Source: a virus | Strand: one strand, 5' to 3' | DNA: 64,000 bases | IMG/VR virus record: IMGVR_UViG_3300043410_001066 | Span: 1-64,000 of that record | In this document: positions 1-64,000 of the stretch, piece by piece | How the letters are laid out: every line of letters starts with the position of its first letter | Position numbering within the stretch: position 1 is the first letter of the stretch | Notes under the pieces: model-generated | Seen by the model: the letters and a program-made list of their open reading frames with translations, nothing else | What the model was told of the DNA's origin: nothing | Database searches by the model: none | Program-made: the position numbers and the translations under genes

Positions 1-34
1 CCACGCCGTTTTGAGTTTCAATTTCATGTGCCAT
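1..34 (-). CDS. Partial CDS: N-terminus of a DUF932-like (TIGR03299) protein
   Basis: Only the first 11 codons lie in the window (MAHEIETQNGV); the gene runs off the left edge. A ribosome binding site (GAAAGAGGT) precedes the ATG, and a promoter lies about 40 nt upstream. From memory, MAHEIET-type starts are typical of the phage/plasmid-like TIGR03299/DUF932 proteins common in actinophages. The assignment rests only on this short N-terminus, so the family is a suggestion. Confidence 0.5.
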   Translation of the reverse strand, partial: MAHEIETQNGV

Positions 35-70
35 AGGGGATACCTCTTTCATTTTGTTGTTGATAATATA

Positions 71-99
71 AGTATACACACACCCACCGACAAATGCAA
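71..99 (-). promoter_or_regulatory. Early promoter for the leftmost gene
   Basis: On the minus strand: -35 TTGCAT (94-99), 17-nt spacer, -10 TATACT (71-76). The spacer carries TTTGTCGG, whose TTGTCG (88-93) lies exactly 11 nt from the -10 box, as in the other early promoters. Confidence 0.75.
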
Positions 100-119
100 A
101 TCAGGATAGTTAAATAGGG

Positions 120-250
120 TAAATCGGACATTCTGCAAAAGATCACCCCCTCGTAAACGGCGTGTCGATTTGACAAAACCAGATCGGCGGGACGTCGCAA
201 ATTTTGCGGGGGAACAAGTGAGCAGTTTACATGGCCGTGCTCAGGGCCCT
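120..250. promoter_or_regulatory. Non-coding motif island 1
   Basis: This intergenic block holds repeated elements also found in other early intergenic regions: TAAATCGGACAT (120-131), GGCGTGTCG (159-167), GACGTC (191-196) and the stem-loop TGAGCA/TGCTCA (219-243). No open reading frame explains it. The conserved order between operons suggests regulatory sites. Confidence 0.6.
219..243 (-). terminator. Stem-loop at the end of the 292-900 operon
   Basis: TGAGCA and TGCTCA form an inverted repeat downstream of the stop codon of the 292-900 gene. Similar elements occur at 1502-1524 and 5729-5751, each after an operon end. There is no strong T-run, so this is a candidate terminator or processing site. 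Confidence 0.45.
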
Positions 251-291
251 CATCCAGTTTAAAGACATGTGACAGGTCTATTCATAGCCCC

Positions 292-900
292 CTATGAAAT
301 ATTATCACTGGCCTGCAATGAATGAACATCAAATGAAATGTCATCAATTGAATAATCAAATGAATCAGCGCTGAATTCAATTCCATTTGCTACATCATCT
401 GCATCAACATCGAATGGGACCTCTAGTTCAATTTCAAAGTCAACTGTTGCAGTTACGGTAACTGTCTTAGTTAATTCAAAATCTAAAAGGTTTGCAAGTG
501 TCTCTGCAACCTCGTGTGTCATCTGTCGTTCAGTAAGCGCTTCAACAACATATTCCTTAACTGAGTTACGGAAATTCTGTTGCTCTGCACGAACTGTGTA
601 GATTGTTTGAGACTTCTGTGATACTTCATCCTGTAGACGGACGATGTATGCATCTTTCTTTTCAATTGCTTCCTGCAGTGCCAAGGCTTGGCGCTCAAGA
701 AATTCTGTTGTTGCATTCATAGGGCTATCTTCTTTCTCTTCGTTGTTGTTATTATTAATTGTAGCATTGGCCACTGACAACCATGTGGCTTCTAGGCCAC
801 AACATATATGTGGCTTATAAGTATTAATCTTAGTTGTAATTTCAATCAAGGCATCGCAGACTGAGCAGACATATGTATACTTATACCAATTTTGATCCAT
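292..900 (-). CDS. Zinc-ribbon and coiled-coil early protein, unknown function
   Basis: This 202-residue protein has a possible N-terminal metal-binding motif (CSVC near residue 12, HICCG near 32), an Asn-rich linker around residues 49-53, and a helical, charged segment (about 62-130). The C-terminus is acidic and beta-like. An in-frame ATG at 720, starting MNATTEF, has an AAAGAAG Shine-Dalgarno, so a 143-residue short product may also be made, or may be the main one. It is second in an operon 9 nt after the 910-1401 gene. I do not recognise a family. Confidence 0.7.
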   Translation of the reverse strand: MDQNWYKYTYVCSVCDALIEITTKINTYKPHICCGLEATWLSVANATINNNNNEEKEDSPMNATTEFLERQALALQEAIEKKDAYIVRLQDEVSQKSQTIYTVRAEQQNFRNSVKEYVVEALTERQMTHEVAETLANLLDFELTKTVTVTATVDFEIELEVPFDVDADDVANGIEFSADSFDYSIDDISFDVHSLQASDNIS

Positions 901-909
901 TTCCTACCC

Positions 910-1401
910 CTACCATGAAGAATCGTAGTAGAAGGAAAGGCGGTCATAGTCCTTATGCTTTTGGATACGCTTGATACCCTTGATAGTACGCTTGATATCT
1001 TCCCAATAGTATTGGTCAATATCTGTGCCACCAAAGAAAAATCCTGCAACTGGTGGCAATAGGCTAGGGTCTTTCTTTGCTAGCGCTTCTTCACATGTTG
1101 ATAGCAACTCATTTAATTTCTCATGAGATACATAGTAATTTCCACAGTCATCGTTACCATGCTGAACATTATTAACAAACCAATTATGAATCTGATTAGC
1201 CTTGCGCCAATACATAGCGGTAACCGAAACTCTTGCTCCGTAGATATCTGTTGCCATATCTGAAAGTCCAGCGGTAGATACAACAGTATCAAAATCAGGT
1301 AGAGTAGCATCATTATATTCAAGAGTGCTATCTGCGTGTAACTTAGTCCAATCCAACTTCTCAATATACTTATGAGCGTTGAGATACATATCTAGTCCCA
1401 T
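910..1401 (-). CDS. Conserved phage protein of the MGLDMYL family, function unknown
   Basis: This 163-residue protein begins MGLDMYLNA and contains YWRKANQIHNWFVNNVQ with a nearby DDCGNYYV, then LLPPVAGFFFGG and a YYWEDI segment. From memory, this set of motifs marks a protein family found in many unrelated phages with no assigned function. It is the first gene of its operon, 38 nt downstream of a TTGACA/TATAAT promoter, with an AAGAAGG Shine-Dalgarno. Confidence 0.85.
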   Translation of the reverse strand: MGLDMYLNAHKYIEKLDWTKLHADSTLEYNDATLPDFDTVVSTAGLSDMATDIYGARVSVTAMYWRKANQIHNWFVNNVQHGNDDCGNYYVSHEKLNELLSTCEEALAKKDPSLLPPVAGFFFGGTDIDQYYWEDIKRTIKGIKRIQKHKDYDRLSFYYDSSW

Positions 1402-1439
1402 TGGGCTTTCCTTCTTTCTTTAGGGGGTTTATATATTTA

Positions 1440-1469
1440 ATTATAGAGGTTAGGTCTGACAAATGTCAA
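1440..1469 (-). promoter_or_regulatory. Early promoter for 1401-292
   Basis: On the minus strand: TTGACA (1464-1469), 18-nt spacer, TATAAT (1440-1445), both consensus hexamers. TTGTCA (1457-1462) sits 11 nt from the -10 box, matching the early-promoter spacer motif. Confidence 0.85.
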
Positions 1470-1501
1470 ATCCCGTGATCCATTTGGGCTACCCTGGTGG
1501 G

Positions 1502-1524
1502 TGAGCAGTTTTACAACTTGCTCA
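1502..1524 (-). terminator. Stem-loop after the 1583-1984 gene
   Basis: TGAGCA and TGCTCA inverted repeat with an 11-nt loop, 60 nt past the stop codon. It is the second copy of the operon-end element seen at 219-243, and the loop start (GTTTTACA) is also conserved. Confidence 0.45.
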
Positions 1525-1582
1525 GGTTAGTTTGGGGGAGAGGTTTGAACTAGGTATTGCTACCTCTCTCCCCCAATTCTAT

Positions 1583-1984
1583 TTAGAGGTACTGCGCTAC
1601 CTGCTTGAAGGTTGAGGCATTTACAAACTCCTCGTCCGTCATCTTGAGAATACGAATTGCGTTCTCAATCTCTTGCGCTTCATATCGTGCAAGTTCTTGT
1701 TCAAGTTCCATTGAAGGCTTCTCAGGAAGTTTAACCAAACCAGCAGGAAGTGTAATAGTTACATTAACTTCGTTACGCCAGTTCTCATGTGCAGAAACAT
1801 CTGCCTTTGAGATTTGCTTAAACACTAGGTCTGCTACTTCTTTAGCATACGCCTTTTCTACCTTCTCGTAGTCCTTGCGCTTCTTTTCGTTTGTTGCAAT
1901 AGCCTTTGTGCCAGACTCTAACTTTGCTTCAAGTGCCTTGATTACCTTAGCGGTTGCTACCTTTACTGAAATTGCTCTTGCCAT
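1583..1984 (-). CDS. Small charged early protein, unknown function
   Basis: This 133-residue, Lys/Glu-rich, largely helical protein starts MARAISVKVATAKVI. A predicted coiled-coil stretch covers about residues 15-65, and it ends in a helix (MTDEEFVNASTFKQ). From memory, similar proteins occur in actinophages without known function. It is a single-gene unit with its own promoter and a downstream stem-loop. The start is supported by the GGAAAACCCC leader and the upstream promoter. Confidence 0.8.
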   Translation of the reverse strand: MARAISVKVATAKVIKALEAKLESGTKAIATNEKKRKDYEKVEKAYAKEVADLVFKQISKADVSAHENWRNEVNVTITLPAGLVKLPEKPSMELEQELARYEAQEIENAIRILKMTDEEFVNASTFKQVAQYL

Positions 1985-2025
1985 TGTGGGGTTTTCCTTT
2001 TCTGTTTGGGTTGTTAGGGGGTTAA

Positions 2026-2048
2026 GTGCTAGTTCTTACTTACGACAT
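2026..2048 (-). promoter_or_regulatory. Early promoter for 1984-1583
   Basis: On the minus strand, ATGTCG (2043-2048) lies 11 nt from TAGCAC (2026-2031). The -10 is weak, but the geometry matches the other early promoters. Confidence 0.5.
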
Positions 2049-2092
2049 TGTGCGAGGACTCTAGCAAACTGCACCTGTTTCGTTATTCTATT

Positions 2093-2257
2093 TTACTTGG
2101 CTGTCCAAGTTGTATAGCGTGTTGAACCATCAACATTTAACTTTACACGAACATTACCATTAGCCTGTGGAATAATCTCCTGAATTGTTCCTGTAACCTT
2201 TGACTTCTGTGTTGTGTATAGGTCGCCTACCTTGTATGTGTTTGTTGCTACTGCCAT
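2093..2257 (-). CDS. 54-residue early protein, possible small beta-barrel
   Basis: The product starts MAVATNTYKVGDLYTTQ and alternates short beta strands with turns (KVTGTIQEII, GNVRVKLNVDG). This suggests an SH3- or KOW-like barrel, but no family is recognised. A longer in-frame start at 2359 is rejected because the promoter (-10 at 2292) lies inside that extension; the chosen ATG has an AAAGGAAAAAAC leader. Confidence 0.75.
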   Translation of the reverse strand: MAVATNTYKVGDLYTTQKSKVTGTIQEIIPQANGNVRVKLNVDGSTRYTTWTAK

Positions 2258-2291
2258 TTTGTTTTTTCCTTTTCTGTTTGGGTATGTATTA

Positions 2292-2320
2292 AGTATAACA
2301 TTTTTCACCGACAAATACAA
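2292..2320 (-). promoter_or_regulatory. Early promoter for 2257-2093
   Basis: On the minus strand: TTGTAT (2315-2320), 17-nt spacer, TATACT (2292-2297), with TTGTCG (2309-2314) 11 nt from the -10 box. Confidence 0.85.
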
Positions 2321-2407
2321 ATCCGTCAGGCTATCAGTTACACTCTCTGTCTTGTTCATATATATAATAATAGCAAAAAAATATCAAAAATACAAATCTT
2401 AAATGGT

Positions 2408-2487
2408 ACAAATCGGACATCTTTTTGTGTTTAATCTCACATTTTATGGGCGTGTCGTAACTTGACAAATGGGGTGGGGCGGACGTC
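2408..2487. promoter_or_regulatory. Non-coding motif island 2
   Basis: This holds ACAAATCGGACAT (2408-2420), GGCGTGTCG (2449-2457) and GACGTC (2482-2487), in the same order as island 1. It lies between the GP88 gene and the next promoter and has no coding potential. Confidence 0.6.
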
Positions 2488-2579
2488 CCAAAATTCCAGG
2501 GGATCCGTTAGGACCCACTAGAACCAAGGAATGAAAGTATAACTAGTAATGACATGGCTAAGTAGAATGCTATAGACAT

Positions 2580-3299
2580 TTATTTTTTACTCGCACTGAA
2601 TACAATATCACTCTTAGAGTATACACAAAGTGAACATGAAACGCAAGCGGAGCCCTGTTGTGAAATTAATGGAATGGCCTTTTTGTTTTCAGGACATTTT
2701 GCTCCAGGCTTACCAATCATTTCTTTCATGTCTGCTTGACCAATTGCAAAATTCTTAGCAAGGTAAGCAAGGCGTATACCATTTTTATTCTTAAGGTCTA
2801 CGCCAGTTTTTACATTCTCACTATCAGTACTGAAATAAAGTGATAGATTCGAAATATCCTTGAGGATGAGTGCTGCAGACTTTACTCGTGTGTATACCCA
2901 AAACTGGATATCAGGTTGCTCTTCAATAACTAGACGCCACGCATGTGCATAATCATCGTTAAAGAAGTCTCCGTCCCAGTGAATGCGAAATAGCAATGAA
3001 GCGTCTTTCTTTACACAATCAGTTTTAAATTCTGCAATCATCTCAGAAAGCAATGTGTACATCGTTTGACGGTCTGCGTCTTTAAGTAGGTCCCAGTTAT
3101 GAAGTAGGTTAACCTTAACGCCTTTAAATAGTTTTTCTAGTTTGCCTGCATAGCAGACTGATTCGCATACACTTGTTGCTCCAGGGCATGAGTATGCTTT
3201 ACCAGCGGGGAGTCCAAAGGTGTTAGCAATTGTTGCAGTCTTACCATTAGGGGATACAGCATTAGTGACTTTCCTATCTTTAGAACGGATTAGTTTCAT
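2580..3299 (-). CDS. GP88-domain phage protein
   Basis: This 239-residue protein resembles the 'gene product 88' family of actinophages (PF17338, from memory). Visible marks are an N-terminal SPNGKTATIANTFGLPAG segment and a Cys cluster (CPGATSVCESVC). Further on are FRIHWDGDFFN and WVYTRV, then a second Cys group near the end (CVSCSLC). The Cys clusters suggest metal or Fe-S binding, and the fold may be TIM-barrel-like. The biochemical function is unknown. It has its own promoter, whose -10 overlaps the 3' end of the upstream small gene. Confidence 0.85.
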   Translation of the reverse strand: MKLIRSKDRKVTNAVSPNGKTATIANTFGLPAGKAYSCPGATSVCESVCYAGKLEKLFKGVKVNLLHNWDLLKDADRQTMYTLLSEMIAEFKTDCVKKDASLLFRIHWDGDFFNDDYAHAWRLVIEEQPDIQFWVYTRVKSAALILKDISNLSLYFSTDSENVKTGVDLKNKNGIRLAYLAKNFAIGQADMKEMIGKPGAKCPENKKAIPLISQQGSACVSCSLCVYSKSDIVFSASKK

Positions 3300-3310
3300 A
3301 GTGGGGGTCC

Positions 3311-3457
3311 TTACTTTAGGTTATACTTTAATTGTAGCATTTCGCTCTGACATTTTCTACCCTTGCGAGTATATTTCTTTTTATTAGGCACGGCTGAAGC
3401 AGCATTAGAACGACGCAATTCCATTAGGCGTCTTAATTCTTCAGGTGTTTTCTTCAT
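3311..3457 (-). CDS. 48-residue basic early protein, leaderless
   Basis: The product starts MKKTPEELRRLMELRRSN and continues basic through KKKYTRKGRK. A helix followed by a Lys/Arg tail suggests nucleic-acid binding. The -10 box (TAGTAT, 3464-3469) ends 6 nt from the ATG, so transcription should begin at or next to the start codon. A palindromic Crp-like site lies just upstream of the -35. No family is recognised. Confidence 0.6.
   Translation of the reverse strand: MKKTPEELRRLMELRRSNAASAVPNKKKYTRKGRKCQSEMLQLKYNLK
3331..3359 (-). promoter_or_regulatory. Early promoter for the GP88 gene
   Basis: On the minus strand: TACAAT (3331-3336) with an upstream TGC extension and ATGTCA (3348-3353) 11 nt away. 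The -35 (TAGAAA) is weak. It lies inside the end of the 3311-3457 gene. Confidence 0.65.
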
Positions 3458-3463
3458 GTATTA

Positions 3464-3493
3464 ATACTAACATACATACTCTTAAAATGTCAA
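3464..3493 (-). promoter_or_regulatory. Promoter for the leaderless 48-residue gene
   Basis: On the minus strand: TTGACA (3488-3493), 18-nt spacer, TAGTAT (3464-3469). It lacks the TTTGTCG spacer element. Confidence 0.7.
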
Positions 3494-3503
3494 ATTTGAT
3501 CTA

Positions 3504-3519
3504 TGTGATACTGATCACA
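3504..3519. promoter_or_regulatory. Crp/GlxR-like operator
   Basis: TGTGATACTGATCACA is a perfect palindrome of the TGTGA-N6-TCACA type, 11 bp upstream of the -35 of the 3464-3493 promoter. That is a plausible activator position. Confidence 0.6.
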
Positions 3520-3549
3520 GGGGCACGTCCCCATTTTCAGGGGAGATAA

Positions 3550-3798
3550 TTAAATATCTTCTTCATCTTCACGGAACACATATAACTTAACAGTATCAGT
3601 GTAATTGTATTCAGTTACATCTCTATCACCGTAGTCATTTACATGTGCAACATAATAAGTGTCACCTGTTGCATCTGATTGTATTCCTAGTACTGTTACG
3701 ATATCACCTTCTACTTCGATGATATCTTCATCCATGAGTTGGTCTGGAGTTAATAGGTCAGCATAAATTAGTTCCATGCTTTTCATTGTAGCAGCCAT
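3550..3798 (-). CDS. 82-residue acidic early protein, unknown
   Basis: The product starts MAATMKSMELIYADLL and ends in an acidic tail (REDEEDI). Strand-rich segments (DIIEVEGDIVTVLGI, GDTYYVAHVNDYGD) suggest a small beta domain. The start is chosen because AGGAGG lies 8 nt upstream; the longer ORF start at 3885 sits inside the preceding gene. It is the last gene of a four-gene operon, 2 nt after its neighbour's stop. Confidence 0.75.
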   Translation of the reverse strand: MAATMKSMELIYADLLTPDQLMDEDIIEVEGDIVTVLGIQSDATGDTYYVAHVNDYGDRDVTEYNYTDTVKLYVFREDEEDI

Positions 3799-3800
3799 TT

Positions 3801-4076
3801 TTAGTATTCCTCCTCTGGAAGCCATGGTGATAGGTGGTGTGCATCTACGATAGCCGATGCGGGTGCAGTTGTGTTGCCACGCCATGATACGCCTTCAGGC
3901 AATTCAATATCACGGTGGTAATCTTCCTCATAGTATGCGTCAATAGCATCTATGCATGGTTGAACCATGGTTAGCGGTACGGGTGGATAGTGATTACCTT
4001 GCAAGTGGAAGCCGATAGCCTGTTCAAGAGTGATATCGATATTCTCTGCCAAATCAGTTGCTGTGTTAAGTCCCAT
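3801..4076 (-). CDS. 91-residue early protein, unknown
   Basis: The sequence starts MGLNTATDLAENIDITLEQAI and contains a central helix (PCIDAIDAYYEEDYHRD). The C-terminus ends HHLSPWLPEEEY. It is the third gene of the operon and begins 1 nt after the upstream stop codon, with GGGGG as likely ribosome binding site. No domain is recognised. Confidence 0.75.
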   Translation of the reverse strand: MGLNTATDLAENIDITLEQAIGFHLQGNHYPPVPLTMVQPCIDAIDAYYEEDYHRDIELPEGVSWRGNTTAPASAIVDAHHLSPWLPEEEY

Positions 4077-4077
4077 A

Positions 4078-4293
4078 TTACTTACCCCCTACTTTTCCGT
4101 CACGATAGAATATCTTAGTATGCATTTTGCCATTAGGCTCTGATAGGTTAATTGTGCGGTACTCATTAGCAAAGCCATAGTCCACACACGCATTATAGAC
4201 ATTAACTGCCTCTAGTGCATTATCAAATCGCCCTACATATGAGGGAGTTGCTGAACCATCGTTGGTTGAGGTTACTGAGTATTCATAGTCCAT
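4078..4293 (-). CDS. 71-residue early protein, unknown
   Basis: The product starts MDYEYSVTSTNDGS and looks like a short alpha/beta domain: strand, helix (NALEAVNVYNACVDYG), then strands (YRTINLSEP, HTKIFYRDG). This layout is common in small phage proteins of unknown role. It is tightly packed, starting one base after the preceding stop and ending just before the next start. Confidence 0.75.
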   Translation of the reverse strand: MDYEYSVTSTNDGSATPSYVGRFDNALEAVNVYNACVDYGFANEYRTINLSEPNGKMHTKIFYRDGKVGGK

Positions 4294-4294
4294 A

Positions 4295-4441
4295 TTAGTT
4301 GGCTTCCTTTACTAGAAATAGTTGGTCAATTAGGTTTGCGTTCTCCATGCTATCTGCAAGCATTTCAAGTGAGCAATGTGGGCAATAAAGTTCAAGAATA
4401 TCAACGATATTCTCATTACACTTCATGCATGTATCTTCCAT
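4295..4441 (-). CDS. 48-residue zinc-ribbon microprotein
   Basis: Two CxxC pairs (CMKC near residue 5 and CPHC near 19) form a probable single zinc ribbon, followed by a helix ending LVKEAN. The ATG at 4441 has GAAGGAAG upstream. The longer start at 4495 overlaps the promoter, so it is rejected. It is the first gene of a four-gene operon. Such proteins often bind nucleic acid or host enzymes, but no target can be read here. Confidence 0.7.
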   Translation of the reverse strand: MEDTCMKCNENIVDILELYCPHCSLEMLADSMENANLIDQLFLVKEAN

Positions 4442-4472
4442 GAGGGCTTCCTTCTTTCTACTTAATAACTTA

Positions 4473-4502
4473 ATCTTAGCGTATAACTCCGACAAATTGG
4501 GG
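4473..4502 (-). promoter_or_regulatory. Early promoter for the 4441-3550 operon
   Basis: On the minus strand: TAAGAT (4473-4478) with TTGTCG (4490-4495) 11 nt upstream. No consensus -35 is seen; the spacer element may replace it. Confidence 0.7.
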
Positions 4503-4541
4503 AAATTCCTCGGCGTGTCTTAAAATTTTTTGCCTAGAATA

Positions 4542-4557
4542 TGTGAAATAAATCACA
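4542..4557. promoter_or_regulatory. Crp/GlxR-like operator
   Basis: TGTGAAATAAATCACA matches TGTGANNTANNTCACA exactly. It lies upstream of the early promoter at 4473-4502 and next to a GGCGTGTCT element (4512-4520). Confidence 0.65.
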
Positions 4558-4602
4558 CTCACTTAATCCTATTTTGATCGATAGGGGGTGGGGCAGGGGT
4601 GT

Positions 4603-4636
4603 GACTAGTTATAGGCGGGGGTACCTATGACCAGTC
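4603..4636 (-). terminator. Hairpin after the 4644-4844 gene
   Basis: Arms 4603-4615 and 4624-4636 pair over 12 of 13 positions (one G-T wobble, one mismatch) around an 8-nt loop, 7 nt past the stop codon. No T-run follows. Confidence 0.55.
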
Positions 4637-4643
4637 GCTACTA

Positions 4644-4844
4644 CTAGTCAGTAGTCTTTACTGCGATAGTGCGGTAAGCGGTACGGATAGAGTAGGGGAC
4701 TCTAATCTCAACAAGATAAGCCTCCGCACCCTCATACCAAATTGCTTGAGGGTGTTTCTCGGCTGAGATAATTTCACCTGTTAGGGTCTTAGAGTTGTAA
4801 GTCTTTCCTACTAGTAGGGACTCAACGGAATAGAGATTAGCCAT
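4644..4844 (-). CDS. 66-residue early protein, unknown
   Basis: The product starts MANLYSVESLLVGKTYNSKTL and has beta-rich segments (AYLVEIRVPYSIRTAYRTIAV). The pattern 'set up, then value exchange' (GKTYNSKTLTGEIISAE) resembles small phage barrel proteins, but no family is assigned. It is a single-gene unit with its own early promoter and a downstream hairpin. The Shine-Dalgarno is AAGAAGGTAG. Confidence 0.75.
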   Translation of the reverse strand: MANLYSVESLLVGKTYNSKTLTGEIISAEKHPQAIWYEGAEAYLVEIRVPYSIRTAYRTIAVKTTD

Positions 4845-4882
4845 AGGGACTACCTTCTTTCTTTAATTAACTTGATATAAAT

Positions 4883-4912
4883 ATCTTACATTATGGGGGC
4901 GACAAATATCAA
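4883..4912 (-). promoter_or_regulatory. Early promoter for 4844-4644
   Basis: On the minus strand: TTGATA (4907-4912), 18-nt spacer, TAAGAT (4883-4888), with TTGTCG (4900-4905) 11 nt from the -10 box. Confidence 0.8.
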
Positions 4913-4953
4913 CTTACTAGCCAGTATTTTCAAATAGTAAGACGCTCAACTAA

Positions 4954-4995
4954 TGTGATAAATATCACTTGCGACACGCCCGAGTGCGGGACGTC
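4954..4995. promoter_or_regulatory. Motif island 3: Crp-like site, CGACACGCC, GACGTC
   Basis: TGTGATAAATATCACT (4954-4969) is a near-palindromic Crp-type site. CGACACGCC (4972-4980) is the GGCGTGTCG element in reverse orientation, and GACGTC is at 4990-4995. These are the same modules as in the other islands, with one inverted. Confidence 0.6.
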
Positions 4996-5043
4996 GCTCT
5001 GCATATCTATGCATGATTTTGCATAAATAAACAGAGCAACGAT

Positions 5044-5223
5044 CTATGAGTTTAGTTCTGTATTTTCTTTTATGTAGTCTTCAAAATCTGCAAGACCGCA
5101 ACGATATGCGATAGGGTCACAATTCTTTAGAATTTGTGAGGGAGAGAATTTATAGATTCCAATTTCAAAGAAACCTTGTTCATCTAAAATTTCATCATAG
5201 AGTTCTTCTAGTGCGTTTATCAT
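5044..5223 (-). CDS. 59-residue early protein, unknown
   Basis: The product starts MINALEELYDEILDEQG and continues FFEIGIYKFSPSQILKNCDPIAYRCGLADFEDYI. From memory, this 'SPSxILxxxDPxAYRxGLxDF' pattern recurs in small actinophage proteins. It is last of a three-gene operon, its ATG directly following the neighbour's TAA, with AAAAGGGG as ribosome binding site. Confidence 0.75.
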   Translation of the reverse strand: MINALEELYDEILDEQGFFEIGIYKFSPSQILKNCDPIAYRCGLADFEDYIKENTELNS

Positions 5224-5388
5224 TTATTTATTCCCCTTTTCATAGAGATAGAACCAAGCCTTACGGCACATCAAAATAGATTCACAATTATCGCAACAGA
5301 TAATTTCATTGTTTAATTCTAGGTCATAGATATCTATGCTAGTTGTTTTATCTCCACATATGGAGCGGACATTTATATAAGTGCTCAT
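5224..5388 (-). CDS. 54-residue cysteine-rich microprotein
   Basis: The product starts MSTYINVRSICGDKTTSIDIYD and contains a Cys cluster (CCDNCESILMC, residues 31-41) likely to bind zinc. An aromatic helix (AWFYLYEKG) ends it. It is translationally coupled to the upstream gene by a TAATG overlap and directly abuts the next start codon. No family is recognised. Confidence 0.7.
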   Translation of the reverse strand: MSTYINVRSICGDKTTSIDIYDLELNNEIICCDNCESILMCRKAWFYLYEKGNK

Positions 5389-5567
5389 TAGTTTGAACCT
5401 TTCTTTTCTTCTTGCAATTTAATTTGCATAGCACGAACTTGAGATAGCCATGGACTACCTGCAACACGAGCCTCATGGATAAGGCGATTACGCTCTTGCT
5501 GTGCTTGAGCAAAAGCCTTGAAATATGCGTGAGTATTTGCATCACGCTCTTTTTGTGTAAGTGACAT
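5388..5567 (-). CDS. 59-residue helical early protein, unknown
   Basis: The product starts MSLTQKERDANTHAYFKAF and is almost entirely helical and Gln/Arg/Lys-rich. A GSPW turn near residue 38 suggests a two-helix hairpin. It is the first gene of a three-gene operon, with AGAAAGGACAT upstream of the ATG. Confidence 0.75.
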   Translation of the reverse strand: MSLTQKERDANTHAYFKAFAQAQQERNRLIHEARVAGSPWLSQVRAMQIKLQEEKKGSN

Positions 5568-5614
5568 TTTATGTCCTTTCTTTGTTGAAACCTTTTCAAC
5601 CTTTTATATATAAA

Positions 5615-5637
5615 AGTATAGCAGGGGGGTCTGACAA
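5615..5637 (-). promoter_or_regulatory. Early promoter for the 5567-5044 operon
   Basis: On the minus strand: TGC-extended TATACT (5615-5620) with TTGTCA (5632-5637) 11 nt upstream. The leader holds two palindromes (5584-5600 and 5601-5616). Confidence 0.75.
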
Positions 5638-5647
5638 ATGGGAGGGT

Positions 5648-5711
5648 GCAAATCGGACATTTTGGACTTTGTGAGGTAGGTCACATGTGATGTAGACCAC
5701 ACTGGGACGTC
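5648..5711. promoter_or_regulatory. Motif island 4 with tandem Crp/GlxR-like sites
   Basis: GCAAATCGGACAT (5648-5660) is followed by two abutting 16-bp sites. TGTGAGGTAGGTCACA (5670-5685) matches the GlxR consensus exactly, and TGTGATGTAGACCACA (5686-5701) has one deviation. GACGTC lies at 5706-5711. This is the clearest operator cluster of the window. Confidence 0.7.
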
Positions 5712-5728
5712 GATTTTAGTTGAAAGTT

Positions 5729-5751
5729 CAAGCAGTTTTAAATCATGCTCA
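5729..5751 (-). terminator. Stem-loop after the 6597-5768 operon
   Basis: AGCA and TGCT arms with the conserved AGTTTTA loop start form the third copy of the operon-end element. It lies just past the stop of the 5768-5869 gene. Confidence 0.4.
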
Positions 5752-5767
5752 GGATCCCACTGCAGGC

Positions 5768-5869
5768 CTATTTATTTAGTTTTTTGCTTTCATTAACTGC
5801 CAAGGTAATTGCAAAAACAATTGGTGCCCATAGCATTAACTGCACTAGTGTTGTTAGGATTCTATTCAT
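5768..5869 (-). CDS. 33-residue single-pass membrane peptide
   Basis: The product starts MNRILTTLVQLMLWAPIVFA and has one hydrophobic segment (about residues 4-24) with a Lys-rich tail (ESKKLNK). It is predicted to sit in the host inner membrane. The Shine-Dalgarno GGAGG lies inside the end of the preceding gene, and the starts overlap as TAATG. Its small size and membrane nature would fit an exclusion or host-interaction peptide, but this is not shown. Confidence 0.6.
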   Translation of the reverse strand: MNRILTTLVQLMLWAPIVFAITLAVNESKKLNK

Positions 5870-5985
5870 TATTCCTCCATCATTTCATTAAAATCATCTT
5901 GTGCATGATATGTTTCAAAGTGAGAATATTTTTCTCTCTTAGTCACTTTAGCCCCACAGGAAATGCATGTGTAAAGTTTACTCAT
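5869..5985 (-). CDS. 38-residue zinc-finger-like microprotein
   Basis: The product starts MSKLYTCISCGAKVTKREKYS and has one CxxC pair, with His residues nearby (SHFETYH) that could complete a metal site. It overlaps both neighbours by 1-4 nt. No function is assigned. Confidence 0.65.
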   Translation of the reverse strand: MSKLYTCISCGAKVTKREKYSHFETYHAQDDFNEMMEE

Positions 5986-6155
5986 AGTTCACACGCCTTT
6001 CTAAAAGTATCTACTTTGAAATTAGGATTATCTGACTCAAACATTGAGGCAAATTCTTCAACTAAGTCATCATAGTCTAACGCTGATTGCATGTATGGTT
6101 TTGCAAAAGTTTTTAGAATTTCAGCGGTAGCCACATAGTCTTTGCGAGTCATCAT
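5982..6155 (-). CDS. 57-residue conserved actinophage-type protein
   Basis: The product starts MMTRKDYVATAEILKTF and ends in NPNFKVDTFRKAC. From memory, proteins with an MTRKxY...NPxFxxxxFxxAC signature are common in actinophage genomes, with no known function. It is helical and acidic in the middle (LDYDDLVEEFASMF). Two adjacent ATGs could start it. It overlaps the next gene by ATGA. Confidence 0.8.
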   Translation of the reverse strand: MMTRKDYVATAEILKTFAKPYMQSALDYDDLVEEFASMFESDNPNFKVDTFRKACEL

Positions 6156-6412
6156 TATGCGATACCTACCAATTCAAGAAACATTTCTGTACCGCCCTCG
6201 TTGATACGATAGACTTCTTTTTCAATTGAAGCCCAAGACATATCTTCAAGGTCAGGCATGCACTCATCAATTGCCATTTTGTTCATGGCAATAAATTCTT
6301 CACCAAGATTTACAATTTGTTGAAGGTATGGGTAAGTTTCTGCAACCTTAGAAATAAAGTTGTAGCCTTTGTGTTCAAAGGGGAAGATAGCGAATGCAAC
6401 AGTATTAGTCAT
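6155..6412 (-). CDS. 85-residue early protein, unknown
   Basis: The product starts MTNTVAFAIFPFEHKGYNFIS and has a central helix (YPYLQQIVNLGEEFIAMNKM). The C-terminus (MFLELVGIA) is hydrophobic. The ATG is chosen because it overlaps the preceding stop (TAATG). The longer ORF start at 6463 lies inside the upstream gene. Confidence 0.75.
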   Translation of the reverse strand: MTNTVAFAIFPFEHKGYNFISKVAETYPYLQQIVNLGEEFIAMNKMAIDECMPDLEDMSWASIEKEVYRINEGGTEMFLELVGIA

Positions 6413-6597
6413 TAGAGAGTAGCCTTTCCACGAAGAGTGCCAGAAATTGAGAGAGCGTCGCAAGACACTTTGAGAGAAACACCGATAGGCAACGCCTTTG
6501 GATATTCTGAAATAAACTGAGCAACTGCACCCTTTGAAGGGAGAGAAACTGACTTAGTTGAGCCATTAAAAGACTCAAGTTTTACAATGTAGTTCAT
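6412..6597 (-). CDS. 61-residue early protein, unknown
   Basis: The product starts MNYIVKLESFNGSTKSVSL and forms a small strand-helix-strand domain ending SISGTLRGKATL. The ATG at 6597 has GGTGG 5 nt upstream. It is first of a five-gene coupled operon served by a proximal early promoter and a distal TTGACT promoter. Confidence 0.75.
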   Translation of the reverse strand: MNYIVKLESFNGSTKSVSLPSKGAVAQFISEYPKALPIGVSLKVSCDALSISGTLRGKATL

Positions 6598-6632
6598 TTG
6601 AACCACCTTTCTTTTTTTAAGTTGATAAGACT

Positions 6633-6655
6633 ATCCTATCAGACTAGACCGACAA
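6633..6655 (-). promoter_or_regulatory. Proximal early promoter for the 6597-5768 operon
   Basis: On the minus strand: TAGGAT (6633-6638) with TTGTCG (6650-6655) 11 nt upstream. Confidence 0.65.
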
Positions 6656-6659
6656 ATTT

Positions 6660-6781
6660 AGTATTTATTTGCTAAGGCTCACTGTGATTCTAGTCACATT
6701 TATTTGCTTAGGCTCATTACCTTATTTATCTTTATTTAATTTTATAGCAACTATACTAGCAGAGATACCTTGAAAAGTCAA
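6660..6781 (-). promoter_or_regulatory. Distal promoter arm with repeated boxes and a Crp-like site
   Basis: On the minus strand: TTGACT (6776-6781), 17-nt spacer, TGC-extended TAGTAT (6753-6758). Downstream comes an AT-rich leader with AAAATTAAATAAAGATAAAT, then two copies of ATGAGCCTAAGCAAATAAA-like boxes flanking TGTGATTCTAGTCACA (6683-6698). The same arrangement occurs inverted at 7697-7869. Confidence 0.7.
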
Positions 6782-6793
6782 GTTTAGACACGG

Positions 6794-6852
6794 ACAATTT
6801 GGACATTTTTTAAGTGTTTTACATCACACCGCAAAAGGTATAAATCGGACAT
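6794..6852. promoter_or_regulatory. Motif island 5: two GGACAT elements
   Basis: ACAATTTGGACAT (6794-6806) and ATAAATCGGACAT (6840-6852) flank a degenerate Crp-like site, AGTGTTTTACATCACA (6822-6837). A CACGTC core follows at about 6859. Confidence 0.55.
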
Positions 6853-6880
6853 TTGGCCACGTCCCGTTTTTGCAAGTTTT

Positions 6881-6982
6881 TTATTTTATTTTTTCTAAAA
6901 TCTTTTCTAAATCTTTTAGTTGTTCTAAAGTTAGATGATCCAAATTAATTGCATCAGCAAAACCAAAAATATCTTTTTCCAT
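6881..6982 (-). CDS. 33-residue helical microprotein
   Basis: The product starts MEKDIFGFADAINLDHLTLEQ and ends in a charged amphipathic helix (LKDLEKILEKIK). It resembles a single leucine-zipper-like helix that could dimerise or bind a partner. AAAGGAGA precedes the ATG. It ends a four-gene coupled operon. Confidence 0.6.
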   Translation of the reverse strand: MEKDIFGFADAINLDHLTLEQLKDLEKILEKIK

Positions 6983-7080
6983 TAGTACATCTCCTTTTCA
7001 CATGAACGGCAAATTGAATTATCAGTGCAATAACAACTAGAAACGGTCATTGCGATTTCATTATCAAAGTCACGGTACAT
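6982..7080 (-). CDS. 32-residue cysteine-rich microprotein
   Basis: The product starts MYRDFDNEIAMTVSS and has CYC plus CRSC motifs (residues 16-28), a compact possible zinc site. It is coupled to both neighbours by TAATG overlaps, which supports translation despite its small size. Confidence 0.6.
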   Translation of the reverse strand: MYRDFDNEIAMTVSSCYCTDNSICRSCEKEMY

Positions 7081-7268
7081 TACTTACCTACTTTCCATTT
7101 AGAGAAAACGATTCCTCTATCTTCATCATAGAAAGAAAAGCGTGTGATATTTTGTTCACACACCTCGCAGAAGGTGTATTCATCTGCATCTTCTGCATTA
7201 TATGCAACGATAGAGATAGCGGATTTATTAGGTGTGTGTGTTACACACTCTTTAATTAGTGTAGTCAT
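7080..7268 (-). CDS. 62-residue zinc-ribbon-like early protein
   Basis: The product starts MTTLIKECVTHTPNKSAISIV and carries CEVC (residues 34-37) plus Cys8 and His11, which could form a zinc site. The C-terminus (RFSFYDEDRGIVFSKWKVG) is beta-like. AAAGGTGG precedes the ATG. The start and stop are shared with its neighbours' overlaps. Confidence 0.7.
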   Translation of the reverse strand: MTTLIKECVTHTPNKSAISIVAYNAEDADEYTFCEVCEQNITRFSFYDEDRGIVFSKWKVGK

Positions 7269-7296
7269 GTTAGACCACCTTTCTTTAGTAGTTATA

Positions 7297-7473
7297 TTAG
7301 TAAGCCTGAGTAGTGATTACTAAACGGCGTTCATTGCGTGTTGCAATGTTTTTCTTAGCGATTGGGAAGGGTAACTTATAGAGTGAAACATGTGTTTCTG
7401 TTTCAGTAGTTACAACACCTTCAAGAAACTTACCATTCTTCATGGTGATTTCTGTCCAAAGTTTGTTAGTCAT
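7297..7473 (-). CDS. 58-residue basic early protein, unknown
   Basis: The product starts MTNKLWTEITMKNGKFLEG and runs through a Thr-rich strand (VVTTETETHVSLYKL) to a basic end (KKNIATRNERRLVITT). It is first in the operon read leftward from the divergence region, so it is likely among the first proteins made. No family is recognised. Confidence 0.75.
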   Translation of the reverse strand: MTNKLWTEITMKNGKFLEGVVTTETETHVSLYKLPFPIAKKNIATRNERRLVITTQAY

Positions 7474-7521
7474 TTTCTAACCTTTCTAGTTTGAGAACCT
7501 TTCTCAACTTTCTATGTATAT

Positions 7522-7544
7522 ATAGTAGCACCCACCACCGACAA
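7522..7544 (-). promoter_or_regulatory. Early promoter for the 7473-6881 operon
   Basis: On the minus strand: TGC-extended TACTAT (7522-7527) with TTGTCG (7539-7544) 11 nt upstream. Confidence 0.75.
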
Positions 7545-7696
7545 ATTGGAGAGGACAAATTGGACATATGGGATATATGGGATTGTTATCTACATCACAC
7601 TAGTTATCCACATAGTTATCCACAGGGCACGTGCCATGTCCAATATGTCCGTTTTGTACTGTGGTGTATATCACACACGACACGCCGATGTAGGAC
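7545..7696. other. Candidate replication origin / divergence switch
   Basis: Two perfect DnaA boxes TTATCCACA (7604-7612, 7616-7624) and a one-mismatch box TTATCTACA (7586-7594) lie in direct orientation. They are flanked by inverted copies of ACAAAnnGGACATAT (7555-7569 and 7643-7657). The palindrome GGCACGTGCC is at 7626-7635 and a Crp-like site TGTGGTGTATATCACA at 7660-7675. CGACACGCC follows (7678-7686). It sits exactly where leftward and rightward genes diverge. Function as an origin is an inference; DnaA could also act here as a transcription factor. Confidence 0.6.
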
Positions 7697-7869
7697 TTGA
7701 CTTTTTGATATTTATCTGCTAGTATTACATACATAGAAAATTAAATAAAGATAAATCAAGGTCAATGAGCCTACCAAATAAGATAACAAATTGTTATATG
7801 AGCGTAGCAAATAAGTGACCTAAATCACACCCCCAAATGCTTGACTTTTGGCAGGGTATGTGCTAAGAT
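7697..7869 (+). promoter_or_regulatory. Rightward promoter arm with two TTGACT promoters
   Basis: P1: TTGACT (7697-7702), 17 nt, TAGTAT (7720-7725). P2: TTGACT (7841-7846), 17 nt, TAAGAT (7864-7869), both with TGC before the -10. Between them lie the leader AAAATTAAATAAAGATAAAT, two ATGAGCnTAnCAAATAAG boxes and AGTGACCTAAATCACA (7814-7829). The arm mirrors 6660-6781. The 7474-7919 interval otherwise holds no gene. Confidence 0.7.
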
Positions 7870-7919
7870 TTATCTATAAAATTAAATAAGAATTAAAATT
7901 ACTAAAGAAAGGTAGTCAA

Positions 7920-8135
7920 ATGATTACACTAGATAAAAACTACATTAAGTCCGCTAAGTACGGACAGTTCAACTTAGAACAGCGTATCGCTATCGCTGCT
8001 CAGAAAGTAGCCAATGGCGAGGTAGTATCCTTCCGTGGTGCTTCCGCTGATACCTATAACAAGGTTATGCGTCTTGCTAATCGCATTAAGCAAGATATTG
8101 AATTCCCACAGTGCCCATGTGGGGAGTGTGAATAA
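7920..8135 (+). CDS. 71-residue early protein with C-terminal Cys cluster
   Basis: The product starts MITLDKNYIKSAKYGQFNLEQ and is helical (RIAIAAQKVANGEV, TYNKVMRLANRIKQDI). It ends FPQCPCGECE, a Cys cluster that may bind metal. It is the first rightward gene, 50 nt past the -10 of the second TTGACT promoter, with AAAGGTAG as ribosome binding site. No family is recognised. Confidence 0.75.
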   Translation: MITLDKNYIKSAKYGQFNLEQRIAIAAQKVANGEVVSFRGASADTYNKVMRLANRIKQDIEFPQCPCGECE

Positions 8136-8136
8136 C

Positions 8137-8271
8137 ATGACTATTTACGCTATCACTATGGACTATGAGTCTCCATTCGAATACTTTGCTAACAAAGTAG
8201 ACGCTATTCGTGAATTAGGAAAGTCTTATCACCCTGATTATCATTACATTATAGAAATTGAGGTTAAGTAA
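8137..8271 (+). CDS. 44-residue early protein, unknown
   Basis: The product starts MTIYAITMDYESPFEYFANK and looks like a small beta-alpha-beta unit (DAIRELGKSYHPDYHYIIEIEV). The ATG lies 1 nt after the preceding stop and is preferred over a longer start inside the neighbour. The gene abuts the next start codon. Confidence 0.65.
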   Translation: MTIYAITMDYESPFEYFANKVDAIRELGKSYHPDYHYIIEIEVK

Positions 8272-8394
8272 ATGATAGATTCAATGTATGCTCACACATG
8301 CGATGCATGCGGTGACACAGGGATAGTGTTATTTAGTGCTAAAGAAATAAGGATTGACCCTTGTGCCTGTCCTCCTACTAAGGTGGGGGTGTAG
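8272..8394 (+). CDS. 40-residue zinc-knuckle microprotein
   Basis: The product has CDACGDTG and CACP motifs (around residues 10-17 and 32-35), giving four cysteines in the C-x2-C ... C-x-C arrangement of DnaJ-like or ribbon zinc knuckles. Its ATG directly follows the upstream TAA. Short length and position fit the zinc-microprotein theme of the early region. Confidence 0.6.
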   Translation: MIDSMYAHTCDACGDTGIVLFSAKEIRIDPCACPPTKVGV

Positions 8395-8412
8395 TACTAA
8401 ACTAATTGGGGG

Positions 8413-8444
8413 GTGTAGTAGTGAGATCGCAATTGCTACTACAC
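8413..8444 (+). terminator. Hairpin after the first rightward operon
   Basis: GTGTAGTAG (8413-8421) and CTACTACAC (8436-8444) form a perfect 9-bp stem 18 nt past the last stop. No clear T-run follows directly. Confidence 0.5.
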
Positions 8445-8560
8445 TCTACAAAAGTGCACACTATATTTTTTGATTTTGTTTTATTATTTCCTGTATCATT
8501 CATCTGGTAAAAATATTCAGATTTGTGGGTATTTGGATTTTAAAAATTTTTTCAGAATCG

Positions 8561-8569
8561 TGCTATAAT
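8561..8569 (+). promoter_or_regulatory. Extended -10 promoter, leaderless gene
   Basis: TGCTATAAT ends 6 nt before the ATG at 8576, so the transcript should begin at or near the start codon. Confidence 0.65.
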
Positions 8570-8575
8570 GAATTT

Positions 8576-8665
8576 ATGACTACAGAATACACTGGAAACA
8601 ATTGCTGTGCAGCATGCACATGCGCTAATCCACATAAATCAGAGCCTATCTCTACAGAAAAGTAA
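8576..8665 (+). CDS. 29-residue Cys-rich microprotein, leaderless
   Basis: The product starts MTTEYTGNNCCAACTCANPHK. Four Cys and one His lie within 15 residues, a likely metal site. The promoter spacing supports leaderless translation. The small size makes this a tentative gene. Confidence 0.5.
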   Translation: MTTEYTGNNCCAACTCANPHKSEPISTEK

Positions 8666-8672
8666 TTTGGCT

Positions 8673-8831
8673 ATGCCTGAAAACACATTTGATCCTCAAG
8701 GTGGTTTTGACAACCTATCTCAAAAACTTTTCTCAGACATGGTTTGCAAAGAATGCGAATCTAAACCCATGCTAATTACTGATAACATGGGTAGAGAGAT
8801 GTTTTGGCAAGATCTGGGAAGACCAGAGTAA
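8673..8831 (+). CDS. 52-residue protein, unknown
   Basis: The product starts MPENTFDPQGGFDNLSQKLF and contains one CKEC pair (residues 25-28). The ATG at 8673 is preferred over the longer start at 8607, which overlaps the upstream gene. It faces the minus-strand gene ending at 8847. No family is recognised. Confidence 0.6.
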   Translation: MPENTFDPQGGFDNLSQKLFSDMVCKECESKPMLITDNMGREMFWQDLGRPE

Positions 8832-8846
8832 TTTTCGCAGGGTATA

Positions 8847-9032
8847 TTAAACCAATAACCCAGCACTCTGCATTCGATCATACATATTGCTAAGAATAAG
8901 ACTCAATGTAGGCTGTGATTGAGCAATTTGAGACTCTGTATCAGACTCACTCATTCCAGACTTAAGACATAACTCTCTATTATCTTCATTGATGCTATTT
9001 AGCATAAGTTCTACTGCTTGATCTTTTGTCAT
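8847..9032 (-). CDS. 61-residue helical protein, unknown
   Basis: The product starts MTKDQAVELMLNSINEDNREL and is a likely three-helix unit with a Ser/Glu/Gln-rich centre. It follows the zinc-ribbon gene with a 5-nt gap, as the last gene of the minus-strand trio 9993-8847. Confidence 0.65.
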   Translation of the reverse strand: MTKDQAVELMLNSINEDNRELCLKSGMSESDTESQIAQSQPTLSLILSNMYDRMQSAGLLV

Positions 9033-9037
9033 TTATT

Positions 9038-9232
9038 TCACCATTTCTGTATAGGACACTCTGCTTGTTTGAGTGTAGATTTTAATTTCATAAAACAACC
9101 ACATTTACGACATTTTGCTAGACCTTTATGGAACCATTCACATTCGTTGCATATTTTAAGGCGGGACTCAATGAGTTCACGATCTGATCTTGGCTGATTA
9201 GGATCAAACAAATCCGTAAACTTTACTTCCAT
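9038..9232 (-). CDS. Zinc-ribbon protein, paralogue of 15908-16141
   Basis: The 64-residue product carries CNEC-x10-CRKCGCFM followed by CPIQKW. The 'CxxC...CxxCGCFMKxK...CPxxKW' pattern resembles a small DUF6171-like zinc-ribbon family (family from memory). A paralogue at 15908-16141 shares the same motif. It overlaps the end of the DHH-like gene by 10 nt. Function is unknown; metal binding is likely. Confidence 0.75.
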   Translation of the reverse strand: MEVKFTDLFDPNQPRSDRELIESRLKICNECEWFHKGLAKCRKCGCFMKLKSTLKQAECPIQKW

Positions 9233-9993
9233 TCTATCTCCTGATTATATGTAACAGAATACTCTCCAGTGAAGATCTCTGCATAAGAAATTATATCAGA
9301 CATGTACCTCTTGACGGTGTTTAAGCCTACTTTGTCAGCCATATACTTCTTACCATCTATAAGAGGCTTATGGGCTAATCCTTCTTTGATGAATGCATCA
9401 TTGAGTGTTTGGATATATCGTTCTTTTCCAAATCTTTTTGAAGCAAATTCTTGTCTTAGGTATCTCCCCCGAAAAATTTCATCTGCTTCGATAACTTCTT
9501 CATCATTTCTCAAAATATAAGATACTGCCCCATGCTCCATCCTCTTAGACCAATTTCGCATATTAGGTCCGTACTTTTGCATGTTCTGCAAAGTAGAATC
9601 GGAGAAAGCCATGCGTATGTGGTCGTCGGGAGATGTTTGAACCTCTGTTGCGAACGAAATTAAAAACGCCGTTGCATATGGGAATTTATCGTAATACTTG
9701 TCGATTTGATATTTCTGGTTCGGATTAAAGGATCTCTCTGCTGCGCCGTCGCTTAAAAGCCTCATATGATTTCCAATTGACACATAGTCCGAAGTATTCA
9801 TATCTATGTCGACGAAAAGACACTCTTTCGGCTCGACTCCATCGGCGAGACATAAAAGATTTTTATCATATGTCCCAACCACCTCTGCGCCGTTGTATCG
9901 ATTGATCAATTGCGCTGACATGAATCCATCCATATCTGGAGAAATTATCAATTTGTCAGAGTATGACAATGTGTCCAGTATGTCTGTTTTCAT
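9223..9993 (-). CDS. DHH-like phosphoesterase-type protein
   Basis: The 256-residue product opens with IISPDMDGFMSAQLINRYNGAEVVG and then has LFVDIDMNTSDYVSIGNHM. 'SPDxDGxxSA' plus a later Asp-rich strand and a GNHM-type motif recalls the DHH phosphoesterase core (nucleotide or oligonucleotide hydrolysis). The classical DHH triad is not obvious, so catalytic activity is uncertain. Marine phages carry similar unassigned proteins (memory). By eye the 9600-9850 stretch is more GC-rich, suggesting recent transfer. Confidence 0.55.
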   Translation of the reverse strand: MKTDILDTLSYSDKLIISPDMDGFMSAQLINRYNGAEVVGTYDKNLLCLADGVEPKECLFVDIDMNTSDYVSIGNHMRLLSDGAAERSFNPNQKYQIDKYYDKFPYATAFLISFATEVQTSPDDHIRMAFSDSTLQNMQKYGPNMRNWSKRMEHGAVSYILRNDEEVIEADEIFRGRYLRQEFASKRFGKERYIQTLNDAFIKEGLAHKPLIDGKKYMADKVGLNTVKRYMSDIISYAEIFTGEYSVTYNQEIEWK

Positions 9994-10025
9994 TTATATA
10001 AAACTCCTTGTATAATAATACAGTT

Positions 10026-10313
10026 ATGAACGCTCAAGACTGGCTTGGCCTAATCCTTACTTCATTGTCAATTCTAGCACTTGTTGCAGGCGCTGTCAAA
10101 TGGTATGTCAATACTCAAGTTGAACCTATTAAGGAAGCAGTAGACGACATCAGAAAAGAAACTAAGACAAACGGCGGATCATCAATGCGAGATGAAATTA
10201 GATTCATCAAAAAAGATAACGAAGAAGCAAAAAAGATCCGAGAAGAGCAAAAGCAAAAATTAGATCACATGTATGATATTCTTTTAGAGTACATCGCTAA
10301 ATCTGCAAAATGA
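10026..10313 (+). CDS. Small membrane protein with charged tail, holin-like or DUF2746-like
   Basis: The 95-residue product has one N-terminal hydrophobic helix (LGLILTSLSILALVAGAVKWYV, about residues 6-27), then a charged, coiled-coil tail ending YIAKSAK. The segment ETKTNGGSSMRDEI resembles actinophage DUF2746 proteins. One membrane span with a charged tail would also suit a class III-like holin. TATAAT at 10011-10016 ends 9 nt before the ATG, so the mRNA is probably nearly leaderless. It diverges from the DHH-like gene across only 32 nt. Confidence 0.55.
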   Translation: MNAQDWLGLILTSLSILALVAGAVKWYVNTQVEPIKEAVDDIRKETKTNGGSSMRDEIRFIKKDNEEAKKIREEQKQKLDHMYDILLEYIAKSAK

Positions 10314-10440
10314 TAGATTTCTAGTCTTTGATATATATAATATATATTTAATATAAAACCCTTTAGAGATAGTTTTCTTTTCTTATATATATTTAAGTAT
10401 ACACCATCCCTACATCTGATGTTCTATGACAAACTATGAT

Positions 10441-10496
10441 AAAACGGACATATAGGATTATAACTTTTTGATAACTTTAAATATCATGTCCGTTTT
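10441..10496. promoter_or_regulatory. Inverted AAAACGGACAT pair
   Basis: AAAACGGACAT (10441-10451) and ATGTCCGTTTT (10486-10496) form a perfect 11-bp inverted repeat separated by 34 nt of AT-rich sequence. It is the same motif that flanks the DnaA boxes. The 10314-10595 interval is otherwise AT-rich and non-coding. Confidence 0.6.
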
Positions 10497-10518
10497 GTAC
10501 TGATATGATATAATTTAT

Positions 10519-10569
10519 ATACTACTATCAAGGAATGTTTTTCATACCCACCTTTCTTGATAGTAGTAT
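10519..10569. terminator. 14-bp inverted repeat before the fibre cluster
   Basis: Arms 10519-10532 and 10556-10569 are perfectly complementary around a 23-nt loop. It may be a terminator or an operator for the promoter at 10578. No long T-run follows. Confidence 0.45.
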
Positions 10570-10577
10570 TATTTTAG

Positions 10578-10586
10578 TGGTATAAT
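10578..10586 (+). promoter_or_regulatory. Extended -10 promoter before the fibre cluster
   Basis: TGGTATAAT ends 9 nt upstream of the ATG at 10596. No consensus -35 is seen. Confidence 0.6.
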
Positions 10587-10595
10587 CTTTCTATT

Positions 10596-10982
10596 ATGAA
10601 TACTTGCTGTAGCCCTGAGACCTTTGGTGCTGATCCCGTCCAAATTAAGTGGAATGTTGTCAGAGGAGATAAATCTTCAATTCGTGTTGAGTTTTTGAAT
10701 GATGATGAAGTTACTTACTTTGATACATCTGACTGGTCATTTAAATCTCAAGCCTATGATCCTAAGACTGATATTATTGATGAACTAGAAGTATCTGTAG
10801 GTGCAGGTTATGTAGATATTATTGCCAACTCTGATATTACACAGTATTGGGGTACTGGGTTTACTTCTATTGTAAGTGAATTATCTTTTGATCTTCAAGT
10901 TACTCTTTCTGACGACACTGTATGGACACCCGTCATAGGCGTTATACGAGTCCTAGGGGATGTTTCAGGAGGAAGTCTATAG
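10596..10982 (+). CDS. BppU-like baseplate/fibre N-terminal-type protein A
   Basis: This 128-residue beta-rich protein contains WNVVRGDKSSIRVEF and ends VIGVIRVLGDVSGG. The pattern 'WNVVRGDxxxxxVxF...W...G.I.VLxDV' is shared with the 18554-18958 protein and more loosely with 11817-12170. From memory, such single-domain Ig-like proteins resemble the phage BppU N-terminal fold used in host-recognition apparatus. It probably has a structural role. The gene is nearly leaderless. Confidence 0.6.
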   Translation: MNTCCSPETFGADPVQIKWNVVRGDKSSIRVEFLNDDEVTYFDTSDWSFKSQAYDPKTDIIDELEVSVGAGYVDIIANSDITQYWGTGFTSIVSELSFDLQVTLSDDTVWTPVIGVIRVLGDVSGGSL

Positions 10983-10984
10983 TC

Positions 10985-11071
10985 ATGGCTATCATTAAGG
11001 TTTCTAATACTCCTAAACCGCTTCCAGCAGTTATTCGCATTAGTGGAAAATCTTTTAAGGTAACAAAATAG
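10985..11071 (+). CDS. 28-residue peptide, unknown
   Basis: The product starts MAIIKVSNTPKPLPAVIRIS and is basic. It lies between two structural genes with 2-nt and 12-nt gaps. Translation is supported mainly by its packing, so it is tentative. Confidence 0.4.
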   Translation: MAIIKVSNTPKPLPAVIRISGKSFKVTK

Positions 11072-11083
11072 GCGGGTTAATCA

Positions 11084-11809
11084 ATGGCTATTTCAAAAAG
11101 CGTTGATTTTCCAGTATCTAACAAAAGTAGTTATGCTGCACAGGTTGCACAAAGTAAGACTAATAACAGTGAAGACAATACTCTTACATTTTTACCAGTA
11201 CCTGGCCCACAAGGACCGCAAGGACCAGTAGGTAGAGATGGAAAAGATGGCAAGCCAGGAGAGGCTGGACCACAAGGACCAAAAGGCGATAGAGGTGAAA
11301 GAGGATATCCAGGCAAAGATGGTCAGAGTTCTTTATCATCATCAGGGCAGCAAGCAGGATGGGCCTCATATAAGAGTACAAAAGATTTATCAATAAGACT
11401 TGGAGCAAACTTAGGATCTGATGGATGGGTTAGCGTTTTTATGGGGGACTCAGATAAGTTTGAAGATTTTATTCCAAATGACTGCGTTAGTTTATGGAAC
11501 CAAGAACTGAGAACATTAAACTTCAAAGGTCTTAAACTTGGTGCACAAACTTTTATCACCTATAACTTTGAATTAACTACTTTTACTCCAAATACTGAGT
11601 TATGGGTTAGAACTCTTTTGGCTAAAAATGAGACTGGCATAGAGCAGTTAGTTGGATCATTTAAATATCAGCATACTTATAACTTGTCTGTTACCCAGCA
11701 ACTTTTCATTGAAAATAAAGATGTTTGGGGAATCCAGGCATTGCCACAGGCCAGAACAGATTTTGACTCATCTATAATTCTTAAATCTATCTATGTCAGC
11801 GTGGTATAA
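11084..11809 (+). CDS. Collagen-like fibre protein
   Basis: This 241-residue protein has an N-terminal segment (1-39) and a collagen-like Gly-X-Y stretch (about residues 41-79, starting GPQGPQGPVGRDGKDGKPG). A beta-rich C-terminal domain ends SIYVSVV. Gly-X-Y repeats trimerise into triple helices in phage fibres. Pro and Lys in these repeats are substrates of collagen hydroxylases in other systems, notable given the oxygenases of this phage. The last codons (GTG GTA TAA) overlap the next promoter. Confidence 0.85.
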   Translation: MAISKSVDFPVSNKSSYAAQVAQSKTNNSEDNTLTFLPVPGPQGPQGPVGRDGKDGKPGEAGPQGPKGDRGERGYPGKDGQSSLSSSGQQAGWASYKSTKDLSIRLGANLGSDGWVSVFMGDSDKFEDFIPNDCVSLWNQELRTLNFKGLKLGAQTFITYNFELTTFTPNTELWVRTLLAKNETGIEQLVGSFKYQHTYNLSVTQQLFIENKDVWGIQALPQARTDFDSSIILKSIYVSVV

Positions 11810-11810
11810 T
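11802..11810 (+). promoter_or_regulatory. Extended -10 promoter overlapping a stop codon
   Basis: TGGTATAAT contains the TAA stop of the collagen-like gene and ends 6 nt before the next ATG. Confidence 0.65.
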
Positions 11811-11816
11811 AAAAGC

Positions 11817-12170
11817 ATGGCATTTCCAGGAGAACTTAATTTAACATACTACAAGGGTGACACCCAAGAGTTTCGCATCTATCCAAAGCAAAATGATGGG
11901 TCTGCGTTTAACATGTCTGGATATACGATCAAGTTTTCTATTGCCCCAACTAGAGGATCTTCTTCTGTTATTGAGTGTTATGCAGTAATTGATGATATTA
12001 ATCCAACCATAGCAAACTGCACAATTAGACCAGCAGATGGAGCACAATTAACTGCTGGAACTGGCTATGTCTATGATGTTGAGATCAAAAAGACAAGCAC
12101 ACCTTATGATTTAGTTTACACAATTTTGACTGGAACAGTTTCAGTAACTGAGCAGGTTACTCAGGCATAA
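11817..12170 (+). CDS. BppU-like structural protein B
   Basis: The 117-residue product starts MAFPGELNLTYYKGDTQEF and includes YTIKFSIAP and GYVYDVEIKK strands. It follows the same Ig-like layout as 10596-10982 and 18554-18958 ('YYKGDTxxFxxY...DVEIK'). It is probably a host-recognition or fibre-attachment unit. The ATG is 6 nt from the -10 box, so the mRNA is leaderless. Confidence 0.6.
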   Translation: MAFPGELNLTYYKGDTQEFRIYPKQNDGSAFNMSGYTIKFSIAPTRGSSSVIECYAVIDDINPTIANCTIRPADGAQLTAGTGYVYDVEIKKTSTPYDLVYTILTGTVSVTEQVTQA

Positions 12171-12172
12171 CT

Positions 12173-12751
12173 ATGGCTAACCTACTAAGTAACAGTGACA
12201 TTACGGTTCTTGGTGGACCTTCAGAAGTAACTGTTAATTTAGATTTTGGTCCGACTGGTCAAAGAGGCAGTTATTGGATTGTTGGCAACGGAGATCCAAA
12301 TGATCCAAATACTCAAATTGGCCAAACTCCACAAATACAGGATATGTATATAAATCTAGACACAGCCAATGATGAGTATCTTTCTGTTTATCAGTATCAG
12401 GCTGGACTTGGATCTAACTCATGGGTTAAACTTTTAAACCTTATCCCTAACATTTTTAGTAGCAATATTATTTCTGAATTTTCTGCTGGCTCCACAACCA
12501 TCAATCTTCCTTTGATTAGCATAGTTCCTCAATCAAATACTGGAAACCTTACAAGTGACAACTTTAACCTTCAACACTCAATAGTTAACAACGCACACCC
12601 TCTTGCTTCTAGTCTAAATGTTGGTGATATTGTTACAGATAATGGCATTCAGGTTTTGCCAATTACCATTCTTGCTACTCAATATGCAGAAGGGGCCTGG
12701 GAAGATTTATCTGGACAAAAGACAGTCCACTTATTCATTTCCGTGGTATAA
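12173..12751 (+). CDS. Structural fibre protein, unknown subtype
   Basis: This 192-residue beta-rich protein starts MANLLSNSDITVLGGPSEVTV and contains GPTGQRGSYWIVGNGDPND, a short collagen-like entry into a globular domain. It ends TVHLFISVV, like the collagen-like protein's SIYVSVV, which suggests a shared C-terminal strand module. It is probably a virion fibre component. Its stop also overlaps a promoter. Confidence 0.65.
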   Translation: MANLLSNSDITVLGGPSEVTVNLDFGPTGQRGSYWIVGNGDPNDPNTQIGQTPQIQDMYINLDTANDEYLSVYQYQAGLGSNSWVKLLNLIPNIFSSNIISEFSAGSTTINLPLISIVPQSNTGNLTSDNFNLQHSIVNNAHPLASSLNVGDIVTDNGIQVLPITILATQYAEGAWEDLSGQKTVHLFISVV

Positions 12752-12752
12752 T
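12744..12752 (+). promoter_or_regulatory. Extended -10 promoter overlapping a stop codon
   Basis: TGGTATAAT covers the GTA TAA end of the upstream gene. The next ATG is at 12770 with a GGTGGAG Shine-Dalgarno. Confidence 0.6.
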
Positions 12753-12769
12753 TTCGGTGGAGACTACCA

Positions 12770-13492
12770 ATGGCTGACGATATCAATTTAAACGGACCCT
12801 ATAACACCAAGATGCCTGCCTATAATCAAAAGGCAGACATCCAAGAGGCATTGAAGTTGTTCCTATATGGAGATGGAAATCTACCAACTACTAGTTCTGA
12901 AATATCATCAGTATCTTTAGCAGGTCATTTAAAGACTCTTCAAGAAGGCATAGATACTTTAGATGCCAGAGGACTTGGATCTGAAGTTCTTTCTACTCAG
13001 CCAACTGGAGTCCCAGACGGTTTTATTTGGGTTGATTCAACTGCTTCAGCAAATAGCATTTCTGTTCCTATGTGGAAAATAAAGAGCAGCGGAAGTTTGT
13101 CTGGCGAATCTCTCTCAGTATCTTCTTTAAATGGAGAAAAACTATTTATTATTCTAAAAGACTGGAGCCATGATAATTCTGGCTCAGTTGATTTCTCTTT
13201 AAGGTTTAACGGAGACTCTGGTCCAAACTATGTTAATACTGGCGGGTTAGTTTCTGCAAGTCATTTAAGTTCCCCAGAATTTCCAACAAGCGGAACATAT
13301 GATATGACCGTTTCTGTTGATTTAGCAAATACAGCATCAGCATTGAAGCCAGTATCAACAATTGCAGATATTTCTGCAGGATCTTATTTTGGTTATTACA
13401 AAAATACATCGCCTATTACATCTATTCAAATTATTCTTCCGTCAGGTACATCTTTTGACTCTGGATCATATGAAGTTTGGAGTTACGAATAA
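12770..13492 (+). CDS. Fibre-type structural protein
   Basis: This 240-residue protein starts MADDINLNGPYNTKMPAYNQKA. Residues 20-90 look helical and then turn to a linker (STQPTGVPDGFIWVDS). A beta-rich C-terminal half (about 100-240) ends SGSYEVWSYE. The PDGFIWVDST-type linker is common in phage tail fibres. No adhesin family can be named. Confidence 0.65.
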   Translation: MADDINLNGPYNTKMPAYNQKADIQEALKLFLYGDGNLPTTSSEISSVSLAGHLKTLQEGIDTLDARGLGSEVLSTQPTGVPDGFIWVDSTASANSISVPMWKIKSSGSLSGESLSVSSLNGEKLFIILKDWSHDNSGSVDFSLRFNGDSGPNYVNTGGLVSASHLSSPEFPTSGTYDMTVSVDLANTASALKPVSTIADISAGSYFGYYKNTSPITSIQIILPSGTSFDSGSYEVWSYE

Positions 13493-13617
13493 TGGCTAAA
13501 GTAAAGACAACAGACGAACAACTTCGTGAAACAGGGATTGCAAAACTTATTGCAGTTACAGGAATCACAGAAGCAGAATTAAGAGCATTGGGGATTACAT
13601 CAGATGGCAACAATTAA
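13492..13617 (+). CDS. 41-residue helical protein, unknown
   Basis: The product starts MAKVKTTDEQLRETGIAKLI and reads like a helix-turn-helix pair (TDEQLRETGIAKLIAVTGI, EAELRALGI). Start overlaps the upstream TAA, and the end overlaps the next gene by 14 nt. It could be a small chaperone or helical connector for the fibres. Confidence 0.55.
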   Translation: MAKVKTTDEQLRETGIAKLIAVTGITEAELRALGITSDGNN

Positions 13618-14254
13618 TTCAGACGGCAAAGTAGCATATATTTATAATCAGTCTAACGATACTTGGTATGCAATTAGTGGTGCAGTAAACACTAATGCTC
13701 CATATACTTGGACAGCCGATCAAACATTCTCTTCCGATGTAACATTTGATACAGTTGCAACAGCAAAGGCTGGAGTAAATAATTTTCAAAATCCTATTGC
13801 AAGAGATACTGTTCTAACTTCTCCAACAAATGGACTTGTGTGTTTTGTTAGACAAGAAAATGATGGAACAGTCATTAATCAAATTCAGTATTACCACAAT
13901 GGTGAGTGGAGAAACTCTTTCGACTCAATGACCCCAGTAGACATCACTGCTGATTATACAATTACAAAGAGTGATGCTGGAAAGACATTATTTATTACAT
14001 CTTCGAGTCCAGTTACGATTACAATTCCTGCAAACAGTACAACAGCATTTGCAAAAAATCAAAAAATTGAGTTTATCCGAAATGGATCTGGAACAGTTAC
14101 CTTTGCTGGAGAAGTTACAGTAGTAGGTCAGCCTTCTCCAGTTACAATTAATAGCAAGTTTTCAAACAAAAAAATTGCTGCACAGTATTCTGGTGCGGTA
14201 CTTACTAAAAAAGATACAAATACCTGGCTACTCATTGGTGATTTGACGGCGTAG
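13604..14254 (+). CDS. Tail-fibre protein with shared C-terminal module
   Basis: This 216-residue protein starts MATINSDGKVAYIYNQSNDTW. The central region has phage-fibre-like repeats. The C-terminal ~100 residues (DYTITKSDAGKTLFI...KDTNTWLLIGDLTA) closely parallel the end of the 22336-24036 fibre (RAANTWVVYGDLTA). The shared end suggests a common trimerisation or receptor-tip module moved between fibres. Confidence 0.75.
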   Translation: MATINSDGKVAYIYNQSNDTWYAISGAVNTNAPYTWTADQTFSSDVTFDTVATAKAGVNNFQNPIARDTVLTSPTNGLVCFVRQENDGTVINQIQYYHNGEWRNSFDSMTPVDITADYTITKSDAGKTLFITSSSPVTITIPANSTTAFAKNQKIEFIRNGSGTVTFAGEVTVVGQPSPVTINSKFSNKKIAAQYSGAVLTKKDTNTWLLIGDLTA

Positions 14255-14261
14255 GTTTGAG

Positions 14262-15668
14262 ATGCTAAATTTTGGGTTCTCGGCATCAAAGGGTATGGTA
14301 AGGGTACCAGACCTTTCAGGATTATCAAAAGAAGATGCTATTCTAGCAATTGCAGCAGCAAGTCTGATATATGTTGACGGAGGCTCTACAGGAACAAGTA
14401 ATTCTTCTTTGGATAATATAGTTGCTTCACAACTACCAAATGCAGATGAACTTGTTGATTATGAAACCGATGTAACATTTATTTACTATGATTATGTTGG
14501 TGTCACACCAGTAACTCCAGTTACCCCAGTTACACCTGTTACACCTGTTACTCCAGTAACTCCTGCAACTACTGTATATTGGTCGACAGGCTGTTGTAGC
14601 ACAGCAAACACTCAAGTAACAGGAACAAGCAATGTAAGTCTTGCAAATGCACAAGACAACATGGACTCATTTTGTGTTACAGGGACAATATCTAACATTC
14701 AGACTGGATCTTACACAGGCACATCAAATATACCGACGCTAGACTGTTCAGTTCAAGTTACACCAGTCACTCCAGTAGACACTACACCAAATTGGGTTGA
14801 AAGTTATAGCGAGTACCGTGCAGCATGCTGTGGAGTTGTTACAATCTATGTAGATAATAACCCAAATTCAGCAACCTACAATACAGAAAAATACAATCCT
14901 TGTTCAAATGGATGGACATACAACGATCCATGTCCAGTTACTCCAGTTACACCAGTAACTCCTGTAACTCCAGTTACGCCTACACCAGTTTGTACTCCAA
15001 CAACATATACAGAAAATAGAATTTGTAATGGCATCTCTACTCCAGTAACAATTACTGTGGCAGCAGACTGTACAGAAACTTACGATTGTCCGCCTGTATC
15101 AGTTACTCCAGTTACACCAGTAACTCCTGTAACTCCAGTTACGCCTACGCCAGTTTGTACTCCAACAACTTACACAGAGAACAGAATTTGTAATGGAACA
15201 TCTACATCTGTTACAATTACTGTAGCAGCAGATTGTTCTGAGACATGGGATTGCCCACCAGCACCTGTAACTCCTGCAGTAACACCTGTAACTCCTGCAG
15301 TAACACCTGTAACTCCTGCAGTAACACCTGTAACTCCTGCAGTAACACCTGTAACACCATGTACTCCAAATGTTTCAAGTTATAATGAATATAGAGCAGC
15401 ATGCGGAACTACTGTAACTATTTATGTTGACTCTTGTGGAAATGAGACATATACTTGTCCTGTAACTCCAGCAGTAACTCCAGCAGTAACTCCAGCAGTA
15501 ACTCCAGCAGTAACTCCAGCAGTAACTCCAGCAGTAACTCCAGCAGTTACACCTCCATCCTGTACAGTTGGTGCTATTTGTGAAACTGCTACAAATCCAG
15601 AAAATTGCATTGTTTTCTACACCTACGACAGTTCCTGCCAGTGTGTACAGGCATCAACCTATTGCTAG
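14262..15668 (+). CDS. PASTA-headed, Cys-rich adhesin with Val-Thr-Pro repeats
   Basis: This 468-residue protein starts with a PASTA-like domain (about residues 14-78: VRVPDLSGLSKEDAIL...VASQLPNADELVDYE), a fold that binds peptidoglycan or other wall polymers. Then come five Cys-containing units separated by (VTP)n or (VTPA)n spacers. Two Cys units are near-identical (TYTENRICNG...ADC.E..DCP). Spacer lengths differ and their DNA is a tandem repeat, so length can vary by recombination. The structure suits a cell-surface-binding fibre. Whether it is virion-bound is inferred from its location. Confidence 0.75.
   Translation: MLNFGFSASKGMVRVPDLSGLSKEDAILAIAAASLIYVDGGSTGTSNSSLDNIVASQLPNADELVDYETDVTFIYYDYVGVTPVTPVTPVTPVTPVTPVTPATTVYWSTGCCSTANTQVTGTSNVSLANAQDNMDSFCVTGTISNIQTGSYTGTSNIPTLDCSVQVTPVTPVDTTPNWVESYSEYRAACCGVVTIYVDNNPNSATYNTEKYNPCSNGWTYNDPCPVTPVTPVTPVTPVTPTPVCTPTTYTENRICNGISTPVTITVAADCTETYDCPPVSVTPVTPVTPVTPVTPTPVCTPTTYTENRICNGTSTSVTITVAADCSETWDCPPAPVTPAVTPVTPAVTPVTPAVTPVTPAVTPVTPCTPNVSSYNEYRAACGTTVTIYVDSCGNETYTCPVTPAVTPAVTPAVTPAVTPAVTPAVTPAVTPPSCTVGAICETATNPENCIVFYTYDSSCQCVQASTYC
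15262..15351 (+). repeat. 21-bp tandem repeats encoding VTPA spacers
   Basis: About four near-perfect copies of a 21-bp unit (CCTGTAACTCCTGCAGTAACA) encode VTPAVTP spacers. Confidence 0.7.
15458..15550 (+). repeat. 12-bp tandem repeats encoding VTPA spacers
   Basis: About seven copies of a CCAGCAGTAACT unit encode (VTPA)n near the C-terminus of the PASTA protein. They are identical at the DNA level and so prone to slippage or recombination. Confidence 0.75.
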
Positions 15669-15676
15669 TTTGAATA

Positions 15677-15685
15677 TGATATACT
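15677..15685 (+). promoter_or_regulatory. Extended -10 promoter
   Basis: TGATATACT, 20 nt before the start at 15705, with AAAAGGAG as ribosome binding site. Confidence 0.6.
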
Positions 15686-15704
15686 TTATAAAAAGGAGAA
15701 AAAA

Positions 15705-15908
15705 ATGCCAATTGTAAAATTTGCGGTAGTTGTTGGAAATGATGTTGCTGGTACAGTATCATTTGATGATTCTAATAACGGTGAAACTGCTCAGAGATTT
15801 ATTGCTGCATATAGGTCAAACCCAGTAATGGTAGAAACATCCAATCAGGATGTTATGCATGGATGGACATGGGACGGAACTAACTTTATTGAGCCACAGG
15901 GTGCATAA
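15705..15908 (+). CDS. 67-residue protein, unknown
   Basis: The product starts MPIVKFAVVVGNDVAGTVSFD and ends with HGWTWDGTNFIEPQGA. The 'WxWDGxxF' ending is common in phage fibre-associated small proteins. TAATG couples it to the zinc-ribbon gene that follows. Confidence 0.65.
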   Translation: MPIVKFAVVVGNDVAGTVSFDDSNNGETAQRFIAAYRSNPVMVETSNQDVMHGWTWDGTNFIEPQGA

Positions 15909-16141
15909 TGTCTGCAACCCCTTGGGAACAGTATAAGAAAAATCTTGGAGAAACAAGACCTTGGGATGTGGTTAACCCTAATACAGAGTGGGTTGACGAT
16001 GCAAAGTCACTAGAAAGATTTAGCATATGTCAGGCTTGCCCAGAATTTGTTAAACTAACAACCCAGTGCAAGAAGTGTGGGTGCTTTATGAAAATAAAAA
16101 CAAAGTTAGAAAAAGCAACTTGCCCAATAGGAAAATGGTAA
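15908..16141 (+). CDS. Zinc-ribbon protein, paralogue of 9038-9232
   Basis: The 77-residue product has an acidic/aromatic N-terminus, then CQACPEFVKLTTQCKKCGCFMKIK and CPIGKW. The Cys spacing and the C-terminus match the early-region paralogue. It shares the start of the operon leading into the first oxygenase, hinting at a partner role there. Confidence 0.75.
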   Translation: MSATPWEQYKKNLGETRPWDVVNPNTEWVDDAKSLERFSICQACPEFVKLTTQCKKCGCFMKIKTKLEKATCPIGKW

Positions 16142-16737
16142 TGAATAAAAAAGAACTGGCTCCAGGTATAGTGGTATATTCTGACGTAATAGATGAATAT
16201 AAGACCTTGGTTCAAGATATTGAAGAAGGGGCCCTGAGTGCACAAAAGCAATGGGTTCAATCTTCCATAAGGGGTGCAGACGGCGTAAAGGTTGATACAG
16301 AATATAGAGACACGCAATCAATAGGAGTTTCTTATACACCATCTCCTATAGAAGATTTTTCTACAATGGATCAAGCATTTAATGTAACTCTCTCTAACAT
16401 GTTTTTATTGGGTTTTGGTCCAGCAGAGGCAGACTATAAGGCAGAGTACCGATTTGATACAACCTGGCATGATCAGTACAGCATATTAAAATATGGCATA
16501 GGCCAAAAGTTTGTTAATCACATTGATGATCACACAGAGTACCACAGAAGAATGTCATTAGTTTATTATATTAACGATGACTACCTTGGTGGAGAGATAC
16601 TATTTCCAAGATTTGATATATCATATAAGCCTAAAGCAAACGAACTCCTAATATTCCCATCAGGGTATACCTATAATCACTCAGTCCTTCCAGTAACTGA
16701 AGGAATTCGATATGCGGTAGTAAGTTGGTTAAGATGA
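16141..16737 (+). CDS. 2OG-Fe(II) oxygenase, prolyl-4-hydroxylase-like (copy 1)
   Basis: This 198-residue enzyme carries the double-stranded beta-helix core of the P4Hc family. The iron triad is H127-x-D129 and H180, and R190 is the predicted 2-oxoglutarate anchor. The marker YYINDDYLGGEILFPRF lies between them. Such enzymes hydroxylate Pro or other residues using oxygen and 2-oxoglutarate. The start follows the previous TAA by overlap. It is most like the 26032-26577 copy (shared opening xKELAxGIxxYS and ending), though it sits 9 kb away. Confidence 0.85.
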   Translation: MNKKELAPGIVVYSDVIDEYKTLVQDIEEGALSAQKQWVQSSIRGADGVKVDTEYRDTQSIGVSYTPSPIEDFSTMDQAFNVTLSNMFLLGFGPAEADYKAEYRFDTTWHDQYSILKYGIGQKFVNHIDDHTEYHRRMSLVYYINDDYLGGEILFPRFDISYKPKANELLIFPSGYTYNHSVLPVTEGIRYAVVSWLR

Positions 16738-17309
16738 CCATAGATATGAAGATGGTAGAGCAAGCAATTGCTGAAAACAGAATTCATATATTTAAAAACC
16801 CATTTCCAAGCCTTCCATCTTTAGACACATTGTTATCAATGGTATCTCAATATGTAGATGAAGACCTTGAAAGATTTCCAGAGAGGTCCTATCTCTTAAG
16901 TGATTTTGTTGAAGGCGAATCCTCTGACATGAGATTAAAGTGTAGGTTTTGGTCAAGAATGGCCTTTCAACTTTTTGACCCACAGGACCCATATCTTAAA
17001 ATTATTCCAGAACTTGCGCCAGTGACCGAGTGGGGGCTTTCGCAGTACCCAGCAAATATCTATGATGGAAACTTTTGCCTGATATCACTTATGAAAAATC
17101 GAGGGGTTGTTGGAAGCAAGCACAGAGATTATGTAGATCAGTTCCAGTGGGTTGTTAAGGGTGAGATGATCTGGCGTACTGGTGAAAATCTTGAAAACGA
17201 GTATCATGTTGTAGAGGGTGACTTTATATTTGTTCCTAAAAATTTGGCCCATGAAGTAGAGACTGTCAAAGCCCCTAGAGCAGCCATTAATTTAATTTTG
17301 AGAAACTAA
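16734..17309 (+). CDS. Cupin/JmjC-like putative oxygenase
   Basis: The 191-residue product differs from the P4H-like set. After SLMKNRGVVGSKHRDYVDQFQWVVKGEMIW, it has GDFIFVPKNLAHEVETVKAPRAA. HxD-like (HRD) and later His with an Arg fit a JmjC/cupin 2OG oxygenase of the type that hydroxylates ribosomal proteins or histidines. It starts by ATGA overlap with copy 1, so the two are co-translated. Catalysis is inferred from motifs only. Confidence 0.6.
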   Translation: MTIDMKMVEQAIAENRIHIFKNPFPSLPSLDTLLSMVSQYVDEDLERFPERSYLLSDFVEGESSDMRLKCRFWSRMAFQLFDPQDPYLKIIPELAPVTEWGLSQYPANIYDGNFCLISLMKNRGVVGSKHRDYVDQFQWVVKGEMIWRTGENLENEYHVVEGDFIFVPKNLAHEVETVKAPRAAINLILRN

Positions 17310-17310
17310 A

Positions 17311-17355
17311 AAGCACCTACAAGAACTTAGCCTTATAGGTGCTTCTTAGTATTTT
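17311..17355. terminator. Bidirectional terminator between convergent genes
   Basis: AAGCACCTA (17311-17319) and TAGGTGCTT (17336-17344) form a 9-bp stem. A run of T follows on the plus side (17349-17355) and A's precede the stem, suiting termination in both directions between the cupin-like and lysozyme genes. Confidence 0.8.
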
Positions 17356-17356
17356 T

Positions 17357-17908
17357 TTAGTTAGGAAATTGGCTCATCCAGTATTTTGTCTTTGGAGTTA
17401 GACCATGCCATGAAGACCAATCCTTGCCACCATCAGACATATGAAATGCAATCTGTGCATTGATTACTGGGTTTAATAGGTCAGAGTTTGTAACAAGTTC
17501 AAACTTGTCACGACGGTCTGGACCAAGCATACCGATCATATTGATTTGAAATAAGCCCCAAGAATTATCCCCAGTCTTAGCGTTAGGGTTTAGTCTAATT
17601 GGCTGTCCATTAGTCTCTTTCTTTGCTACTGCCCAAGCCTCTACAAGGTTAGATCCTCTGAAGCCAACTAGGTATAGAAGTTCTTTTAGTTCTAGATTGG
17701 TAAGAGTTCCCTTATTTTCAAAACTCTTTAATTTTTCCTCCTTAGAAACCAAAAAAACCTCTTGCGAGGTGGTTATCACGGTCTGAGCCTGTTCGGGTTT
17801 AGTATTGTTGAATTCAGCAGCATTAGCACTGTTAGAAAATACAGCGAATATTGCTACTGTGCTGAGTGTGCTAATGATCTCTTTGTTTCTTTCGATAAAT
17901 TTAATCAT
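17357..17908 (-). CDS. Secreted lysozyme / lytic transglycosylase
   Basis: The 183-residue product starts MIKFIERNKEIISTLSTVAI. The N-terminal hydrophobic stretch ending FSNSANA^AEF looks like a Sec signal peptide cleaved around residue 31. The catalytic region shows AWAVAKKETNG (likely catalytic Glu) and SWGLFQINMIG, the SLT/GEWL-like signature. It should cut host peptidoglycan. A signal peptide on a phage lysin suggests holin-independent export. AGGAGG precedes the ATG. It is transcribed against all neighbours. Confidence 0.8.
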   Translation of the reverse strand: MIKFIERNKEIISTLSTVAIFAVFSNSANAAEFNNTKPEQAQTVITTSQEVFLVSKEEKLKSFENKGTLTNLELKELLYLVGFRGSNLVEAWAVAKKETNGQPIRLNPNAKTGDNSWGLFQINMIGMLGPDRRDKFELVTNSDLLNPVINAQIAFHMSDGGKDWSSWHGLTPKTKYWMSQFPN

Positions 17909-17929
17909 AGTTTCCTCCTTAGAAAACAA

Positions 17930-17948
17930 TGACACCCTGGTAGGTGTC
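17930..17948 (-). other. Leader hairpin of the lysozyme mRNA
   Basis: GACACC and GGTGTC pair across a 6-nt loop between the promoter and the Shine-Dalgarno, so it may modulate translation of the lysin. Confidence 0.4.
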
Positions 17949-17955
17949 TTAACTA

Positions 17956-17985
17956 AGTATAACATAATTTTCAACCCAATGTCAA
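17956..17985 (-). promoter_or_regulatory. Strong promoter of the lysozyme gene
   Basis: On the minus strand: TTGACA (17980-17985), 18-nt spacer, TATACT (17956-17961) with TG just upstream of the -10. Confidence 0.85.
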
Positions 17986-17995
17986 GTTATAGGGA

Positions 17996-18004
17996 TGGTA
18001 TAAT
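17996..18004 (+). promoter_or_regulatory. Extended -10 promoter
   Basis: TGGTATAAT ends 9 nt before the ATG at 18014, and is divergent from the lysozyme promoter. Confidence 0.65.
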
Positions 18005-18013
18005 AAATACACT

Positions 18014-18535
18014 ATGGCTACAGGAAATACAGGCGACGGACTATTTAATTTACCATTCCCAGTTGCAGACGACCCAGTAAATGTACATGGGGATATTGAG
18101 TCATTAGTTCAAAGATTATTAGTGATTCTGCCACCACTGGGATTATCTCAGTTTCAGTTGGGGGTAATCAATAAAAGTGGATCATCTATTCCAGCAGGTA
18201 CTCCAGTATATGCTTCAGGCTTTGATAATGATTCATCAAAAACAGAGGTATCTAAAGCACTTCCAGAAACTGAGAATCCAATTCTAGGATTAGCAAAAAC
18301 ATCAATAGCCAATGACTCAGAGGGAATTGTAGTCGTTGCAGGTGTTATGGAAAATATCAATACATCTGGATTTAATCATGGAGATGTTCTTTATGTTGGA
18401 CCATCTGGAGGATTGTCTACAACTCCGTCAGGAGGAGCAGTTGGTGTTGTTGCTCATGCAGCAGCATCTGGCGTTATTATTGTTGAAGCAAAAGGAAACG
18501 GAACTTGGGGGGCACTTAAGGCTGGACTAGCCTAA
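18014..18535 (+). CDS. Structural/fibre protein, unknown
   Basis: The 173-residue product starts MATGNTGDGLFNLPFPVADD and continues with a helical segment (IESLVQRLLVIL). The beta-rich remainder (GVINKSGSSIPAGTPVYASG...GVMENINTSGF...VEAKGNGTW) has the look of a virion decoration or fibre protein. The 'GxPVYAxG...GLAxxSIxxxxxGxVxxxGxxxxxDT' type layout is common in phage fibres. No name is assigned. Confidence 0.65.
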   Translation: MATGNTGDGLFNLPFPVADDPVNVHGDIESLVQRLLVILPPLGLSQFQLGVINKSGSSIPAGTPVYASGFDNDSSKTEVSKALPETENPILGLAKTSIANDSEGIVVVAGVMENINTSGFNHGDVLYVGPSGGLSTTPSGGAVGVVAHAAASGVIIVEAKGNGTWGALKAGLA

Positions 18536-18538
18536 TAG

Positions 18539-18547
18539 TGATATAAT
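18539..18547 (+). promoter_or_regulatory. Extended -10 promoter, leaderless
   Basis: TGATATAAT ends 6 nt before the ATG at 18554. Confidence 0.65.
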
Positions 18548-18553
18548 AATCTA

Positions 18554-18958
18554 ATGGCAACTTTACGAGGACAATCATCAACATTTGATTTAGGAAATAA
18601 ACCACCATTAGGTGTTTGGAATGTTGTCCGTGGAGATACTTCTGGATTTAAAGTTTATGCTACAGATGATGCAAAGATTGCATTAAATATTCCAGACTGG
18701 ACAATTTCAATGAAGATCAAGCGTCCTAATAGTGTTGCTAATCTTGGAGTAATTACAGATGACGCAAGTGTTATCTTGACATTAACTCCTGCTCCAGATT
18801 TAAATGATGGACCTGGAGAATTCACTGTATGGTTAACAGCCGAGGAATCTGTACAACTTGAAACAGGAGACATCTTCGATATTCAGTTATCTGATGCTAC
18901 AAGAGTCTGGACAGTTTGCCAGGGCAGCATGAAGATTCTTGAAGATGTAACAGATTAA
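18554..18958 (+). CDS. BppU-like structural protein C
   Basis: This 134-residue Ig-like beta protein contains VWNVVRGDTSGFKVYA and ends QGSMKILEDVTD. It is the closest paralogue of the 10596-10982 product, sharing WNVVRGD and the closing DV motif. The LTAEESVQLETGDIFDIQL segment resembles phage BppU N-terminal domains that attach host-recognition proteins. Its stop overlaps the next start. Confidence 0.65.
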   Translation: MATLRGQSSTFDLGNKPPLGVWNVVRGDTSGFKVYATDDAKIALNIPDWTISMKIKRPNSVANLGVITDDASVILTLTPAPDLNDGPGEFTVWLTAEESVQLETGDIFDIQLSDATRVWTVCQGSMKILEDVTD

Positions 18959-19179
18959 TGGCTACAGCAGTAATCACAGATTATAAGCATAACAAACTTG
19001 CCAACATATACCCAGTTGACTACCCATTAATTGAAATTACTGAGAAGTTGCCATCTGTTGTATTGATGGACACATTACCTTTTAGGGTTAGGTTTACAAA
19101 TATTCAGATTGAGTCTGTATCTTCAAACTTTCCAGCAATTCCATTTCAGATTATTGGATACAGTAACTACATTCTTTAA
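18958..19179 (+). CDS. 73-residue structural-cluster protein, unknown
   Basis: The product starts MATAVITDYKHNKLANIYPVD and is strand-rich (PLIEITEKLPSVVLMDTLPFRVRF). The ATG overlaps the upstream TAA. It lies in the fibre cluster, so it is probably a structural accessory. No family is recognised. Confidence 0.6.
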   Translation: MATAVITDYKHNKLANIYPVDYPLIEITEKLPSVVLMDTLPFRVRFTNIQIESVSSNFPAIPFQIIGYSNYIL

Positions 19180-19196
19180 TAGTTTAATTAAATGTG

Positions 19197-19205
19197 TGTT
19201 ATAAT
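19197..19205 (+). promoter_or_regulatory. Extended -10 promoter, leaderless
   Basis: TGTTATAAT ends 6 nt before the ATG at 19212. Confidence 0.65.
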
Positions 19206-19211
19206 TACCAC

Positions 19212-19658
19212 ATGGCTAAAATATCAATTCCAGGAGTCAAATCACTATTTCAATCTGGTGATAGACCATCTCAAGAAAATTACGAAGACCTCATTGATAC
19301 GCTGTCAGCACAATCAACAGATTTAGGCACAGCAGGTAACAATGAAAATACAATCACAGGTATTGAGAACTTAACTGTTATTGATAACTTTGATGCCACC
19401 CTTTGGCGTATGGTGAAGTATATTATTTCAATATCAAAAACTTCAGCAGGGGATAATAAATTCTACGCAACTGAAATGACAATTCTCGTTGACGGTGCAG
19501 ATGTATCAGTCAGCGAATATGGAACAATCGACAATGATGGGAATATTGGCACCATTAATGTCTCTCGCACTGGAAATACAGTGGCTTTAACAGTCACTCC
19601 AGATCCTGCGATCAAGCCAGTCACTGTGCGTTTTGCACGTATGGGACTTAAGGCATAA
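19212..19658 (+). CDS. Fibre protein with shared C-terminal domain
   Basis: The 148-residue product starts MAKISIPGVKSLFQSGDRPSQ. Its C-terminal domain (WRMVKYIISISKTSAG...SEYGTIDNDG...ARMGLKA) parallels the end of the 692-residue fibre (SVKYLVRVVGWDG...SEYGMVHTS...). This common end suggests an exchangeable fibre module. The MCYNYH extension is rejected because the -10 leaves a 6-nt gap to the ATG. Confidence 0.7.
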   Translation: MAKISIPGVKSLFQSGDRPSQENYEDLIDTLSAQSTDLGTAGNNENTITGIENLTVIDNFDATLWRMVKYIISISKTSAGDNKFYATEMTILVDGADVSVSEYGTIDNDGNIGTINVSRTGNTVALTVTPDPAIKPVTVRFARMGLKA

Positions 19659-19677
19659 ATAAAAGGAGATATAAAAA

Positions 19678-21756
19678 ATGGCAACAGTAAATAAAGATTT
19701 TAAGATTAAGAGTGGCCTTATCGTTGAGGGTACATCTGCTACAGTTAACGGTAATCAAGTTCTTACAGAAAATGCATCAGATCAATACATCATTGATTTG
19801 ATTGGTGGACAAACACTCATTACTTCCGTTGAAGCAACACAGATGGAAGTTATCAATGGTGAACTAAATGTTAAGTCTGGAGTATTTGATGCAGACGGTG
19901 CAGCAGCACAGGCACTTACAGATGCTAACTCTTACACAGACGGTGAAATTATTACAGCACTTAACACTGCTCAGGGATATGCAGATACAGCAGAGGCTGA
20001 CGCAAAGTCATATGCTGATGGTCTTGCTACCAACTACGATCCAGCAGGTTCTGCTACAACAGCAGAAAACAATGCAAAATCTTACGCTGACGGTCTAGCA
20101 TCAAACTACGATCCAGCAGGTTCTGCTACAACAGCAGAAAACAATGCAAAATCTTACGCTGACGGTCTAGCATCAAACTACGATCCAGCAGGCGCAGCAG
20201 ATACAGCATATAACAATGCAGTATCAGCAGCAGCACAAGATGCTACAACAAAGGCTAATAACGCTGAGTCAAATGCAAATGCTTACACAGATGGTGAAAT
20301 TACTACTGCTCTTACCACAGCACAGGGGTACGCAGATACAGCAGAAGCAAATGCTAATGCATACACAGATAATGCTGTCTCTGGTCTCAACTGGAAGCAA
20401 GCAGTAAATCTTCTCTACGATGCAGCAATTCCAGTACTATCTGGCTCTGGCGCAACACAACTTGCTGTTGATGGACACACAGTGCTTGGAGATGCAGATA
20501 GCGGATATAGACTTCTTCTTACTGGTGTAACAAGCCCTGGTATCTATGTTTACAATAGCACAGGTGGATCTTGGACACTTACTCGTACCGAAGATGCAGA
20601 TACATTTGAGGAACTTGTCGGAGCAGCAGTTTATGTTATGGAAGGAACTCAGTATGGCTCAACCTCTTGGGTTCAGTCAAATCACTACCTAACTGGTTTC
20701 TCAGGACAGACATGGACACAGTTCTCAGGTCAAGGTTCCATAACAGCAGGTTCAGGTATCACAGTAGACGGTCTTGAAGTTTCTATTAACCGTACAACTG
20801 TTGATAACTGGTACGATGCAGCAGGAGATGCAGCAGATGCTCAAGCAGCAGCAGAAGCATACGCTGACAGCCTTGCCCCTAACTATGACCCAGCAGGATC
20901 TGCTCAAGGTGCATATAACAACGCAGTTACATATGTAGATGGCGAAATCACAACAGCACTTAATACTGCTCAAGGTTACGCCGATACAGCAGAACAAGAT
21001 GCTAAGAACTATGCAGATGCATTAATTGTTGATGGTTCAGCAAGCACAACAACTGTTTGGTCATCATATAAGACAAGCACAGAAATTGGACTTGCAGAGT
21101 CTAATGCTAACGATTACACAGATACATCAATCAATAACCTTGATACAGATGATATTGAAGAAGGTGTAAATAACCTCTACTTCACAGATAGCCGTGCATC
21201 AAACGCAGCAGCAACACTTTTAACAAATGCATCAACAACAAATATTACTATCACAGGTGATTCAGTTAATGGTCTTGTTATTACTGCAGAAAATGGTGTA
21301 GCAGATTCTACAACTGATGATCTCGATGAGGGTTCAACAAACCTCTACTTCACAGAACCTCGTGTTCTTACTGCAGTATCTGGAAGTGACATCACACCAG
21401 CATCAGTAGAAATCAGCAACTACCGCAAGGAAGAAGCAACACAGCAATATGTTGCATCAGCCTCAACTGTAAATGTTCACTCATTTGCATACCCTTACGA
21501 ATCAGTTAAGTATCTTGTTCGTGTAGTTGGTTGGGATGGTGGAGTTAAGCACTCACAGATTACAGAAATTCTTATGACGATTGATGGAAATGGAAACATT
21601 GCTATATCTGAATACGGAATGGTTCATACATCTACAGCACCACTTGCAACATTCTCAGCAACAGTCAACAATACACTTCCAACACTTACTGCAACAACAG
21701 CAGTTTCTGGTTGTGAGATTGTTGCAGCAGCAACAATGCTCTCTTGGGCAGACTAA
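19678..21756 (+). CDS. Large tail fibre with 24-residue repeats
   Basis: This 692-residue protein starts MATVNKDFKIKSGLIVEGTSA, an N-terminus shared with 21823-22281 and probably the virion anchor. Residues about 80-240 contain repeats of AYTDGEITTALTTAQGYADT and NAKSYADGLASNYDPAGSAT, a helical coiled repeat typical of phage long fibres. A beta middle region (250-380) follows, then further repeats and NNLYFTDSRAS-type motifs common in phage fibres. The C-terminal module is shared with 19212-19658. Its AAGGAGAT Shine-Dalgarno is clear. Confidence 0.85.
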   Translation: MATVNKDFKIKSGLIVEGTSATVNGNQVLTENASDQYIIDLIGGQTLITSVEATQMEVINGELNVKSGVFDADGAAAQALTDANSYTDGEIITALNTAQGYADTAEADAKSYADGLATNYDPAGSATTAENNAKSYADGLASNYDPAGSATTAENNAKSYADGLASNYDPAGAADTAYNNAVSAAAQDATTKANNAESNANAYTDGEITTALTTAQGYADTAEANANAYTDNAVSGLNWKQAVNLLYDAAIPVLSGSGATQLAVDGHTVLGDADSGYRLLLTGVTSPGIYVYNSTGGSWTLTRTEDADTFEELVGAAVYVMEGTQYGSTSWVQSNHYLTGFSGQTWTQFSGQGSITAGSGITVDGLEVSINRTTVDNWYDAAGDAADAQAAAEAYADSLAPNYDPAGSAQGAYNNAVTYVDGEITTALNTAQGYADTAEQDAKNYADALIVDGSASTTTVWSSYKTSTEIGLAESNANDYTDTSINNLDTDDIEEGVNNLYFTDSRASNAAATLLTNASTTNITITGDSVNGLVITAENGVADSTTDDLDEGSTNLYFTEPRVLTAVSGSDITPASVEISNYRKEEATQQYVASASTVNVHSFAYPYESVKYLVRVVGWDGGVKHSQITEILMTIDGNGNIAISEYGMVHTSTAPLATFSATVNNTLPTLTATTAVSGCEIVAAATMLSWAD
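20041..20184 (+). repeat. Two perfect 72-bp direct repeats in the fibre gene
   Basis: Positions 20041-20112 and 20113-20184 are identical in-frame 72-bp copies encoding a 24-residue block. A third copy starts at 20185 and diverges at once. Their identity points to a recent duplication. Confidence 0.85.
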
Positions 21757-21770
21757 TTAAATAAAGGTTA

Positions 21771-21793
21771 GGGGGATCCTTTCAAAATCCCCC
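21771..21793 (+). terminator. Terminator after the large fibre gene
   Basis: GGGGGAT (21771-21777) and ATCCCCC (21787-21793) form a GC-rich stem with a 9-nt loop, 14 nt past the stop. Confidence 0.7.
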
Positions 21794-21822
21794 ATATTAA
21801 AAGTGGTAAAGAGGAGAAATAA

Positions 21823-22281
21823 ATGGCAACAGTAGAAAAAGACTTTAAGGTCAAAAATGGCTTAGTCGTTACAAATGGCGGTACATTCGGAGATTCTGTA
21901 TCTGTAGGAGAGCCAACATTAGACGGACACGCTACTACTAAACTCTATGTGGATAACCTAGTTGGTTCATCTACAATGACAGTAGGATCTACTGCCCCTT
22001 CTTCACCAGCAAATGGCCAACTATGGCTTGATACAGTAACAGAAAGAGTTTATTTTTTCTATCAAACAGCATGGCTACCATTGGCAACTTTGGCAGATGC
22101 TGAAACATTACAGAACCACATCCACGATACATCAATTGATGGAAACGGTTTAATAGTCAGCGTTATTGTTGATGCTGGCTTCTATAATTCTGCAGGTGTT
22201 CTAACAGATGCTGGTACATACGACCTAACATCTTGGAATACTCTATGGGATGGTGGAATTGCAATAGATAACTTCAACTAA
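21823..22281 (+). CDS. Fibre protein sharing the MATVxKDFK anchor
   Basis: The 152-residue product starts MATVEKDFKVKNGLVVTNGG. Its first ~30 residues parallel the large fibre, a probable common attachment end. The rest has a tail-fibre linker (GSTAPSSPANGQLWLDTVTERVYFFYQ) and a short C-terminal domain. It may be a short alternative fibre using the same socket. Confidence 0.75.
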   Translation: MATVEKDFKVKNGLVVTNGGTFGDSVSVGEPTLDGHATTKLYVDNLVGSSTMTVGSTAPSSPANGQLWLDTVTERVYFFYQTAWLPLATLADAETLQNHIHDTSIDGNGLIVSVIVDAGFYNSAGVLTDAGTYDLTSWNTLWDGGIAIDNFN

Positions 22282-22286
22282 AATGA

Positions 22287-22295
22287 TGTTATAAT
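22287..22295 (+). promoter_or_regulatory. Extended -10 promoter
   Basis: TGTTATAAT precedes a small hairpin (22306-22320) and an 8-codon open frame that ends just before the 22336 start, a possible leader peptide. Confidence 0.5.
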
Positions 22296-22335
22296 AAGAT
22301 AAGTAATGGGCAGCACCCATAAGGAGATATAAAAT

Positions 22336-24036
22336 ATGGCAACTAGAATGCAACAGCGCAGAGGTACCGCAGCACAGTGGACATCTGCAAACCCTATCCT
22401 AGCATCAGGAGAAATTGGTTTTGAAAGCGATACTAGCAAGTTTAAGATTGGTGACGGAGTTAACCACTGGGCAGACCTTACATACTTTGCCTCTGCAGCA
22501 GAAATTGCAGACCTTATTGATGGAGCACCAGAATTACTTAATACTCTCAATGAGTTAGCAGCAGCACTCGGTGATGACCCAGCATTTATTACAACTGTTG
22601 CAGACAACCTTTCTGCTCATTCTTCAGACACAACTTCTGTACACGGAATTGCAAATACAGCACTTCTTGCTACATTGCAGAATGTAGATGACAAGATTGC
22701 TACCGCAGCAGATGCCCTAGAACAATATGCAGATGGTGCAGTAAGCACACACAGCCTTCTAACAGGCAATGTACACGGTGTAGCAGATTTCTCACTACTT
22801 GCAACAACTTCCAATGTAACTGCTCACACAGACCTTACTACAAATGTTCACGGTATCGCAGATACATCAGCACTAGCACTTACTGCAGACTTAACAGCCC
22901 ACTCTACCGCTACAACTAGCGTACACGGTATTGCTAATACTGCAGAACTTGTAACATTTTCAGATATGACAGACGCTATCGCAGCAGCATCAACAGATCA
23001 GTCTGCAGTTGCAGGTGTAGGTATTGACTGGAACACAGTTACACAGGCATTCGACATCGATTCAACAGTTGCAACAAAGACATATGCAGATGATGCAGTA
23101 TCTACACACAACTCTAATAGCACAAATGTTCATGGTATTGCAGATACATCATTGCTTGCCACTACTCTTAATGTTTCAACAGCAAAGCAAGAAGCAATTG
23201 ATGCAGCAGCAGTAGCATCAGAAAATTATGCAGATGGACTTGCAGCAAACTATGATGTAGCAGGAGCAGCAGCATCTGCTGTTTCAACTCATAACTCAGA
23301 CACCACAAGTGTCCACGGTATTGCAGATACATCAAAGTTAGTAGCAAAAGATGCTGCCTCTACAACACTTGATGGAGACTTAGTAATTTCTGGAGACCTA
23401 ACAGTCACTGGTACAACAACAACTGTTTTAGCACAAGATCTTGTTGTTTCTGACCCACTTATCTACATTGGTGAGGGCAACTCAGCAAACCTTGTTGATA
23501 TTGGAGTAGTTGGTAACTTCAATGACGGCACATATCAGCACTCAGGAGTTGTTCGTGATGCTTCTGCTGGAAAGTGGAAAATCTTTAAGGGTGTAACAGA
23601 TGAACCAACAACAACAGTTAACTTTGCACAAGGATCACTTGACGATCTTGCAGTAAATAATGTTGAGGTTGCTGGAGTAGTATTTACAGATGGAACACAG
23701 TCAAAGGAAGGTGTACCTTCACGCACACCTATTGTTCAAAAGACAGCAGGTTACACACTATCATCACTTACTGAAAGAGATTCTTTGATTGAGATGTCTT
23801 CATCTTCAGGAATTACACTTACAATTCCTACAGATGCAACACTAAACTTCCCAATCGGAACATCAATTGACATTCTTCAAACTTCAACAGGTCAGGTAAC
23901 AATTGCAGCAGCAACACCTGGCACTACAACAGTAAATGCAACACCTGGTTTGAAGTTAAGAACACAGTGGTCTTCTGCAACTCTTTTCAAGAGAGCAGCA
24001 AATACTTGGGTTGTCTACGGCGATCTAACAGCGTAA
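22336..24036 (+). CDS. Long tail fibre with VHGIAD repeats
   Basis: This 566-residue protein starts MATRMQQRRGTAAQWTSANPI and continues ILASGEIGFESDTSKFKIGDG, the typical N-terminal head-binding motif of many phage fibres. About seven repeats of the type SAHSSDTTSVHGIADTSxLAT cover residues 90-340. The fibre shaft then leads to a C-terminal module ending NTWVVYGDLTA, shared with 13604-14254. The start has an AAGGAGAT ribosome binding site. Confidence 0.85.
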   Translation: MATRMQQRRGTAAQWTSANPILASGEIGFESDTSKFKIGDGVNHWADLTYFASAAEIADLIDGAPELLNTLNELAAALGDDPAFITTVADNLSAHSSDTTSVHGIANTALLATLQNVDDKIATAADALEQYADGAVSTHSLLTGNVHGVADFSLLATTSNVTAHTDLTTNVHGIADTSALALTADLTAHSTATTSVHGIANTAELVTFSDMTDAIAAASTDQSAVAGVGIDWNTVTQAFDIDSTVATKTYADDAVSTHNSNSTNVHGIADTSLLATTLNVSTAKQEAIDAAAVASENYADGLAANYDVAGAAASAVSTHNSDTTSVHGIADTSKLVAKDAASTTLDGDLVISGDLTVTGTTTTVLAQDLVVSDPLIYIGEGNSANLVDIGVVGNFNDGTYQHSGVVRDASAGKWKIFKGVTDEPTTTVNFAQGSLDDLAVNNVEVAGVVFTDGTQSKEGVPSRTPIVQKTAGYTLSSLTERDSLIEMSSSSGITLTIPTDATLNFPIGTSIDILQTSTGQVTIAAATPGTTTVNATPGLKLRTQWSSATLFKRAANTWVVYGDLTA

Positions 24037-24067
24037 TAAAAATTTAATAAGAAAATAGGAGATAACT

Positions 24068-25351
24068 ATGGCAGCAGGTAAGAAATCAGGTAGAAAGTCC
24101 CAAGCGTCAAATGACTTCTTGGAGCCACTAGCACCAACAGGCGTAACTGGAACAGATGTTGGAACAGGAAGAGCCTACAATGATGGCGCTGTCTCTGTAT
24201 CCTTTTCATTACCAGCACTTTCGCCTGCTGCTACATCCTATACAGTCACAGCAAGCACAGGACAAACAGCAACTGGATCATCTTCTCCAATTACTGTAAC
24301 TGGTCTTGCTTCTACATCAACACCAACATTTACAGTAACAGCAACAAATGCTGCAGGAACCTCTCAGGCTTCTTCTGCATCTGCTGCAGTAACAGTAACA
24401 ACAGTTCCAGCAACACCATCAGCCCCAACCGCTACCGCAGGAGTTGACCAAGATACTGTATCATGGACAGCATCAGCAAATGGTGGAAAGGCTATTACTG
24501 GCTACACCTGGGCATCATCTGACTCAAAAACTGGTACTACGACATCTACATCTGTTGTTGTAACACAAGAGGGTAACACTTCTCAGACATATACAGTTTA
24601 TGCAACAAATGCTAATGGAAACTCAGCAACTTCTCCAGCATCAGCATCAGTTACTACAACTCCACCATTCTTCCCACCGTTCTTCCCACCGTACTTCCCA
24701 TACTTCCCATTTTTCCCACCGTTCTTCCCACCATTCTTTCCGTTCTTCCCACCGTTCTTCCCACCGTACTTCCCATACTTCCCATTTTTCCCACCGTTCT
24801 TCCCACCATTCTTTCCGTTCTTCCCACCGTTCTTCCCAAGTTTTATCATCCCTTGGTTTGGCCCACCGTGTGTTGAGGAAAACACACTGATTGATACACC
24901 TAACGGACAGATTCCTGTAAAGAATCTACAAGTTGGAGATGTAATCTGGTCAACACCTATCAGTGAGTTGGATCCTTCAGAACCAGATTGGCAAAAGTAT
25001 GCCTGGTCTGCAAACCAACTAACAACTGGTGAACTAGTTGAGACAACAATCACAGCAATGGAAGTTGTTGAAGAGTCAGATATCATTTGCTTCAATGGAA
25101 ACTCTGATATCAGAATCACTTTCACACAGCCAATATTTGTGAAGACAGTCAACAATCAGTACAAGATTAAAGAGGCATACTACGTAGAAGTTGGCGAAAG
25201 TCTCATAGTTCTAGACTCAACTGGTCAAAAGGTTGAAGTTCCTGTAACAAGTATTGAGCACTTCACAGATGAAGTAGTAAATGTATATCAACTATCATGC
25301 GAGCCTTATGACTGGTTCTTTGTAAGTGGTATACTAGTACACAACAAGTAA
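24068..25351 (+). CDS. Fibronectin-III / Phe-Pro-repeat / Hint-domain protein
   Basis: This 427-residue protein has three parts. Residues about 16-195 are two fibronectin-III-like domains. Residues about 198-258 are an extraordinary Phe/Pro/Tyr array whose 25-residue unit (FPPFFPPYFPYFPFFPPFF...) occurs about twice. Residues 268-427 are a Hint (hedgehog/intein) domain: C268VEENTLIDTPNGQIPVKNL starts it and it ends LVHNK. The nucleophile Cys268 and the terminal HN match protein-splicing chemistry, but only one residue follows Asn426. Cleavage or covalent transfer at Cys268 is plausible; function is unproven. Confidence 0.75.
   Translation: MAAGKKSGRKSQASNDFLEPLAPTGVTGTDVGTGRAYNDGAVSVSFSLPALSPAATSYTVTASTGQTATGSSSPITVTGLASTSTPTFTVTATNAAGTSQASSASAAVTVTTVPATPSAPTATAGVDQDTVSWTASANGGKAITGYTWASSDSKTGTTTSTSVVVTQEGNTSQTYTVYATNANGNSATSPASASVTTTPPFFPPFFPPYFPYFPFFPPFFPPFFPFFPPFFPPYFPYFPFFPPFFPPFFPFFPPFFPSFIIPWFGPPCVEENTLIDTPNGQIPVKNLQVGDVIWSTPISELDPSEPDWQKYAWSANQLTTGELVETTITAMEVVEESDIICFNGNSDIRITFTQPIFVKTVNNQYKIKEAYYVEVGESLIVLDSTGQKVEVPVTSIEHFTDEVVNVYQLSCEPYDWFFVSGILVHNK
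24668..24838 (+). repeat. 75-bp tandem repeats encoding the Phe-Pro array
   Basis: A 75-bp unit encoding 25 residues of Phe/Pro/Tyr repeats occurs twice in tandem plus a partial copy. The antisense frames give Gly/Lys/Asn repeats, which are shadows. Confidence 0.7.
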
Positions 25352-25373
25352 TCTAGTAGAGAGTAGGGAGTAT

Positions 25374-26042
25374 ATGTCAGTCGAAAACCACGACGGTATA
25401 CTCCCTGCCTCATCTATAAGCAGAGAAATACTTATGCCAGGAATGGTACTTTATAAGAATATTTTTCCTGCGGGTATTAAAGTTATAGAAGATCTTGAGG
25501 GTGTATTATCTGACGGAAGTAACTATAAGTGGAGCCAGGCCATGGTTGGTAATAGACAAAGGGTTCCTGAATATAGAGACTGCCTAGATTTTAAATTTAA
25601 AAAATCTACAATTGTAGGAACGGATGAAAAATCTGAAACAATTAGACAGTCTTGGCAGTACCTACACGATCAAATGAATTCTGCTTTGCAAGACTATTGC
25701 ACACTCTATCCAATGGAGCCATTAGAATACTGGGAATCAATAAACTTTATTAAGTATTATCCAGGCAATCACTTTGAGTCCCATGCAGACGACGGTGCAT
25801 CCTACAAGGCTGTAGTTTCATTAGTTGGATATTTGAACGATGACTACGAAGGTGGAGAAATTTCTTTCCCAGCACATGGAATTACGATCAAGCCAGAAGC
25901 AGGAGATCTAGTTATTTTTCCATCAAACTATATGTTTATGCATAAAGCAATGCCAGTAATTAGTGGAGTAAAATACTCTATTGTTACTATGTTAGATTAT
26001 AATGAAAAATTTCACACACAGAGGTTTTATTATGGAAAGTAA
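25374..26042 (+). CDS. 2OG-Fe(II) oxygenase, P4H-like (copy 2)
   Basis: This 222-residue enzyme has the triad H137-x-D139 and H190, with Lys200 as the likely 2-oxoglutarate anchor (Lys, as in collagen-type P4Hs). The GYLNDDYEGGEISFP marker is present. It is nearly the same as copy 7 at 29851-30522 at the C-terminus (SNYM, SGVKYSIVTMLDYN), suggesting recent duplication. It follows the Hint-domain gene after 22 nt. Confidence 0.85.
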   Translation: MSVENHDGILPASSISREILMPGMVLYKNIFPAGIKVIEDLEGVLSDGSNYKWSQAMVGNRQRVPEYRDCLDFKFKKSTIVGTDEKSETIRQSWQYLHDQMNSALQDYCTLYPMEPLEYWESINFIKYYPGNHFESHADDGASYKAVVSLVGYLNDDYEGGEISFPAHGITIKPEAGDLVIFPSNYMFMHKAMPVISGVKYSIVTMLDYNEKFHTQRFYYGK

Positions 26043-26577
26043 AGAGTTGGCTTTAGGGATAAGACTGTACAGTGGAGTAGAATTACCATGTAAGGAAACT
26101 ATCTTAGGTTTGGATTTTGAAGGGGCTACAAAGGAAAGCGTTATTGTCAATGATGAATTCAGAGCAGACTATAGTTCCAGGATCACGCTATCAATTGATG
26201 TACCATATATTAATAAAGATAACAATCAGTTTACAGATATTTTTAGACAAACCTTTGACCCAGTAGAACAAGACTATATGTCTATACATGGAATATCCTT
26301 AAAATCTCATAACCCATATAAAATATTAAAGTATGAGGTCGGTGGTAAATTTGATACACACATGGACGATGGTGGGGGAAACTTTAGAAGAGTTTCTACT
26401 GTATATTATTTAAATGATAACTATGAGGGTGGAGAACTATGCTTCCCACAATTTGGCATAGAACTAAAGCCAAAGGCGGGAGATATGGTTGTTTTTCCAT
26501 CATCCTATGTATATTCACATAGTGTCAAACCAGTAACATCAGGAAATAGATTTTCTATTGCAAGTTGGCTAAAATGA
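26032..26577 (+). CDS. 2OG-Fe(II) oxygenase, P4H-like (copy 3)
   Basis: The 181-residue product has the triad H110-x-D112 and H163, anchor R173, and YYLNDNYEGGELCFP. It starts at the ATG overlapping the previous gene by 11 nt. It is closest to copy 1 (16141-16737). Short length leaves almost only the catalytic core. Confidence 0.85.
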   Translation: MESKELALGIRLYSGVELPCKETILGLDFEGATKESVIVNDEFRADYSSRITLSIDVPYINKDNNQFTDIFRQTFDPVEQDYMSIHGISLKSHNPYKILKYEVGGKFDTHMDDGGGNFRRVSTVYYLNDNYEGGELCFPQFGIELKPKAGDMVVFPSSYVYSHSVKPVTSGNRFSIASWLK

Positions 26578-27068
26578 TAGAGACAGTTAGAACCTTTGCC
26601 AATGGCGAAGACCTCATTGATATAAAAGAAAAGATTGATAAGGTTCTTCCATTAAATAAATTTAATGATGTTCCGAACTGGTCCACCGATGCTATTAGCG
26701 CAGATCAGATCTATAGAATACAAAAGTTTGTTGGCAGAGTAGTCGAAGAAACAGGTGTTATTTTGCAGAGCCAGGTTATTGATCGATTTAATAATACAAA
26801 CAAAGTGTTTCCATACATGATACAACTTATTAAGATAGATAGAAATACCTTTAGTACAGATATTATTGTAGAGGATCAAATATGTCAAACCATAACACCA
26901 CTCAAAAATGAGTGTAAGACATATATTTTAATTAATAACTCTGGAAATGTTGTAGTTCCAGATCTAGTCGATGGAGACTATGCTATAGCAGCATACTGGA
27001 CCGAATACAGAGATCTAAGATATAAAAACTGGTTTATAGGAAAGTATTTTCAGCGATATGTTGGATAG
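26574..27068 (+). CDS. Unknown protein embedded in the oxygenase cluster
   Basis: The 164-residue product starts MIETVRTFANGEDLIDIKEK and lacks any HxD motif. It has strands such as PYMIQLIKIDRNTFS and GDYAIAAYWTEYRDLRY. ATGA couples it to copy 3, and it overlaps copy 4 by 11 nt. It may be a partner or degenerate relative of the oxygenases; I cannot place it. Confidence 0.65.
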   Translation: MIETVRTFANGEDLIDIKEKIDKVLPLNKFNDVPNWSTDAISADQIYRIQKFVGRVVEETGVILQSQVIDRFNNTNKVFPYMIQLIKIDRNTFSTDIIVEDQICQTITPLKNECKTYILINNSGNVVVPDLVDGDYAIAAYWTEYRDLRYKNWFIGKYFQRYVG

Positions 27069-27528
27069 ATTCGTCATTGAAGATTTTTTATCTCAAGAAG
27101 ATTGTCATAGTCTTATTTCTGCATGCAATGAAAATGACTGGGTTGATAAAGGCGGAAACTCAAAGGTATTTATTCAAAAGACAACAAGACACGATATTAT
27201 AAAAAAAATACATAAAGGCCTAAGTGAAATGTTTGACGATCACTACCACATACAGTTAATAAGAATGGTTCATAAAACAGACTCAGAGTCTTTTTGGGAA
27301 GAGCATACAGATAGGTCTGACCACAAGGTAACAAGAGACATTGTTTATGGAGTTATAATATATCTAAATGATGATTTTTCTGGTGGTACTTTAGACTATA
27401 GCGATATGTCTATTACCCCAAAAACAGGAATGCTTGTCTGCCATCCTGGAGACATGCTTCACAAAGTATCAAAGGTAGAAGATGGTCAAAGATATACGCT
27501 AACTACATTTATTAGGAGTAAGAGTTGA
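27058..27528 (+). CDS. 2OG-Fe(II) oxygenase, P4H-like (copy 4)
   Basis: The 156-residue product has triad H83-x-D85 and H135, anchor R145, with VIIYLNDDFSGG. It is the smallest member. It opens with a short alpha helix typical of P4H N-termini (FVIEDFLSQEDCHSLISA). The stop overlaps the next TTG start. Confidence 0.85.
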   Translation: MLDRFVIEDFLSQEDCHSLISACNENDWVDKGGNSKVFIQKTTRHDIIKKIHKGLSEMFDDHYHIQLIRMVHKTDSESFWEEHTDRSDHKVTRDIVYGVIIYLNDDFSGGTLDYSDMSITPKTGMLVCHPGDMLHKVSKVEDGQRYTLTTFIRSKS

Positions 27529-28304
27529 GCACTGATATTAAATCTCCAAAGGTGAGGATATGTGAAAACTTCATATCAACTGAAGTCTGTGACTTTTTAA
27601 TAAAATATGCAGAATCCAATGACATTTGGTCACAATTTAATAATTCTGTTAAAAAGCATAATTTTAGTGACGAGCATGATCACATGTCAGCATTGAAGCA
27701 ATGGGATAACAGAAGGGTTGATATTAATGAATTGTATGCACAAGGCATGGGAAAAAGAAAAGAGTTGTTTGATATAGTTCTTCCACTACAGTATCGGATG
27801 CATGACGAGGTTGTTGATTTTTTAAAGCCAGATTTTGATTTGCACAGCGAACTATGGGAAATTGTTAGATGGAAAGAGGGAAACTTTCAGGAGCCACATG
27901 TAGACCACATTGATCCAGATTTTGACTTATCAACGATAGACCTTGATTCAGTACCAGAAGAGTGCAAATATTTTTTTGAGGAAAGAAATATTGAGAAGTA
28001 CAAAAAATTATTTACTAACAAGGCCTTTACCTCTATTATTTACCTTAATGATGATTATCAGGGTGGAGAACTTTATTTTCCACAGCACAACTCATTTCAA
28101 ATAAAGCCAAAAAAGGGAACAATGCTAATCTTCAGCGGTACTATTGATAATATGCATGGCATTAAAGAAGTAACTGGTGGAACTAGATATACACATGTTA
28201 CATTTTGGTCTAATAATATATCTAAGTCTAGCAAGATTGCTTTTGATAAAAAGGTTAATCGTTTAGTGGTAGACGACAACCATAAGCCCGTAATAGATAG
28301 TTAA
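27525..28304 (+). CDS. 2OG-Fe(II) oxygenase, P4H-like (copy 5), TTG start
   Basis: The 259-residue product has HVD (HVDHIDPDFD), a later His (NMHGIKEV) and anchor Arg (GTRYTHV), with IIYLNDDYQGGELYFP between. An insert of about 30 residues follows the HxD. Translation likely starts at TTG, 10 nt after AGGAG; no nearer ATG fits the overlap. Confidence 0.8.
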   Translation: MSTDIKSPKVRICENFISTEVCDFLIKYAESNDIWSQFNNSVKKHNFSDEHDHMSALKQWDNRRVDINELYAQGMGKRKELFDIVLPLQYRMHDEVVDFLKPDFDLHSELWEIVRWKEGNFQEPHVDHIDPDFDLSTIDLDSVPEECKYFFEERNIEKYKKLFTNKAFTSIIYLNDDYQGGELYFPQHNSFQIKPKKGTMLIFSGTIDNMHGIKEVTGGTRYTHVTFWSNNISKSSKIAFDKKVNRLVVDDNHKPVIDS

Positions 28305-28306
28305 AA

Positions 28307-28335
28307 TTGACAAAATGCATAGATCATGCTATACT
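28307..28335 (+). promoter_or_regulatory. Consensus promoter inside the oxygenase cluster
   Basis: TTGACA (28307-28312), 17 nt, TGC-extended TATACT (28330-28335). It starts a second transcription unit of the cluster. Confidence 0.85.
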
Positions 28336-28355
28336 TTACTAAAGGGAGAAAACCT

Positions 28356-29123
28356 GTGAACAATATAATTTCTTTTATGTCTAATAGGCCTTGGCTTAAA
28401 AAAGACAGCAAGTCGGCACCAACACCAATGATTAAATCAATTCCAGATTGGTACAGAGAGGCAGATCGATTTGCTAAAATGCCTAATGGAGAGTTTTACA
28501 AAGCACCTAAAGAAATATGTCCGTATCCAAAAGAGGGTACGACAGATGACTATGGAAAGATCCCGACTTGGAAGGCCTGCCCATCAGTGTTTGATATTAT
28601 GGGCACAGGATACTCCCTTAATCTACCATGCGATGTTGAGTTTATACAAAAAGATGAAAATACTTTGATTGTAAATATTGAAGATAGACAGTATAAAGAT
28701 TTTGTTACACCAAGACCACCAATGCCACAGTTTAAGCATCCAATGGGATATCATGAAAATCACTTTGCTTGGTTTTATGATTGGGGTATTAAAACTCCAG
28801 AAGGCTATAGCAGTTTGATTACTCAGCCATTTAATAGGTTTGAATTACCATTTTTAAACACCTCTGGTATAATTGACACAGACAGGGTTCATTTTCCAGG
28901 ATCTTTACCATTCTTTATTGTTAAAGGCTGGTCAGGTGTGCTTAAGGCTGGAACTCCTTTTGCACAGGTTCTTCCCTTCAAAAGAGAAGATTGGTCATCT
29001 GATTTATCAATAGAGAATCCAATGAATATGTATACACGCAATAAAGAGAATTCTGAGTTTTATAGAGTCCCAGATGGAGGGGTTTATAAAAACAAGGTAT
29101 GGAGCAGAAGGAGATACGAATAA
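28356..29123 (+). CDS. DUF6065-like protein A
   Basis: The 255-residue product starts at GTG (AAAGGGAG upstream) and includes IPDWYREADRF, CPSVFDIMGTGYSL, WGIKTPEGYSSLI and GIIDTDRVHFPGSLPF. From memory, this set of motifs marks the DUF6065 family, found beside 2OG oxygenases in marine phages. Its activity is unknown. The second relative lies at 30522-31238. Confidence 0.65.
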   Translation: MNNIISFMSNRPWLKKDSKSAPTPMIKSIPDWYREADRFAKMPNGEFYKAPKEICPYPKEGTTDDYGKIPTWKACPSVFDIMGTGYSLNLPCDVEFIQKDENTLIVNIEDRQYKDFVTPRPPMPQFKHPMGYHENHFAWFYDWGIKTPEGYSSLITQPFNRFELPFLNTSGIIDTDRVHFPGSLPFFIVKGWSGVLKAGTPFAQVLPFKREDWSSDLSIENPMNMYTRNKENSEFYRVPDGGVYKNKVWSRRRYE

Positions 29124-29851
29124 TGACAGTATATGACGAAAATGCAAATCCCTGGTTTACAAAAGATAGATCAGAGACAGCATCTAATAGAGTTGAGCCA
29201 AGACAATTAAAAGATAATATTGTTGCTGAAAATCTTGGACTTGGGCTACATGTGTATCATAAGACCTTCTCAGTAGAAGATGCAGATAGATATATCAATA
29301 CGCTTGAGTCTAATTTGTCTGGGGACAAGCAATATAAGTGGTCAGAGGCAAAAGTAACAAACTCAGATGCTCCAATCAAGAAGGCTAGAGATGCTGTAGA
29401 TTTTAAATACAAGCAAGAAAATCTTGGTCCAAGAAATGAAAATAATGCAGAACTATTAGATCTACATGAGGAAATTTATCAAAAGTTAAAATACTGCATA
29501 GATGACTATGCCCAGTACTGGGGAATAAATGTTGTTTATTATGAAGCCTTCAACTTTGTAAAATATGAGGGCCAGGGAACACACTTTAATATCCATGCTG
29601 ATCATGGTCCAGCATACAACTGTACAGTATCTGCAGTAATCTATATTAATGACGACTATGAAGGTGGAGACTTAAAATTCCCACGACTAGATAATCTGGT
29701 CTATAAGCCAAAGGCAGGAGATATTGCTGTATTCCCATCTAACTATATTTATGAGCATGCTTCTCTTCCAATGGAGTCTGGAACAAAGTATTGCGTAGTA
29801 GTTATGACAGATATTAATGAACTAGGTCACCAACAAGTTAGGAGCATGTAA
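29123..29851 (+). CDS. 2OG-Fe(II) oxygenase, P4H-like (copy 6)
   Basis: The 242-residue product has HAD (HADHGPAYN), His (YEHASLPM) and Lys anchor (GTKYCVV), with YINDDYEGGDLKFP. It has a 35-residue N-terminal extension (MTVYDENANPWFTKDRSET...) that may guide partner binding. The ATG overlaps the preceding TAA. Confidence 0.85.
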   Translation: MTVYDENANPWFTKDRSETASNRVEPRQLKDNIVAENLGLGLHVYHKTFSVEDADRYINTLESNLSGDKQYKWSEAKVTNSDAPIKKARDAVDFKYKQENLGPRNENNAELLDLHEEIYQKLKYCIDDYAQYWGINVVYYEAFNFVKYEGQGTHFNIHADHGPAYNCTVSAVIYINDDYEGGDLKFPRLDNLVYKPKAGDIAVFPSNYIYEHASLPMESGTKYCVVVMTDINELGHQQVRSM

Positions 29852-30522
29852 TGCAAACATGGACAGAAAAAATTGATCACGGCAATGGTATATTTTGCTA
29901 CAAGAATGTGATCAAAAAAGATATTGATGTAATCAACAGACTTGAGTCAAGTTTAGGGTCAGTTGCTGGATACGGAGAACTGTCTGACGAAGGAAAGCAG
30001 TACCATTGGCATCCAGCCTATGTCGGTTATAAGCAACTTATGCCAGACTACCGTGACTGTGTAGATTTTAAGTTTAAGAAGACCGATATAGAGTTAGATA
30101 AAAGCCAAACATCGCTAGACTTGCAGGCACTTTGGCAAGACCTATACGATGTAAAGTTGCCTGTTGTACAAGATTATTCTAAGATGTACAACATTAATAA
30201 TCTTCAGTATTGGGAAGCATTTAACTTTATTAAGTATGGTCCAGGTCAGCACTTTATGGAGCATCACGACCATGGCTTTTCTTATAACTGTACAGTTTCT
30301 TTGGTAGGATATCCAAATGATAACTATGAAGGCGGAGAGTTATTCTTTAGACTTCAGGGGCTAAAGATTAAGCCAGAGGCAGGGGATCTTTTTGTATTTC
30401 CTTCAAACTACATGTATCCACACCAAGCAATGCCAGTACATTCTGGGGTAAAGTATTCAATTGTGACAATGCTAGATTACAATAAGAAGTACCATACTCC
30501 AGAGATGTATCAGGAGCAGTAA
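29851..30522 (+). CDS. 2OG-Fe(II) oxygenase, P4H-like (copy 7)
   Basis: The 223-residue product has HHD (EHHDHGFSYN), His (YPHQAMPV) and Lys anchor (GVKYSIV), with GYPNDNYEGGELFF. It has one Pro for Leu substitution in the otherwise invariant YLND motif. It is the closest paralogue of copy 2, sharing the YRDC.DFKFKK and GVKYSIVTMLDYN segments. Confidence 0.85.
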   Translation: MQTWTEKIDHGNGIFCYKNVIKKDIDVINRLESSLGSVAGYGELSDEGKQYHWHPAYVGYKQLMPDYRDCVDFKFKKTDIELDKSQTSLDLQALWQDLYDVKLPVVQDYSKMYNINNLQYWEAFNFIKYGPGQHFMEHHDHGFSYNCTVSLVGYPNDNYEGGELFFRLQGLKIKPEAGDLFVFPSNYMYPHQAMPVHSGVKYSIVTMLDYNKKYHTPEMYQEQ

Positions 30523-31238
30523 TGTTCAATATAAAAGTGGAAAAGACACCTGACTCACTATTCAATATTGAGCCAATGTCTATAAAAAGAGACTGGATGG
30601 ATCTAACATCAGAAAACCATGCCTATCGTTGTTTTCCAGTTACTCAGTCTAATGTGATAGGATGGAATCTTTCCTGTACAGAGGATGTATCTTTTGAGTG
30701 GAATGGAGTTAATGACCAGTCTCCAGATACTGTAAAGATATTCAGCCCAGCGGGATCTTATTCTGGCAGAGGTCAATCATCTATAAGTCTTAATACAGGT
30801 CTTTATTTCAGAACTGATCAAGATGTTAGTATCTGGACTATTAACCCAGTTAACTATTTTAGTAATGAGTTTGAAACGATGTCCTCTCTAATGACAACAT
30901 CTTTTTACGATAATCCACTTCCGTTAGCACTAAAAGCAAAGGCTGCAAATCGTGTTGTTACCATTAAAGCAGGAACACCGCTTGCAACAATTATTCCAAT
31001 ATCTCTAACAAATCTTAACAATACAGTTATCGAGATTAATAGATACATGGATCCAGATAGAAAAAGACAAGAGGCAAACATGTCTTATGGTCAAGCATCA
31101 CAAGTTGTAAACTCTTCTGGTGAATGGACAGACTGGTACAGAAATGCTGTTAATGAAAAGGGTGAGTCTTTAGGTACCCACGAAGTAAAAACCCTAAAAC
31201 TAGGAGTAAAAAATAATATGAACGGTGATATAATATGA
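30522..31238 (+). CDS. DUF6065-like protein B
   Basis: The 238-residue product includes CFPVTQSNVIGWNLSCTEDV, SIWTINPVNYF and IKAGTPLATIIPISL. Its TxxxGWxL and IKAGTPxAxxxP elements parallel the DUF6065-like protein A (VLKAGTPFAQVLPF). It is shorter and more divergent. It begins by overlap with copy 7 and ends overlapping copy 8. Confidence 0.55.
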   Translation: MFNIKVEKTPDSLFNIEPMSIKRDWMDLTSENHAYRCFPVTQSNVIGWNLSCTEDVSFEWNGVNDQSPDTVKIFSPAGSYSGRGQSSISLNTGLYFRTDQDVSIWTINPVNYFSNEFETMSSLMTTSFYDNPLPLALKAKAANRVVTIKAGTPLATIIPISLTNLNNTVIEINRYMDPDRKRQEANMSYGQASQVVNSSGEWTDWYRNAVNEKGESLGTHEVKTLKLGVKNNMNGDII

Positions 31239-31921
31239 GCATGGAGCAAAATAAAGATCAATATTCAGTAGTTCAGAGAACGCCATCCCTTACGCCTTCT
31301 GGCTGGTTTGGTGACAGCAAAGATATGATCGTAGAGTTAGAAAATTTCATGACTCCTGAAGAAATTGAGTTCTTGGAAAAGGCTGCAAAGTCTATTACAA
31401 TTTGGGATGTTACTCAAAGCCATGTTAATGAAAATGGAACAGTTGTCTACGACTCAGATTATTGGAAAGACAGAGTTGCAACAAGTCCAACACTAGACAA
31501 GAACGATCCTGCAGTTGCGCCCGTGATTGCTGGTTTATTTCAAAGATTAAAGCCAATTGTCGAAGAGTTCTATAAAGTAGAAGTGGTTCCAACTGGAACA
31601 ACTATTGTAAGATGGCTTCCTGGTCAATTCCAAAGACCACACGCAGACAAAGAGTTACATGAGGGTCCAGATGCTGGAATGCCTAATGATTTCCCACATT
31701 ATGACTTATCAAGTTTATTCTATTTAAATGATGACTACGAGGGTGGAGAGTTATACTTTCCATTGCAGGATGTCAAGTTCAAGCCTAAAAAGGGTGCAGC
31801 GTATTTCTTCCCAGGAGATAAAAATTATATCCATGGGGTCACTGAGATAAAGAGTGGAATTAGATATACTTGCCCATTTTTTTGGGAGATTACAAAGCAT
31901 ACAGGAGAGAGACAGCCATGA
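31235..31921 (+). CDS. 2OG-Fe(II) oxygenase, P4H-like (copy 8)
   Basis: The 228-residue product has HAD (PHADKELHEG), His (YIHGVTEI) and Arg anchor (GIRYTCPF), with FYLNDDYEGGELYFP. A Pro-rich N-terminus (RTPSLTPSGWFG) precedes the helical domain. It overlaps its upstream neighbour by ATGA-like coupling. Confidence 0.85.
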   Translation: MSMEQNKDQYSVVQRTPSLTPSGWFGDSKDMIVELENFMTPEEIEFLEKAAKSITIWDVTQSHVNENGTVVYDSDYWKDRVATSPTLDKNDPAVAPVIAGLFQRLKPIVEEFYKVEVVPTGTTIVRWLPGQFQRPHADKELHEGPDAGMPNDFPHYDLSSLFYLNDDYEGGELYFPLQDVKFKPKKGAAYFFPGDKNYIHGVTEIKSGIRYTCPFFWEITKHTGERQP

Positions 31922-32664
31922 ATCTAAGCAATAAGAAGAGAATAACAAAAGATATTGTTGTTTATGAAAACTTTTTAGATGCAGAAACATCTGCTAAGAT
32001 TATTAAGGTTTTAGATAAGCATGCAGAATTAGGTGGTATCTCATGGATGCCAATTTCATTTTATGAATCATACTCTTCTGTATTGCCACAAGATGATGAT
32101 GCAGAGGTAATCGCTGAAGGATTGCCAGCAACAATCTTCTCCGATATCGAAAATATAATGCCAGAGGCAGTTGCTTCAGTTCACGATCTTGATCCAAAAA
32201 CAATTTGCAAGATTGGCTATCATACACAAAAGTGGGAGCCAGGAGCATATGCAAGAAAGCATTCAGACAATACAGATGACAAGGGTAACTCTGGTGCATT
32301 TACTAGAAGTAGGTATGCAGGATTTTTGTATCTTAATGATGACTTTGAGGGTGGCCTTTTAAGATTCCCAGATAATGATATTGAAATCAAGCCACAGGTG
32401 GGAATGCTTGCAGTATTCGACGGTGGATTTAACAATATGCATGAAGTTACACTAATAACAAAGGGTATTCGATACACGATTGGTTCTTTCTGGGATGATA
32501 GAGAAGAGTCTGCCTATCCACAGGAACTAAGAGATGCTTGGGCTGAAGAGATGAAGCAAACTAGAGCACAACAAGAAATTGAAAGAGCAGAGTGGCAAGG
32601 ACTGCTTAAAGAAGGTTATAAGTTGGACGATAAAGGCAATAAGTATAGGGTAGAGGATCTATAA
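31918..32664 (+). CDS. 2OG-Fe(II) oxygenase, P4H-like (copy 9) with helical tail
   Basis: The 248-residue product has HSD (KHSDNTDDKG), His (NNMHEVTL) and Arg anchor (GIRYTIGSF), with LYLNDDFEGGLLRFP. A unique C-terminal helical, charged tail (about residues 198-248: PQELRDAWAEEMKQTR...) may provide a partner-binding arm. Confidence 0.85.
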   Translation: MNLSNKKRITKDIVVYENFLDAETSAKIIKVLDKHAELGGISWMPISFYESYSSVLPQDDDAEVIAEGLPATIFSDIENIMPEAVASVHDLDPKTICKIGYHTQKWEPGAYARKHSDNTDDKGNSGAFTRSRYAGFLYLNDDFEGGLLRFPDNDIEIKPQVGMLAVFDGGFNNMHEVTLITKGIRYTIGSFWDDREESAYPQELRDAWAEEMKQTRAQQEIERAEWQGLLKEGYKLDDKGNKYRVEDL

Positions 32665-33327
32665 ATGGAAGTTTTTTTGAAAAAAGAATTAGAGGCCAGC
32701 GGTTTCAAACTTGATGTACTACATGACCATGTTGTAGTCGTAGAAGACTTTTTGTCAAAAACAGAACTTGATTTATTGCTAGATATTATTGCAACAACAA
32801 AAGAAGAAGATTGGTCTATCGAGTACAAGAGAAGCCTTGCTGAATTTTGCATGGAAAAGTTTGGTAGGGATGATGTTGACAATCTTGTTGCTGAGGGTAA
32901 GTATGAGATTACCAAAGGTTGGGATGATAAAAACCTAGACATTGGTAAGCGAGATGTTAGCAGAACACTTCAAAAGAGACTTGGGGATATTCTTGCTTTG
33001 GCAGACAATACACTAGAACTTGCTGGATTTGCAACTCTTCAAAGAATGCAGTCTGGAGTTCAATTGAAGTCTCATACTGATCAACACACCGATCCATCAA
33101 TTAGATATGCTGCAATAGTCTATCTTAATGATGACTATGTAGATGGAACACTGTTCTTTAAAAATATAGAGAACTCTGATTTAAGACCAAAGCCAGGTTC
33201 ATTGCTTATATTTCCAGGAAATGAAGAATATGAGCATGGTGTAAGGCATGTTGGTGAAGGCCCAATCAGATATGTGGTTGTTGGCTTTATCAAGGTTAAA
33301 GATTTTTACAAGAATAATAAATACTAG
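32665..33327 (+). CDS. 2OG-Fe(II) oxygenase, P4H-like (copy 10)
   Basis: The 220-residue product has HTD (SHTDQHTDPS), His (YEHGVRHV) and Arg anchor (PIRYVVV), with VYLNDDYVDGTLFF, a variant of the YEGGEL box. It starts directly after the previous stop. The tail ends FYKNNKY. Confidence 0.85.
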   Translation: MEVFLKKELEASGFKLDVLHDHVVVVEDFLSKTELDLLLDIIATTKEEDWSIEYKRSLAEFCMEKFGRDDVDNLVAEGKYEITKGWDDKNLDIGKRDVSRTLQKRLGDILALADNTLELAGFATLQRMQSGVQLKSHTDQHTDPSIRYAAIVYLNDDYVDGTLFFKNIENSDLRPKPGSLLIFPGNEEYEHGVRHVGEGPIRYVVVGFIKVKDFYKNNKY

Positions 33328-33336
33328 GGGGATAAA

Positions 33337-34041
33337 ATGAATAGACAAATTCTAGAAGAAAAGGTTTATTACTACGAAGATGGAGTAAAAGACTTTGAGC
33401 AGTTGATGAAGACTATCGATGAACTTGATAGCCTTGATGCAGATACTGGAACATCCTCTTGGCATGACTGGACGGCTTCAAATGACAAAGATTTTATTTA
33501 TGGATCAACAAAGACATTTGACATAAATCAAATTAATAAGTTGGATGAGCCGTATAAGTCAAAGATGGCATTTGTTTATAAGACAATCATGGATTCATTT
33601 TATGATGTTTCTAAGGATTATGCAACTGCACTTGGTGATAATGATGAGCCAAGACTTTTCCCAACCTTTAATATTAAAAAGTATAAAAAAGGAACATCTA
33701 TGGGTGCTCACTTTGATCAACTAGATGGAGACCAAACTCTGAGATATTCTTTAGTTATGTACCTAAATGATGATTTTGATGGTGGAGAGATTTCTTTCAC
33801 TATGTCTGACTATGCTGGTATTCTAAATAAGCAAACACCGCATCCAGACTATGATCACCCAGATAATGCTAAGTTAATGGATTTTTCAATCAAGCCAAAA
33901 GCAGGCAGCATTATTATTTTCCCATCGTCAGCACCATATCATCACACTGCTCACCTTGTAAAGAGCAAGTTTAAGTATATGGTTCCAGGACACTGGATTC
34001 ATAATAATATGGATTTCTATCGTTCCTCTGGCAGCATGTAG
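33337..34041 (+). CDS. 2OG-Fe(II) oxygenase, P4H-like (copy 11)
   Basis: The 234-residue product has HFD (AHFDQLDGD), His (YHHTAHLV) and a Lys anchor (KFKYMVPGH), with MYLNDDFDGGEISF. An insert rich in Pro/His/Asp (NKQTPHPDYDHPDNA) lies between the core strands. AGGGGGAT precedes the ATG. The stop overlaps the dehydrogenase GTG. Confidence 0.85.
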   Translation: MNRQILEEKVYYYEDGVKDFEQLMKTIDELDSLDADTGTSSWHDWTASNDKDFIYGSTKTFDINQINKLDEPYKSKMAFVYKTIMDSFYDVSKDYATALGDNDEPRLFPTFNIKKYKKGTSMGAHFDQLDGDQTLRYSLVMYLNDDFDGGEISFTMSDYAGILNKQTPHPDYDHPDNAKLMDFSIKPKAGSIIIFPSSAPYHHTAHLVKSKFKYMVPGHWIHNNMDFYRSSGSM

Positions 34042-34703
34042 TGAAAACAGCAATCGTAACTGGCGCCAGCAAAGGCGTTGGTTTAGCAACTGTAAAACTT
34101 TTATCTGAAAGTGGATATCGGGTTATAGCAGTCTCACGCAATCTGTCTAAGGTTTCTGAACTAGTTTCTGATAATGTTGAAGTTTATCAAATGGACATTG
34201 CAAATGAAAAAGAGATAGAGAAATTTTATGAAAAGTATCGGGGCATAACTTTGGATCTTTTAGTAAATAATGCGGGCGGTGGATCAGCACCAACAAACAT
34301 TATTAGTGAAACAATGGATAATTTTAAGCGGGCCTACGAGATTAATGTCTCTGGTCCAATGTATCTATCACAACTATTTGTTTCAGCAATGCAGAAGTCA
34401 GAATCTCCAACAATTATATTTATTAGTTCTTTGGGTGGAAAGTTTGCATATCGTGGTGGAGGAAACTACACTAATGCCAAAAGAGGACAGATGGCTCTAG
34501 TTGACACTATGAGGTTAGAGTTTCCAGATTATGGTATCAAGGTAACAGAGATATGTCCTGGAACAATAGACACACAAGAACAAAAAAGAAATGCTGCATT
34601 AAATGCAGAAGACTTAGCAGAATCAATTCGTTGGGTTGCAAGTTTGCCAAGTCATGTTAACATTAACCATATAGAATTAAACCATATTCTAAGTGGTAAA
34701 TAG
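34041..34703 (+). CDS. Short-chain dehydrogenase/reductase
   Basis: The 220-residue product has the Rossmann start TGASKGVG (cofactor binding), NNAG, and the catalytic SSxxG...YTNAK (Tyr-x3-Lys). It belongs to the classical SDR family and uses NAD(P)H to interconvert alcohol and carbonyl groups. GTG start, coupled to oxygenase copy 11. It may act on the same substrate as the oxygenases; the actual substrate is unknown. Confidence 0.85.
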   Translation: MKTAIVTGASKGVGLATVKLLSESGYRVIAVSRNLSKVSELVSDNVEVYQMDIANEKEIEKFYEKYRGITLDLLVNNAGGGSAPTNIISETMDNFKRAYEINVSGPMYLSQLFVSAMQKSESPTIIFISSLGGKFAYRGGGNYTNAKRGQMALVDTMRLEFPDYGIKVTEICPGTIDTQEQKRNAALNAEDLAESIRWVASLPSHVNINHIELNHILSGK

Positions 34704-34736
34704 TATTTTGAATAACTATCAACAATAACTTTAGGG

Positions 34737-34761
34737 AGAGTTTTGCTTTTTAGAAAACTCT
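34737..34761 (+). other. Hairpin overlapping the reductase promoter
   Basis: AGAGTTTT (34737-34744) and AAAACTCT (34754-34761) form a perfect 8-bp stem ending inside the TGC of the extended -10. It may be an operator or the terminator of the preceding operon. Confidence 0.5.
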
Positions 34762-34769
34762 GCTATAAT
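34741..34769 (+). promoter_or_regulatory. Promoter for the ribonucleotide reductase
   Basis: TGC-extended TATAAT (34764-34769) with a weak -35 (TTTTGC). The leader is about 30 nt; no cobalamin riboswitch is seen. Confidence 0.65.
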
Positions 34770-34802
34770 TAACTCTATTCCGTTTTTGAAAGGACGAAAC
34801 AC

Positions 34803-36842
34803 ATGTCAGATTTTTTTAGTTTTAGATTAACAGATGAGTTTGTAAATAATTTTGCAACAGCACCAAATCCTTTTGGATTTAAGGATGCAGCAGAAAACTC
34901 ACTTGGAGAAATTACCTTTATTCGTACATATTCTCGTGTGAAGGAGGATGGAACTAAGGAAAGATGGCATGAGGTTTGCCGTCGTGTAATCGAGGGCATG
35001 TACTCAGTACAAAAGAATCATGCTAAGGAAAATCGTCTTCCATGGAATGACTATAAGGCTCAGAAATCAGCACAGGAAGCCTTCCAGAGAATGTTTGAAC
35101 TTAAGTGGACACCACCAGGAAGAGGTATGTGGACATTTGGAACAGCCATGACAATGGAGAAGCGTAACTCTGCTGCCCTTCAAAACTGTGCAATGGTATC
35201 AACAAAGGATCTTGATAAGAATGATCCAGGAGCATTGTTTGCATGGGTTATGGATGCATTAATGCTTGGTATTGGCGTTGGATTTGACACTGTAGGACAG
35301 GATAAGGGTTTTCAGATCTATGCTCCAACAGAACCAGCAGCGATTTATGATATTCCAGACACTCGTGAAGGATGGGTAGAATCGGTTCGCCTTTTGCTAA
35401 ACTCTTATCTTCGTTCAAATCAGCCAATCCAGCAGTTTAACTATGACCTCATCCGTCCTCTAGGAGCCCCAATTAAAGGCTTTGGAGGGGTCGCCAGCGG
35501 TCCAGCACCACTTATCCAACTACATACACAGATCGATAAGGTAATCGGCAGTAGAGCAGGAGAAACTCTTGATTCTCGTGCTATTACAGATATCATTAAT
35601 CTCATTGGTACCTGTGTTGTTTCTGGAAATGTTCGTCGTTCTGCAACACTTGCTTTAGGTGCAGCAGGAGACGAAGACTTTATTAATTTAAAGAATGCTG
35701 AAGTGTTTCCAGACAGAAACTCATTTGATCCAGAAAACCCAGGATGGGCCTGGATGTCAAATAACTCAATTTCTGCAACAGTCGGAATGGACTATGAAAA
35801 GTACACCGATCTGATTGTTAATAACGGAGAGCCAGGATTTATCTGGCTTGATGTTGCTCGTAACTATGGTCGTCTAGCAGATCCTGCAGATGGAAAGGAC
35901 TATCGTGTTATGGGCTTCAATCCTTGTGCGGAGCAGCCATTGGAGTCGTATGAACTTTGTACTCTTGTAGAGGTTCATTTAAATCGACATGAATCCAAGG
36001 AGGACTTCCTCAAGACATTGAAGTTTGCTTACCTTTATGGCAAGACAGTTACATTGCTTCCAACACACTGGCAGCAAACAAACGGTATCATGCAAAGAAA
36101 CCGTCGCATTGGAACATCTCTTACAGGCATCGCATCATTTGCTGATCAAAAGGGTCTTCCTATCGTCCGTGAGTGGATGGACGAGGGATATAACACAATC
36201 CGTAAGTATGACCGTCAATATTCAGAATGGCTTTGTGTTCGTGAATCGATTCGTGTAACAACTGTTAAGCCATCTGGTTCTGTATCAATTCTTTCTGGTG
36301 CAACTCCTGGAGTTCACTGGGGACCTGGAGGAAACTTCTTCCTTCGTGCAATTCGTTTTGGTGAAACAGATCCAATGCTTCATTTATTTAAGGCAGCGGG
36401 ATACAAGATTGAAAAAGACCTTGTATCAGCAAATACACAGGTAGTTTATTTCCCAGTAAAGTCTGGTCACCCAAGATCAGAAAAGGATGTAACGCTATTT
36501 GAAAAGATTGCTCTCGCAGCAACTGCTCAGAAGTATTGGTCAGACAATGGTGTTTCTGTTACACTATCTTTTGATAAGGAAACAGAAGCAAAGCATGTTG
36601 CACCAGCACTTCATATGTATGAGGGGCAACTCAAGGCAGTCTCATTCCTTCCAATGGGAAACACAGTTTATCCACAACAGCCATACACACAAATTACAGA
36701 AGAAGAGTATGAGTCTTATGTAGGAGTTTTAAAGCATATTGACTTCTCTGCTATTTATGATGGAAACGATAATCTTGAGGCACAGGGTGAAGCCTATTGC
36801 ACAACCGATTATTGCGAAATTAAGGTAGAAACTAAAAAGTAG
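34803..36842 (+). CDS. nrdJ: Adenosylcobalamin-dependent ribonucleotide reductase (class II)
   Basis: The 679-residue enzyme resembles the monomeric RTPR type. Conserved marks are NCAMVST, GIGVGFDTVG, GNVRRSA, NPCAEQPLESYELC (active-site Cys/Glu), KPSGSVSILSGATPGVHW (substrate pocket) and a C-terminal redox pair AYCTTDYC. It makes deoxyribonucleotides for phage DNA using B12 radicals, independent of oxygen. Length is slightly below the 739 residues of the Lactobacillus enzyme. It is transcribed from its own promoter. No partner subunit is needed. Confidence 0.9.
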   Translation: MSDFFSFRLTDEFVNNFATAPNPFGFKDAAENSLGEITFIRTYSRVKEDGTKERWHEVCRRVIEGMYSVQKNHAKENRLPWNDYKAQKSAQEAFQRMFELKWTPPGRGMWTFGTAMTMEKRNSAALQNCAMVSTKDLDKNDPGALFAWVMDALMLGIGVGFDTVGQDKGFQIYAPTEPAAIYDIPDTREGWVESVRLLLNSYLRSNQPIQQFNYDLIRPLGAPIKGFGGVASGPAPLIQLHTQIDKVIGSRAGETLDSRAITDIINLIGTCVVSGNVRRSATLALGAAGDEDFINLKNAEVFPDRNSFDPENPGWAWMSNNSISATVGMDYEKYTDLIVNNGEPGFIWLDVARNYGRLADPADGKDYRVMGFNPCAEQPLESYELCTLVEVHLNRHESKEDFLKTLKFAYLYGKTVTLLPTHWQQTNGIMQRNRRIGTSLTGIASFADQKGLPIVREWMDEGYNTIRKYDRQYSEWLCVRESIRVTTVKPSGSVSILSGATPGVHWGPGGNFFLRAIRFGETDPMLHLFKAAGYKIEKDLVSANTQVVYFPVKSGHPRSEKDVTLFEKIALAATAQKYWSDNGVSVTLSFDKETEAKHVAPALHMYEGQLKAVSFLPMGNTVYPQQPYTQITEEEYESYVGVLKHIDFSAIYDGNDNLEAQGEAYCTTDYCEIKVETKK

Positions 36843-36847
36843 TTGTA

Positions 36848-36856
36848 TGGTAAAAT
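36848..36856 (+). promoter_or_regulatory. Extended -10 promoter
   Basis: TGGTAAAAT ends 9 nt before the ATG at 36866, a near-leaderless start. Confidence 0.5.
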
Positions 36857-36865
36857 AGACTTATA

Positions 36866-39800
36866 ATGTCTACTGCATCAAACCTATACGCTGAGAAGGT
36901 GTTTTCAGAACACCCTCTAGCGTTGTGGGCTTTGGATGATAAAGCAGACTATATTTCTGTTATAACAGAGCAACAAAGGATCTTTTCAAATTGGCAAATT
37001 ACAGGTGGAACTTCTAGTCAATCTTATAATGCCACAAGTCCATTTCCAGAAAGTATCACTAATCAAATAGATGTAACAGTGTCTAGCACTGGTTTTGGTC
37101 AAATTGTTTGCATTAGTGATGACATAGTAAACTTTTCAGATCTAAACCAAGCGTTAAAAACATTTTCTATTGGTGGGTACTTTTATTCTGCCTCTGCAGC
37201 AATTTCAGGGTTTGAATTAGGGTACGAATATTATGATGTTACAACTGGAACTGTAGTCCAATATCTAAAGTCTTTTAATGCTCCTATTAACGATAATTGG
37301 ATCTTCTTGTCTGAGACATTTGAGATTCCAAATGACAATACAACTTTGAGAATTGTGGCAAAAATAAACTACTTTTCTTCAATTACAATAGAGGACACAT
37401 ATACATTTTTAGTAAATGGTATTACTCTGGGCCAATGGTCGGAAGAATTTAACTCTACATCTTTGGGTGTAATTGAATCAGAAATTCCAGAGGGTATTTT
37501 AAGTGGAGGTCCCCATTATGGCGTTGAGGTTGTGGCATACGGACTAGCAGAAAACCCTGGATACTATCTAACATCTAATAAATCTTTTGTTGCAAAAAAT
37601 ACTGGAATTCCAATGGTGTATGGTGCAACAGGAATAACCAAACTTTTTCCTAACAACGGACTTCCTTCTTTGGTTTTGCCAGGGGAGGGATTCTTACATG
37701 AAAATGGAAAGTATAACAATTATACATTTGAAATGTGGACAAGAATCTCAAATGATTCTACTACTCCAAAGAAAATTTTTGGACCTATAAATGGATCAGA
37801 TGGACTGTGGGTGGATGGACCATTTATAGTTTTAAAGATAAATGATCATGTAGGAACTCACTATGTTGGTGAATGGGGCAAACCAATGCTTCTAGATATT
37901 GTTTATGGTTCTACGGGGGCTAACCTCATCCTGAATGGGGACCAAGCAATATCCCTATCATTTAATAGTTCCGACCTTAACTTTGCTGACAATACTTCTG
38001 ACTGGCTTGGATTTTGGTCTTATTCAGATGTTCCGTCAGTTGAACTAGATGCCGTAGCAATATATTCATATCAGGTTTCGGCAATTCTTGCAAAGCGCAG
38101 ATTTGTATATGGGCAGGGAGTTGAGTTTCCAGAAAATATTAATACTGCATATAGTGGATCCTCTGTATTCATTGATTATCAGTATGCAGATTATACTAAC
38201 AACTATGTGTACCCAGATCTGGGAAGATGGAATCAGGGAATTAAAAACAACTTAATTATTAAAAATAATATATTGTCTGCTCCAGATTACCAGGTTCCAA
38301 CTTTAGTTTTAGAGTCTGGAGTCTCATCAGAACTTTCAGATCTTGTTTTTACAGATACGGTCCAATCTGAGTCGCAGACATTTTTTACATTTAAACCAAA
38401 CTCTCAGTGGAGTAAGAAGGGCTATTTGCTTTTTGATAATTTTAACTTTTTGCAGGAAGAGGTAAAAGCATTCTACGCACTGATCAAGGTAAAGGAAGTG
38501 CCATCTGCAGAAGAAGTCGTTCTACATATTGAGTCTGAAAACACTAACAACTATTTTTCTATTGTTATTAATGGTACAAACATAGATTACAAACTTTCTT
38601 ATAATGGAACTACATCTGTTGTATATTCTGGACTTGAGTATGATCTAGGAGAAATTTTTCCAGTAGGAATAGATATTGATAAATTTTCTTCATATTTTGG
38701 AGGAAACCTACTTTCATTTTTTGGCAATAGAACTGGTCTCAAAATGTATGTCGGAGGCACAAAGAACTTTACATCAAGTTTTTCTGGAAACATCTATAAT
38801 GTCGGATTCTCAAATGCTGCAAACCTTTATGAGATTAAAGATCTATTTAATGTCAAGGGATGCGTATTAGAGTACGAAGATGTGTTTGATCTTTACACAT
38901 CGCAAATAGATTATGACGGAGGGCAATATACTGGCAATGATGCTAACTTTTGGAGATTCTATGTAGATGGCGGATCTCCTACAGATTACTCCTCTTATAG
39001 ACTAACAGACCATGTTGCTAGTTATACACTAATAGTTAAAAACTATTTTGATAAGTATTATTTTGATATTGCTGTAAAGTCTTCTTGGAAAGATTATATT
39101 CCTCTTACATATTTTGCAGAGTTGGTAAAAGATGTTAATGGGGACGAGTATTACGACTTAGATTTTATTCAATTTAATATAGACTACCCAGCCCCATCTA
39201 GTTTTATAGAGGTTCCATCAACACCAATTCCTTGGAAATATGGAAATCCAACGGTATTAGATGATGGTCAAGTAATACCTTCATTAACTGAGACATACTC
39301 CAACCCAGTTAAAAGAACCTATTCGGCTTTGGACAATAGGCTTTTTACTGGATATAATGACTACGAAGACTTAAAAAATAAATCGGCAAAGACATACACA
39401 TATGATACCTCTGGCTCATATGTTAGGTCGTATGTAACATTTGAATATACTGCTTCAGGACTAAACACTACAGATTCATATTTTACAAATGTGCTAGGTG
39501 CTCCAAGAGAAGGTATTGTCGATCCAGATTCACAGTGGCTTACAACAAAGTACGAGGTTGTAGATAGCATGCTTATTTATCCTCCAACAGAGGACATATC
39601 AGAACTATCCCTTGTAACTAGAATTGATTTTGCGATAGACGGAATCCTAACACATAACATAAAATTAAAAACATTAGAGTATGCTGCAGAGGCATTTAAC
39701 GAATCGATACCAAATCCAGTTGGAACAAAGTTTGGAACACCAATATACCCATACAGAAAAACTGGGTACTATTATAATTACAAGAACAAGAATCCTTTTG

Positions 39801-40579
39801 TTATTTATAAAAAGAGTAGCCCATACCTTTATTTAACTAGATATAGCGGTATAACTTTAAAGGGGCAGTATGACCCTGCTATTGATAGAGGACTCGCTAT
39901 ACCAGTAAACCAGACTCTAGCAGAGCAGTATAAGGTTATGGCTATGCAGGCAGCAATAAGATTTGACCAAGACTTTTTTCCATATGCTCCAACACAAATT
40001 TTTGAGATTGAAGCAAAAAATCAACACATAAAGTTTTTTATGGTTGCAAATAGTGCTGATGGAAATCGAGCAAGAATTTATGGAATTAATGCAAAAACTG
40101 GTCAACTTGAAAACGGTATTAGTTTTTATTGGAACGGTAAACTAGTAAGAGAGCCAATCCTAACAATTAAAGAGTGGGGATTCCTAGGAGTCTCGTTCTC
40201 TAATGTTTTAGACTTTAGAAATGTCTCAGGACTGATTAAGATCACTGGTCCAGTAACCTTTAACACTATTTCTTACTATCAAACAACAACCCTTCAAGAG
40301 GTACAGAATGTTACAACAAGGCCCTGGTTTAAGGTTTTGTATGCTGGGGCATCCGAACTAGATTGGCAATTCTGGAACATTCCAGCCTATCAGTGGGGAG
40401 ATGTCATGGTTATTTCGACAAAAAGTTACTATGGAGTAGATCCTGAGATTATTTATAAGAGTTATACTGGCACAAATAAGATTATTGTTGGTAGCGATGA
40501 TGTTTTTAGTCTTGGAAACTATGAGTATAACTTCTATCAGGCAGCCTCATGGCAACAAACCACTGCCAATGCTGTTTAA
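36866..40579 (+). CDS. Giant lectin-like structural protein
   Basis: The 1237-residue product opens with LYAEKVFSEHPLALWALDD, a start seen in phage structural proteins. A LamG/concanavalin-like region lies at about residues 285-410 (YTFEMWTRISND..., DAVAIYSYQV), and a second beta region at about 500-670. The C-terminal third is beta-rich and aromatic. It probably binds sugars in the host envelope or forms a head or tail spike. Its place before the portal rather than with the tail genes is unusual. Confidence 0.75.
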   Translation: MSTASNLYAEKVFSEHPLALWALDDKADYISVITEQQRIFSNWQITGGTSSQSYNATSPFPESITNQIDVTVSSTGFGQIVCISDDIVNFSDLNQALKTFSIGGYFYSASAAISGFELGYEYYDVTTGTVVQYLKSFNAPINDNWIFLSETFEIPNDNTTLRIVAKINYFSSITIEDTYTFLVNGITLGQWSEEFNSTSLGVIESEIPEGILSGGPHYGVEVVAYGLAENPGYYLTSNKSFVAKNTGIPMVYGATGITKLFPNNGLPSLVLPGEGFLHENGKYNNYTFEMWTRISNDSTTPKKIFGPINGSDGLWVDGPFIVLKINDHVGTHYVGEWGKPMLLDIVYGSTGANLILNGDQAISLSFNSSDLNFADNTSDWLGFWSYSDVPSVELDAVAIYSYQVSAILAKRRFVYGQGVEFPENINTAYSGSSVFIDYQYADYTNNYVYPDLGRWNQGIKNNLIIKNNILSAPDYQVPTLVLESGVSSELSDLVFTDTVQSESQTFFTFKPNSQWSKKGYLLFDNFNFLQEEVKAFYALIKVKEVPSAEEVVLHIESENTNNYFSIVINGTNIDYKLSYNGTTSVVYSGLEYDLGEIFPVGIDIDKFSSYFGGNLLSFFGNRTGLKMYVGGTKNFTSSFSGNIYNVGFSNAANLYEIKDLFNVKGCVLEYEDVFDLYTSQIDYDGGQYTGNDANFWRFYVDGGSPTDYSSYRLTDHVASYTLIVKNYFDKYYFDIAVKSSWKDYIPLTYFAELVKDVNGDEYYDLDFIQFNIDYPAPSSFIEVPSTPIPWKYGNPTVLDDGQVIPSLTETYSNPVKRTYSALDNRLFTGYNDYEDLKNKSAKTYTYDTSGSYVRSYVTFEYTASGLNTTDSYFTNVLGAPREGIVDPDSQWLTTKYEVVDSMLIYPPTEDISELSLVTRIDFAIDGILTHNIKLKTLEYAAEAFNESIPNPVGTKFGTPIYPYRKTGYYYNYKNKNPFVIYKKSSPYLYLTRYSGITLKGQYDPAIDRGLAIPVNQTLAEQYKVMAMQAAIRFDQDFFPYAPTQIFEIEAKNQHIKFFMVANSADGNRARIYGINAKTGQLENGISFYWNGKLVREPILTIKEWGFLGVSFSNVLDFRNVSGLIKITGPVTFNTISYYQTTTLQEVQNVTTRPWFKVLYAGASELDWQFWNIPAYQWGDVMVISTKSYYGVDPEIIYKSYTGTNKIIVGSDDVFSLGNYEYNFYQAASWQQTTANAV

Positions 40580-40581
40580 TA

Positions 40582-40590
40582 TGGTATACT
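40582..40590 (+). promoter_or_regulatory. Extended -10 promoter, decides the 40598 start
   Basis: TGGTATACT ends 7 nt before the ATG at 40598; the earlier ATG at 40592 is too close to be transcribed. Confidence 0.6.
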
Positions 40591-40597
40591 TATGGTT

Positions 40598-41002
40598 ATG
40601 AACTTAGAAAATCCAAATAAAAAGCGTAAGAACTTGCCCAAAATGAAGGGTCAAGTTGGAGAATCCCGTGTTAAGGTTATTGAAAAGCATTATGACTGGG
40701 GCCTATATGTTTACAAGAAGGCCGATGGTAAGTGGTTCACTGACGGTACTGGATCTGTTCTAAACATTGAATCCATGAAGGGTGATATTTCTGCTATCTC
40801 TAAGTTGAAAGATGCAGCAAAATATTACGGGGATCCAGGAGATGGAACATGTGTATTTGTTCCAGGACTTACAAGAATTACAGAAGAAGAATACTCTGAG
40901 CAAAAGCAAAGACTTGCAGAAGGCCTTATTCCATCTATGAACGACCTTGGTGCTTGGAAGGCTGCTCAAGATACATACAATAAGTATGGAAGTGAAGACT
41001 AA
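40598..41002 (+). CDS. Head-gene neighbour, 134 residues, unknown
   Basis: The product starts MNLENPNKKRKNLPKMKGQ, a basic N-terminus, then YDWGLYVYKKADGKWFTDGTGS and a helical C-terminus. It is directly before the portal (TAATG). A role in DNA packaging or portal assembly is only a guess from position. No terminase motifs are present. Confidence 0.6.
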   Translation: MNLENPNKKRKNLPKMKGQVGESRVKVIEKHYDWGLYVYKKADGKWFTDGTGSVLNIESMKGDISAISKLKDAAKYYGDPGDGTCVFVPGLTRITEEEYSEQKQRLAEGLIPSMNDLGAWKAAQDTYNKYGSED

Positions 41003-42603
41003 TGTCAGATGAGTTAAGAATACCTGCAAGAATTGATGATCTTCCAAAAGAAGATGATACTTTTATTAAACAAGATCCATTCAATAAGTCTTGGGACGAT
41101 CTAAAGTCATTAGATGGTATGGACAATAACTTCAAGCGTCGTGCTACAAGAATGTCAAAGGTTGACGCACCACAAGGGTACATTGATTCTGCAAGAGCAG
41201 AAAGCACAGGTATTGGCGGGGCAAAGTCAAAAGAAATTAATCCAGGACTCATCTACCGCAATGGCTACGGACTATTTGATGTAATCACACCACCATGGAA
41301 TTTATATGAATTAGCAAACTACTACGATACATCATTTGCAAACCATGCTGCTATTGATGCTAAGGTAGAAAATATTGTTGGACTTGGTTATGATTTTGAA
41401 ATATCATCTAGAACAATGTTGAAGTTAGAATCATCTACAGATAAAGAAGCGGTTGCTCGTGCTCGTAAGAGAATTGAGAGAGCAAAGATTGAGGTCCGTG
41501 ATTGGTTAGAGTCTTTAAATGATGAAGACTCGTTTACTGCATCTATGGAAAAAGTTTTTACAGATCTTCAGGCAACTGGAAATGGATACCTTGAAATTGG
41601 TAGAACGATTAAGGGTGAGATTGGATATGTAGGACATATTCCTGCAACTACAATTCGTGTTCGTAGACTTCGTGATGGCTTTGTTCAAGTTATTGGAAAC
41701 AAGGTTGTTTACTTCCGTAACTTTGGTGCTACAAATCCAAACCCACTTGGAACAGATCCAAGACCAAATGAGATTATTCACTTTAAGTCATATTCGCCAC
41801 TGAACACATTCTATGGTGTTCCAGATATTTTGTCAGCAATCAACTCTCTCTATGGAGACTCACTTGCAGCACAGTACAACATTGATTACTTTAGCAATAA
41901 GGCTGTACCAAGATATGTTGTAACATTGAAGGGTGCAAAGTTATCTCCTGAAGCAGAAGACAAGATGTTCCGATTCTTGCAGACTGGACTTAAGGGGCAA
42001 AACCACAGAACTCTTTATATTCCACTTCCAGGAGATTCAGATACAAATAAGGTTGACTTTAAGATGGAGCCAATTGAAAATGGAATTCAGGAAGGTTCAT
42101 TTAAAGAATACCGCAAGCAAAATCGTGATGACATCCTTGTTGCACACCAAGTGCCACTATCTAAACTTGGTGGAGCAGACTCAGCAGCAATCGCTGCAGC
42201 ACTTGCTCAAGACCGTACATTTAAAGAGCAAGTTGCTCGTCCAGCACAAGATAAGTTAAATAAGATGGTAAACAAGATCATTCGTGAAAAAACAGATATC
42301 TTAGATTTTAAGTTTAACGAACTAACCCTTACAGATGAAATTGCTCAGTCACAAATCCTTGAGCGCTATGTTAAGAACCAGATCATGCTTCCAAATGAAG
42401 CAAGAGTTATTCTTGGAATGCCACAGCGTGAGGGTGGAGATGAGCCACTTCAGACAAAACCTGAAGCAACAAATAATCCTGCAGATCGTGAAAGAGATGC
42501 AGAAAGAGTTAACAACCAATCAGATGGATCTGCAACCGTTGCTGGTCGTAACCCAAAGGGTGAAGGCCGTAAGTTTGATGACCTGTCTGAAATGTCCGAA
42601 TAG
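41002..42603 (+). CDS. Portal protein
   Basis: The 533-residue protein has typical portal-core elements: LYELANYYDTSFANHAAIDAK, LQATGNGYLEIGR, ATTIRVRRL, HFKSYSPLNTFYGVP, and EYRKQNRDDILVAHQVPLSKLG. Twelve copies form the ring at the head vertex through which DNA is packaged and ejected. The C-terminus is Asp/Glu-rich. Length and order (portal-protease-capsid) fit HK97-type head modules. Confidence 0.85.
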   Translation: MSDELRIPARIDDLPKEDDTFIKQDPFNKSWDDLKSLDGMDNNFKRRATRMSKVDAPQGYIDSARAESTGIGGAKSKEINPGLIYRNGYGLFDVITPPWNLYELANYYDTSFANHAAIDAKVENIVGLGYDFEISSRTMLKLESSTDKEAVARARKRIERAKIEVRDWLESLNDEDSFTASMEKVFTDLQATGNGYLEIGRTIKGEIGYVGHIPATTIRVRRLRDGFVQVIGNKVVYFRNFGATNPNPLGTDPRPNEIIHFKSYSPLNTFYGVPDILSAINSLYGDSLAAQYNIDYFSNKAVPRYVVTLKGAKLSPEAEDKMFRFLQTGLKGQNHRTLYIPLPGDSDTNKVDFKMEPIENGIQEGSFKEYRKQNRDDILVAHQVPLSKLGGADSAAIAAALAQDRTFKEQVARPAQDKLNKMVNKIIREKTDILDFKFNELTLTDEIAQSQILERYVKNQIMLPNEARVILGMPQREGGDEPLQTKPEATNNPADRERDAERVNNQSDGSATVAGRNPKGEGRKFDDLSEMSE

Positions 42604-42625
42604 TAACAATTAATAAAAAAGGGTA

Positions 42626-42631
42626 TATAAT
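42626..42631 (+). promoter_or_regulatory. -10 promoter before the protease-scaffold gene
   Basis: TATAAT ends 9 nt before the ATG at 42641; no TG extension is seen. Confidence 0.45.
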
Positions 42632-42640
42632 AGAATAACC

Positions 42641-43972
42641 ATGACCATCTCTAAAGCCCATTGGAATTCAGAAGGTGACAATCTTCGCCTTTCTATGCCA
42701 TTCAGTAAAGTCGACAAAGAAAGACGCACAGTCTCAGGTTTTGCATCTCTAGATAATCTAGATAAGCAGATGGACATCGTTACAGCAGAAGCATCTATGG
42801 CAGCATTTGCAAAGTTCCGTGGTAACATTCGTGAAATGCACCAGCCATCAGCAGTAGGCAAAATGGTAAACTTTAAAGAAGATAAGTATTTTGATCCAGA
42901 GACAAAGAAGTTTTATAAGGGCGTTTATGTCTCCGCCTATATTTCAAAAGGCGCACAGGATGCATGGGAAAAGGTTCTTGATGGAACCTACACTGGTTTT
43001 TCTATCGGCGGTAGAATGAATAAGTGGGATGACGCTTATGATGAGAAGTCAGATTCACAAATTAGAATTATTAAAGAATATGATTTGGTAGAGTTGAGTC
43101 TTGTAGATTCACCAGCAAATCAATTTGCAAATATTGTTTCAGTAGAAAAGGTTGATGGTATTGATATGATCAAGGGTGATGAAACTGTAATTGAAAATGT
43201 TTTTTGGGACAAGGAATCTGGAATTGTTACTGTTTCAGAGAATGAGTCAGAGGTTAGCCCAGTTTCTGGTGAACCAATGAAGAATATAGGGTTCGTTGAA
43301 AAAACGGATAATGAAAAAGTAAATATGATAAAGTTCTTAGTTGATAGTGCTAAAGGCATTAATACTTCTAAGATTACCAAGGAGGTAAATCCTATGACAG
43401 AAGCAACAAATGAAGTAGTAGAAGAGATCGTTGAGAAATCTGATGCTGCAGTTGTAGAATCAGAGGTCGCTCCAGAGGCAGATGCTAAGGCAGATACCGT
43501 AACAGAAGAAGAAACAACAGAGAAGGCTGCAAAGCCACACGCTGATGAAGAAACTCCTGCAGAAGATGCTGGCGAAACACCAGCAGATGAAGAAGCGGAA
43601 GACAAGAAGCCAATGGCACCAAAGTCAGATGAAGTAATTGCAGAGTCAATTGCAGAAATCAAGAACACTCTAACATCAGCCTTTAGCGATCTAGTATCAA
43701 CAGTCAAGTCATTACAAGCCGAAGTGGAAGCACTTAAGGTTTCTAAGGTTGATGTTGATGTAGTAAAGGAATCATTTGATTCAGTAGCAAAAGATATTGC
43801 TGCAGTATCAACTGGTTTTAATGAGTTTGGTAAGCGTGTAGATGCTGTAGAAGCAGACACCGCTTTCCGAAAGTCTGGCGATCTCGGCGAGATTGTACAG
43901 GATCAACCTGTAATGGTTGAAAAATCCCTATGGGGCGGTAGTTTCCTCAAAACAGCCGATCTATTAAGTTAG
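42641..43972 (+). CDS. Prohead protease fused to scaffold
   Basis: The 443-residue product has an N-terminal protease (about 1-170) of the HK97/XkdF class, with IREMHQPSAVGK (His) and EYDLVELSLVDSPANQ (catalytic Ser region). After a linker comes an acidic, helical scaffold part (about 250-443) with a coiled-coil core (SAFSDLVSTVKSLQAEVEALK). It matures the capsid by cutting scaffold and coat. An internal AAGGAGG before the ATG at 43394 allows a separate scaffold product. Confidence 0.8.
   Translation: MTISKAHWNSEGDNLRLSMPFSKVDKERRTVSGFASLDNLDKQMDIVTAEASMAAFAKFRGNIREMHQPSAVGKMVNFKEDKYFDPETKKFYKGVYVSAYISKGAQDAWEKVLDGTYTGFSIGGRMNKWDDAYDEKSDSQIRIIKEYDLVELSLVDSPANQFANIVSVEKVDGIDMIKGDETVIENVFWDKESGIVTVSENESEVSPVSGEPMKNIGFVEKTDNEKVNMIKFLVDSAKGINTSKITKEVNPMTEATNEVVEEIVEKSDAAVVESEVAPEADAKADTVTEEETTEKAAKPHADEETPAEDAGETPADEEAEDKKPMAPKSDEVIAESIAEIKNTLTSAFSDLVSTVKSLQAEVEALKVSKVDVDVVKESFDSVAKDIAAVSTGFNEFGKRVDAVEADTAFRKSGDLGEIVQDQPVMVEKSLWGGSFLKTADLLS
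43394..43972 (+). CDS. Nested scaffold protein from an internal start
   Basis: An in-frame ATG at 43394 is preceded at the right distance by AAGGAGGT, the strongest ribosome site of the region. It would give a 192-residue scaffold (MTEATNEVVEEIVEK...) identical to the C-terminal part of the fusion. This is the lambda C/Nu3-type arrangement. Evidence is the Shine-Dalgarno alone. Confidence 0.65.
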   Translation: MTEATNEVVEEIVEKSDAAVVESEVAPEADAKADTVTEEETTEKAAKPHADEETPAEDAGETPADEEAEDKKPMAPKSDEVIAESIAEIKNTLTSAFSDLVSTVKSLQAEVEALKVSKVDVDVVKESFDSVAKDIAAVSTGFNEFGKRVDAVEADTAFRKSGDLGEIVQDQPVMVEKSLWGGSFLKTADLLS

Positions 43973-43993
43973 AAAATCACAGGAGGTGACAAT

Positions 43994-45151
43994 ATGTCGG
44001 AACAAAATACAGAAATAATCAAGAACCAGCCTGGAACAACAGGTGAACTAGGTGGAACAGCACCAGGACTCTATCAGGGTCAAGGCGCATTTGCATCAGG
44101 TTCAACAGCAGGTTCAAACGTACCAGGTAACTATACCGATGGTGGTGCATTGGGTAATATCCCAGTTGCAAGCCTAGGTGTTACAGATGGTCCAAACGCA
44201 GTAAATCCTTCAGGTGAGGCTGGAAGCGGAATCCTCCGCCCAGAGCAAGCACGTCGTTTTATTGACTACGTGTGGGATGCTACAATCCTCGCCCAAGATG
44301 GCCGTCGTGTTACTATGAGAGCCAATACAATGGAACTCGAAAAGGTAAACGTCGGAGAGCGTGTTATTCGTGCAGCAGCGCAAGCAGTTGGCGATTATAC
44401 AAACGCAGGTGCAACATTCTCAAAGGTTGAATTGACTACAAAGAAGATTCGTCTTGACTGGGAAGTATCTGCAGAAGCACTAGAAGATAACATCGAAGGT
44501 GCAGCACTAGAAGATCATATCGTTCGTCTTATGACAAACGCATTTGGTAATGACATTGAGGACCTTGCCATTAACGGTACAGGTGACTCAGGAGACGGCG
44601 CATTCCTCGGAATCATGAACGGTTTCGTAAACCGTGTAAAGAACGATGGAGATGCACACGAAGCAGTTGTTACAGTATCTAACGATAACTGGACAACAGA
44701 TGCTATGCAGAAGATCATTCTTGCAATGCCACGTAAGTACCGTGCACTTAAGTCAAACCTTAAGTTCTACGCAGGTACAGATGCATTCCAGGGAATCATC
44801 AAGAACAACGGTACACTTGCTGACGCAATCGCTGAAGCATTCGCTGGTACACCAGCAGGTACCCCTGCAAACCGTCAGGCATACCTTGATGGTCAAGGAC
44901 AGACATTCGGTGGAGCACGTACAACTCGTGTTCTCGGAATCGATGTTCAAGAAGTTCCTTACTACCCTTCAGGTTATGTCGATTTGACATTCCCACAGAA
45001 CCGTGTATGGGGCTTCCAGCGTGATATCACTGTTAACCGTGAGTACAAGCCAAAGAAGGACACTGTAGAGTATACAGTCTTCGTTCGCTTCGGTATTCAA
45101 TGGGAAGAGCAGGATGCTATTGCGTTCGCTGATGCTGCAGCAGATGCATAA
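43994..45151 (+). CDS. Major capsid protein (HK97 fold)
   Basis: The 385-residue protein has a flexible Gly-rich N-terminus (to about 75), then FIDYVWDATILAQDGRRV, VELTTKKIRLDWEVSAEALEDNIEG (E-loop/spine region) and HK97-like C-terminal strands (TVEYTVFVRFGIQWEEQDAIAF). Many copies build the head. The strong AGGAGGTGACA leader and downstream terminator match a highly expressed gene. The protease-scaffold immediately precedes it. Confidence 0.85.
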   Translation: MSEQNTEIIKNQPGTTGELGGTAPGLYQGQGAFASGSTAGSNVPGNYTDGGALGNIPVASLGVTDGPNAVNPSGEAGSGILRPEQARRFIDYVWDATILAQDGRRVTMRANTMELEKVNVGERVIRAAAQAVGDYTNAGATFSKVELTTKKIRLDWEVSAEALEDNIEGAALEDHIVRLMTNAFGNDIEDLAINGTGDSGDGAFLGIMNGFVNRVKNDGDAHEAVVTVSNDNWTTDAMQKIILAMPRKYRALKSNLKFYAGTDAFQGIIKNNGTLADAIAEAFAGTPAGTPANRQAYLDGQGQTFGGARTTRVLGIDVQEVPYYPSGYVDLTFPQNRVWGFQRDITVNREYKPKKDTVEYTVFVRFGIQWEEQDAIAFADAAADA

Positions 45152-45172
45152 TCTGTAAACAGTACATTTTAG

Positions 45173-45202
45173 GGGGAGTAGGAGTTAACGCTCCTGCTCC
45201 CC
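45173..45202 (+). terminator. Terminator after the major capsid gene
   Basis: Arms 45173-45184 and 45191-45202 pair over 12 bp with one G-T wobble and a 6-nt loop. Confidence 0.8.
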
Positions 45203-45215
45203 TTATCACTTATAA

Positions 45216-45224
45216 TGATATAAT
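45216..45224 (+). promoter_or_regulatory. Extended -10 promoter
   Basis: TGATATAAT precedes an AAGGAGGT Shine-Dalgarno and the ATG at 45242. Confidence 0.6.
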
Positions 45225-45241
45225 ACTACAAGGAGGTAATC

Positions 45242-45709
45242 ATGGAAAATTTAAATAATCCAGTTGAAGAAAAGATTGAAGAGCCTATTGTTGAAGCAGC
45301 ACCAGTTGTTGAAGAAACACCTGTTGTTGAGCAAGCGCCAGTTGCTGAAGAGGTAGCACCAGAACCTGTAAAGGAAGAGGAAGCACCAAAGGCAGAAGAG
45401 CCAACAGCAATTCGTACAACAGATTTTGGTACTTCATCACTAGAACAACAAGCAGTAGGGTCAGTTGCTAATGGAGCAATTGGTGTAACTACAGCACCTA
45501 AGTCAGCACCAAAGAAGGCTGCTGCTAAGAAGGCTGAAAAGCCAGAGACAGTCGCAATTCACTCTACAAAGAATGTTACTTGGGAAGGTGTTGGTAAGGT
45601 CTACCGTGGCTACAACATCGTAACTAAGGAAGCATCTGAGAAGTGGCTTACAAGATCACATACTCGTCTTGCTACACCTGAAGAGGTTGCAAAGGAATTT
45701 GGTAAGTAA
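45242..45709 (+). CDS. Acidic linker-rich head-associated protein
   Basis: The 155-residue product has a Pro/Glu/Val-rich N-terminal stretch (1-60), a Lys/Ala-rich linker (KSAPKKAAAKKAEKPE) and a folded C-terminus (NVTWEGVGKVYRGYNIVTKEASEKWL). It follows the capsid gene and precedes the connector genes, so it may be a decoration or head-tail adaptor. No family is recognised. Confidence 0.6.
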   Translation: MENLNNPVEEKIEEPIVEAAPVVEETPVVEQAPVAEEVAPEPVKEEEAPKAEEPTAIRTTDFGTSSLEQQAVGSVANGAIGVTTAPKSAPKKAAAKKAEKPETVAIHSTKNVTWEGVGKVYRGYNIVTKEASEKWLTRSHTRLATPEEVAKEFGK

Positions 45710-45712
45710 GCA

Positions 45713-46621
45713 ATGGAAGTAATGAGAGTTCCACCATATCCTATCACAACAACATGGACTTTGCCATACCCAAATTATGAGTATGTGGTCTATGTTGAGG
45801 ATTTGGTGGACCACTCATTTACTGAGACAAACATGGTATCTGATGAAAATGGCATTATTGTTTATGAGTTGCCACTTGCACAGGTGCAATATGACCGCAA
45901 GTTCTTTATTAAGTTTTATGACACAGAGCATGAACATACTCTCTATGAGAGCAACCTAGATATTATTCGCCCATATGTTAATCCAGAAACTTTGGGCACA
46001 ACAGCATCTGAGATCGCAGAATATAAAATGCTTGAACTCGTTGCTAGATCAATTATTGATACACAAATTAACGATGGCTTTTATAACCACAAGCAAGTTA
46101 TCCAGTGCGTAGGCCAGGGTACAGATTATTTACCATTATGGGTAGATTCATACAAGGTATTAAAGGTATATGAAAACAATGTACTCGTATACGATGTAGA
46201 AACACCAGAAGCAAACATTTATGATTATAAAATTACGCTAGATAATACAGCAATTCAGAGAACAATTACTGAAGCATTTAATAGAAATGAAATTGCACCA
46301 CCAAGCATTCCAGTTGCTCGTGGTGATCTTGGTTATTATGGATATCAAGCAGTAGCATTTCCAAATGGATATGACTACACATTAATTGTTGATACTGGAT
46401 ACAAGGCTATTCCGCCAGATGTTGAGTACGCAACCAAACTTCTTATTGAAGATATTAAGTGTGGAAAACTTGATTATTATAAGAGATATGTTACTGCATA
46501 TAACACAGATCAGTTTAGAATTCAGTTTGACAAGGCGTTGTTCAGTGGAACTGGTAACCTCATAGTAGATAAGATTTTGGATAAGTACTCAAATACAATT
46601 ACCAAACCAGGATTGCTATAA
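45713..46621 (+). CDS. Head-tail connector protein
   Basis: This 302-residue protein sits directly after the capsid-associated gene. It has helices such as EIAEYKMLELVARSIID and TKLLIEDIKCGKLDYYKRY. The layout resembles head-tail adaptors that cap the portal (gp6-like, HK97), but with a large N-terminal beta domain. Assignment is by position. Confidence 0.6.
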   Translation: MEVMRVPPYPITTTWTLPYPNYEYVVYVEDLVDHSFTETNMVSDENGIIVYELPLAQVQYDRKFFIKFYDTEHEHTLYESNLDIIRPYVNPETLGTTASEIAEYKMLELVARSIIDTQINDGFYNHKQVIQCVGQGTDYLPLWVDSYKVLKVYENNVLVYDVETPEANIYDYKITLDNTAIQRTITEAFNRNEIAPPSIPVARGDLGYYGYQAVAFPNGYDYTLIVDTGYKAIPPDVEYATKLLIEDIKCGKLDYYKRYVTAYNTDQFRIQFDKALFSGTGNLIVDKILDKYSNTITKPGLL

Positions 46622-47067
46622 TGATTTGCGAAACACCTGACTTTACATTTCCGATGCAGGCTGATGTCTTTTATCCTGTCGTAGAACAAGGGCTGTATGG
46701 AGATATCAAAAAGCAGTGGATCATTGATAGAACAATTATTGGCAACTTTATTCCAGCAGGCAATGCGGGTAAGGAAGAAGTTCAGCCTAATGTCAATATT
46801 ACAAAAGATGTTATTCTTGTGGGCAGAATTAAAAATGACATTCGCATTTCCAGTTTAGATAACGATAATGCTATTACAAATGTTTTGGTAACCAATATTA
46901 AGGATAGAAACTCTAAGCAGATTTATATGGAAACATCTGGTGTTAGAAAAGGCAAAGCAACAATATTTGAAGTTGCGACACAAGAGCCTTACACAGGTCC
47001 ATTTGGTACAGTTGAATACTACAATGTTGTTTTGAGAAGGTCAGAGAACCAGGCGAGTGACCTATGA
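46621..47067 (+). CDS. Head-closure / neck protein
   Basis: The 148-residue product starts MICETPDFTFPMQADVFYPVV and is beta-rich (YTGPFGTVEYYNVVLRR). Position between adaptor and tail-completion genes suggests the head-closure ring. TAATG couples it to the neighbour. Confidence 0.55.
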   Translation: MICETPDFTFPMQADVFYPVVEQGLYGDIKKQWIIDRTIIGNFIPAGNAGKEEVQPNVNITKDVILVGRIKNDIRISSLDNDNAITNVLVTNIKDRNSKQIYMETSGVRKGKATIFEVATQEPYTGPFGTVEYYNVVLRRSENQASDL

Positions 47068-47738
47068 TAAAGTTAAAATTTGATACAAAGGCTTTTAACA
47101 AAGAACTTAAGAATATTATTGATTATTCTGCAGGATTTGTTGATGGTGTGCAAACTGGTAAAAAAGAATTTCTCAACAGCCTTGGTCCAGAGATAGCAGA
47201 GCAAGCATCTCAGTTTATTGACATTAATGCTAGAGTAGACTATCAATCATTACACCATGTTTATGAGTGGGGTAAAACAGGGGATGCATCAGACAGACTC
47301 TTCGATATAACCTATACAGTAAGCAACCTAGGTCTTTCCTTTACCTCTAACTTTAGACAGTCTACAAGCGTCCAGCAAGGCTCTAAAACACCATTCTATG
47401 ACAAGGCGTCAATTATGGAAAGTGGAAGATCTGTGACAATTGCTCCAGTCCAATCTGAGGTTTTAAGATTTGAAGTTGGTGGAGAAACTGTTTATACAAA
47501 GAAGCCAGTAACCGTAGCAAATCCTGGGGGAAATACACAGGGTCAGTTTGCGAATGTCTTTGATATGTTTTTTGGCAAATACTTTACACAAGCGTTTTTA
47601 AGATCTAGTGGTTTGGCTCAGTACTTTAGTAATCCAGAAGTATATAAAAAGAATCTGGCAAGCGGAGCAAAGCAGGGTAGAGCAAGAGGCATGGCTATTG
47701 GAAATAGATGGATAGCAAATGCAGGGAGGGCAGTATAA
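47064..47738 (+). CDS. Tail-completion / neck protein (HK97 gp10-like)
   Basis: This 224-residue protein has an N-terminal helical stretch (KAFNKELKNIIDYSAGFVDG) and RVDYQSLHHVYEWGKTGD, typical of HK97 gp10-like minor proteins. The C-terminus carries KQGRARGMAIGNRW. It is coupled to the previous gene by ATGA overlap. Confidence 0.6.
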   Translation: MIKLKFDTKAFNKELKNIIDYSAGFVDGVQTGKKEFLNSLGPEIAEQASQFIDINARVDYQSLHHVYEWGKTGDASDRLFDITYTVSNLGLSFTSNFRQSTSVQQGSKTPFYDKASIMESGRSVTIAPVQSEVLRFEVGGETVYTKKPVTVANPGGNTQGQFANVFDMFFGKYFTQAFLRSSGLAQYFSNPEVYKKNLASGAKQGRARGMAIGNRWIANAGRAV

Positions 47739-48274
47739 TGGCAGAGACAACACTTAATACTCCAATGCTTTGGATTAACAAATACCTACAAGAAAAAATA
47801 TTTAATGACACGGATATTGCTGTCCCATTCTTTCCAGCAAGACCAAGCACACTTGATGACCTGACCGAACAGTGGATTGTTATTAATGATGAGCGTGTAT
47901 CTTATAGTGGCGTTGTTTCTACATATGATAGGCTCGTTAGAATGAGAAGAAGCCCTTTCCCACATATTAAGCAAGAGCAGGCACTTTATTACTTTTATGC
48001 GACACAGGAAGATGTGACTGCCAATATGGTACAGATCCAAGAGGCTGTTCTAAGATTAATGGATAGAGAAGATGAAACAGCAGAAGAGATCAACGAGTGG
48101 GCAAAAGGAAAGACATTTGGTGGTTTAAAAAATAAGTTCTACTTCCATAAATTTAGGGTATATCAACTAGAAGAAGTAAGGGATATTATAGATTTTGGTA
48201 CAGCCAGAACCTATGGCGGAAATAAGATTATTATCGATTTTGAATATCACCAAGACTCGTCTGTTATTAATTAG
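47738..48274 (+). CDS. Tail-terminator-like protein
   Basis: The 178-residue product starts MAETTLNTPMLWINKYLQE. It has VLRLMDREDETAEEIN and FHKFRVYQLEEVRDIID segments, like tail terminator proteins that cap the tail at the neck. Its gene follows the tail-completion gene immediately (TAATG) and precedes the major tail gene. Confidence 0.6.
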   Translation: MAETTLNTPMLWINKYLQEKIFNDTDIAVPFFPARPSTLDDLTEQWIVINDERVSYSGVVSTYDRLVRMRRSPFPHIKQEQALYYFYATQEDVTANMVQIQEAVLRLMDREDETAEEINEWAKGKTFGGLKNKFYFHKFRVYQLEEVRDIIDFGTARTYGGNKIIIDFEYHQDSSVIN

Positions 48275-48308
48275 TGGGGTATTTTACCACAAAATGATTG
48301 AAAAGGGG

Positions 48309-48317
48309 TGTTATAAT
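48309..48317 (+). promoter_or_regulatory. Extended -10 promoter of the tail tube gene
   Basis: TGTTATAAT lies about 50 nt before the ATG at 48368, with AAAGAGGTGA upstream of the start. Confidence 0.6.
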
Positions 48318-48367
48318 TATAAACGAGGAAACAGCCCTTTATTCCATAAGAAAAAAGAGGTGAAAAT

Positions 48368-48991
48368 ATGGCATATACAAGAGGTACTAGCAACAACATC
48401 ATCGTTGGTGCTGCAGCACTTTTTACATACGAAGCAGGTCTCCTATCAGAGGCTGATCTTCCAACTTTCGTAAACGGAACATCATTTAAGGATACACTTT
48501 CTGATGATGCAGATTTCCGTAACGTAGGTTATACAATGAACGGACTTGAACTCCAGTTCCAGCCTGACTTCGGTGAAGTTTCAGTGGACCAGGTTCTTGA
48601 CGTTGCAAAGTTGTACAAGCAGGGTATGCAGGTTAACCTAAATACCACATTTGCTGAATCTACACTTGAGAACCTTTTGTTCTCACTTGCAGGTAAGGAT
48701 GCAGATCTTTCAACAGTTGGTGGAAACCCAACACTTAACCTTTCAGCGGGAGACATCGGTGAATGCCCTGTTGAGCGTGGTCTGGTTGCAGTAGGTCCAG
48801 GTACAGGTGACTGTGCAGTTGGATCATCACTTGAAAGAATTTACGTTGCATACCGTGCACTCTCAATTGAGAATGTAACAGTATCAGCAAAGCGTGATGA
48901 GGCTACAATGTTTGAAGTTTCATTCCGTCTTCTTCCAAATGATAATGCATCATACGGTAAGATCGTTGATCGCACTATCCCAGCAGTATAA
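48368..48991 (+). CDS. Major tail (tube) protein
   Basis: The 207-residue product starts MAYTRGTSNNIIVGAAALFTY. It has YTMNGLELQFQPDFGEVSVDQV and SIENVTVSAKRDEATMFEVSFRLLP, typical of tube proteins of long-tailed phages. The gene has a strong leader and a classical terminator, and lies before the chaperones and tape measure. Codons such as CGT and ATC are used more, as in highly expressed genes. Confidence 0.8.
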   Translation: MAYTRGTSNNIIVGAAALFTYEAGLLSEADLPTFVNGTSFKDTLSDDADFRNVGYTMNGLELQFQPDFGEVSVDQVLDVAKLYKQGMQVNLNTTFAESTLENLLFSLAGKDADLSTVGGNPTLNLSAGDIGECPVERGLVAVGPGTGDCAVGSSLERIYVAYRALSIENVTVSAKRDEATMFEVSFRLLPNDNASYGKIVDRTIPAV

Positions 48992-49011
48992 TACAATTAA
49001 ATATATGAGAG

Positions 49012-49037
49012 GCCCATCCCTTCGGGGGTGGGCTTTT
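49012..49037 (+). terminator. Strong intrinsic terminator with TTCG loop
   Basis: GCCCATCCC (49012-49020), TTCG tetraloop, GGGGTGGGC (49025-49033), then TTTT. A classical stem. Confidence 0.9.
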
Positions 49038-49042
49038 CTGTT

Positions 49043-49051
49043 TGGTATACT
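49043..49051 (+). promoter_or_regulatory. Extended -10 promoter, leaderless chaperone gene
   Basis: TGGTATACT starts 9 nt after the terminator stem and ends 6 nt before the ATG at 49058. Confidence 0.65.
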
Positions 49052-49057
49052 TGTATA

Positions 49058-49741
49058 ATGGCAACCGAAATTTATAAAACAGGCATAGTATTTTCAGTGG
49101 ACGGAACTGAGTTAGAAATCTCACCACTTAAGATTAAATATCTTAGGAGATTTATGGAAGCGTTTGAAAATGTTCGTGCTGCCAAAAATGACATAGAGGC
49201 AATTTCAGCACTAGCAGTGTGTGGAGCAATCTGCATGAAGCAATTCAAACCAGAGATATCCACATCCGTTGAGGTGTTTGAGGATAACTTTGATATCAAG
49301 ACTGTTTATAAAATTTTAGAGTATGCTGCAGGAATTAATGTTAACGAGAAGTCAGAAGAATCTGTCAAAGATCAGGCGGTTAAAAGCGGATCAACTTGGG
49401 ACGAACTAGACCTTGCTAAACTTGAGTCAGAGGTATTTTTGCTGGGTATTTGGAAAGACTACAATGAACTAGAGTCTTCTTTATCTATGCAAGAGTTAAC
49501 GGCCATTCTAAATGTCAAAAGAGAAGAAGACTATGCACATAAAAAATTTCTTGCAGCAATGCAGGGGGTAGATCTAGATAAGAATACATCTAAGTCAAAT
49601 GCCTGGGAAGAACTAAAGGCAAGAGTATATAGTAAGGGCCAAGCAACTGATGCAAATGACATTCTTGCCCTACAAGGTGTAAATGCTCAAAAGGCTGGAT
49701 TTGGTATTGGAATGGGTCTAGAGTACGAAAGAATAGACTAA
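49058..49741 (+). CDS. Tail assembly chaperone, long form
   Basis: The 227-residue product starts MATEIYKTGIVFSVDGTELEI. Residues 10-100 are paralogous to the next, shorter gene (SPLKIKYLRRFMEAF versus RPLKISLLKPFMKRF). The C-terminal half (100-227) is a helical extension like the T part of gpGT. Chaperones coat the tape measure during tail assembly. Position directly upstream of the tape measure supports this. Confidence 0.7.
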   Translation: MATEIYKTGIVFSVDGTELEISPLKIKYLRRFMEAFENVRAAKNDIEAISALAVCGAICMKQFKPEISTSVEVFEDNFDIKTVYKILEYAAGINVNEKSEESVKDQAVKSGSTWDELDLAKLESEVFLLGIWKDYNELESSLSMQELTAILNVKREEDYAHKKFLAAMQGVDLDKNTSKSNAWEELKARVYSKGQATDANDILALQGVNAQKAGFGIGMGLEYERID

Positions 49742-49757
49742 AAATAAGTATGCCCTA

Positions 49758-49766
49758 TGGTATAAT
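49758..49766 (+). promoter_or_regulatory. Extended -10 promoter of the short chaperone
   Basis: TGGTATAAT followed by GGAGG before the start at 49793. Confidence 0.6.
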
Positions 49767-49792
49767 TAACTAACAAACCTAATGGAGGAATG

Positions 49793-50104
49793 ATGTCAGA
49801 AAATACAACAAAGAAGGTCACCCTTATTGACGGAACAACCGTAGAAGTTCGACCACTAAAAATTTCTTTGCTAAAGCCATTTATGAAGAGATTCCAGGAT
49901 CTCGCAGAAGTATCAGAAAATAATGATGAGTCTATGGATGTTCTATTGGACTGTGTAGAGATCGCATTTAAGCAGTACATGAAGGAAGCAGTTACTCGTG
50001 AAGAACTCGAAGAAAATATCGATCTTCCAACAGTATACGAAGTAATTGATGCAGCATCAGGTATCCAACTTACCGATCCAGCATCAATTCTTTCAGCAAG
50101 ATAA
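49793..50104 (+). CDS. Tail assembly chaperone, short form
   Basis: The 103-residue product starts MSENTTKKVTLIDGTTVEV and aligns with the N-terminal half of the long chaperone (VEVRPLKISLLKPFM, LPTVYEVIDAASGIQL). Here short and long forms are separate genes with their own promoters instead of a -1 frameshift product. GGAGG lies 4 nt before this ATG; an ATG 3 nt earlier is also possible. Confidence 0.7.
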   Translation: MSENTTKKVTLIDGTTVEVRPLKISLLKPFMKRFQDLAEVSENNDESMDVLLDCVEIAFKQYMKEAVTREELEENIDLPTVYEVIDAASGIQLTDPASILSAR

Positions 50105-50132
50105 ATTAATTAAATAAGGGGTGTTATGAAAA

Positions 50133-53100
50133 GTGTCTGATGTAAACGCTAATATTGGTATACATTTTGATACTGCCGACGCCCTTGCTCAGTTAAGACG
50201 CCTTCAGGCTGGTCTTAGCAAATTTAATCAATCTCTCACTCAGGGTAATATTGCTGCTGAGAATGCACAAAAGGGTTTAAATGCTCAGTTAATTCAGTCT
50301 ATCAATGCAACTGGAAAGTTTGTAGCATCTCAAAAGAATATTGTTTCAAGTACAACTGCATTTACAGATGCACTTGAAAAGAATAAACTTAGCATGGGGC
50401 AGTACTTTAAATTTACTGCTGCTGCTGCAACGGCAAATACAAAGGTATTTAAGAATGCCTTTGCCTCTGAGCGAGAGATTATTAATCGTGCAAGAAAAGA
50501 TAGAGTCAAGGCTTTACAGACACAATATATTCAATTAACTAATGCCAATGGTGAGTTGGTCAAGGTTTTACAGGTTGTTCCAAAACACCTTAAGATGGTC
50601 AATGGAGAGTATGCTGACTATGCTACAAGAACTCAGATGGCTGCTCAAAGACAGCAACTTCTTAACCAATTGCTTAAGCAGGGGTCTACACAACTTTTAA
50701 ATTTTGGTAAGAACACTCAGTGGGCTGGTCGCCAGTTGATGGTTGGTTTTACTGTTCCACTTACAATGCTTGGCTCTGTTGCTGCAAAAGCATTCAAAGA
50801 CATGGAAGAAGCCGTAATTAAGTTTCAAAGAGTTTATGGAGACATGGCTACTTCAATTGAGGATACTGACAAGGCAGTTAGAGGAATTCAGTTACTTGCA
50901 AAAGAGTTTACAAAGTATGGAATTGCTGCTTCGGAAACTGTTAAGATGGCAGCCGATGCTGCTGCAATGGGTTTGACTGGAGCAGATTTAACTGCACAGG
51001 TCACAGCAGCAACAAAACTTGCAGTGCTTGGACAAGTAGAGCAACAGCAAGCACTAGAAACAACAATCTCTTTGCAAAATGCTTTTGGTATTTCTGCAGA
51101 AGAGTTAGCAAAAAAGATTAACTTCCTTAACGCAGTAGAAAACCAAACAGTTCTTTCTATTGCAGACTTAACTGAAGCAATTCCAAAGGCTGGACCAGTT
51201 GTAAAACAACTTGGTGGATCTGTAGAAGATCTCGCATTCTTTATGACCGCAATGAAAGAAGGCGGAATCAATGCATCAGAAGGTGCAAACGCACTTAAAT
51301 CTGGTCTTGCATCATTAATTAATCCTTCTAAGAAGGCTAGTGAAATGCTTGCTGGATTTGGAATCAATGTTAAGGGCCTCGTTGATGCAAATGCTGGAGA
51401 TTTAAAGGGAACAGTTATTGGCTTTGCTAGAGCATTAGATACACTTGATCCACTAAATCGTGCAAGAGCAATTGAGACAATGTTTGGTAAGTTCCAGTTT
51501 GCAAGACTATCTACATTATTTCAAAACATTACAAAAGACTCATCTCAGGCTGCAAGAGCACTAGGACTTGCTGGTGCATCAGTTGAAGAACTTGCTATCC
51601 TGTCTGAGCGAGAATTAGGAAAGGTTGAAAATGCAGTTGGAGTTAAGTTTCAAAAGCAGATGGAAAATATCAAACTTCAACTTGTTCCAATTGGAAAAGC
51701 ATTCCTTGAAGCCGTTACACCTATTGCAAAGTTTGCTGCAGGAGTACTTGAAAAGTTTAATAACTTAGGAGAAGGAACCAAGAAATTTGTTGTTGGCATG
51801 GTTGGGTTCCTTGGTTTAATTGCACCTGCTGCCCTCATGACATTTGGTCTCCTTGCTAACGGTGTTGCAAATTTAATTAAGTTCTTTGCAATGCTTCGTG
51901 GCGGAATGGCAAAACTTAATGGACAAAATAATGTACTTGGTGGAGGATTTGATTATCTTACACAGCAAGAAATTGAAAACCTTGCACAATCAGAAGCACT
52001 ACATACATCACATAAAAATCTTATATCAACATTTAATGTTGAGGCAGCATCTGTAAATGCACTTGCAACTGCCTATCAAAATGCAGCATCTCAGGCAAGA
52101 GCACTTGCCTCTGGTTCTCCAGGACTATTTAATACATCACCAGGTCCAAGCGGTGCTGTTAGTGGTCTTCCAAAGAAGTTTGCAACTGGTGGCGTGGTTC
52201 CAGGTACAGGAAACAAGGATACAGTTCCAGCACTACTTACACCTGGAGAGTTTGTTGTTACAAAAGAAAATGTTAAGAATAATCCAGAATTAGTTGCAGC
52301 ACTTGCAAATGGAAATGTACAAAAGTTTTCTGAGGGTGGAGTTGTTGCGTCTCAAGCAGGTGCAGCCTCTGGAAAAACTCCAGGGTGGCTTCAAAAAGAA
52401 TATGACAGAATTAGTGCACTAAGTGATACAAATCTTAAGCGATACGCAGAACTTACTGGTATGGGTGTTGACAAAACCATGGATGAGATTCGTGCTGCAG
52501 TATTAAAGAATTTTGAAGAACTACTTGATGAAGTAAAGGCAAAAACTGGATCATTAACAAAGGAAGGCCTAGAGAAAATTGGTAAGGCTCCTGGTCAAGA
52601 TGGCAGTCCAAGCATTATGGGTAGATGGTTTAAGAAGTTTGATGAGGGTCAGGGTGGCTCATTTGCCCATGTTGGTCAAACAGAAAAGATCTCTGCTGAT
52701 AAGGCAATGCAATTAAATGTTGCTCCAGAAATTGCAAAGCAAATGGAAATTGTCAAAAAGTACTACGAGGCAAAGGGTCAAAAGGCACCAGATGTTAGAG
52801 TAGCCGATGCGTTTGGTTTTACAATGAAGCAGAGTGTAAACCGAGGCATGGCTAGCGAAGATCAGACTAACTTTAAAGAAAAATATGGCAAGTCAGTTGG
52901 AGATGCATTCCAAGAAGACTTTGCAAAGACTGGTGCAGAAAAATGGCGCACAATGACAGAACTTGTTGGTGCTGATTTTGATAAAGTTAAGGACCAGGCT
53001 GAGATTTATGATAAGGCACTTCTTGACAAGGTTACATCTTGGAATGCTGAAAATGCAAAGAAAGATATACCAGAACCATTCACAGATGATGTATTTAGAA

Positions 53101-56100
53101 ACTTGGAAAAACAAGTAAGAGAAGACATCTCTGGCTTGATTCCAGATTTTGCAAAGGTTATCGAGACAGCAAAGAAAAGCATAACAGCATTAAGAACATC
53201 TATTCCACAATCAGATCTTAATGATATTAATGCAGAGTTAAAGACTCAAAATGCTGGATCACTTGGTCCAAAGTCTAGCAATGCAAAATATGGAAATGTT
53301 GAAGCAAGAACTGAATCAGAACTTCTTGGAACCATTGAGACTTTGCCAGACACTGTAGAAAAGTCTTTATCAGAAGCAGAAAAAGTAGCAGAGACACAAT
53401 CTCCATCAAAAAGAACAAGGCGCTTAGGTGTTAATATTGGAGAAGGTCTTAGAATCGGACTTGAGCAAAAAACTGCGGAAGTTAAGTCACAAGCAGACAA
53501 GATGGCAGAGTCATCAATACCAAAGGTAGACACAGTAAACCAAGCAAAGTATGATGCTCTTAAAAATGATCCAAATCAAAGACAAATTCAAAAGTCTATT
53601 GATAGACATTATAGAGATAAGTTTGGTGTTTCTAGAATGCAAACCCCTGCATCTTCATCAACAACATCTATGACTGTCGATGTTAATCCAAAAGCACTTG
53701 CAAAAGATATTGCGGATGCTAAAAAGGCTCGTACAAAGGCAAAGCAGGATGCAGCAGTTAAAAATGCAAAGGCATCTGCAAAAGAAGCAGGTAAAACACG
53801 AAATGCTCAAGAGCAAGTCACAGACTCTACTGAAAAACTATCTGTAGAACAAGATAAGTATACAAATGAAGTCAAGAAAGCAAAGAAGAAGGCAAAGAAA
53901 ACTGCAGATGCTGCAGGAGATGTCTTAGTAGCAGAAAATGATATTGCAAATAGCGCAAACCTTACATCAAGTGCAGCACAAGCACAAGCGCAAAATACAA
54001 TTAGTGCTGCTGAATTAACTCAGGCAACCGAGAACGCACTTGTGGCTTCTGCCGATAACAATAATCAAATTAATAATGCTGAAGAAGATAGAGTAAGGTC
54101 TGCAGAAGAAACCGCTAAACTTCAAAATGATATTGAAGAACTTAAGCGCAAAGAAAAAGAAAGAGGAATGGCTGCAGTTGCAGCATCGGGACAAACTCCT
54201 ATAATTCCTGAAGGATCACAAACAGACAATAAGTTTGTTAATCCTGCTACTGCAATGAGTTATGAAAATGCCTATGAAGAAGCATCTGCCTATACTAGAG
54301 ATAGGAATGGTCAACTTCTGCTTGATCCAGAAACAGGTAGGCCAACTACTTTAACAAAGAAGCAGATTGGACAAAAGAAGCGTGGAATGCGTAGAGAAAA
54401 GGTTGGAAAGTTCTCTGGTAAGGTTTCTGGTGGACTCGGAACTGCAGCAATGGTTGCAGGTATGGCAGGTGCACCACCACAAGTAACTGCTGCTCTTGGT
54501 ACCGCAGCAACCCTTGCACAGTTTGCACCTATGCTTGCTGGACTCTCTGGACCACAAGCAGCAGTTGCTGGACTAGTTGCCCTTGGTGCAAGTGCATATT
54601 TGCTTAATAAAAAACTGCAGGGGACAGCAGAAGCGATTGCTAAGTTTACAAGAACTACCACAGTGTCATCCGATTTGCTACAAAAGATTGGTGAGCAAAC
54701 TGGCAAAGTAGGTGCTAATCAGGTTATGAACCGCCGTAGAGGAGAGGGTTCACTTAACACATATATTGAAACTGGTCGCAAGGGAACAATGGAAGCGACA
54801 AAGTTCCTTGAGGGTGAAGCAGGAAAGGCGCTACAAAAAGCATATAAAGAAAATGCATCTAAGTTTGGAGCAGATGTTGCTGCAAAAGATTTTGCACTAC
54901 AGTTAGCAGCAGCAATATCTGACGGAACAATACCAGAGTACCTTGGCGCAGAAATTGCATACCAGATGGGTGTAAACCTTAGAGATGCTGTAACTGGAAT
55001 TAGAATTAAGGCTAATTTGAGATCACTTATTGGTCCAGGTGGAGAAGACTTATTAAAGGATCCGTTAGTGGTGAGAACAAGACTTGCTACTGCTGCTTCA
55101 CAAAAGTCTGCAGATGTGTATTCACAAATGACATCTTCTGATCAATCTATTGTTGGAAATAATAGTGGTTTGTCAAGATGGGCAACGCTTGGACTTATTG
55201 GAAATGCATCTGGATCAGACAAATCTGCAGCACTTGCAGTTACAGGATCTTCTGCAATTGAAACGGCACAAGCACAAGCAGATGCGATGCAACTATACTA
55301 TGACAACCAGTTAAAGACATTGCAAAACGAATTAGCAGCAACAGCCAATAAAGAAAAGCAACTAGAACTTCAGACCAAGATTAAAGATATGATCGATCAG
55401 CAAAATGCTGGTATGAAACAGATGAACAACCTTGTAGCATCACAATTAACTATCCAAGTCGGATATGCAAATAAAATGATTGATACAGTAGGTGCAAATC
55501 AGGTTCAGGGTCAGGGCTTTTGGGATCTTTCTCAACACTGGCTAAACGATAGTGCACGAAGAGAAGATGCATATTTTGATGCACAAAAGGCAGATGTAAA
55601 GGCAAAATATAAGGGTACAGAGTTTGAGTCTTCAGCACAAAGAGTCCTAGATATAACAAGTGACGCAGATGAAGATAGCAGTTTTGCTAATAAGGTTGAA
55701 GGTAGAACATTTGAAGCAAAGATGAATCTTATTATGCAGTCTGGACAAATGAATCCTGCTCAAGTTGAAACAATGCTTAAGATTTTTGAAGGCAATCTAA
55801 AAGATATGGACTTAGCGCTTAACATTGGTATGCGTACTCATGGTGGAGCAAAGATGGCAGAACTTGCGTCACTTCTTGTGGGAGTGGATAAAAAGAAGGC
55901 TCGTTCAATTGTTGTACAGATGAGTCGCAAAAATCCAGAAGAGTTTGATAGAGTTGGCAAAACATTAGCAATTCTTCAAAGATCTGATGGGCTTGAAGTA
56001 GATATGACTGCATTTATTGATACAGTTGGTATGCCAGGGCTTGAAGCATTGTCAAAGAAGTTGGATAGCATTGAAGCACTTAAAGATCCAATTACAAAGG

Positions 56101-58991
56101 AAGTTGCAATTAAATGGGCAGAAGATAATAATGTTGACCCAGCACAACTTATTGACGATTGGGAATACTATGATGCACTCAAGCCCGAAGTAAGAAAAGA
56201 GGCGTTACAGACATACACAACATTATTTACAACTGCAACATCATTTAAAACAGTAGCAGAAAGAGATGCCTGGGCAGTAGCACAAGCAGAAATTGCAGCA
56301 GCACAAAAGGGTGGGATAGGTTCAAATGCATATAAGACAGAGTATTCAACTGTCTTAAAGTTGCTTACAGAAGGTCCAGATGGCAAACCATTACCGCTAA
56401 ATGATTATAATGCTGCAGCAGAGTTTGCACAGCGTGGCGTTGTTGCAATTCATGGAACACCTTCAGTTGCTAATTCAAAAGATGCACCAAACAATTCAGA
56501 TAACAAAGACGGAAACCGTGACACAACATATGACGATTTGTTAAAGCGTCTTCGAAATGTTCGCCTTGCTGCGATTGATGCGTCAAAGGGGTTTAAAGAA
56601 TTACAAAGAGCAATTGCTGCTACAGGCTCAAAGGCTATCAAAAATCAGTTCAACGGTCTTGAGCAGCAACTTATTAAGATGGGGCAAACTCAACAATTCA
56701 CTGATTACCTTGCAGGACTAGATCAGTCTGAATTGAATAAGTTTGGAAAGACAGCAACCAAAAAGGGTACACAAAAGTACACAACTGTAGACCCTGTAAC
56801 TGGCAAGAAGATAACTAAAACACAAAAGTATAAGGCTGGAGACTTTGTTCTTAATCAAAAGGGCAGAGACATGGAGGTTGGATTTAATAAGGCAATTATA
56901 GGTGACTATAATAAGGCACAACTCTTGTCTATTACATATGCAAAGCAGGAGATTGCTGCTAGAACAAAACTTGCAGCACTAGGGTTTGATCAAAGAGACA
57001 TTGCAACAATGCTTGCAGATGAAAACTATAAGACCCTTATTGCTACAGGTAAGGTTACAAAACAAGAACTAGAAACAAATGCTGCTCTTACACAACAGGC
57101 AAGACTTAGAGCATCTATTAGCGGAGCAGTTACAAAATATAAAGACGATCAAGCAATTGCAGATAATCAAAAGCGCATCCCAGAAGTTGTACAGATGATG
57201 CAAATGGCAAACATTAGCGCTGAGGGTATTCGTTCAGCAATATCTGACCCATCTACATTAGAGGCTCTTATTAATGGTATGGATAATTTTGCAACTCTAG
57301 GACAAGATGCACAAAATGAGTTTAGAACCCTTCTTGATCAAATCAATGATATCCCAGATAGAAAATTAGTAGAGATTGTATTTACACAATCAGAGGCTCA
57401 AAAAGAAATTAATGCAGCAAACGCAGCAGCAGAATTGTTTGATGCCTACAAGATGATTGATGAGAATACATTAAAGAATGCAGAAGGCAATACCTATGCT
57501 GGACTTCAAGTACAAATGGATGCCTTAAATAATCAGGCTAAAATTGCACAGGATAGGATTAATTTAACTCAGTCACAGATCGAAACACTTCAGTTAGAAG
57601 TAGACAAAGATCAAAGAGAAATTGATACCAAGTTTACTAGACCAATTGAACAAAAGCAAAGAGCAATTGACAAACTTAATCGTACTGCAGAGATGAACTT
57701 TATTAGGCCAATTCAGGCTCTACAGGATAGATCAAATATTCTTTCACATGACCTTGAGGTTATGAACCATACTGCAGAACAAATCAATGAAAAGTATGAT
57801 AAGCAGCAAGAGGCTCTATCCAAGGTATCTGAGATAAACCAGCAAATTATTCAACAGCAACAACAACAACTTGGTCTTGCTGATGCACTGACACAAGGTG
57901 ATATTGCTGCAGCAGCAAGGGCTGCCCAGGATATGAGAGCAACAAGTGCAAGTAATTATGCACAGAATGCACAAGAGGCTCTGCAGCAAGCAAGACAAAA
58001 CGAAATAGACTCTCTTCGTGGTGGAGTAAGCGGTAAGTCTCAAAAGGATATTCAAGAAGAGCAATATCAAATTGGTCAACAGGTTTACGGACTTGAGCAA
58101 GGTAAGGCTGCAATTGATAAACAAATTCTATCTATACAAGATGAAATCTATAACCTAGAGCAGCAAAGAATTGTTGCACAAGATGCTATTCAGGTTAAGA
58201 TGGATAAAATTGCAGAGATTCAATATGGAACACTGCTTAACCAACAGGCTGACCTTAAGGCAATTAATGATAAGATGCTTCCTCTTCAACTTCAAAGCGA
58301 TCTTTTGTTTAAGCAAATTGCAGATGCAGATGCTGTAAGAGTTATTCAGGGTGCAACTCGTGCAGAGTGGGATGCTATTCTTAAGGCAGCAACTGCAACA
58401 GAAAAACTAGCATCTAATGAGTTAGCGTTAGCACTTGGAGCAGTTGGAGATATGTCTGGTAAGGCAAAGACTGCCTGGGATGGTATCAAGGCAGCATATG
58501 ATGGAATTAAGTCAAAGAGTATTGAAATAACTCAATATATTAAAACAGTTTATGGGCCAGCAACAGATCAAACAGGTAATGGACCAGACGCAAAATATGA
58601 TCAAAAGAATCAAGAACAGAAGAAAGAAGAACAAGCATCAACAAAGTCATCTGCTGATATTATTGCAGAAAGAAAAGCAAAGTATGGCTATATCTCTTCT
58701 GGTGGCATTGTTCCTAAGTATTTTGCTAAGGGTGGTTTTGCAATAGGAACAGATACAGTCCCTGCAATGCTAACTCCTGGAGAGTTTGTAATGAGTAGAT
58801 ATGCTGTTAATAATCACGGTGTGGACAAGATGAAGGCAATAAACTCTGGTGCACCAGTTGGCGAAACAGTGTATAATTATAGTCTTACAGTTAATACTAA
58901 GTCTGATGCAAGTCCTGACGATATTGCAAGAACAGTAATGGCTCAAATTAGACAGATTGACTCACAGAGAATTAGGGGGAATAGATTCTAA
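50133..58991 (+). CDS. Tape measure protein
   Basis: The 2952-residue protein sets tail length. It starts at GTG (MSDVNANIGIHFDTADAL). Residues 150-550 show the phage tape-measure core (QLLNFGKNTQWAGRQLMVGFTVPLTML, MFGKFQFARLSTLF). Hydrophobic segments lie at about 565-600 and 1440-1500. Long helical parts follow. A DTVPxLLTPGEFVxxxxxV box appears near residues 690 and again near 2870. At about 1.5 angstrom per residue the tail would be near 440 nm. Membrane-active segments fit a role in DNA ejection. Confidence 0.9.
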   Translation: MSDVNANIGIHFDTADALAQLRRLQAGLSKFNQSLTQGNIAAENAQKGLNAQLIQSINATGKFVASQKNIVSSTTAFTDALEKNKLSMGQYFKFTAAAATANTKVFKNAFASEREIINRARKDRVKALQTQYIQLTNANGELVKVLQVVPKHLKMVNGEYADYATRTQMAAQRQQLLNQLLKQGSTQLLNFGKNTQWAGRQLMVGFTVPLTMLGSVAAKAFKDMEEAVIKFQRVYGDMATSIEDTDKAVRGIQLLAKEFTKYGIAASETVKMAADAAAMGLTGADLTAQVTAATKLAVLGQVEQQQALETTISLQNAFGISAEELAKKINFLNAVENQTVLSIADLTEAIPKAGPVVKQLGGSVEDLAFFMTAMKEGGINASEGANALKSGLASLINPSKKASEMLAGFGINVKGLVDANAGDLKGTVIGFARALDTLDPLNRARAIETMFGKFQFARLSTLFQNITKDSSQAARALGLAGASVEELAILSERELGKVENAVGVKFQKQMENIKLQLVPIGKAFLEAVTPIAKFAAGVLEKFNNLGEGTKKFVVGMVGFLGLIAPAALMTFGLLANGVANLIKFFAMLRGGMAKLNGQNNVLGGGFDYLTQQEIENLAQSEALHTSHKNLISTFNVEAASVNALATAYQNAASQARALASGSPGLFNTSPGPSGAVSGLPKKFATGGVVPGTGNKDTVPALLTPGEFVVTKENVKNNPELVAALANGNVQKFSEGGVVASQAGAASGKTPGWLQKEYDRISALSDTNLKRYAELTGMGVDKTMDEIRAAVLKNFEELLDEVKAKTGSLTKEGLEKIGKAPGQDGSPSIMGRWFKKFDEGQGGSFAHVGQTEKISADKAMQLNVAPEIAKQMEIVKKYYEAKGQKAPDVRVADAFGFTMKQSVNRGMASEDQTNFKEKYGKSVGDAFQEDFAKTGAEKWRTMTELVGADFDKVKDQAEIYDKALLDKVTSWNAENAKKDIPEPFTDDVFRNLEKQVREDISGLIPDFAKVIETAKKSITALRTSIPQSDLNDINAELKTQNAGSLGPKSSNAKYGNVEARTESELLGTIETLPDTVEKSLSEAEKVAETQSPSKRTRRLGVNIGEGLRIGLEQKTAEVKSQADKMAESSIPKVDTVNQAKYDALKNDPNQRQIQKSIDRHYRDKFGVSRMQTPASSSTTSMTVDVNPKALAKDIADAKKARTKAKQDAAVKNAKASAKEAGKTRNAQEQVTDSTEKLSVEQDKYTNEVKKAKKKAKKTADAAGDVLVAENDIANSANLTSSAAQAQAQNTISAAELTQATENALVASADNNNQINNAEEDRVRSAEETAKLQNDIEELKRKEKERGMAAVAASGQTPIIPEGSQTDNKFVNPATAMSYENAYEEASAYTRDRNGQLLLDPETGRPTTLTKKQIGQKKRGMRREKVGKFSGKVSGGLGTAAMVAGMAGAPPQVTAALGTAATLAQFAPMLAGLSGPQAAVAGLVALGASAYLLNKKLQGTAEAIAKFTRTTTVSSDLLQKIGEQTGKVGANQVMNRRRGEGSLNTYIETGRKGTMEATKFLEGEAGKALQKAYKENASKFGADVAAKDFALQLAAAISDGTIPEYLGAEIAYQMGVNLRDAVTGIRIKANLRSLIGPGGEDLLKDPLVVRTRLATAASQKSADVYSQMTSSDQSIVGNNSGLSRWATLGLIGNASGSDKSAALAVTGSSAIETAQAQADAMQLYYDNQLKTLQNELAATANKEKQLELQTKIKDMIDQQNAGMKQMNNLVASQLTIQVGYANKMIDTVGANQVQGQGFWDLSQHWLNDSARREDAYFDAQKADVKAKYKGTEFESSAQRVLDITSDADEDSSFANKVEGRTFEAKMNLIMQSGQMNPAQVETMLKIFEGNLKDMDLALNIGMRTHGGAKMAELASLLVGVDKKKARSIVVQMSRKNPEEFDRVGKTLAILQRSDGLEVDMTAFIDTVGMPGLEALSKKLDSIEALKDPITKEVAIKWAEDNNVDPAQLIDDWEYYDALKPEVRKEALQTYTTLFTTATSFKTVAERDAWAVAQAEIAAAQKGGIGSNAYKTEYSTVLKLLTEGPDGKPLPLNDYNAAAEFAQRGVVAIHGTPSVANSKDAPNNSDNKDGNRDTTYDDLLKRLRNVRLAAIDASKGFKELQRAIAATGSKAIKNQFNGLEQQLIKMGQTQQFTDYLAGLDQSELNKFGKTATKKGTQKYTTVDPVTGKKITKTQKYKAGDFVLNQKGRDMEVGFNKAIIGDYNKAQLLSITYAKQEIAARTKLAALGFDQRDIATMLADENYKTLIATGKVTKQELETNAALTQQARLRASISGAVTKYKDDQAIADNQKRIPEVVQMMQMANISAEGIRSAISDPSTLEALINGMDNFATLGQDAQNEFRTLLDQINDIPDRKLVEIVFTQSEAQKEINAANAAAELFDAYKMIDENTLKNAEGNTYAGLQVQMDALNNQAKIAQDRINLTQSQIETLQLEVDKDQREIDTKFTRPIEQKQRAIDKLNRTAEMNFIRPIQALQDRSNILSHDLEVMNHTAEQINEKYDKQQEALSKVSEINQQIIQQQQQQLGLADALTQGDIAAAARAAQDMRATSASNYAQNAQEALQQARQNEIDSLRGGVSGKSQKDIQEEQYQIGQQVYGLEQGKAAIDKQILSIQDEIYNLEQQRIVAQDAIQVKMDKIAEIQYGTLLNQQADLKAINDKMLPLQLQSDLLFKQIADADAVRVIQGATRAEWDAILKAATATEKLASNELALALGAVGDMSGKAKTAWDGIKAAYDGIKSKSIEITQYIKTVYGPATDQTGNGPDAKYDQKNQEQKKEEQASTKSSADIIAERKAKYGYISSGGIVPKYFAKGGFAIGTDTVPAMLTPGEFVMSRYAVNNHGVDKMKAINSGAPVGETVYNYSLTVNTKSDASPDDIARTVMAQIRQIDSQRIRGNRF

Positions 58992-59650
58992 TGGCATCAT
59001 CATCATACATGCTTGGAAGAAAGAGATATTCTCGTCCACAGGCTGCAATCTGGTCAAATAATCCTGGTACTCTTGTAAATGGTCTATATGTTCCAACAGG
59101 GCTAGAAGTAGGTCAGGACCCAGGAATAGAAACAAACTCATCCGTATTAGATCAATTTTTAATTTTGTCAGACCACAATCGTGGAGAAATTAAGGTTACG
59201 CCTAATAGAATTGAAAAGCGTGAAAGAATGATTAATGGGCATATGAGATCACACCACATTGCTGATAAGTTAAACTTTGATATTTCTTGGAATAACCTAC
59301 CATCAAGGTCTTTTAAGACTAGGCCAGACTTTAACCCTACAACTGGTAAGAGTTTGTCTACAGGAGTCTCTGGACGCCCTACAGGGGTAGATGAGCAGTA
59401 CACTATAGATGGCGGAGCAGGTGCAGGAGAACTCCTTGAATGGTATGAAAATCATAAGGGTTCATTCTGGATGTTCTTAGCATATGACAAATATAACAAC
59501 TTTGGCTCTGACGATTCAGCCTATGGACATCTAGGGCAATATAATGAAATTGTAGAAGTTTATTTTTCTAAGTTTGACTACTCAGTAGTTTCAAGAGGTG
59601 CAGCAACCCATGATCTATGGAATATCTCAGTGTCTCTGGAAGAAGTATAA
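58991..59650 (+). CDS. Distal tail-type protein
   Basis: The 219-residue product starts MASSSYMLGRKRYSRPQAAIW and contains DKLNFDISWNNLPSR, EWYENHKGSFWMFLAYDKY and FSKFDYSVVSRG. It follows the tape measure as distal tail proteins do. Aromatic-rich beta structure suits a tail-tip ring. Assigned mostly by position. Confidence 0.65.
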   Translation: MASSSYMLGRKRYSRPQAAIWSNNPGTLVNGLYVPTGLEVGQDPGIETNSSVLDQFLILSDHNRGEIKVTPNRIEKRERMINGHMRSHHIADKLNFDISWNNLPSRSFKTRPDFNPTTGKSLSTGVSGRPTGVDEQYTIDGGAGAGELLEWYENHKGSFWMFLAYDKYNNFGSDDSAYGHLGQYNEIVEVYFSKFDYSVVSRGAATHDLWNISVSLEEV

Positions 59651-62600
59651 TGTTTGAGAATAAAGAACTACAGTCACATCTAGAAGAATCTCAAACTGTA
59701 AGAAGCAAGTCTGCCATTATTGCAGAGTGGAATATGAACATTCCGTCTAACATTCAGTTAATTGGAAACTACAGATACCGATCAACAGACACAGATTCAT
59801 CATTTTACCTTTTGCCTAACTCCTTTGACTCTACAGATGCTGGAGGGTATTACACTGGAGCAACAGATGCAGACATTGTAATTGATGGCGGTATTGATGA
59901 CGATGATACTCCAACAACCTTAGTATCAAAGAAAGATAAACTTAAGACTATATATTCTCTAGAAGATTGCTTTAAGCCTTTTAGACCTAGATCTGGAATC
60001 AACAAAGCAAGATATATTTCTGGTCAATACCTGCACCACCCAAATATGTTGATGGCTGATAGACCAAGATACTATATGCCAGACAAGGCAGACCTATTTA
60101 AGTATTGGACATCGTATAGAACAGAGGGTTCTGTTGAATACGGTATTGCTAATAAAACTGTGAATGGTCAAAAGGTTATTGATGATGCAGTTCCCTTTGT
60201 TGTATATAAAAATAATATACCAACCAATAGACTTGTTATTAAGATGCAAACGCATATTGGAACAGTAGATCTCGGAACTATGGCAAGTGCAGGTTCTACC
60301 AAGTCAGATCCATTTTATGGAGAGTCAAACAAGGCCACACCACTTAAGTGGAAGGTTCAACATTTAAAGGGTAGCAACTGGGTAGACACATACGCATTTG
60401 ATATCAACACAAAACGAGAAGATGGCTCTCCAATAATTGGTGCTGATGGATATGTTGAATTGGAATATGGATTAAAGATTCCATCAAGGCATAAAGACAG
60501 TTTTATCTTTGCAGAGGTTCTTGCATCTACAACCGTCCTGCCAGACAGAAATATTGATGGGTATGCGTATCTAGTAAAGCCCAATCCAACAGATTTAGGA
60601 ACATTTTATATTTGGCAGGGTGAGGCGTATGAAACATTTACTCCAGAGTATGGTTGGCAGTTAGCAAGAAATGATACAGATAGACTAACAAACTTTGTAA
60701 CAGATTTAACAGACCCAGACTTCTATAGCCTTAGTGGTGATGGATCTCCAAAGTACCGTGAGTTTGAGTATATTCGTGGTGTCCGAATTGTTGTTGAGTC
60801 CATGACAAAGATTGATAGTACGTTTGACCTTATTGAAATTTCACCTAGACTATCTGTTAATATTACAGACAAAGTTTCAGATTTCTCTATTAATAAAAGT
60901 GCATCAGATCTTGGAATAAGCGGAATGCCAGTTGGACAACTTTTGGCGTCTACAGGCAAGGTTACAATCTTTGACTATGATGACTCTTTTAATGATCAAA
61001 ATAGCAAGAGCATCATTAAAGATTATATTGCAAGAAATATTCAGTTTAAGTTTTATGAAGTAATTGTTGATGTTAATGGGTTTGATTATTTTGTTCCACT
61101 AAAGACTCTATACTCTGATGTATTCCCATCAATTTCTAATGCAGACAAAAAGGTAACTATTAATCTTAGAGATTTATTCTTCTATTTAGAATCAACTACT
61201 GCACCACAAATTTTGTCAACACAGACATCTGTAAGTTCTGCCGTATGTTTACTGCTTGACTATCTTGGTTTTTCTAATTACACATTTAAGCGAATTGCAA
61301 ATGAAAAAGAAGCAATCATTCCATACTTCTTTATTCCTCCAGATACATCAATTGCACAGGTTTTACAGGATATAGCGATATCTACTCAGACAGCGATGTT
61401 CTTTGACGAGTATAACAACTTTGTTATGATGAGTAAAAACTATATGCTTCCTTCTTCTGAAGAAAGAACTACAAGTACAACACTTCTAGGAACAACGGAC
61501 CAGCAAAATTCTGGGGTTGTAAAAAATGCTCACATAGGAACAAAGTTAGCAAACATCATTGAGTATACTGATCAAGACTCAAAGGTTTATAATGATGGAA
61601 ATATAACCTATAACTCAAGACACATACAGAGGTCAATTGGTTCACTAAAGCAAGCAAGCCTGATAGACAACGAAAGAACCTGGATCTATAAGCCAGTTCT
61701 ACTATGGGAGGTTGCTGGAACTCAAAACACAAAATCTGTCAATGGCCAAGTTGGTAATCAGTCTGCATATGTTCTTTCTGCAATCCCACTCAACTCTGAT
61801 TTATCAGATACCCTTCCAATGGTTGTAAATAATAAGTTAGTCAATAATACTATGAACTTTGGTGAGGCCGTATACTGGATAACAAGATACAACGGTTATT
61901 TTTATGCAAATGGCGAAATGATAAAGTATGATGCCGTCGAGTACAATGTTGCTGGTATAGGAAATGTCTGGATTACCGATGTCCAAGAGTATGAGGACTA
62001 CGCATCCAAGGTTCCATTTAATGGAAAGATTTATCCGACAGGAGCAGTCAGAATTTACTCTGAGCCTAACTACCAAGAGATTTCTGGGGTTTTAAAGTTG
62101 AAGAATGGTCCAGTTGCAAAGCATGGCCGTGGACAATTTGGAACACCAGTTGTTTCACATAAGGCAGGCCTAGATCCCTACTGGTCAGATAATAAAAATG
62201 TTCGTGGAGTTACAATGAAAGTTGACTCATTATTTAATTCAGTTGCAACAGAATTACCAACAAGTTCAACTGGACTTTCTGTTGGTGCAGCGGGCAAGTC
62301 CACATTCATTGATCTTGGCACACCTGCAACAGATACACCACAGACAAGCGATCAACTTGCACAAAAGTGTACAAGAAATGGAATTATTAAAAACTTCTTA
62401 TCATCAACTTACCTAGATCAGTCTCTTACAAACTCTTTGTCTAGCACTCAGTCAGGTACTGTTCAATCATCTGCTCTAGTGCTTAATGGGCCAGCGATGA
62501 CAACATACCCAAAGCCAACTGAATTTATTTCATATGTATACAAGCCATTAACAGATAAATTTAAGCACTTTGGAACAAGAATGAGAATCATTGGAAAAAT

Positions 62601-63981
62601 TGAGAACAACTTAGATCGTGGGCAAAGTGCCGTTGGAAGTTCTACATACTATATTGTTCCTGGAACAACTCCAGACAAGAACATTAGCATTTCTGGAGGA
62701 TCTGGTGGTCTTGCAGTTATGCTAAACCCAGAAACAAATAATGGTTATTACTTTGAGATTGTAGCAATAGGGTCAGTCGGAATAACAAATACTGAAACAA
62801 GTAATGTTAACAATGTGTTTTTCTATAAGATTTTAAAAGATGATAAGGGCAATGCCGTTCCTGTAAAACTTTGGGAAGGTCTATCAAAGATCATTGTTGA
62901 TGATGGAAATTTTGTGGGGCAGTATAGAGTGGCAGCAGAAGAAAACCCAACAGTCTACGATCTTTCTGTAGAGTACGAGGATATTGGTTCTTTTAGAAGA
63001 TTCTATCTTTATATTAATAATACCCTAGTTAAGATTGTAGAAGATAATGAGCCACTGCCAGTATACAAAAACATGGCACTATTTACAAGAGGATCTTCAA
63101 GAGTAATGTTTGAGAACATCTTTGCTTTGGCAAATAACTATTCACAGAATACATCATTTGCATTGGATACCCCAGTCCAATCTATCTTTGATAGTGATGA
63201 GTTAAGCGTAAATGAATCTTTTAGAAAGTATGCAATGAGCGGTATTGTTCAGGGAACTTATCTTTCTGGAATTAGTACTAGCGAACCTCCAAAGTATAAT
63301 ATGTACTTTGAGGAGTTTGGTACAATCATGCGTGAGGCATCTACATTTAATGTTAAATATGACAAGGCCTATCCAGCACTGTATGCAAAATTGTCACCTA
63401 CATTTAATAGACTTAAAGGATATACTGTTTCTGGATTTAGAGCGGGATCATATGGAGCAGAATTTTTAATTTTTAATGCTACAGATACAGCGTTAAGTCT
63501 AGATGAGACTACTGGAAATTACCTAAGAATCCAAGGTATAACATTTACTCAGCAGTCACAGCATGTGCTGAGAGTAGATGACTATTTTGCAAAAACATCT
63601 AGCATGTCTGATCCAGTAATTAAAAATGATATAGTTATTGAGTCACCACTAAAGGCTTCTAAGGATTATGAAGACATTAAGGTTAGTAGACTAACCTATG
63701 GTAAAAAAGACTTTAGCCTAAATGTTCCTTATATTCAGACACAAGATGATGCAAATGATTTAATGAAATGGACAATCTCAAAGATCATGAAGCCTAGAAA
63801 GTCAATTGGATTAAAGATTTTTGCTATGCCAACTCTACAACTTGGAGATCTAGTTAAGGTTGACTATACAACCAATGGTGTTAATAAAGCAGGAACAAGC
63901 AATTATGTTATTTATAATATTGAATACTCAAAAGACTCTAATGGACCACAGATGAACGTATTCTTAAGTGAGGTATCATAA
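59650..63981 (+). CDS. Large minor tail protein (tail-tip hub type)
   Basis: The 1443-residue product starts MFENKELQSHLEESQTVRSKS. The N-terminal third is beta-rich, then VSDFSINKSASDLGI and YIARNIQFKFYEV appear. The middle has a tail-hub-like stretch (SVSSAVCLLLDYLGF, IPYFFIPPDTSIAQVLQDI). A lectin-like beta-sandwich lies near residues 950-1120, and the C-terminus (KSIGLKIFAMPTLQLGDLVKVDY) resembles hub ends. It probably forms the tail tip with the distal tail protein. ATG overlaps the previous TAA. Confidence 0.75.
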   Translation: MFENKELQSHLEESQTVRSKSAIIAEWNMNIPSNIQLIGNYRYRSTDTDSSFYLLPNSFDSTDAGGYYTGATDADIVIDGGIDDDDTPTTLVSKKDKLKTIYSLEDCFKPFRPRSGINKARYISGQYLHHPNMLMADRPRYYMPDKADLFKYWTSYRTEGSVEYGIANKTVNGQKVIDDAVPFVVYKNNIPTNRLVIKMQTHIGTVDLGTMASAGSTKSDPFYGESNKATPLKWKVQHLKGSNWVDTYAFDINTKREDGSPIIGADGYVELEYGLKIPSRHKDSFIFAEVLASTTVLPDRNIDGYAYLVKPNPTDLGTFYIWQGEAYETFTPEYGWQLARNDTDRLTNFVTDLTDPDFYSLSGDGSPKYREFEYIRGVRIVVESMTKIDSTFDLIEISPRLSVNITDKVSDFSINKSASDLGISGMPVGQLLASTGKVTIFDYDDSFNDQNSKSIIKDYIARNIQFKFYEVIVDVNGFDYFVPLKTLYSDVFPSISNADKKVTINLRDLFFYLESTTAPQILSTQTSVSSAVCLLLDYLGFSNYTFKRIANEKEAIIPYFFIPPDTSIAQVLQDIAISTQTAMFFDEYNNFVMMSKNYMLPSSEERTTSTTLLGTTDQQNSGVVKNAHIGTKLANIIEYTDQDSKVYNDGNITYNSRHIQRSIGSLKQASLIDNERTWIYKPVLLWEVAGTQNTKSVNGQVGNQSAYVLSAIPLNSDLSDTLPMVVNNKLVNNTMNFGEAVYWITRYNGYFYANGEMIKYDAVEYNVAGIGNVWITDVQEYEDYASKVPFNGKIYPTGAVRIYSEPNYQEISGVLKLKNGPVAKHGRGQFGTPVVSHKAGLDPYWSDNKNVRGVTMKVDSLFNSVATELPTSSTGLSVGAAGKSTFIDLGTPATDTPQTSDQLAQKCTRNGIIKNFLSSTYLDQSLTNSLSSTQSGTVQSSALVLNGPAMTTYPKPTEFISYVYKPLTDKFKHFGTRMRIIGKIENNLDRGQSAVGSSTYYIVPGTTPDKNISISGGSGGLAVMLNPETNNGYYFEIVAIGSVGITNTETSNVNNVFFYKILKDDKGNAVPVKLWEGLSKIIVDDGNFVGQYRVAAEENPTVYDLSVEYEDIGSFRRFYLYINNTLVKIVEDNEPLPVYKNMALFTRGSSRVMFENIFALANNYSQNTSFALDTPVQSIFDSDELSVNESFRKYAMSGIVQGTYLSGISTSEPPKYNMYFEEFGTIMREASTFNVKYDKAYPALYAKLSPTFNRLKGYTVSGFRAGSYGAEFLIFNATDTALSLDETTGNYLRIQGITFTQQSQHVLRVDDYFAKTSSMSDPVIKNDIVIESPLKASKDYEDIKVSRLTYGKKDFSLNVPYIQTQDDANDLMKWTISKIMKPRKSIGLKIFAMPTLQLGDLVKVDYTTNGVNKAGTSNYVIYNIEYSKDSNGPQMNVFLSEVS

Positions 63982-64000
63982 TGGCTATTGACGCAACAGC
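63981..64000 (+). CDS. Partial CDS, 5' end of the next tail gene
   Basis: Only MAIDATA... is visible; the ATG overlaps the previous TAA (TAATG). Likely another minor tail protein by position. Confidence 0.4.

Follow-up and report, generated by a model that had tools for sequence, protein, structure and literature searches.

The window, i.e., the whole stretch of 64,000 nt that was analysed, is part of a virus record of 71,023 bases. At about 7.6 kb the direction of the genes switches, with leftward genes on the left and rightward genes following on the right. The first leftward early gene (7297-7473, minus strand) encodes a protein of 58 aa, for which relatives were found. A leftward early promoter with the extended -10 element TGC-TACTAT (7522-7530, minus strand) was recognized from its sequence and from homologous promoters in relatives, which carry TGTCAGACCCCC..TGCTATACT at this place; its start is predicted. 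Four repeats spaced by 9 bp on the plus strand (GGACAA, GGACAT, GGATAT and GGATTG, the last two degenerate; 7553-7585) are probable protein-binding sites, and are followed by a CRP-type palindrome, TGTTATCTACATCACA (7584-7599, plus strand, 9/10), which ends 4 nt before the first of two exact DnaA boxes, TTATCCACA. The boxes occupy 7604-7612 and 7616-7624 on the plus strand. To their right lie the palindrome GGCACGTGCC (7626-7635), an inverted pair of GGACAT elements 9 bp apart that is kept in most relatives (7636-7650, minus strand), a CRP-type palindrome, TGTGGTGTATATCACA (7660-7675, plus strand, 9/10), whose centre is at about -64.5 relative to the predicted rightward start, and the motif GACACGCC (7679-7686, plus strand), which is conserved just 5' of early promoters. 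Rightward promoter 1 (TTGACT - 17 bp - TAGTAT with an extended -10; 7697-7725, plus strand) was identified by sequence and aligned in relatives. Promoter 2 (TTGACT - 17 bp - TAAGAT; 7841-7869, plus strand), likewise identified by sequence, is a repeat of promoter 1, and its CRP-type palindrome is AGTGACCTAAATCACA (7814-7829, plus strand, 9/10). The first rightward gene (7920-8135, plus strand) encodes a protein of 71 aa. The two exact boxes are located between one leftward and two rightward sigma70-type promoters, and their position between the leftward -10 at 7522 and the rightward -35 at 7697 is the one expected of boxes at a DnaA-regulated promoter.

The preliminary description had proposed a DnaA-dependent origin at this site, citing two perfect boxes and a near-perfect copy in direct order, 12-18 bp apart, between inverted GGACAT elements and beside a palindrome, at the point where gene direction switches. 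These motifs were recovered: the two perfect boxes are present in direct order, the start-to-start distances are 18 and 12 bp, GGACAA and GGACAT at 7553 and 7562 (plus strand) are mirrored by ATGTCC at 7636 and 7645, and both the palindrome and the switch are at the site. Two exact boxes 12 bp apart also constitute a cluster of consensus DnaA boxes of the kind found at origins, and the 71-kb record contains four exact boxes against 0.95 expected. A copy with one mismatch, TTATCTACA, does exist at 7586-7594 (plus strand), but it is included in the palindrome TGTTATCTACATCACA, which aligns with CRP-type sites in four relatives (L520, L159, L163 and G006) and corresponds to TGTGATATACACCACA in L520 and to TGTGAGGTACATCA in L159. 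Because the third "box" falls on the CRP-type site of L520 in the alignment, it is better regarded as the left part of a TGTGAN6TCACA palindrome. At the DNA level, no match to the site was found among GenBank phages. All DnaA-box and CRP matches were scored against consensus sequences, from which the specificities of the host's DnaA and CRP may differ.

Using the 71-aa gene as the query, 13 orthologous loci were picked by this neighbouring gene, so that the choice was blind to the boxes. Exact boxes were present in 3/13 loci, in two copies each and on the opposite strand, and the other 10 had no box within 420 bp even at one mismatch; box conservation at the orthologous place, as expected of an origin, was thus not found. 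The GGACA repeats, CRP-type palindromes and TTGACTTT promoters persist in most of the 13 loci. L520, a closer relative as judged by the leftward gene, has the same tandem pair with its CRP-type site directly before it. In several relatives box pairs are followed by CACGTG or CACGTC. With 15 occurrences against 14.6 expected in the early region of relatives, CACGTG alone was not enriched, and it was rejected as a motif in its own right.

The composite of boxes, CRP-type palindromes, 9-bp GGACA repeats and GACACGCC recurs at early promoters across relatives. We defined the early zone as 15 kb to the left and 3 kb to the right of the site. Excluding the origin-like element described below, the early zones of 10 genomes contained 37 exact boxes against ~2.2 expected, compared with 12 against ~11 expected outside, but the zone bounds were set after the boxes had been seen to cluster there, and such counts overstate significance because homologous sites lack independence. 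In the early zones of 13 genomes there were 126 CRP-type sites (at least 9/10), where 12.6 were expected, and outside there were 22, where 52.7 were expected. A CRP-type site of at least 8/10 was located within 70 bp of 37 of the 46 early boxes outside the origin-like element, compared with 1/24 boxes at that element and 2/21 elsewhere, and the commonest offset between box and CRP-type site was 4 nt. A scan with TCACANTAGTTATNCACA revealed 53 viral contigs, most with the same surroundings, and a good left half-site (at least 4/5) was present in 37 of them.

The CRP-type centres lie at -64.5 (18 cases), -74.5 (5) and -54.5 (4) from the predicted starts of the TTGAC promoters. This 10-bp phasing is expected of class I activators, and TGTGAN6TCACA at a phased upstream distance is the arrangement of class I CRP promoters, with the starts here being predicted ones. 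GACACGCC was observed 58 times in early zones (1.0 expected) and once outside; it is a putative binding site 5' of promoters. Among same-strand GGACA elements the dominant spacing is 9 bp (33 pairs in 13 genomes). In the window, GGACA elements are found at 124, 2413, 5653, 6792-6852 and 7553-7650, often as 9-bp tandems. On each side of the divergence they face against the direction of transcription, an orientation somewhat like that of the oriented operators of other actinophages. The early leftward promoters of relatives also include a second type, TGTCAG-(about 10 nt)-TG-N-TATAnT, which has no normal -35 box.

The record is a 71-kb fragment of an actinophage of ~115 kb that is kin to the Streptomyces Stanwilliamsviridae. 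A search with the head protease revealed hundreds of relatives in IMG/VR, the longest being 105-119 kb, and the protein is ~40% identical over its whole length to those of Stanwilliamsviridae members, in keeping with the homologous head genes expected of a related actinophage. A WhiB domain was found in 7/7 long relatives and also in phage Faust; it is absent from the record of the window, which is a fragment. The homology to Stanwilliamsviridae and the WhiB domain in relatives and in Faust make an actinomycetotal host likely. The tandem 21-mer of the origin-like element was also tried as a route to the host, but this sequence occurs in many bacterial genomes spread over many phyla and is uninformative. 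A search of 8 records for DnaA or CRP DNA-binding domains found none. A phage-encoded DnaA or CRP was therefore rejected as the ligand, and the boxes and palindromes are likely to be bound by host proteins. In the relative G021, genes for a Pol III alpha subunit, a DnaB-like helicase, a primase and RecA were identified. The ribonucleotide reductase gene (window 34713-36831) has 89% DNA identity to G021, compared with 63-83% in other aligned stretches.

Tandem boxes occur in two settings in relatives, i.e., in the divergent promoter region and in a separate conserved element. The latter consists of TTATCCACA-GGT-TTATCCACA, an AT-rich tract and, beyond it, three AGTGGAG repeats at 10-bp intervals. 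The 40-bp core of the element was found in 48 contigs, and 39 distinct copies align over ~120 bp. Conserved boxes together with an AT-rich tract and phased repeats are the features expected of an origin, and they are found in this element in relatives. Nearly all relatives have it, at a distance of 10-14 kb leftward from the promoter region where both could be placed; its positions include 1029 in G002, 39436 (oriented) in G006 and 50,656 in G021. The element is absent from our record, in which the best match to the 40-bp core has 16 mismatches. Record position 1578 corresponds to 56,359 in G021, and by this synteny the element would lie ~4 kb beyond the left end of the record, ~11 kb from the 7.6-kb site. 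G011 is an exception, in which the tract and repeats are kept and the boxes are degraded, which counts against an absolute need for the boxes. The candidate element resembles bacterial oriC and iteron origins of plasmids in its tandem consensus boxes, AT-rich tract and helically phased 10-bp repeats, gathered in a conserved block of ~120 bp, but it differs in its carrier, a tailed phage that encodes a polymerase and a helicase of its own. A clear DnaA-trio was not seen in it. A plasmid search for related sequence matched only the box pair. We consider this element the likelier phage origin than the 7.6-kb site. The AGTGGAG repeats resemble weak inverted DnaA boxes (GTGGA core). The alignment folds better than column shuffles (z of -7.3, the shuffles not preserving dinucleotides), with apparent pairing between CCAC of the boxes and GTGG of the repeats, so that the element may or may not form a structured RNA.

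A DnaA-dependent origin at 7.6 kb, either primary or auxiliary and perhaps activated by transcription from the divergent promoters, would account for the two consensus boxes with the same 12-bp tandem spacing as in the origin-like element, for the preservation of the tandem in L520 and for an AT-skew minimum near the site in most relatives. However, the AT skew follows gene orientation, the boxes are missing or otherwise arranged at most orthologous sites, and a conserved AT-rich tract with phased repeats was not seen at this site. Furthermore, the boxes lie within a promoter-control array common to other early promoters, and a DnaA-box element situated 10-14 kb leftward in relatives is far better conserved. 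The GC skew suggested earlier as a check also follows gene direction and reaches its cumulative minimum elsewhere in relatives; because skew follows transcription, it decides neither way and was rejected as an origin criterion. An origin at this site appears quite unlikely. Host DnaA may plausibly be recruited, as the preliminary description supposed, but recruitment for a replication origin at this site is not supported, whereas its other suggestion, sensing of the cell cycle, fits a promoter-control region.

It is also unlikely that the boxes are decoys through which amplified phage genomes titrate host DnaA and prevent the host from initiating further replication rounds, in the manner of datA-type sites, which are DnaA titration sites. 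Genomes carry few boxes (only 3 in G011), and their positions track promoters and CRP-type sites instead of being spread out, although several long relatives do have 6-12 exact boxes concentrated in the early region and box presence is kept while the arrangement turns over. Recognition by a phage-encoded protein other than DnaA, with the match to the DnaA consensus being incidental, could be imagined for a phage with its own replisome (Pol III alpha, DnaB-like helicase, primase and RecA) and many early proteins without assigned function. We regard this as very unlikely, since 9-mers that vary in order and orientation match the bacterial DnaA consensus perfectly, the DnaA C-terminal domain was not found in the 8 phage records searched, and the tandem 21-mer of the origin-like element is shared with many bacteria. 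The lack of enrichment of one-mismatch boxes in the window (28 found, 21.9 expected) would agree with box-like words having come together by chance in an intergenic region rich in AT. Such a coincidence is extremely improbable, given that 0/400 simulated first-order Markov genomes contained a pair of exact boxes on the same strand and within 40 bp and that boxes are strongly enriched in the early zones of relatives.

Taken together, the site is probably a control region for divergent early promoters in a freshwater actinophage, receiving host DnaA and CRP/GlxR-type input, with replication starting elsewhere, most likely at the tandem-box element 10-14 kb to the left. The resemblance of the 12-bp tandem arrangement to that of the origin-like element counts against this control-region reading. 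In the proposed mechanism, a host CRP/GlxR-type regulator would bind the palindromes, one of them 4 nt from the boxes, and activate the early promoters. Host DnaA would bind the adjacent box pair and modulate these promoters by activation, repression or gating, so that the two regulators jointly set early transcription according to host state, i.e., a nutrient signal and the replication state. CRP activation from class-I-like positions is the more firmly supported half of this model; as many orthologous sites have no box, DnaA would be at most an accessory input. More tentatively, a family of freshwater actinophages may have its early promoters wired to two host state sensors through a composite CRP-type/DnaA element with a preferred 4-nt geometry, so that early transcription would require both the nutrient signal and the replication state of the host, while the separate conserved element would load the phage's own replisome via host DnaA.

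To our knowledge, few phages use host DnaA. In lambda, host DnaA binds boxes near the phage promoters pR/pO and stimulates transcription that serves replication (PMC8203912; PMC3985674), providing a precedent for DnaA acting on phage transcription. However, the lambda boxes lie by its own origin region, whereas here exact boxes are repeated at several early promoters, which are distant from the origin candidate, and mostly lie beside a CRP-type site. CRP-type regulators in Actinobacteria include GlxR and CRP-Mt. GlxR shares the CRP consensus TGTGAN6TCACA (PMC5449483). As at class I CRP promoters, this palindrome is found 5' of sigma70-type promoters with 10-bp phasing, but here it is on a phage in which no CRP domain of its own was detected, and its partners are DnaA boxes, with 4 nt as the preferred offset. 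A literature search of partial coverage revealed no paper that dealt with the origins of these phages or with CRP sites at early promoters of phages. With its combination of sites, this early-promoter arrangement adds a variant to the known uses of host regulators by phages. If the model is correct, the recurrent CRP-type/DnaA pairing would be a direct reading of host physiology at the start of infection by a phage of freshwater Actinobacteria.

The Stanwilliamsviridae phages Faust, Moab, Blueeyedbeauty and MulchMansion share capsid-gene homology with our phage (and Faust also WhiB), as well as DnaA-box clusters in a gene-free gap of 1.3-1.5 kb near 122-124 kb. They differ in that their CRP-type sites show no excess over a reversed-pattern control. 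Faust and Moab have the same 25-base tandem, located in a stretch of ~1.5 kb that lacks annotated genes, and Blueeyedbeauty and MulchMansion contain, respectively, two and four exact boxes in comparable gaps. The box-cluster gaps of the isolated Streptomyces phages are at 123.2-124.7 kb in NC_070783.1, 122.0-123.6 kb in MT114162.1, 123.1-124.6 kb in NC_048720.1 and 122.6-123.9 kb in MT897905.1. AGTGGAG repeats were not found in Blueeyedbeauty and MulchMansion, the two searched. With the conserved element and the box clusters in isolated Streptomyces phages, the replication start of large actinophages would become testable in culture. Tandem exact boxes are also found near the left end of Microbacterium phage Phabia (MW365950.1), in non-coding sequence at 342-362 and 662, and Squashvirus records related to Phabia match the same box-bearing stretch.

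Follow-up and report, generated by a model that had tools for sequence, protein, structure and literature searches.

A C-terminal Hint domain as an exchangeable and putatively self-processing tip of a freshwater phage fibre

The fibre-like protein encoded in the window, by which we mean the whole 64,000-nucleotide stretch of viral DNA analysed here, ends in a domain of HINT fold that begins with an invariant cysteine (Cys1, Cys268) and runs to a terminal His-Asn-Lys, and relatives of this fibre carry other C-terminal modules at the same place. Slow, Cys268-dependent cleavage at the putative Pro267-Cys268 scissile bond, followed by hydrolysis and loss of the Hint domain, is in our tentative judgement the most likely reading of this arrangement. 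Comparison of the gene with its relatives suggests a modular phage fibre, built from an N-terminal FN3 part, a Phe/Pro stalk that varies and a C-terminal module that can be exchanged (Table 1). The FN3 assignment corresponds to a Pfam match (PF00041) below the cut-off (E=3.4e-4), and this part of the fibre has no match among named phages. The DNA of the stalk holds 2.3 tandem copies of a 75-bp unit with no mismatch (24668-24838), bearing out the unusual Phe/Pro/Tyr repeat of the original prediction, and the protein terminates in ...GILVHNK-stop with Lys427 as the sole residue beyond Asn426, as had also been predicted. The source phage is freshwater. Portal and capsid proteins have their closest counterparts in Streptomyces phages such as BillNye, which makes an actinobacterial host plausible.

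Table 1. Features of the window that bear on the fibre and its neighbourhood
Feature	Coordinates	Strand	Remarks
Fibre-like protein, 427 aa	24068..25351	+	Basic N-terminus followed by a pair of FN3-like repeats, the Phe/Pro array and Hint at the C-terminus
FN3-like repeat part at the N-terminus, aa 1-198	24068..24661	+	71-85% identity across fibres with very different tips
Phe/Pro/Tyr array, variable tandem repeat	24662..24838	+	75-bp unit; 12/21/42-bp sub-periods
IPWFGPP heptapeptide, immediately N-terminal to Cys1	24848..24868	+	Kept in the window's clade
Hint domain, 160 aa, Cys268 to HNK end	24869..25348	+	Cys1, TFTQ, Y-Q-L, His425-Asn426-Lys427
Two genes matching the relatives' class b fibre	13604..15668	+	End ...CQCVQASTYC, no Hint; relatives' copy Hint-bearing
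2OG-Fe(II) oxygenase cluster, prolyl-hydroxylase-like	25374..34041	+	Nine PF13640 matches above the Pfam cut-off; DUF6065 and unassigned genes
Ribonucleotide reductase, syntenic marker	34803..36842	+	88% identical copy in relatives' loci

An AF2 model of the domain, built on a 35-sequence alignment, reached a pLDDT of 89 (50 with close relatives alone), and its predicted horseshoe beta fold confirms, at the level of the model, membership of the HINT superfamily. Foldseek searches with this model recovered the BIL domain 2lwy (E=1.3e-7), the BIL2 domain 6y75 (E=2.5e-8) and hedgehog 1at0 (TM(target) 0.78), and the best 50 PDB matches listed were Hint, intein or hedgehog structures. The Pfam match of the fibre to Hint_2 (PF13403) is below the cut-off (E=2.7e-4), domain scores of 21.8-24.2 bits not reaching the curated 28.4 bits; among the isolated domain and its relatives, Hint_2 was matched in 21 of 22 members and Intein_splicing in 19. 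From these matches, the claim that a Hint domain starts at Cys268 stands. BFVD entries with the same fold come from uncultured Caudovirales and are named 'Hint domain containing protein' and 'Fibronectin type III'. In the near clade the median dN/dS is about 0.08 (124 pairs, 18 sequences) and the codons for Cys1, Gln, His and Asn show synonymous changes; such purifying selection, together with the synonymous changes at the Cys1, His and Asn codons, argues that the domain is not a product of chance. No Hint relatives were found in GTDB genome contigs, and scans of viral contigs seeded with NCTB and with L064 gave no matches.

Tens of viral-contig loci end in the same way as the window gene, with IPWFGPP followed by CVEENT...HNK-stop, and the Hint domain is borne by two distinct fibre genes, class a (FN3 type, mostly 420-460 aa) and class b (680-1000 aa, with VTPA, PVAPT, TTAA or TEAP linkers). 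Several phages carry Hint on both fibres, and the window on class a only; at 14262-15668 of the window a PASTA domain (PF03793) precedes VTP/VTPA repeats and Cys-rich units, and the relatives' Hint is missing. Paired Hint tips within one phage group are 68-88% alike (78-88% between the class a and class b copies of group 1), against 57-64% for positional counterparts between the main groups, and this greater likeness within groups points to repeated copying of Hint between class a and class b genes. A scan with the FN3 part returned at least 402 relative stretches in IMG/VR, and in the best 80 of the 402 this part is 71-85% identical while the ends beyond the array differ: there are Hint domains, Cys-rich tails (GCSGCIRSYCWQACPGCCGSCGC and its variants), short tails such as GGNKWSPRAT, and chaperones; in many relatives the gene stops shortly after the array. 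The Cys-rich tips (L126-L203) put up to eight or more cysteines on the same fibre, and a gene of about 140 aa with no Pfam match often lies behind fibres tipped in this way (e.g. L131:5615-6043). Peptidase_S74 stands in frame at the place of Hint in L151 (PF13884, E=1e-7) and, as assigned by motif, in L196; the window fibre has no PF13884 match in Pfam. S74 domains remove themselves from fibres and other low-complexity-rich proteins (PMC7824862, PMC6872550), and their occurrence at this place implies that Hint sits where a C-terminal processing module would. Both S74 domains (L151:324-1680, L196:5001-6200) are split over two ORFs with a similar break point on separate contigs, for which a chaperone acting in trans, a frameshift or an assembly error are possible alternatives.

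A canonical Hint domain has Cys1, TxxH in block B, in many cases an Asp in block F, and a His-Asn pair; the block-B His, the block-F Asp and the residue at -1 ordinarily promote or accelerate the N-S acyl shift. Cys1 is present in all 50 Hint sequences compared, from six fibre lineages and jumbo-phage tails, with one Gly as the only other invariant residue, and His-Asn is retained in 45. Throughout the window's clade block B reads TFTQ or TYTQ, with Gln354 in place of the usual His, Gln (Y-Q-L) replaces the usual block-F Asp, Pro267 is at -1, Cys1 and HNK are retained, and a block-F Cys (residue 411) is invariant. The other lineages present a series of combinations: GL before Cys1 with TFTQP and HNK (L086); Gly at -1 with block-B LTQP, which has no His, and HNK (L197-L202); Tyr at -1 with TEGEK and HNSKV (L143/L185); Tyr at -1 with LNQP and HN lost (L215/L217); Lys at -1 with TEHP or AEHP and HN lost (L243/L259); and Lys at -1 with VTQP and HN lost (L260). 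Block-B His and HN are mostly retained in the jumbo-phage tails. The HN-less sequences form one group on the tree, with one change (support 97/93), and still have Cys1; block-B T/A-E-H-P is found in two of these five, and this motif with Cys1 and without HN may be the least that the N-terminal reaction on its own requires, as in hedgehog. The pattern of conservation suggests selection on Cys1 above all, and as such an N-terminal reaction or a Cys-based bond. L036:4480-4941 (phage NCTB BN7874_135) encodes a separate Hint-like protein that lacks Cys1 and ends in ILVHNKVD, next to a Hint-tipped tail gene. A bulky residue at -1 can stand in for the block-B His (PMC6333167), and in a RadA intein N-terminal cleavage was tolerated by all 20 residues at -1, being slow but nearly complete with Pro (PMC11842431); these examples imply that neither loss of the block-B His nor Pro at -1 is fatal. 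Among the Hints compared here, His loss and bulk at -1 show a trend only (P, L, Y, Y versus two Gly), and steric compensation is not general, since the His-less L197-L202 carry Gly at -1.

Of known systems, the BIL domains of Clostridium thermocellum (2lwy) and Tetrahymena BUBL1 (BIL2, 6y75) share with the window Hint the fold, Cys1 and a His-Asn end without Cys, Ser or Thr at +1, and themselves sit in variable proteins. The window Hint thus has the Cys1 and C-terminal His-Asn of an A-type BIL domain, but TxxQ (TFTQ/TYTQ in its clade) where these have the block-B TxxH, and it differs further in its single residue past Asn and its position at the extreme end of a phage fibre. It is not an intein, as Lys427 is both the +1 and the final residue, and the view that ordinary splicing does not occur holds, since the protein lacks a C-extein nucleophile and has no parts that splicing could join; a class 3 intein (WCT motif) was rejected because Cys1 is there and the conserved block-F Cys lies elsewhere than in class 3. 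Nor is it a pretoxin HINT (PT-HINT), as a stop codon and no toxin domain follows HNK. The hedgehog Hog domain shares the HINT fold (1at0, TM 0.78) and Cys1, and the N-terminal reaction alone is conceivable for both, but the window Hint lacks the TxxH His and a sterol-recognition region and ends in HNK. Databases already contain Hint domains from phage tail proteins: those of jumbo phages (NCTB BN7874_136/132, Erwinia Yoloswag/Alexandra/SNUABM, Yersinia fHe-Yen9-02) are homologous to the window Hint at 25-35% identity, C-terminal in a tail or fibre gene, and have the W-S-x-x-x-L insert in common with it. Unlike the window Hint, they mostly have HEHP or EQHP (block-B His), Gly at -1 and about 7-12 residues past HN, and their fibre parts are unrelated. 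With C-terminal Hints annotated in tail proteins of NCTB and of Erwinia, Dickeya, Yersinia and Alcaligenes phages, the suggestion of novelty for a phage tail goes too far. Peptidase_S74, an intramolecular chaperone of tail fibres, resembles the window Hint in position only, being C-terminal and, as proposed for Hint, shed after use; it has an unrelated fold, Ser/Lys chemistry and a folding role of which Hint shows no sign.

We propose that the Hint domain acts as a C-terminal self-processing module, in which Cys1 would make an N-S acyl shift at Pro267-Cys268, the thioester would be hydrolysed for want of a downstream nucleophile, and Hint would leave. The mature fibre would then end in ...IPWFGPP, resembling those relatives whose gene stops past the array, and the process would parallel that of the self-removing S74 of two relatives without Hint being an S74. 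This reading is favoured by the HINT fold, strong purifying selection, the invariance of Cys1 (kept also by the HN-less clade) and the retention of HN in 45 of 50 sequences, by S74 at the same place in L151 and L196, by the many relatives that end past the array in the manner expected of a cleaved fibre, and by the compensable nature of His loss and the tolerance of Pro at -1 elsewhere. Of the N-S acyl shift and release originally predicted, Cys1 and the terminal His-Asn speak for the chemistry, while Pro at -1 and the absence of block-B His and block-F Asp from the entire window clade speak against it, and the missing His suggests that the reaction would be slow or conditional. The reading is also weakened in that Cys1 may serve the fold or a disulfide, block-F Cys411 being present. 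Self-cleavage of an adhesin at its base does not fit the gene, as Hint is distal and cleavage would shed Hint itself, exposing ...IPWFGPP.

There is a real possibility that Hint is instead a catalytically silent knob of HINT fold, serving as a fibre cap or in receptor binding or oligomerisation and swapped like other tips. Loss of block-B His and block-F Asp, loss of His-Asn in one clade, interchange with Cys-rich and short tails, and the likeness of both fibres' Hints within one phage group, as if meeting one partner, would be consistent with such a knob; the invariance of Cys1 over six lineages and the retention of HN in 45 of 50 sequences are unexpected for pure binding, in which exposed loops should vary most. 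Covalent attachment, also part of the original prediction, would require that a surface amine or alcohol of host or virion attack the thioester, as in the Hog domain, where a foreign nucleophile does so in hedgehog-like transfer. The anatomy permits a foreign nucleophile, but we found no support for this and consider it very improbable: unlike in Hog proteins no acceptor-binding region follows Hint, a protein folded in the producing cell would have to delay transfer until host contact, the catalytic set is slow, and the lineages lend no support. A decayed or mobile intein remnant, suggested by the fold and the HN end, is largely refuted and scarcely credible given that C-extein and endonuclease are both absent, dN/dS is about 0.08, the architecture is uniform in relatives and distinct fibre genes bear Hint.

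The stalk is associated with a second feature of the locus. All 64 tested fibres with Pro-Pro arrays (63 distinct plus the window) have 2OG-Fe(II) oxygenase genes at most 3.3 kb downstream, and none of the four loci with SFTPY-type arrays (L143, L150, L164, L185) does, giving a Fisher value of 6e-6 that overstates independence, the loci being related; at least two tip types are involved, and perhaps one loss event. Whole records have 0, 1, 0 and 0 PF13640 matches in the four SFTPY cases, against 6-12 in eight records with Pro-Pro arrays. The interval from fibre to ribonucleotide reductase is 9.4 kb in the window, mostly oxygenase genes, and short in the four SFTPY loci; in oxygenase-free loci the 88% identical reductase follows the fibre at a distance of one to three genes. 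One o6-like gene lies between the two in L143, L150 and L185; in L164 an o6-like gene is joined there by a Zn-ribbon gene and a sulfotransferase-like gene. A need of Hint for the oxygenases was rejected, as the ox7-ox8-ox10 core trails the fibre whatever its tip; only an extra ox1-ox2-o3-ox5 block accompanies the window-type Hint. A GlcNAc transferase (PF11397), of the Skp1 hydroxyproline family, adjoins Hint-tipped class b genes (L053:6526-7710, L032:4495-5679, L011:8155-9066, L013:7232-8143); of 13 records, two matched PF11397, each of them bearing Hint on a class b fibre, and the window's record did not. In some loci this transferase is fused to a DUF6171 zinc-ribbon, and a radical SAM/SPASM gene (L011) and a sulfotransferase-like gene (L164) occur at its place. 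A collagen-like GPQGPQGP stretch in a tail-region protein (window 11084-11809) is another possible oxygenase substrate. It is conceivable, if doubtful, that the P4H-like oxygenases hydroxylate the Pro-Pro stalk units (Phe/Pro, Thr/Pro), that the GlcNAc transferase glycosylates them in some relatives, and that Hint is removed last.

In the open literature we found no covalent attachment by, or Hint domain in, phage fibres, and the exchange of Hint and S74, the series of losses around an invariant Cys1 and the link between arrays and oxygenases appear undescribed in the literature searched. The distal end of this fibre interchanges HINT, an S74-type chaperone, a Cys-rich tail or nothing, which adds Hint to the known C-terminal modules of fibres. 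The natural catalytic series, with and without block-B His, with and without HN, and always with Cys1, makes the purpose of Cys1 directly testable. The link between Pro-Pro arrays and oxygenases yields a definite hypothesis on the substrate of the 2OG oxygenases of aquatic phages, which have lacked an explanation, and, if that hypothesis were true, a bacterial virus would make a hydroxyproline-rich protein or glycoprotein.
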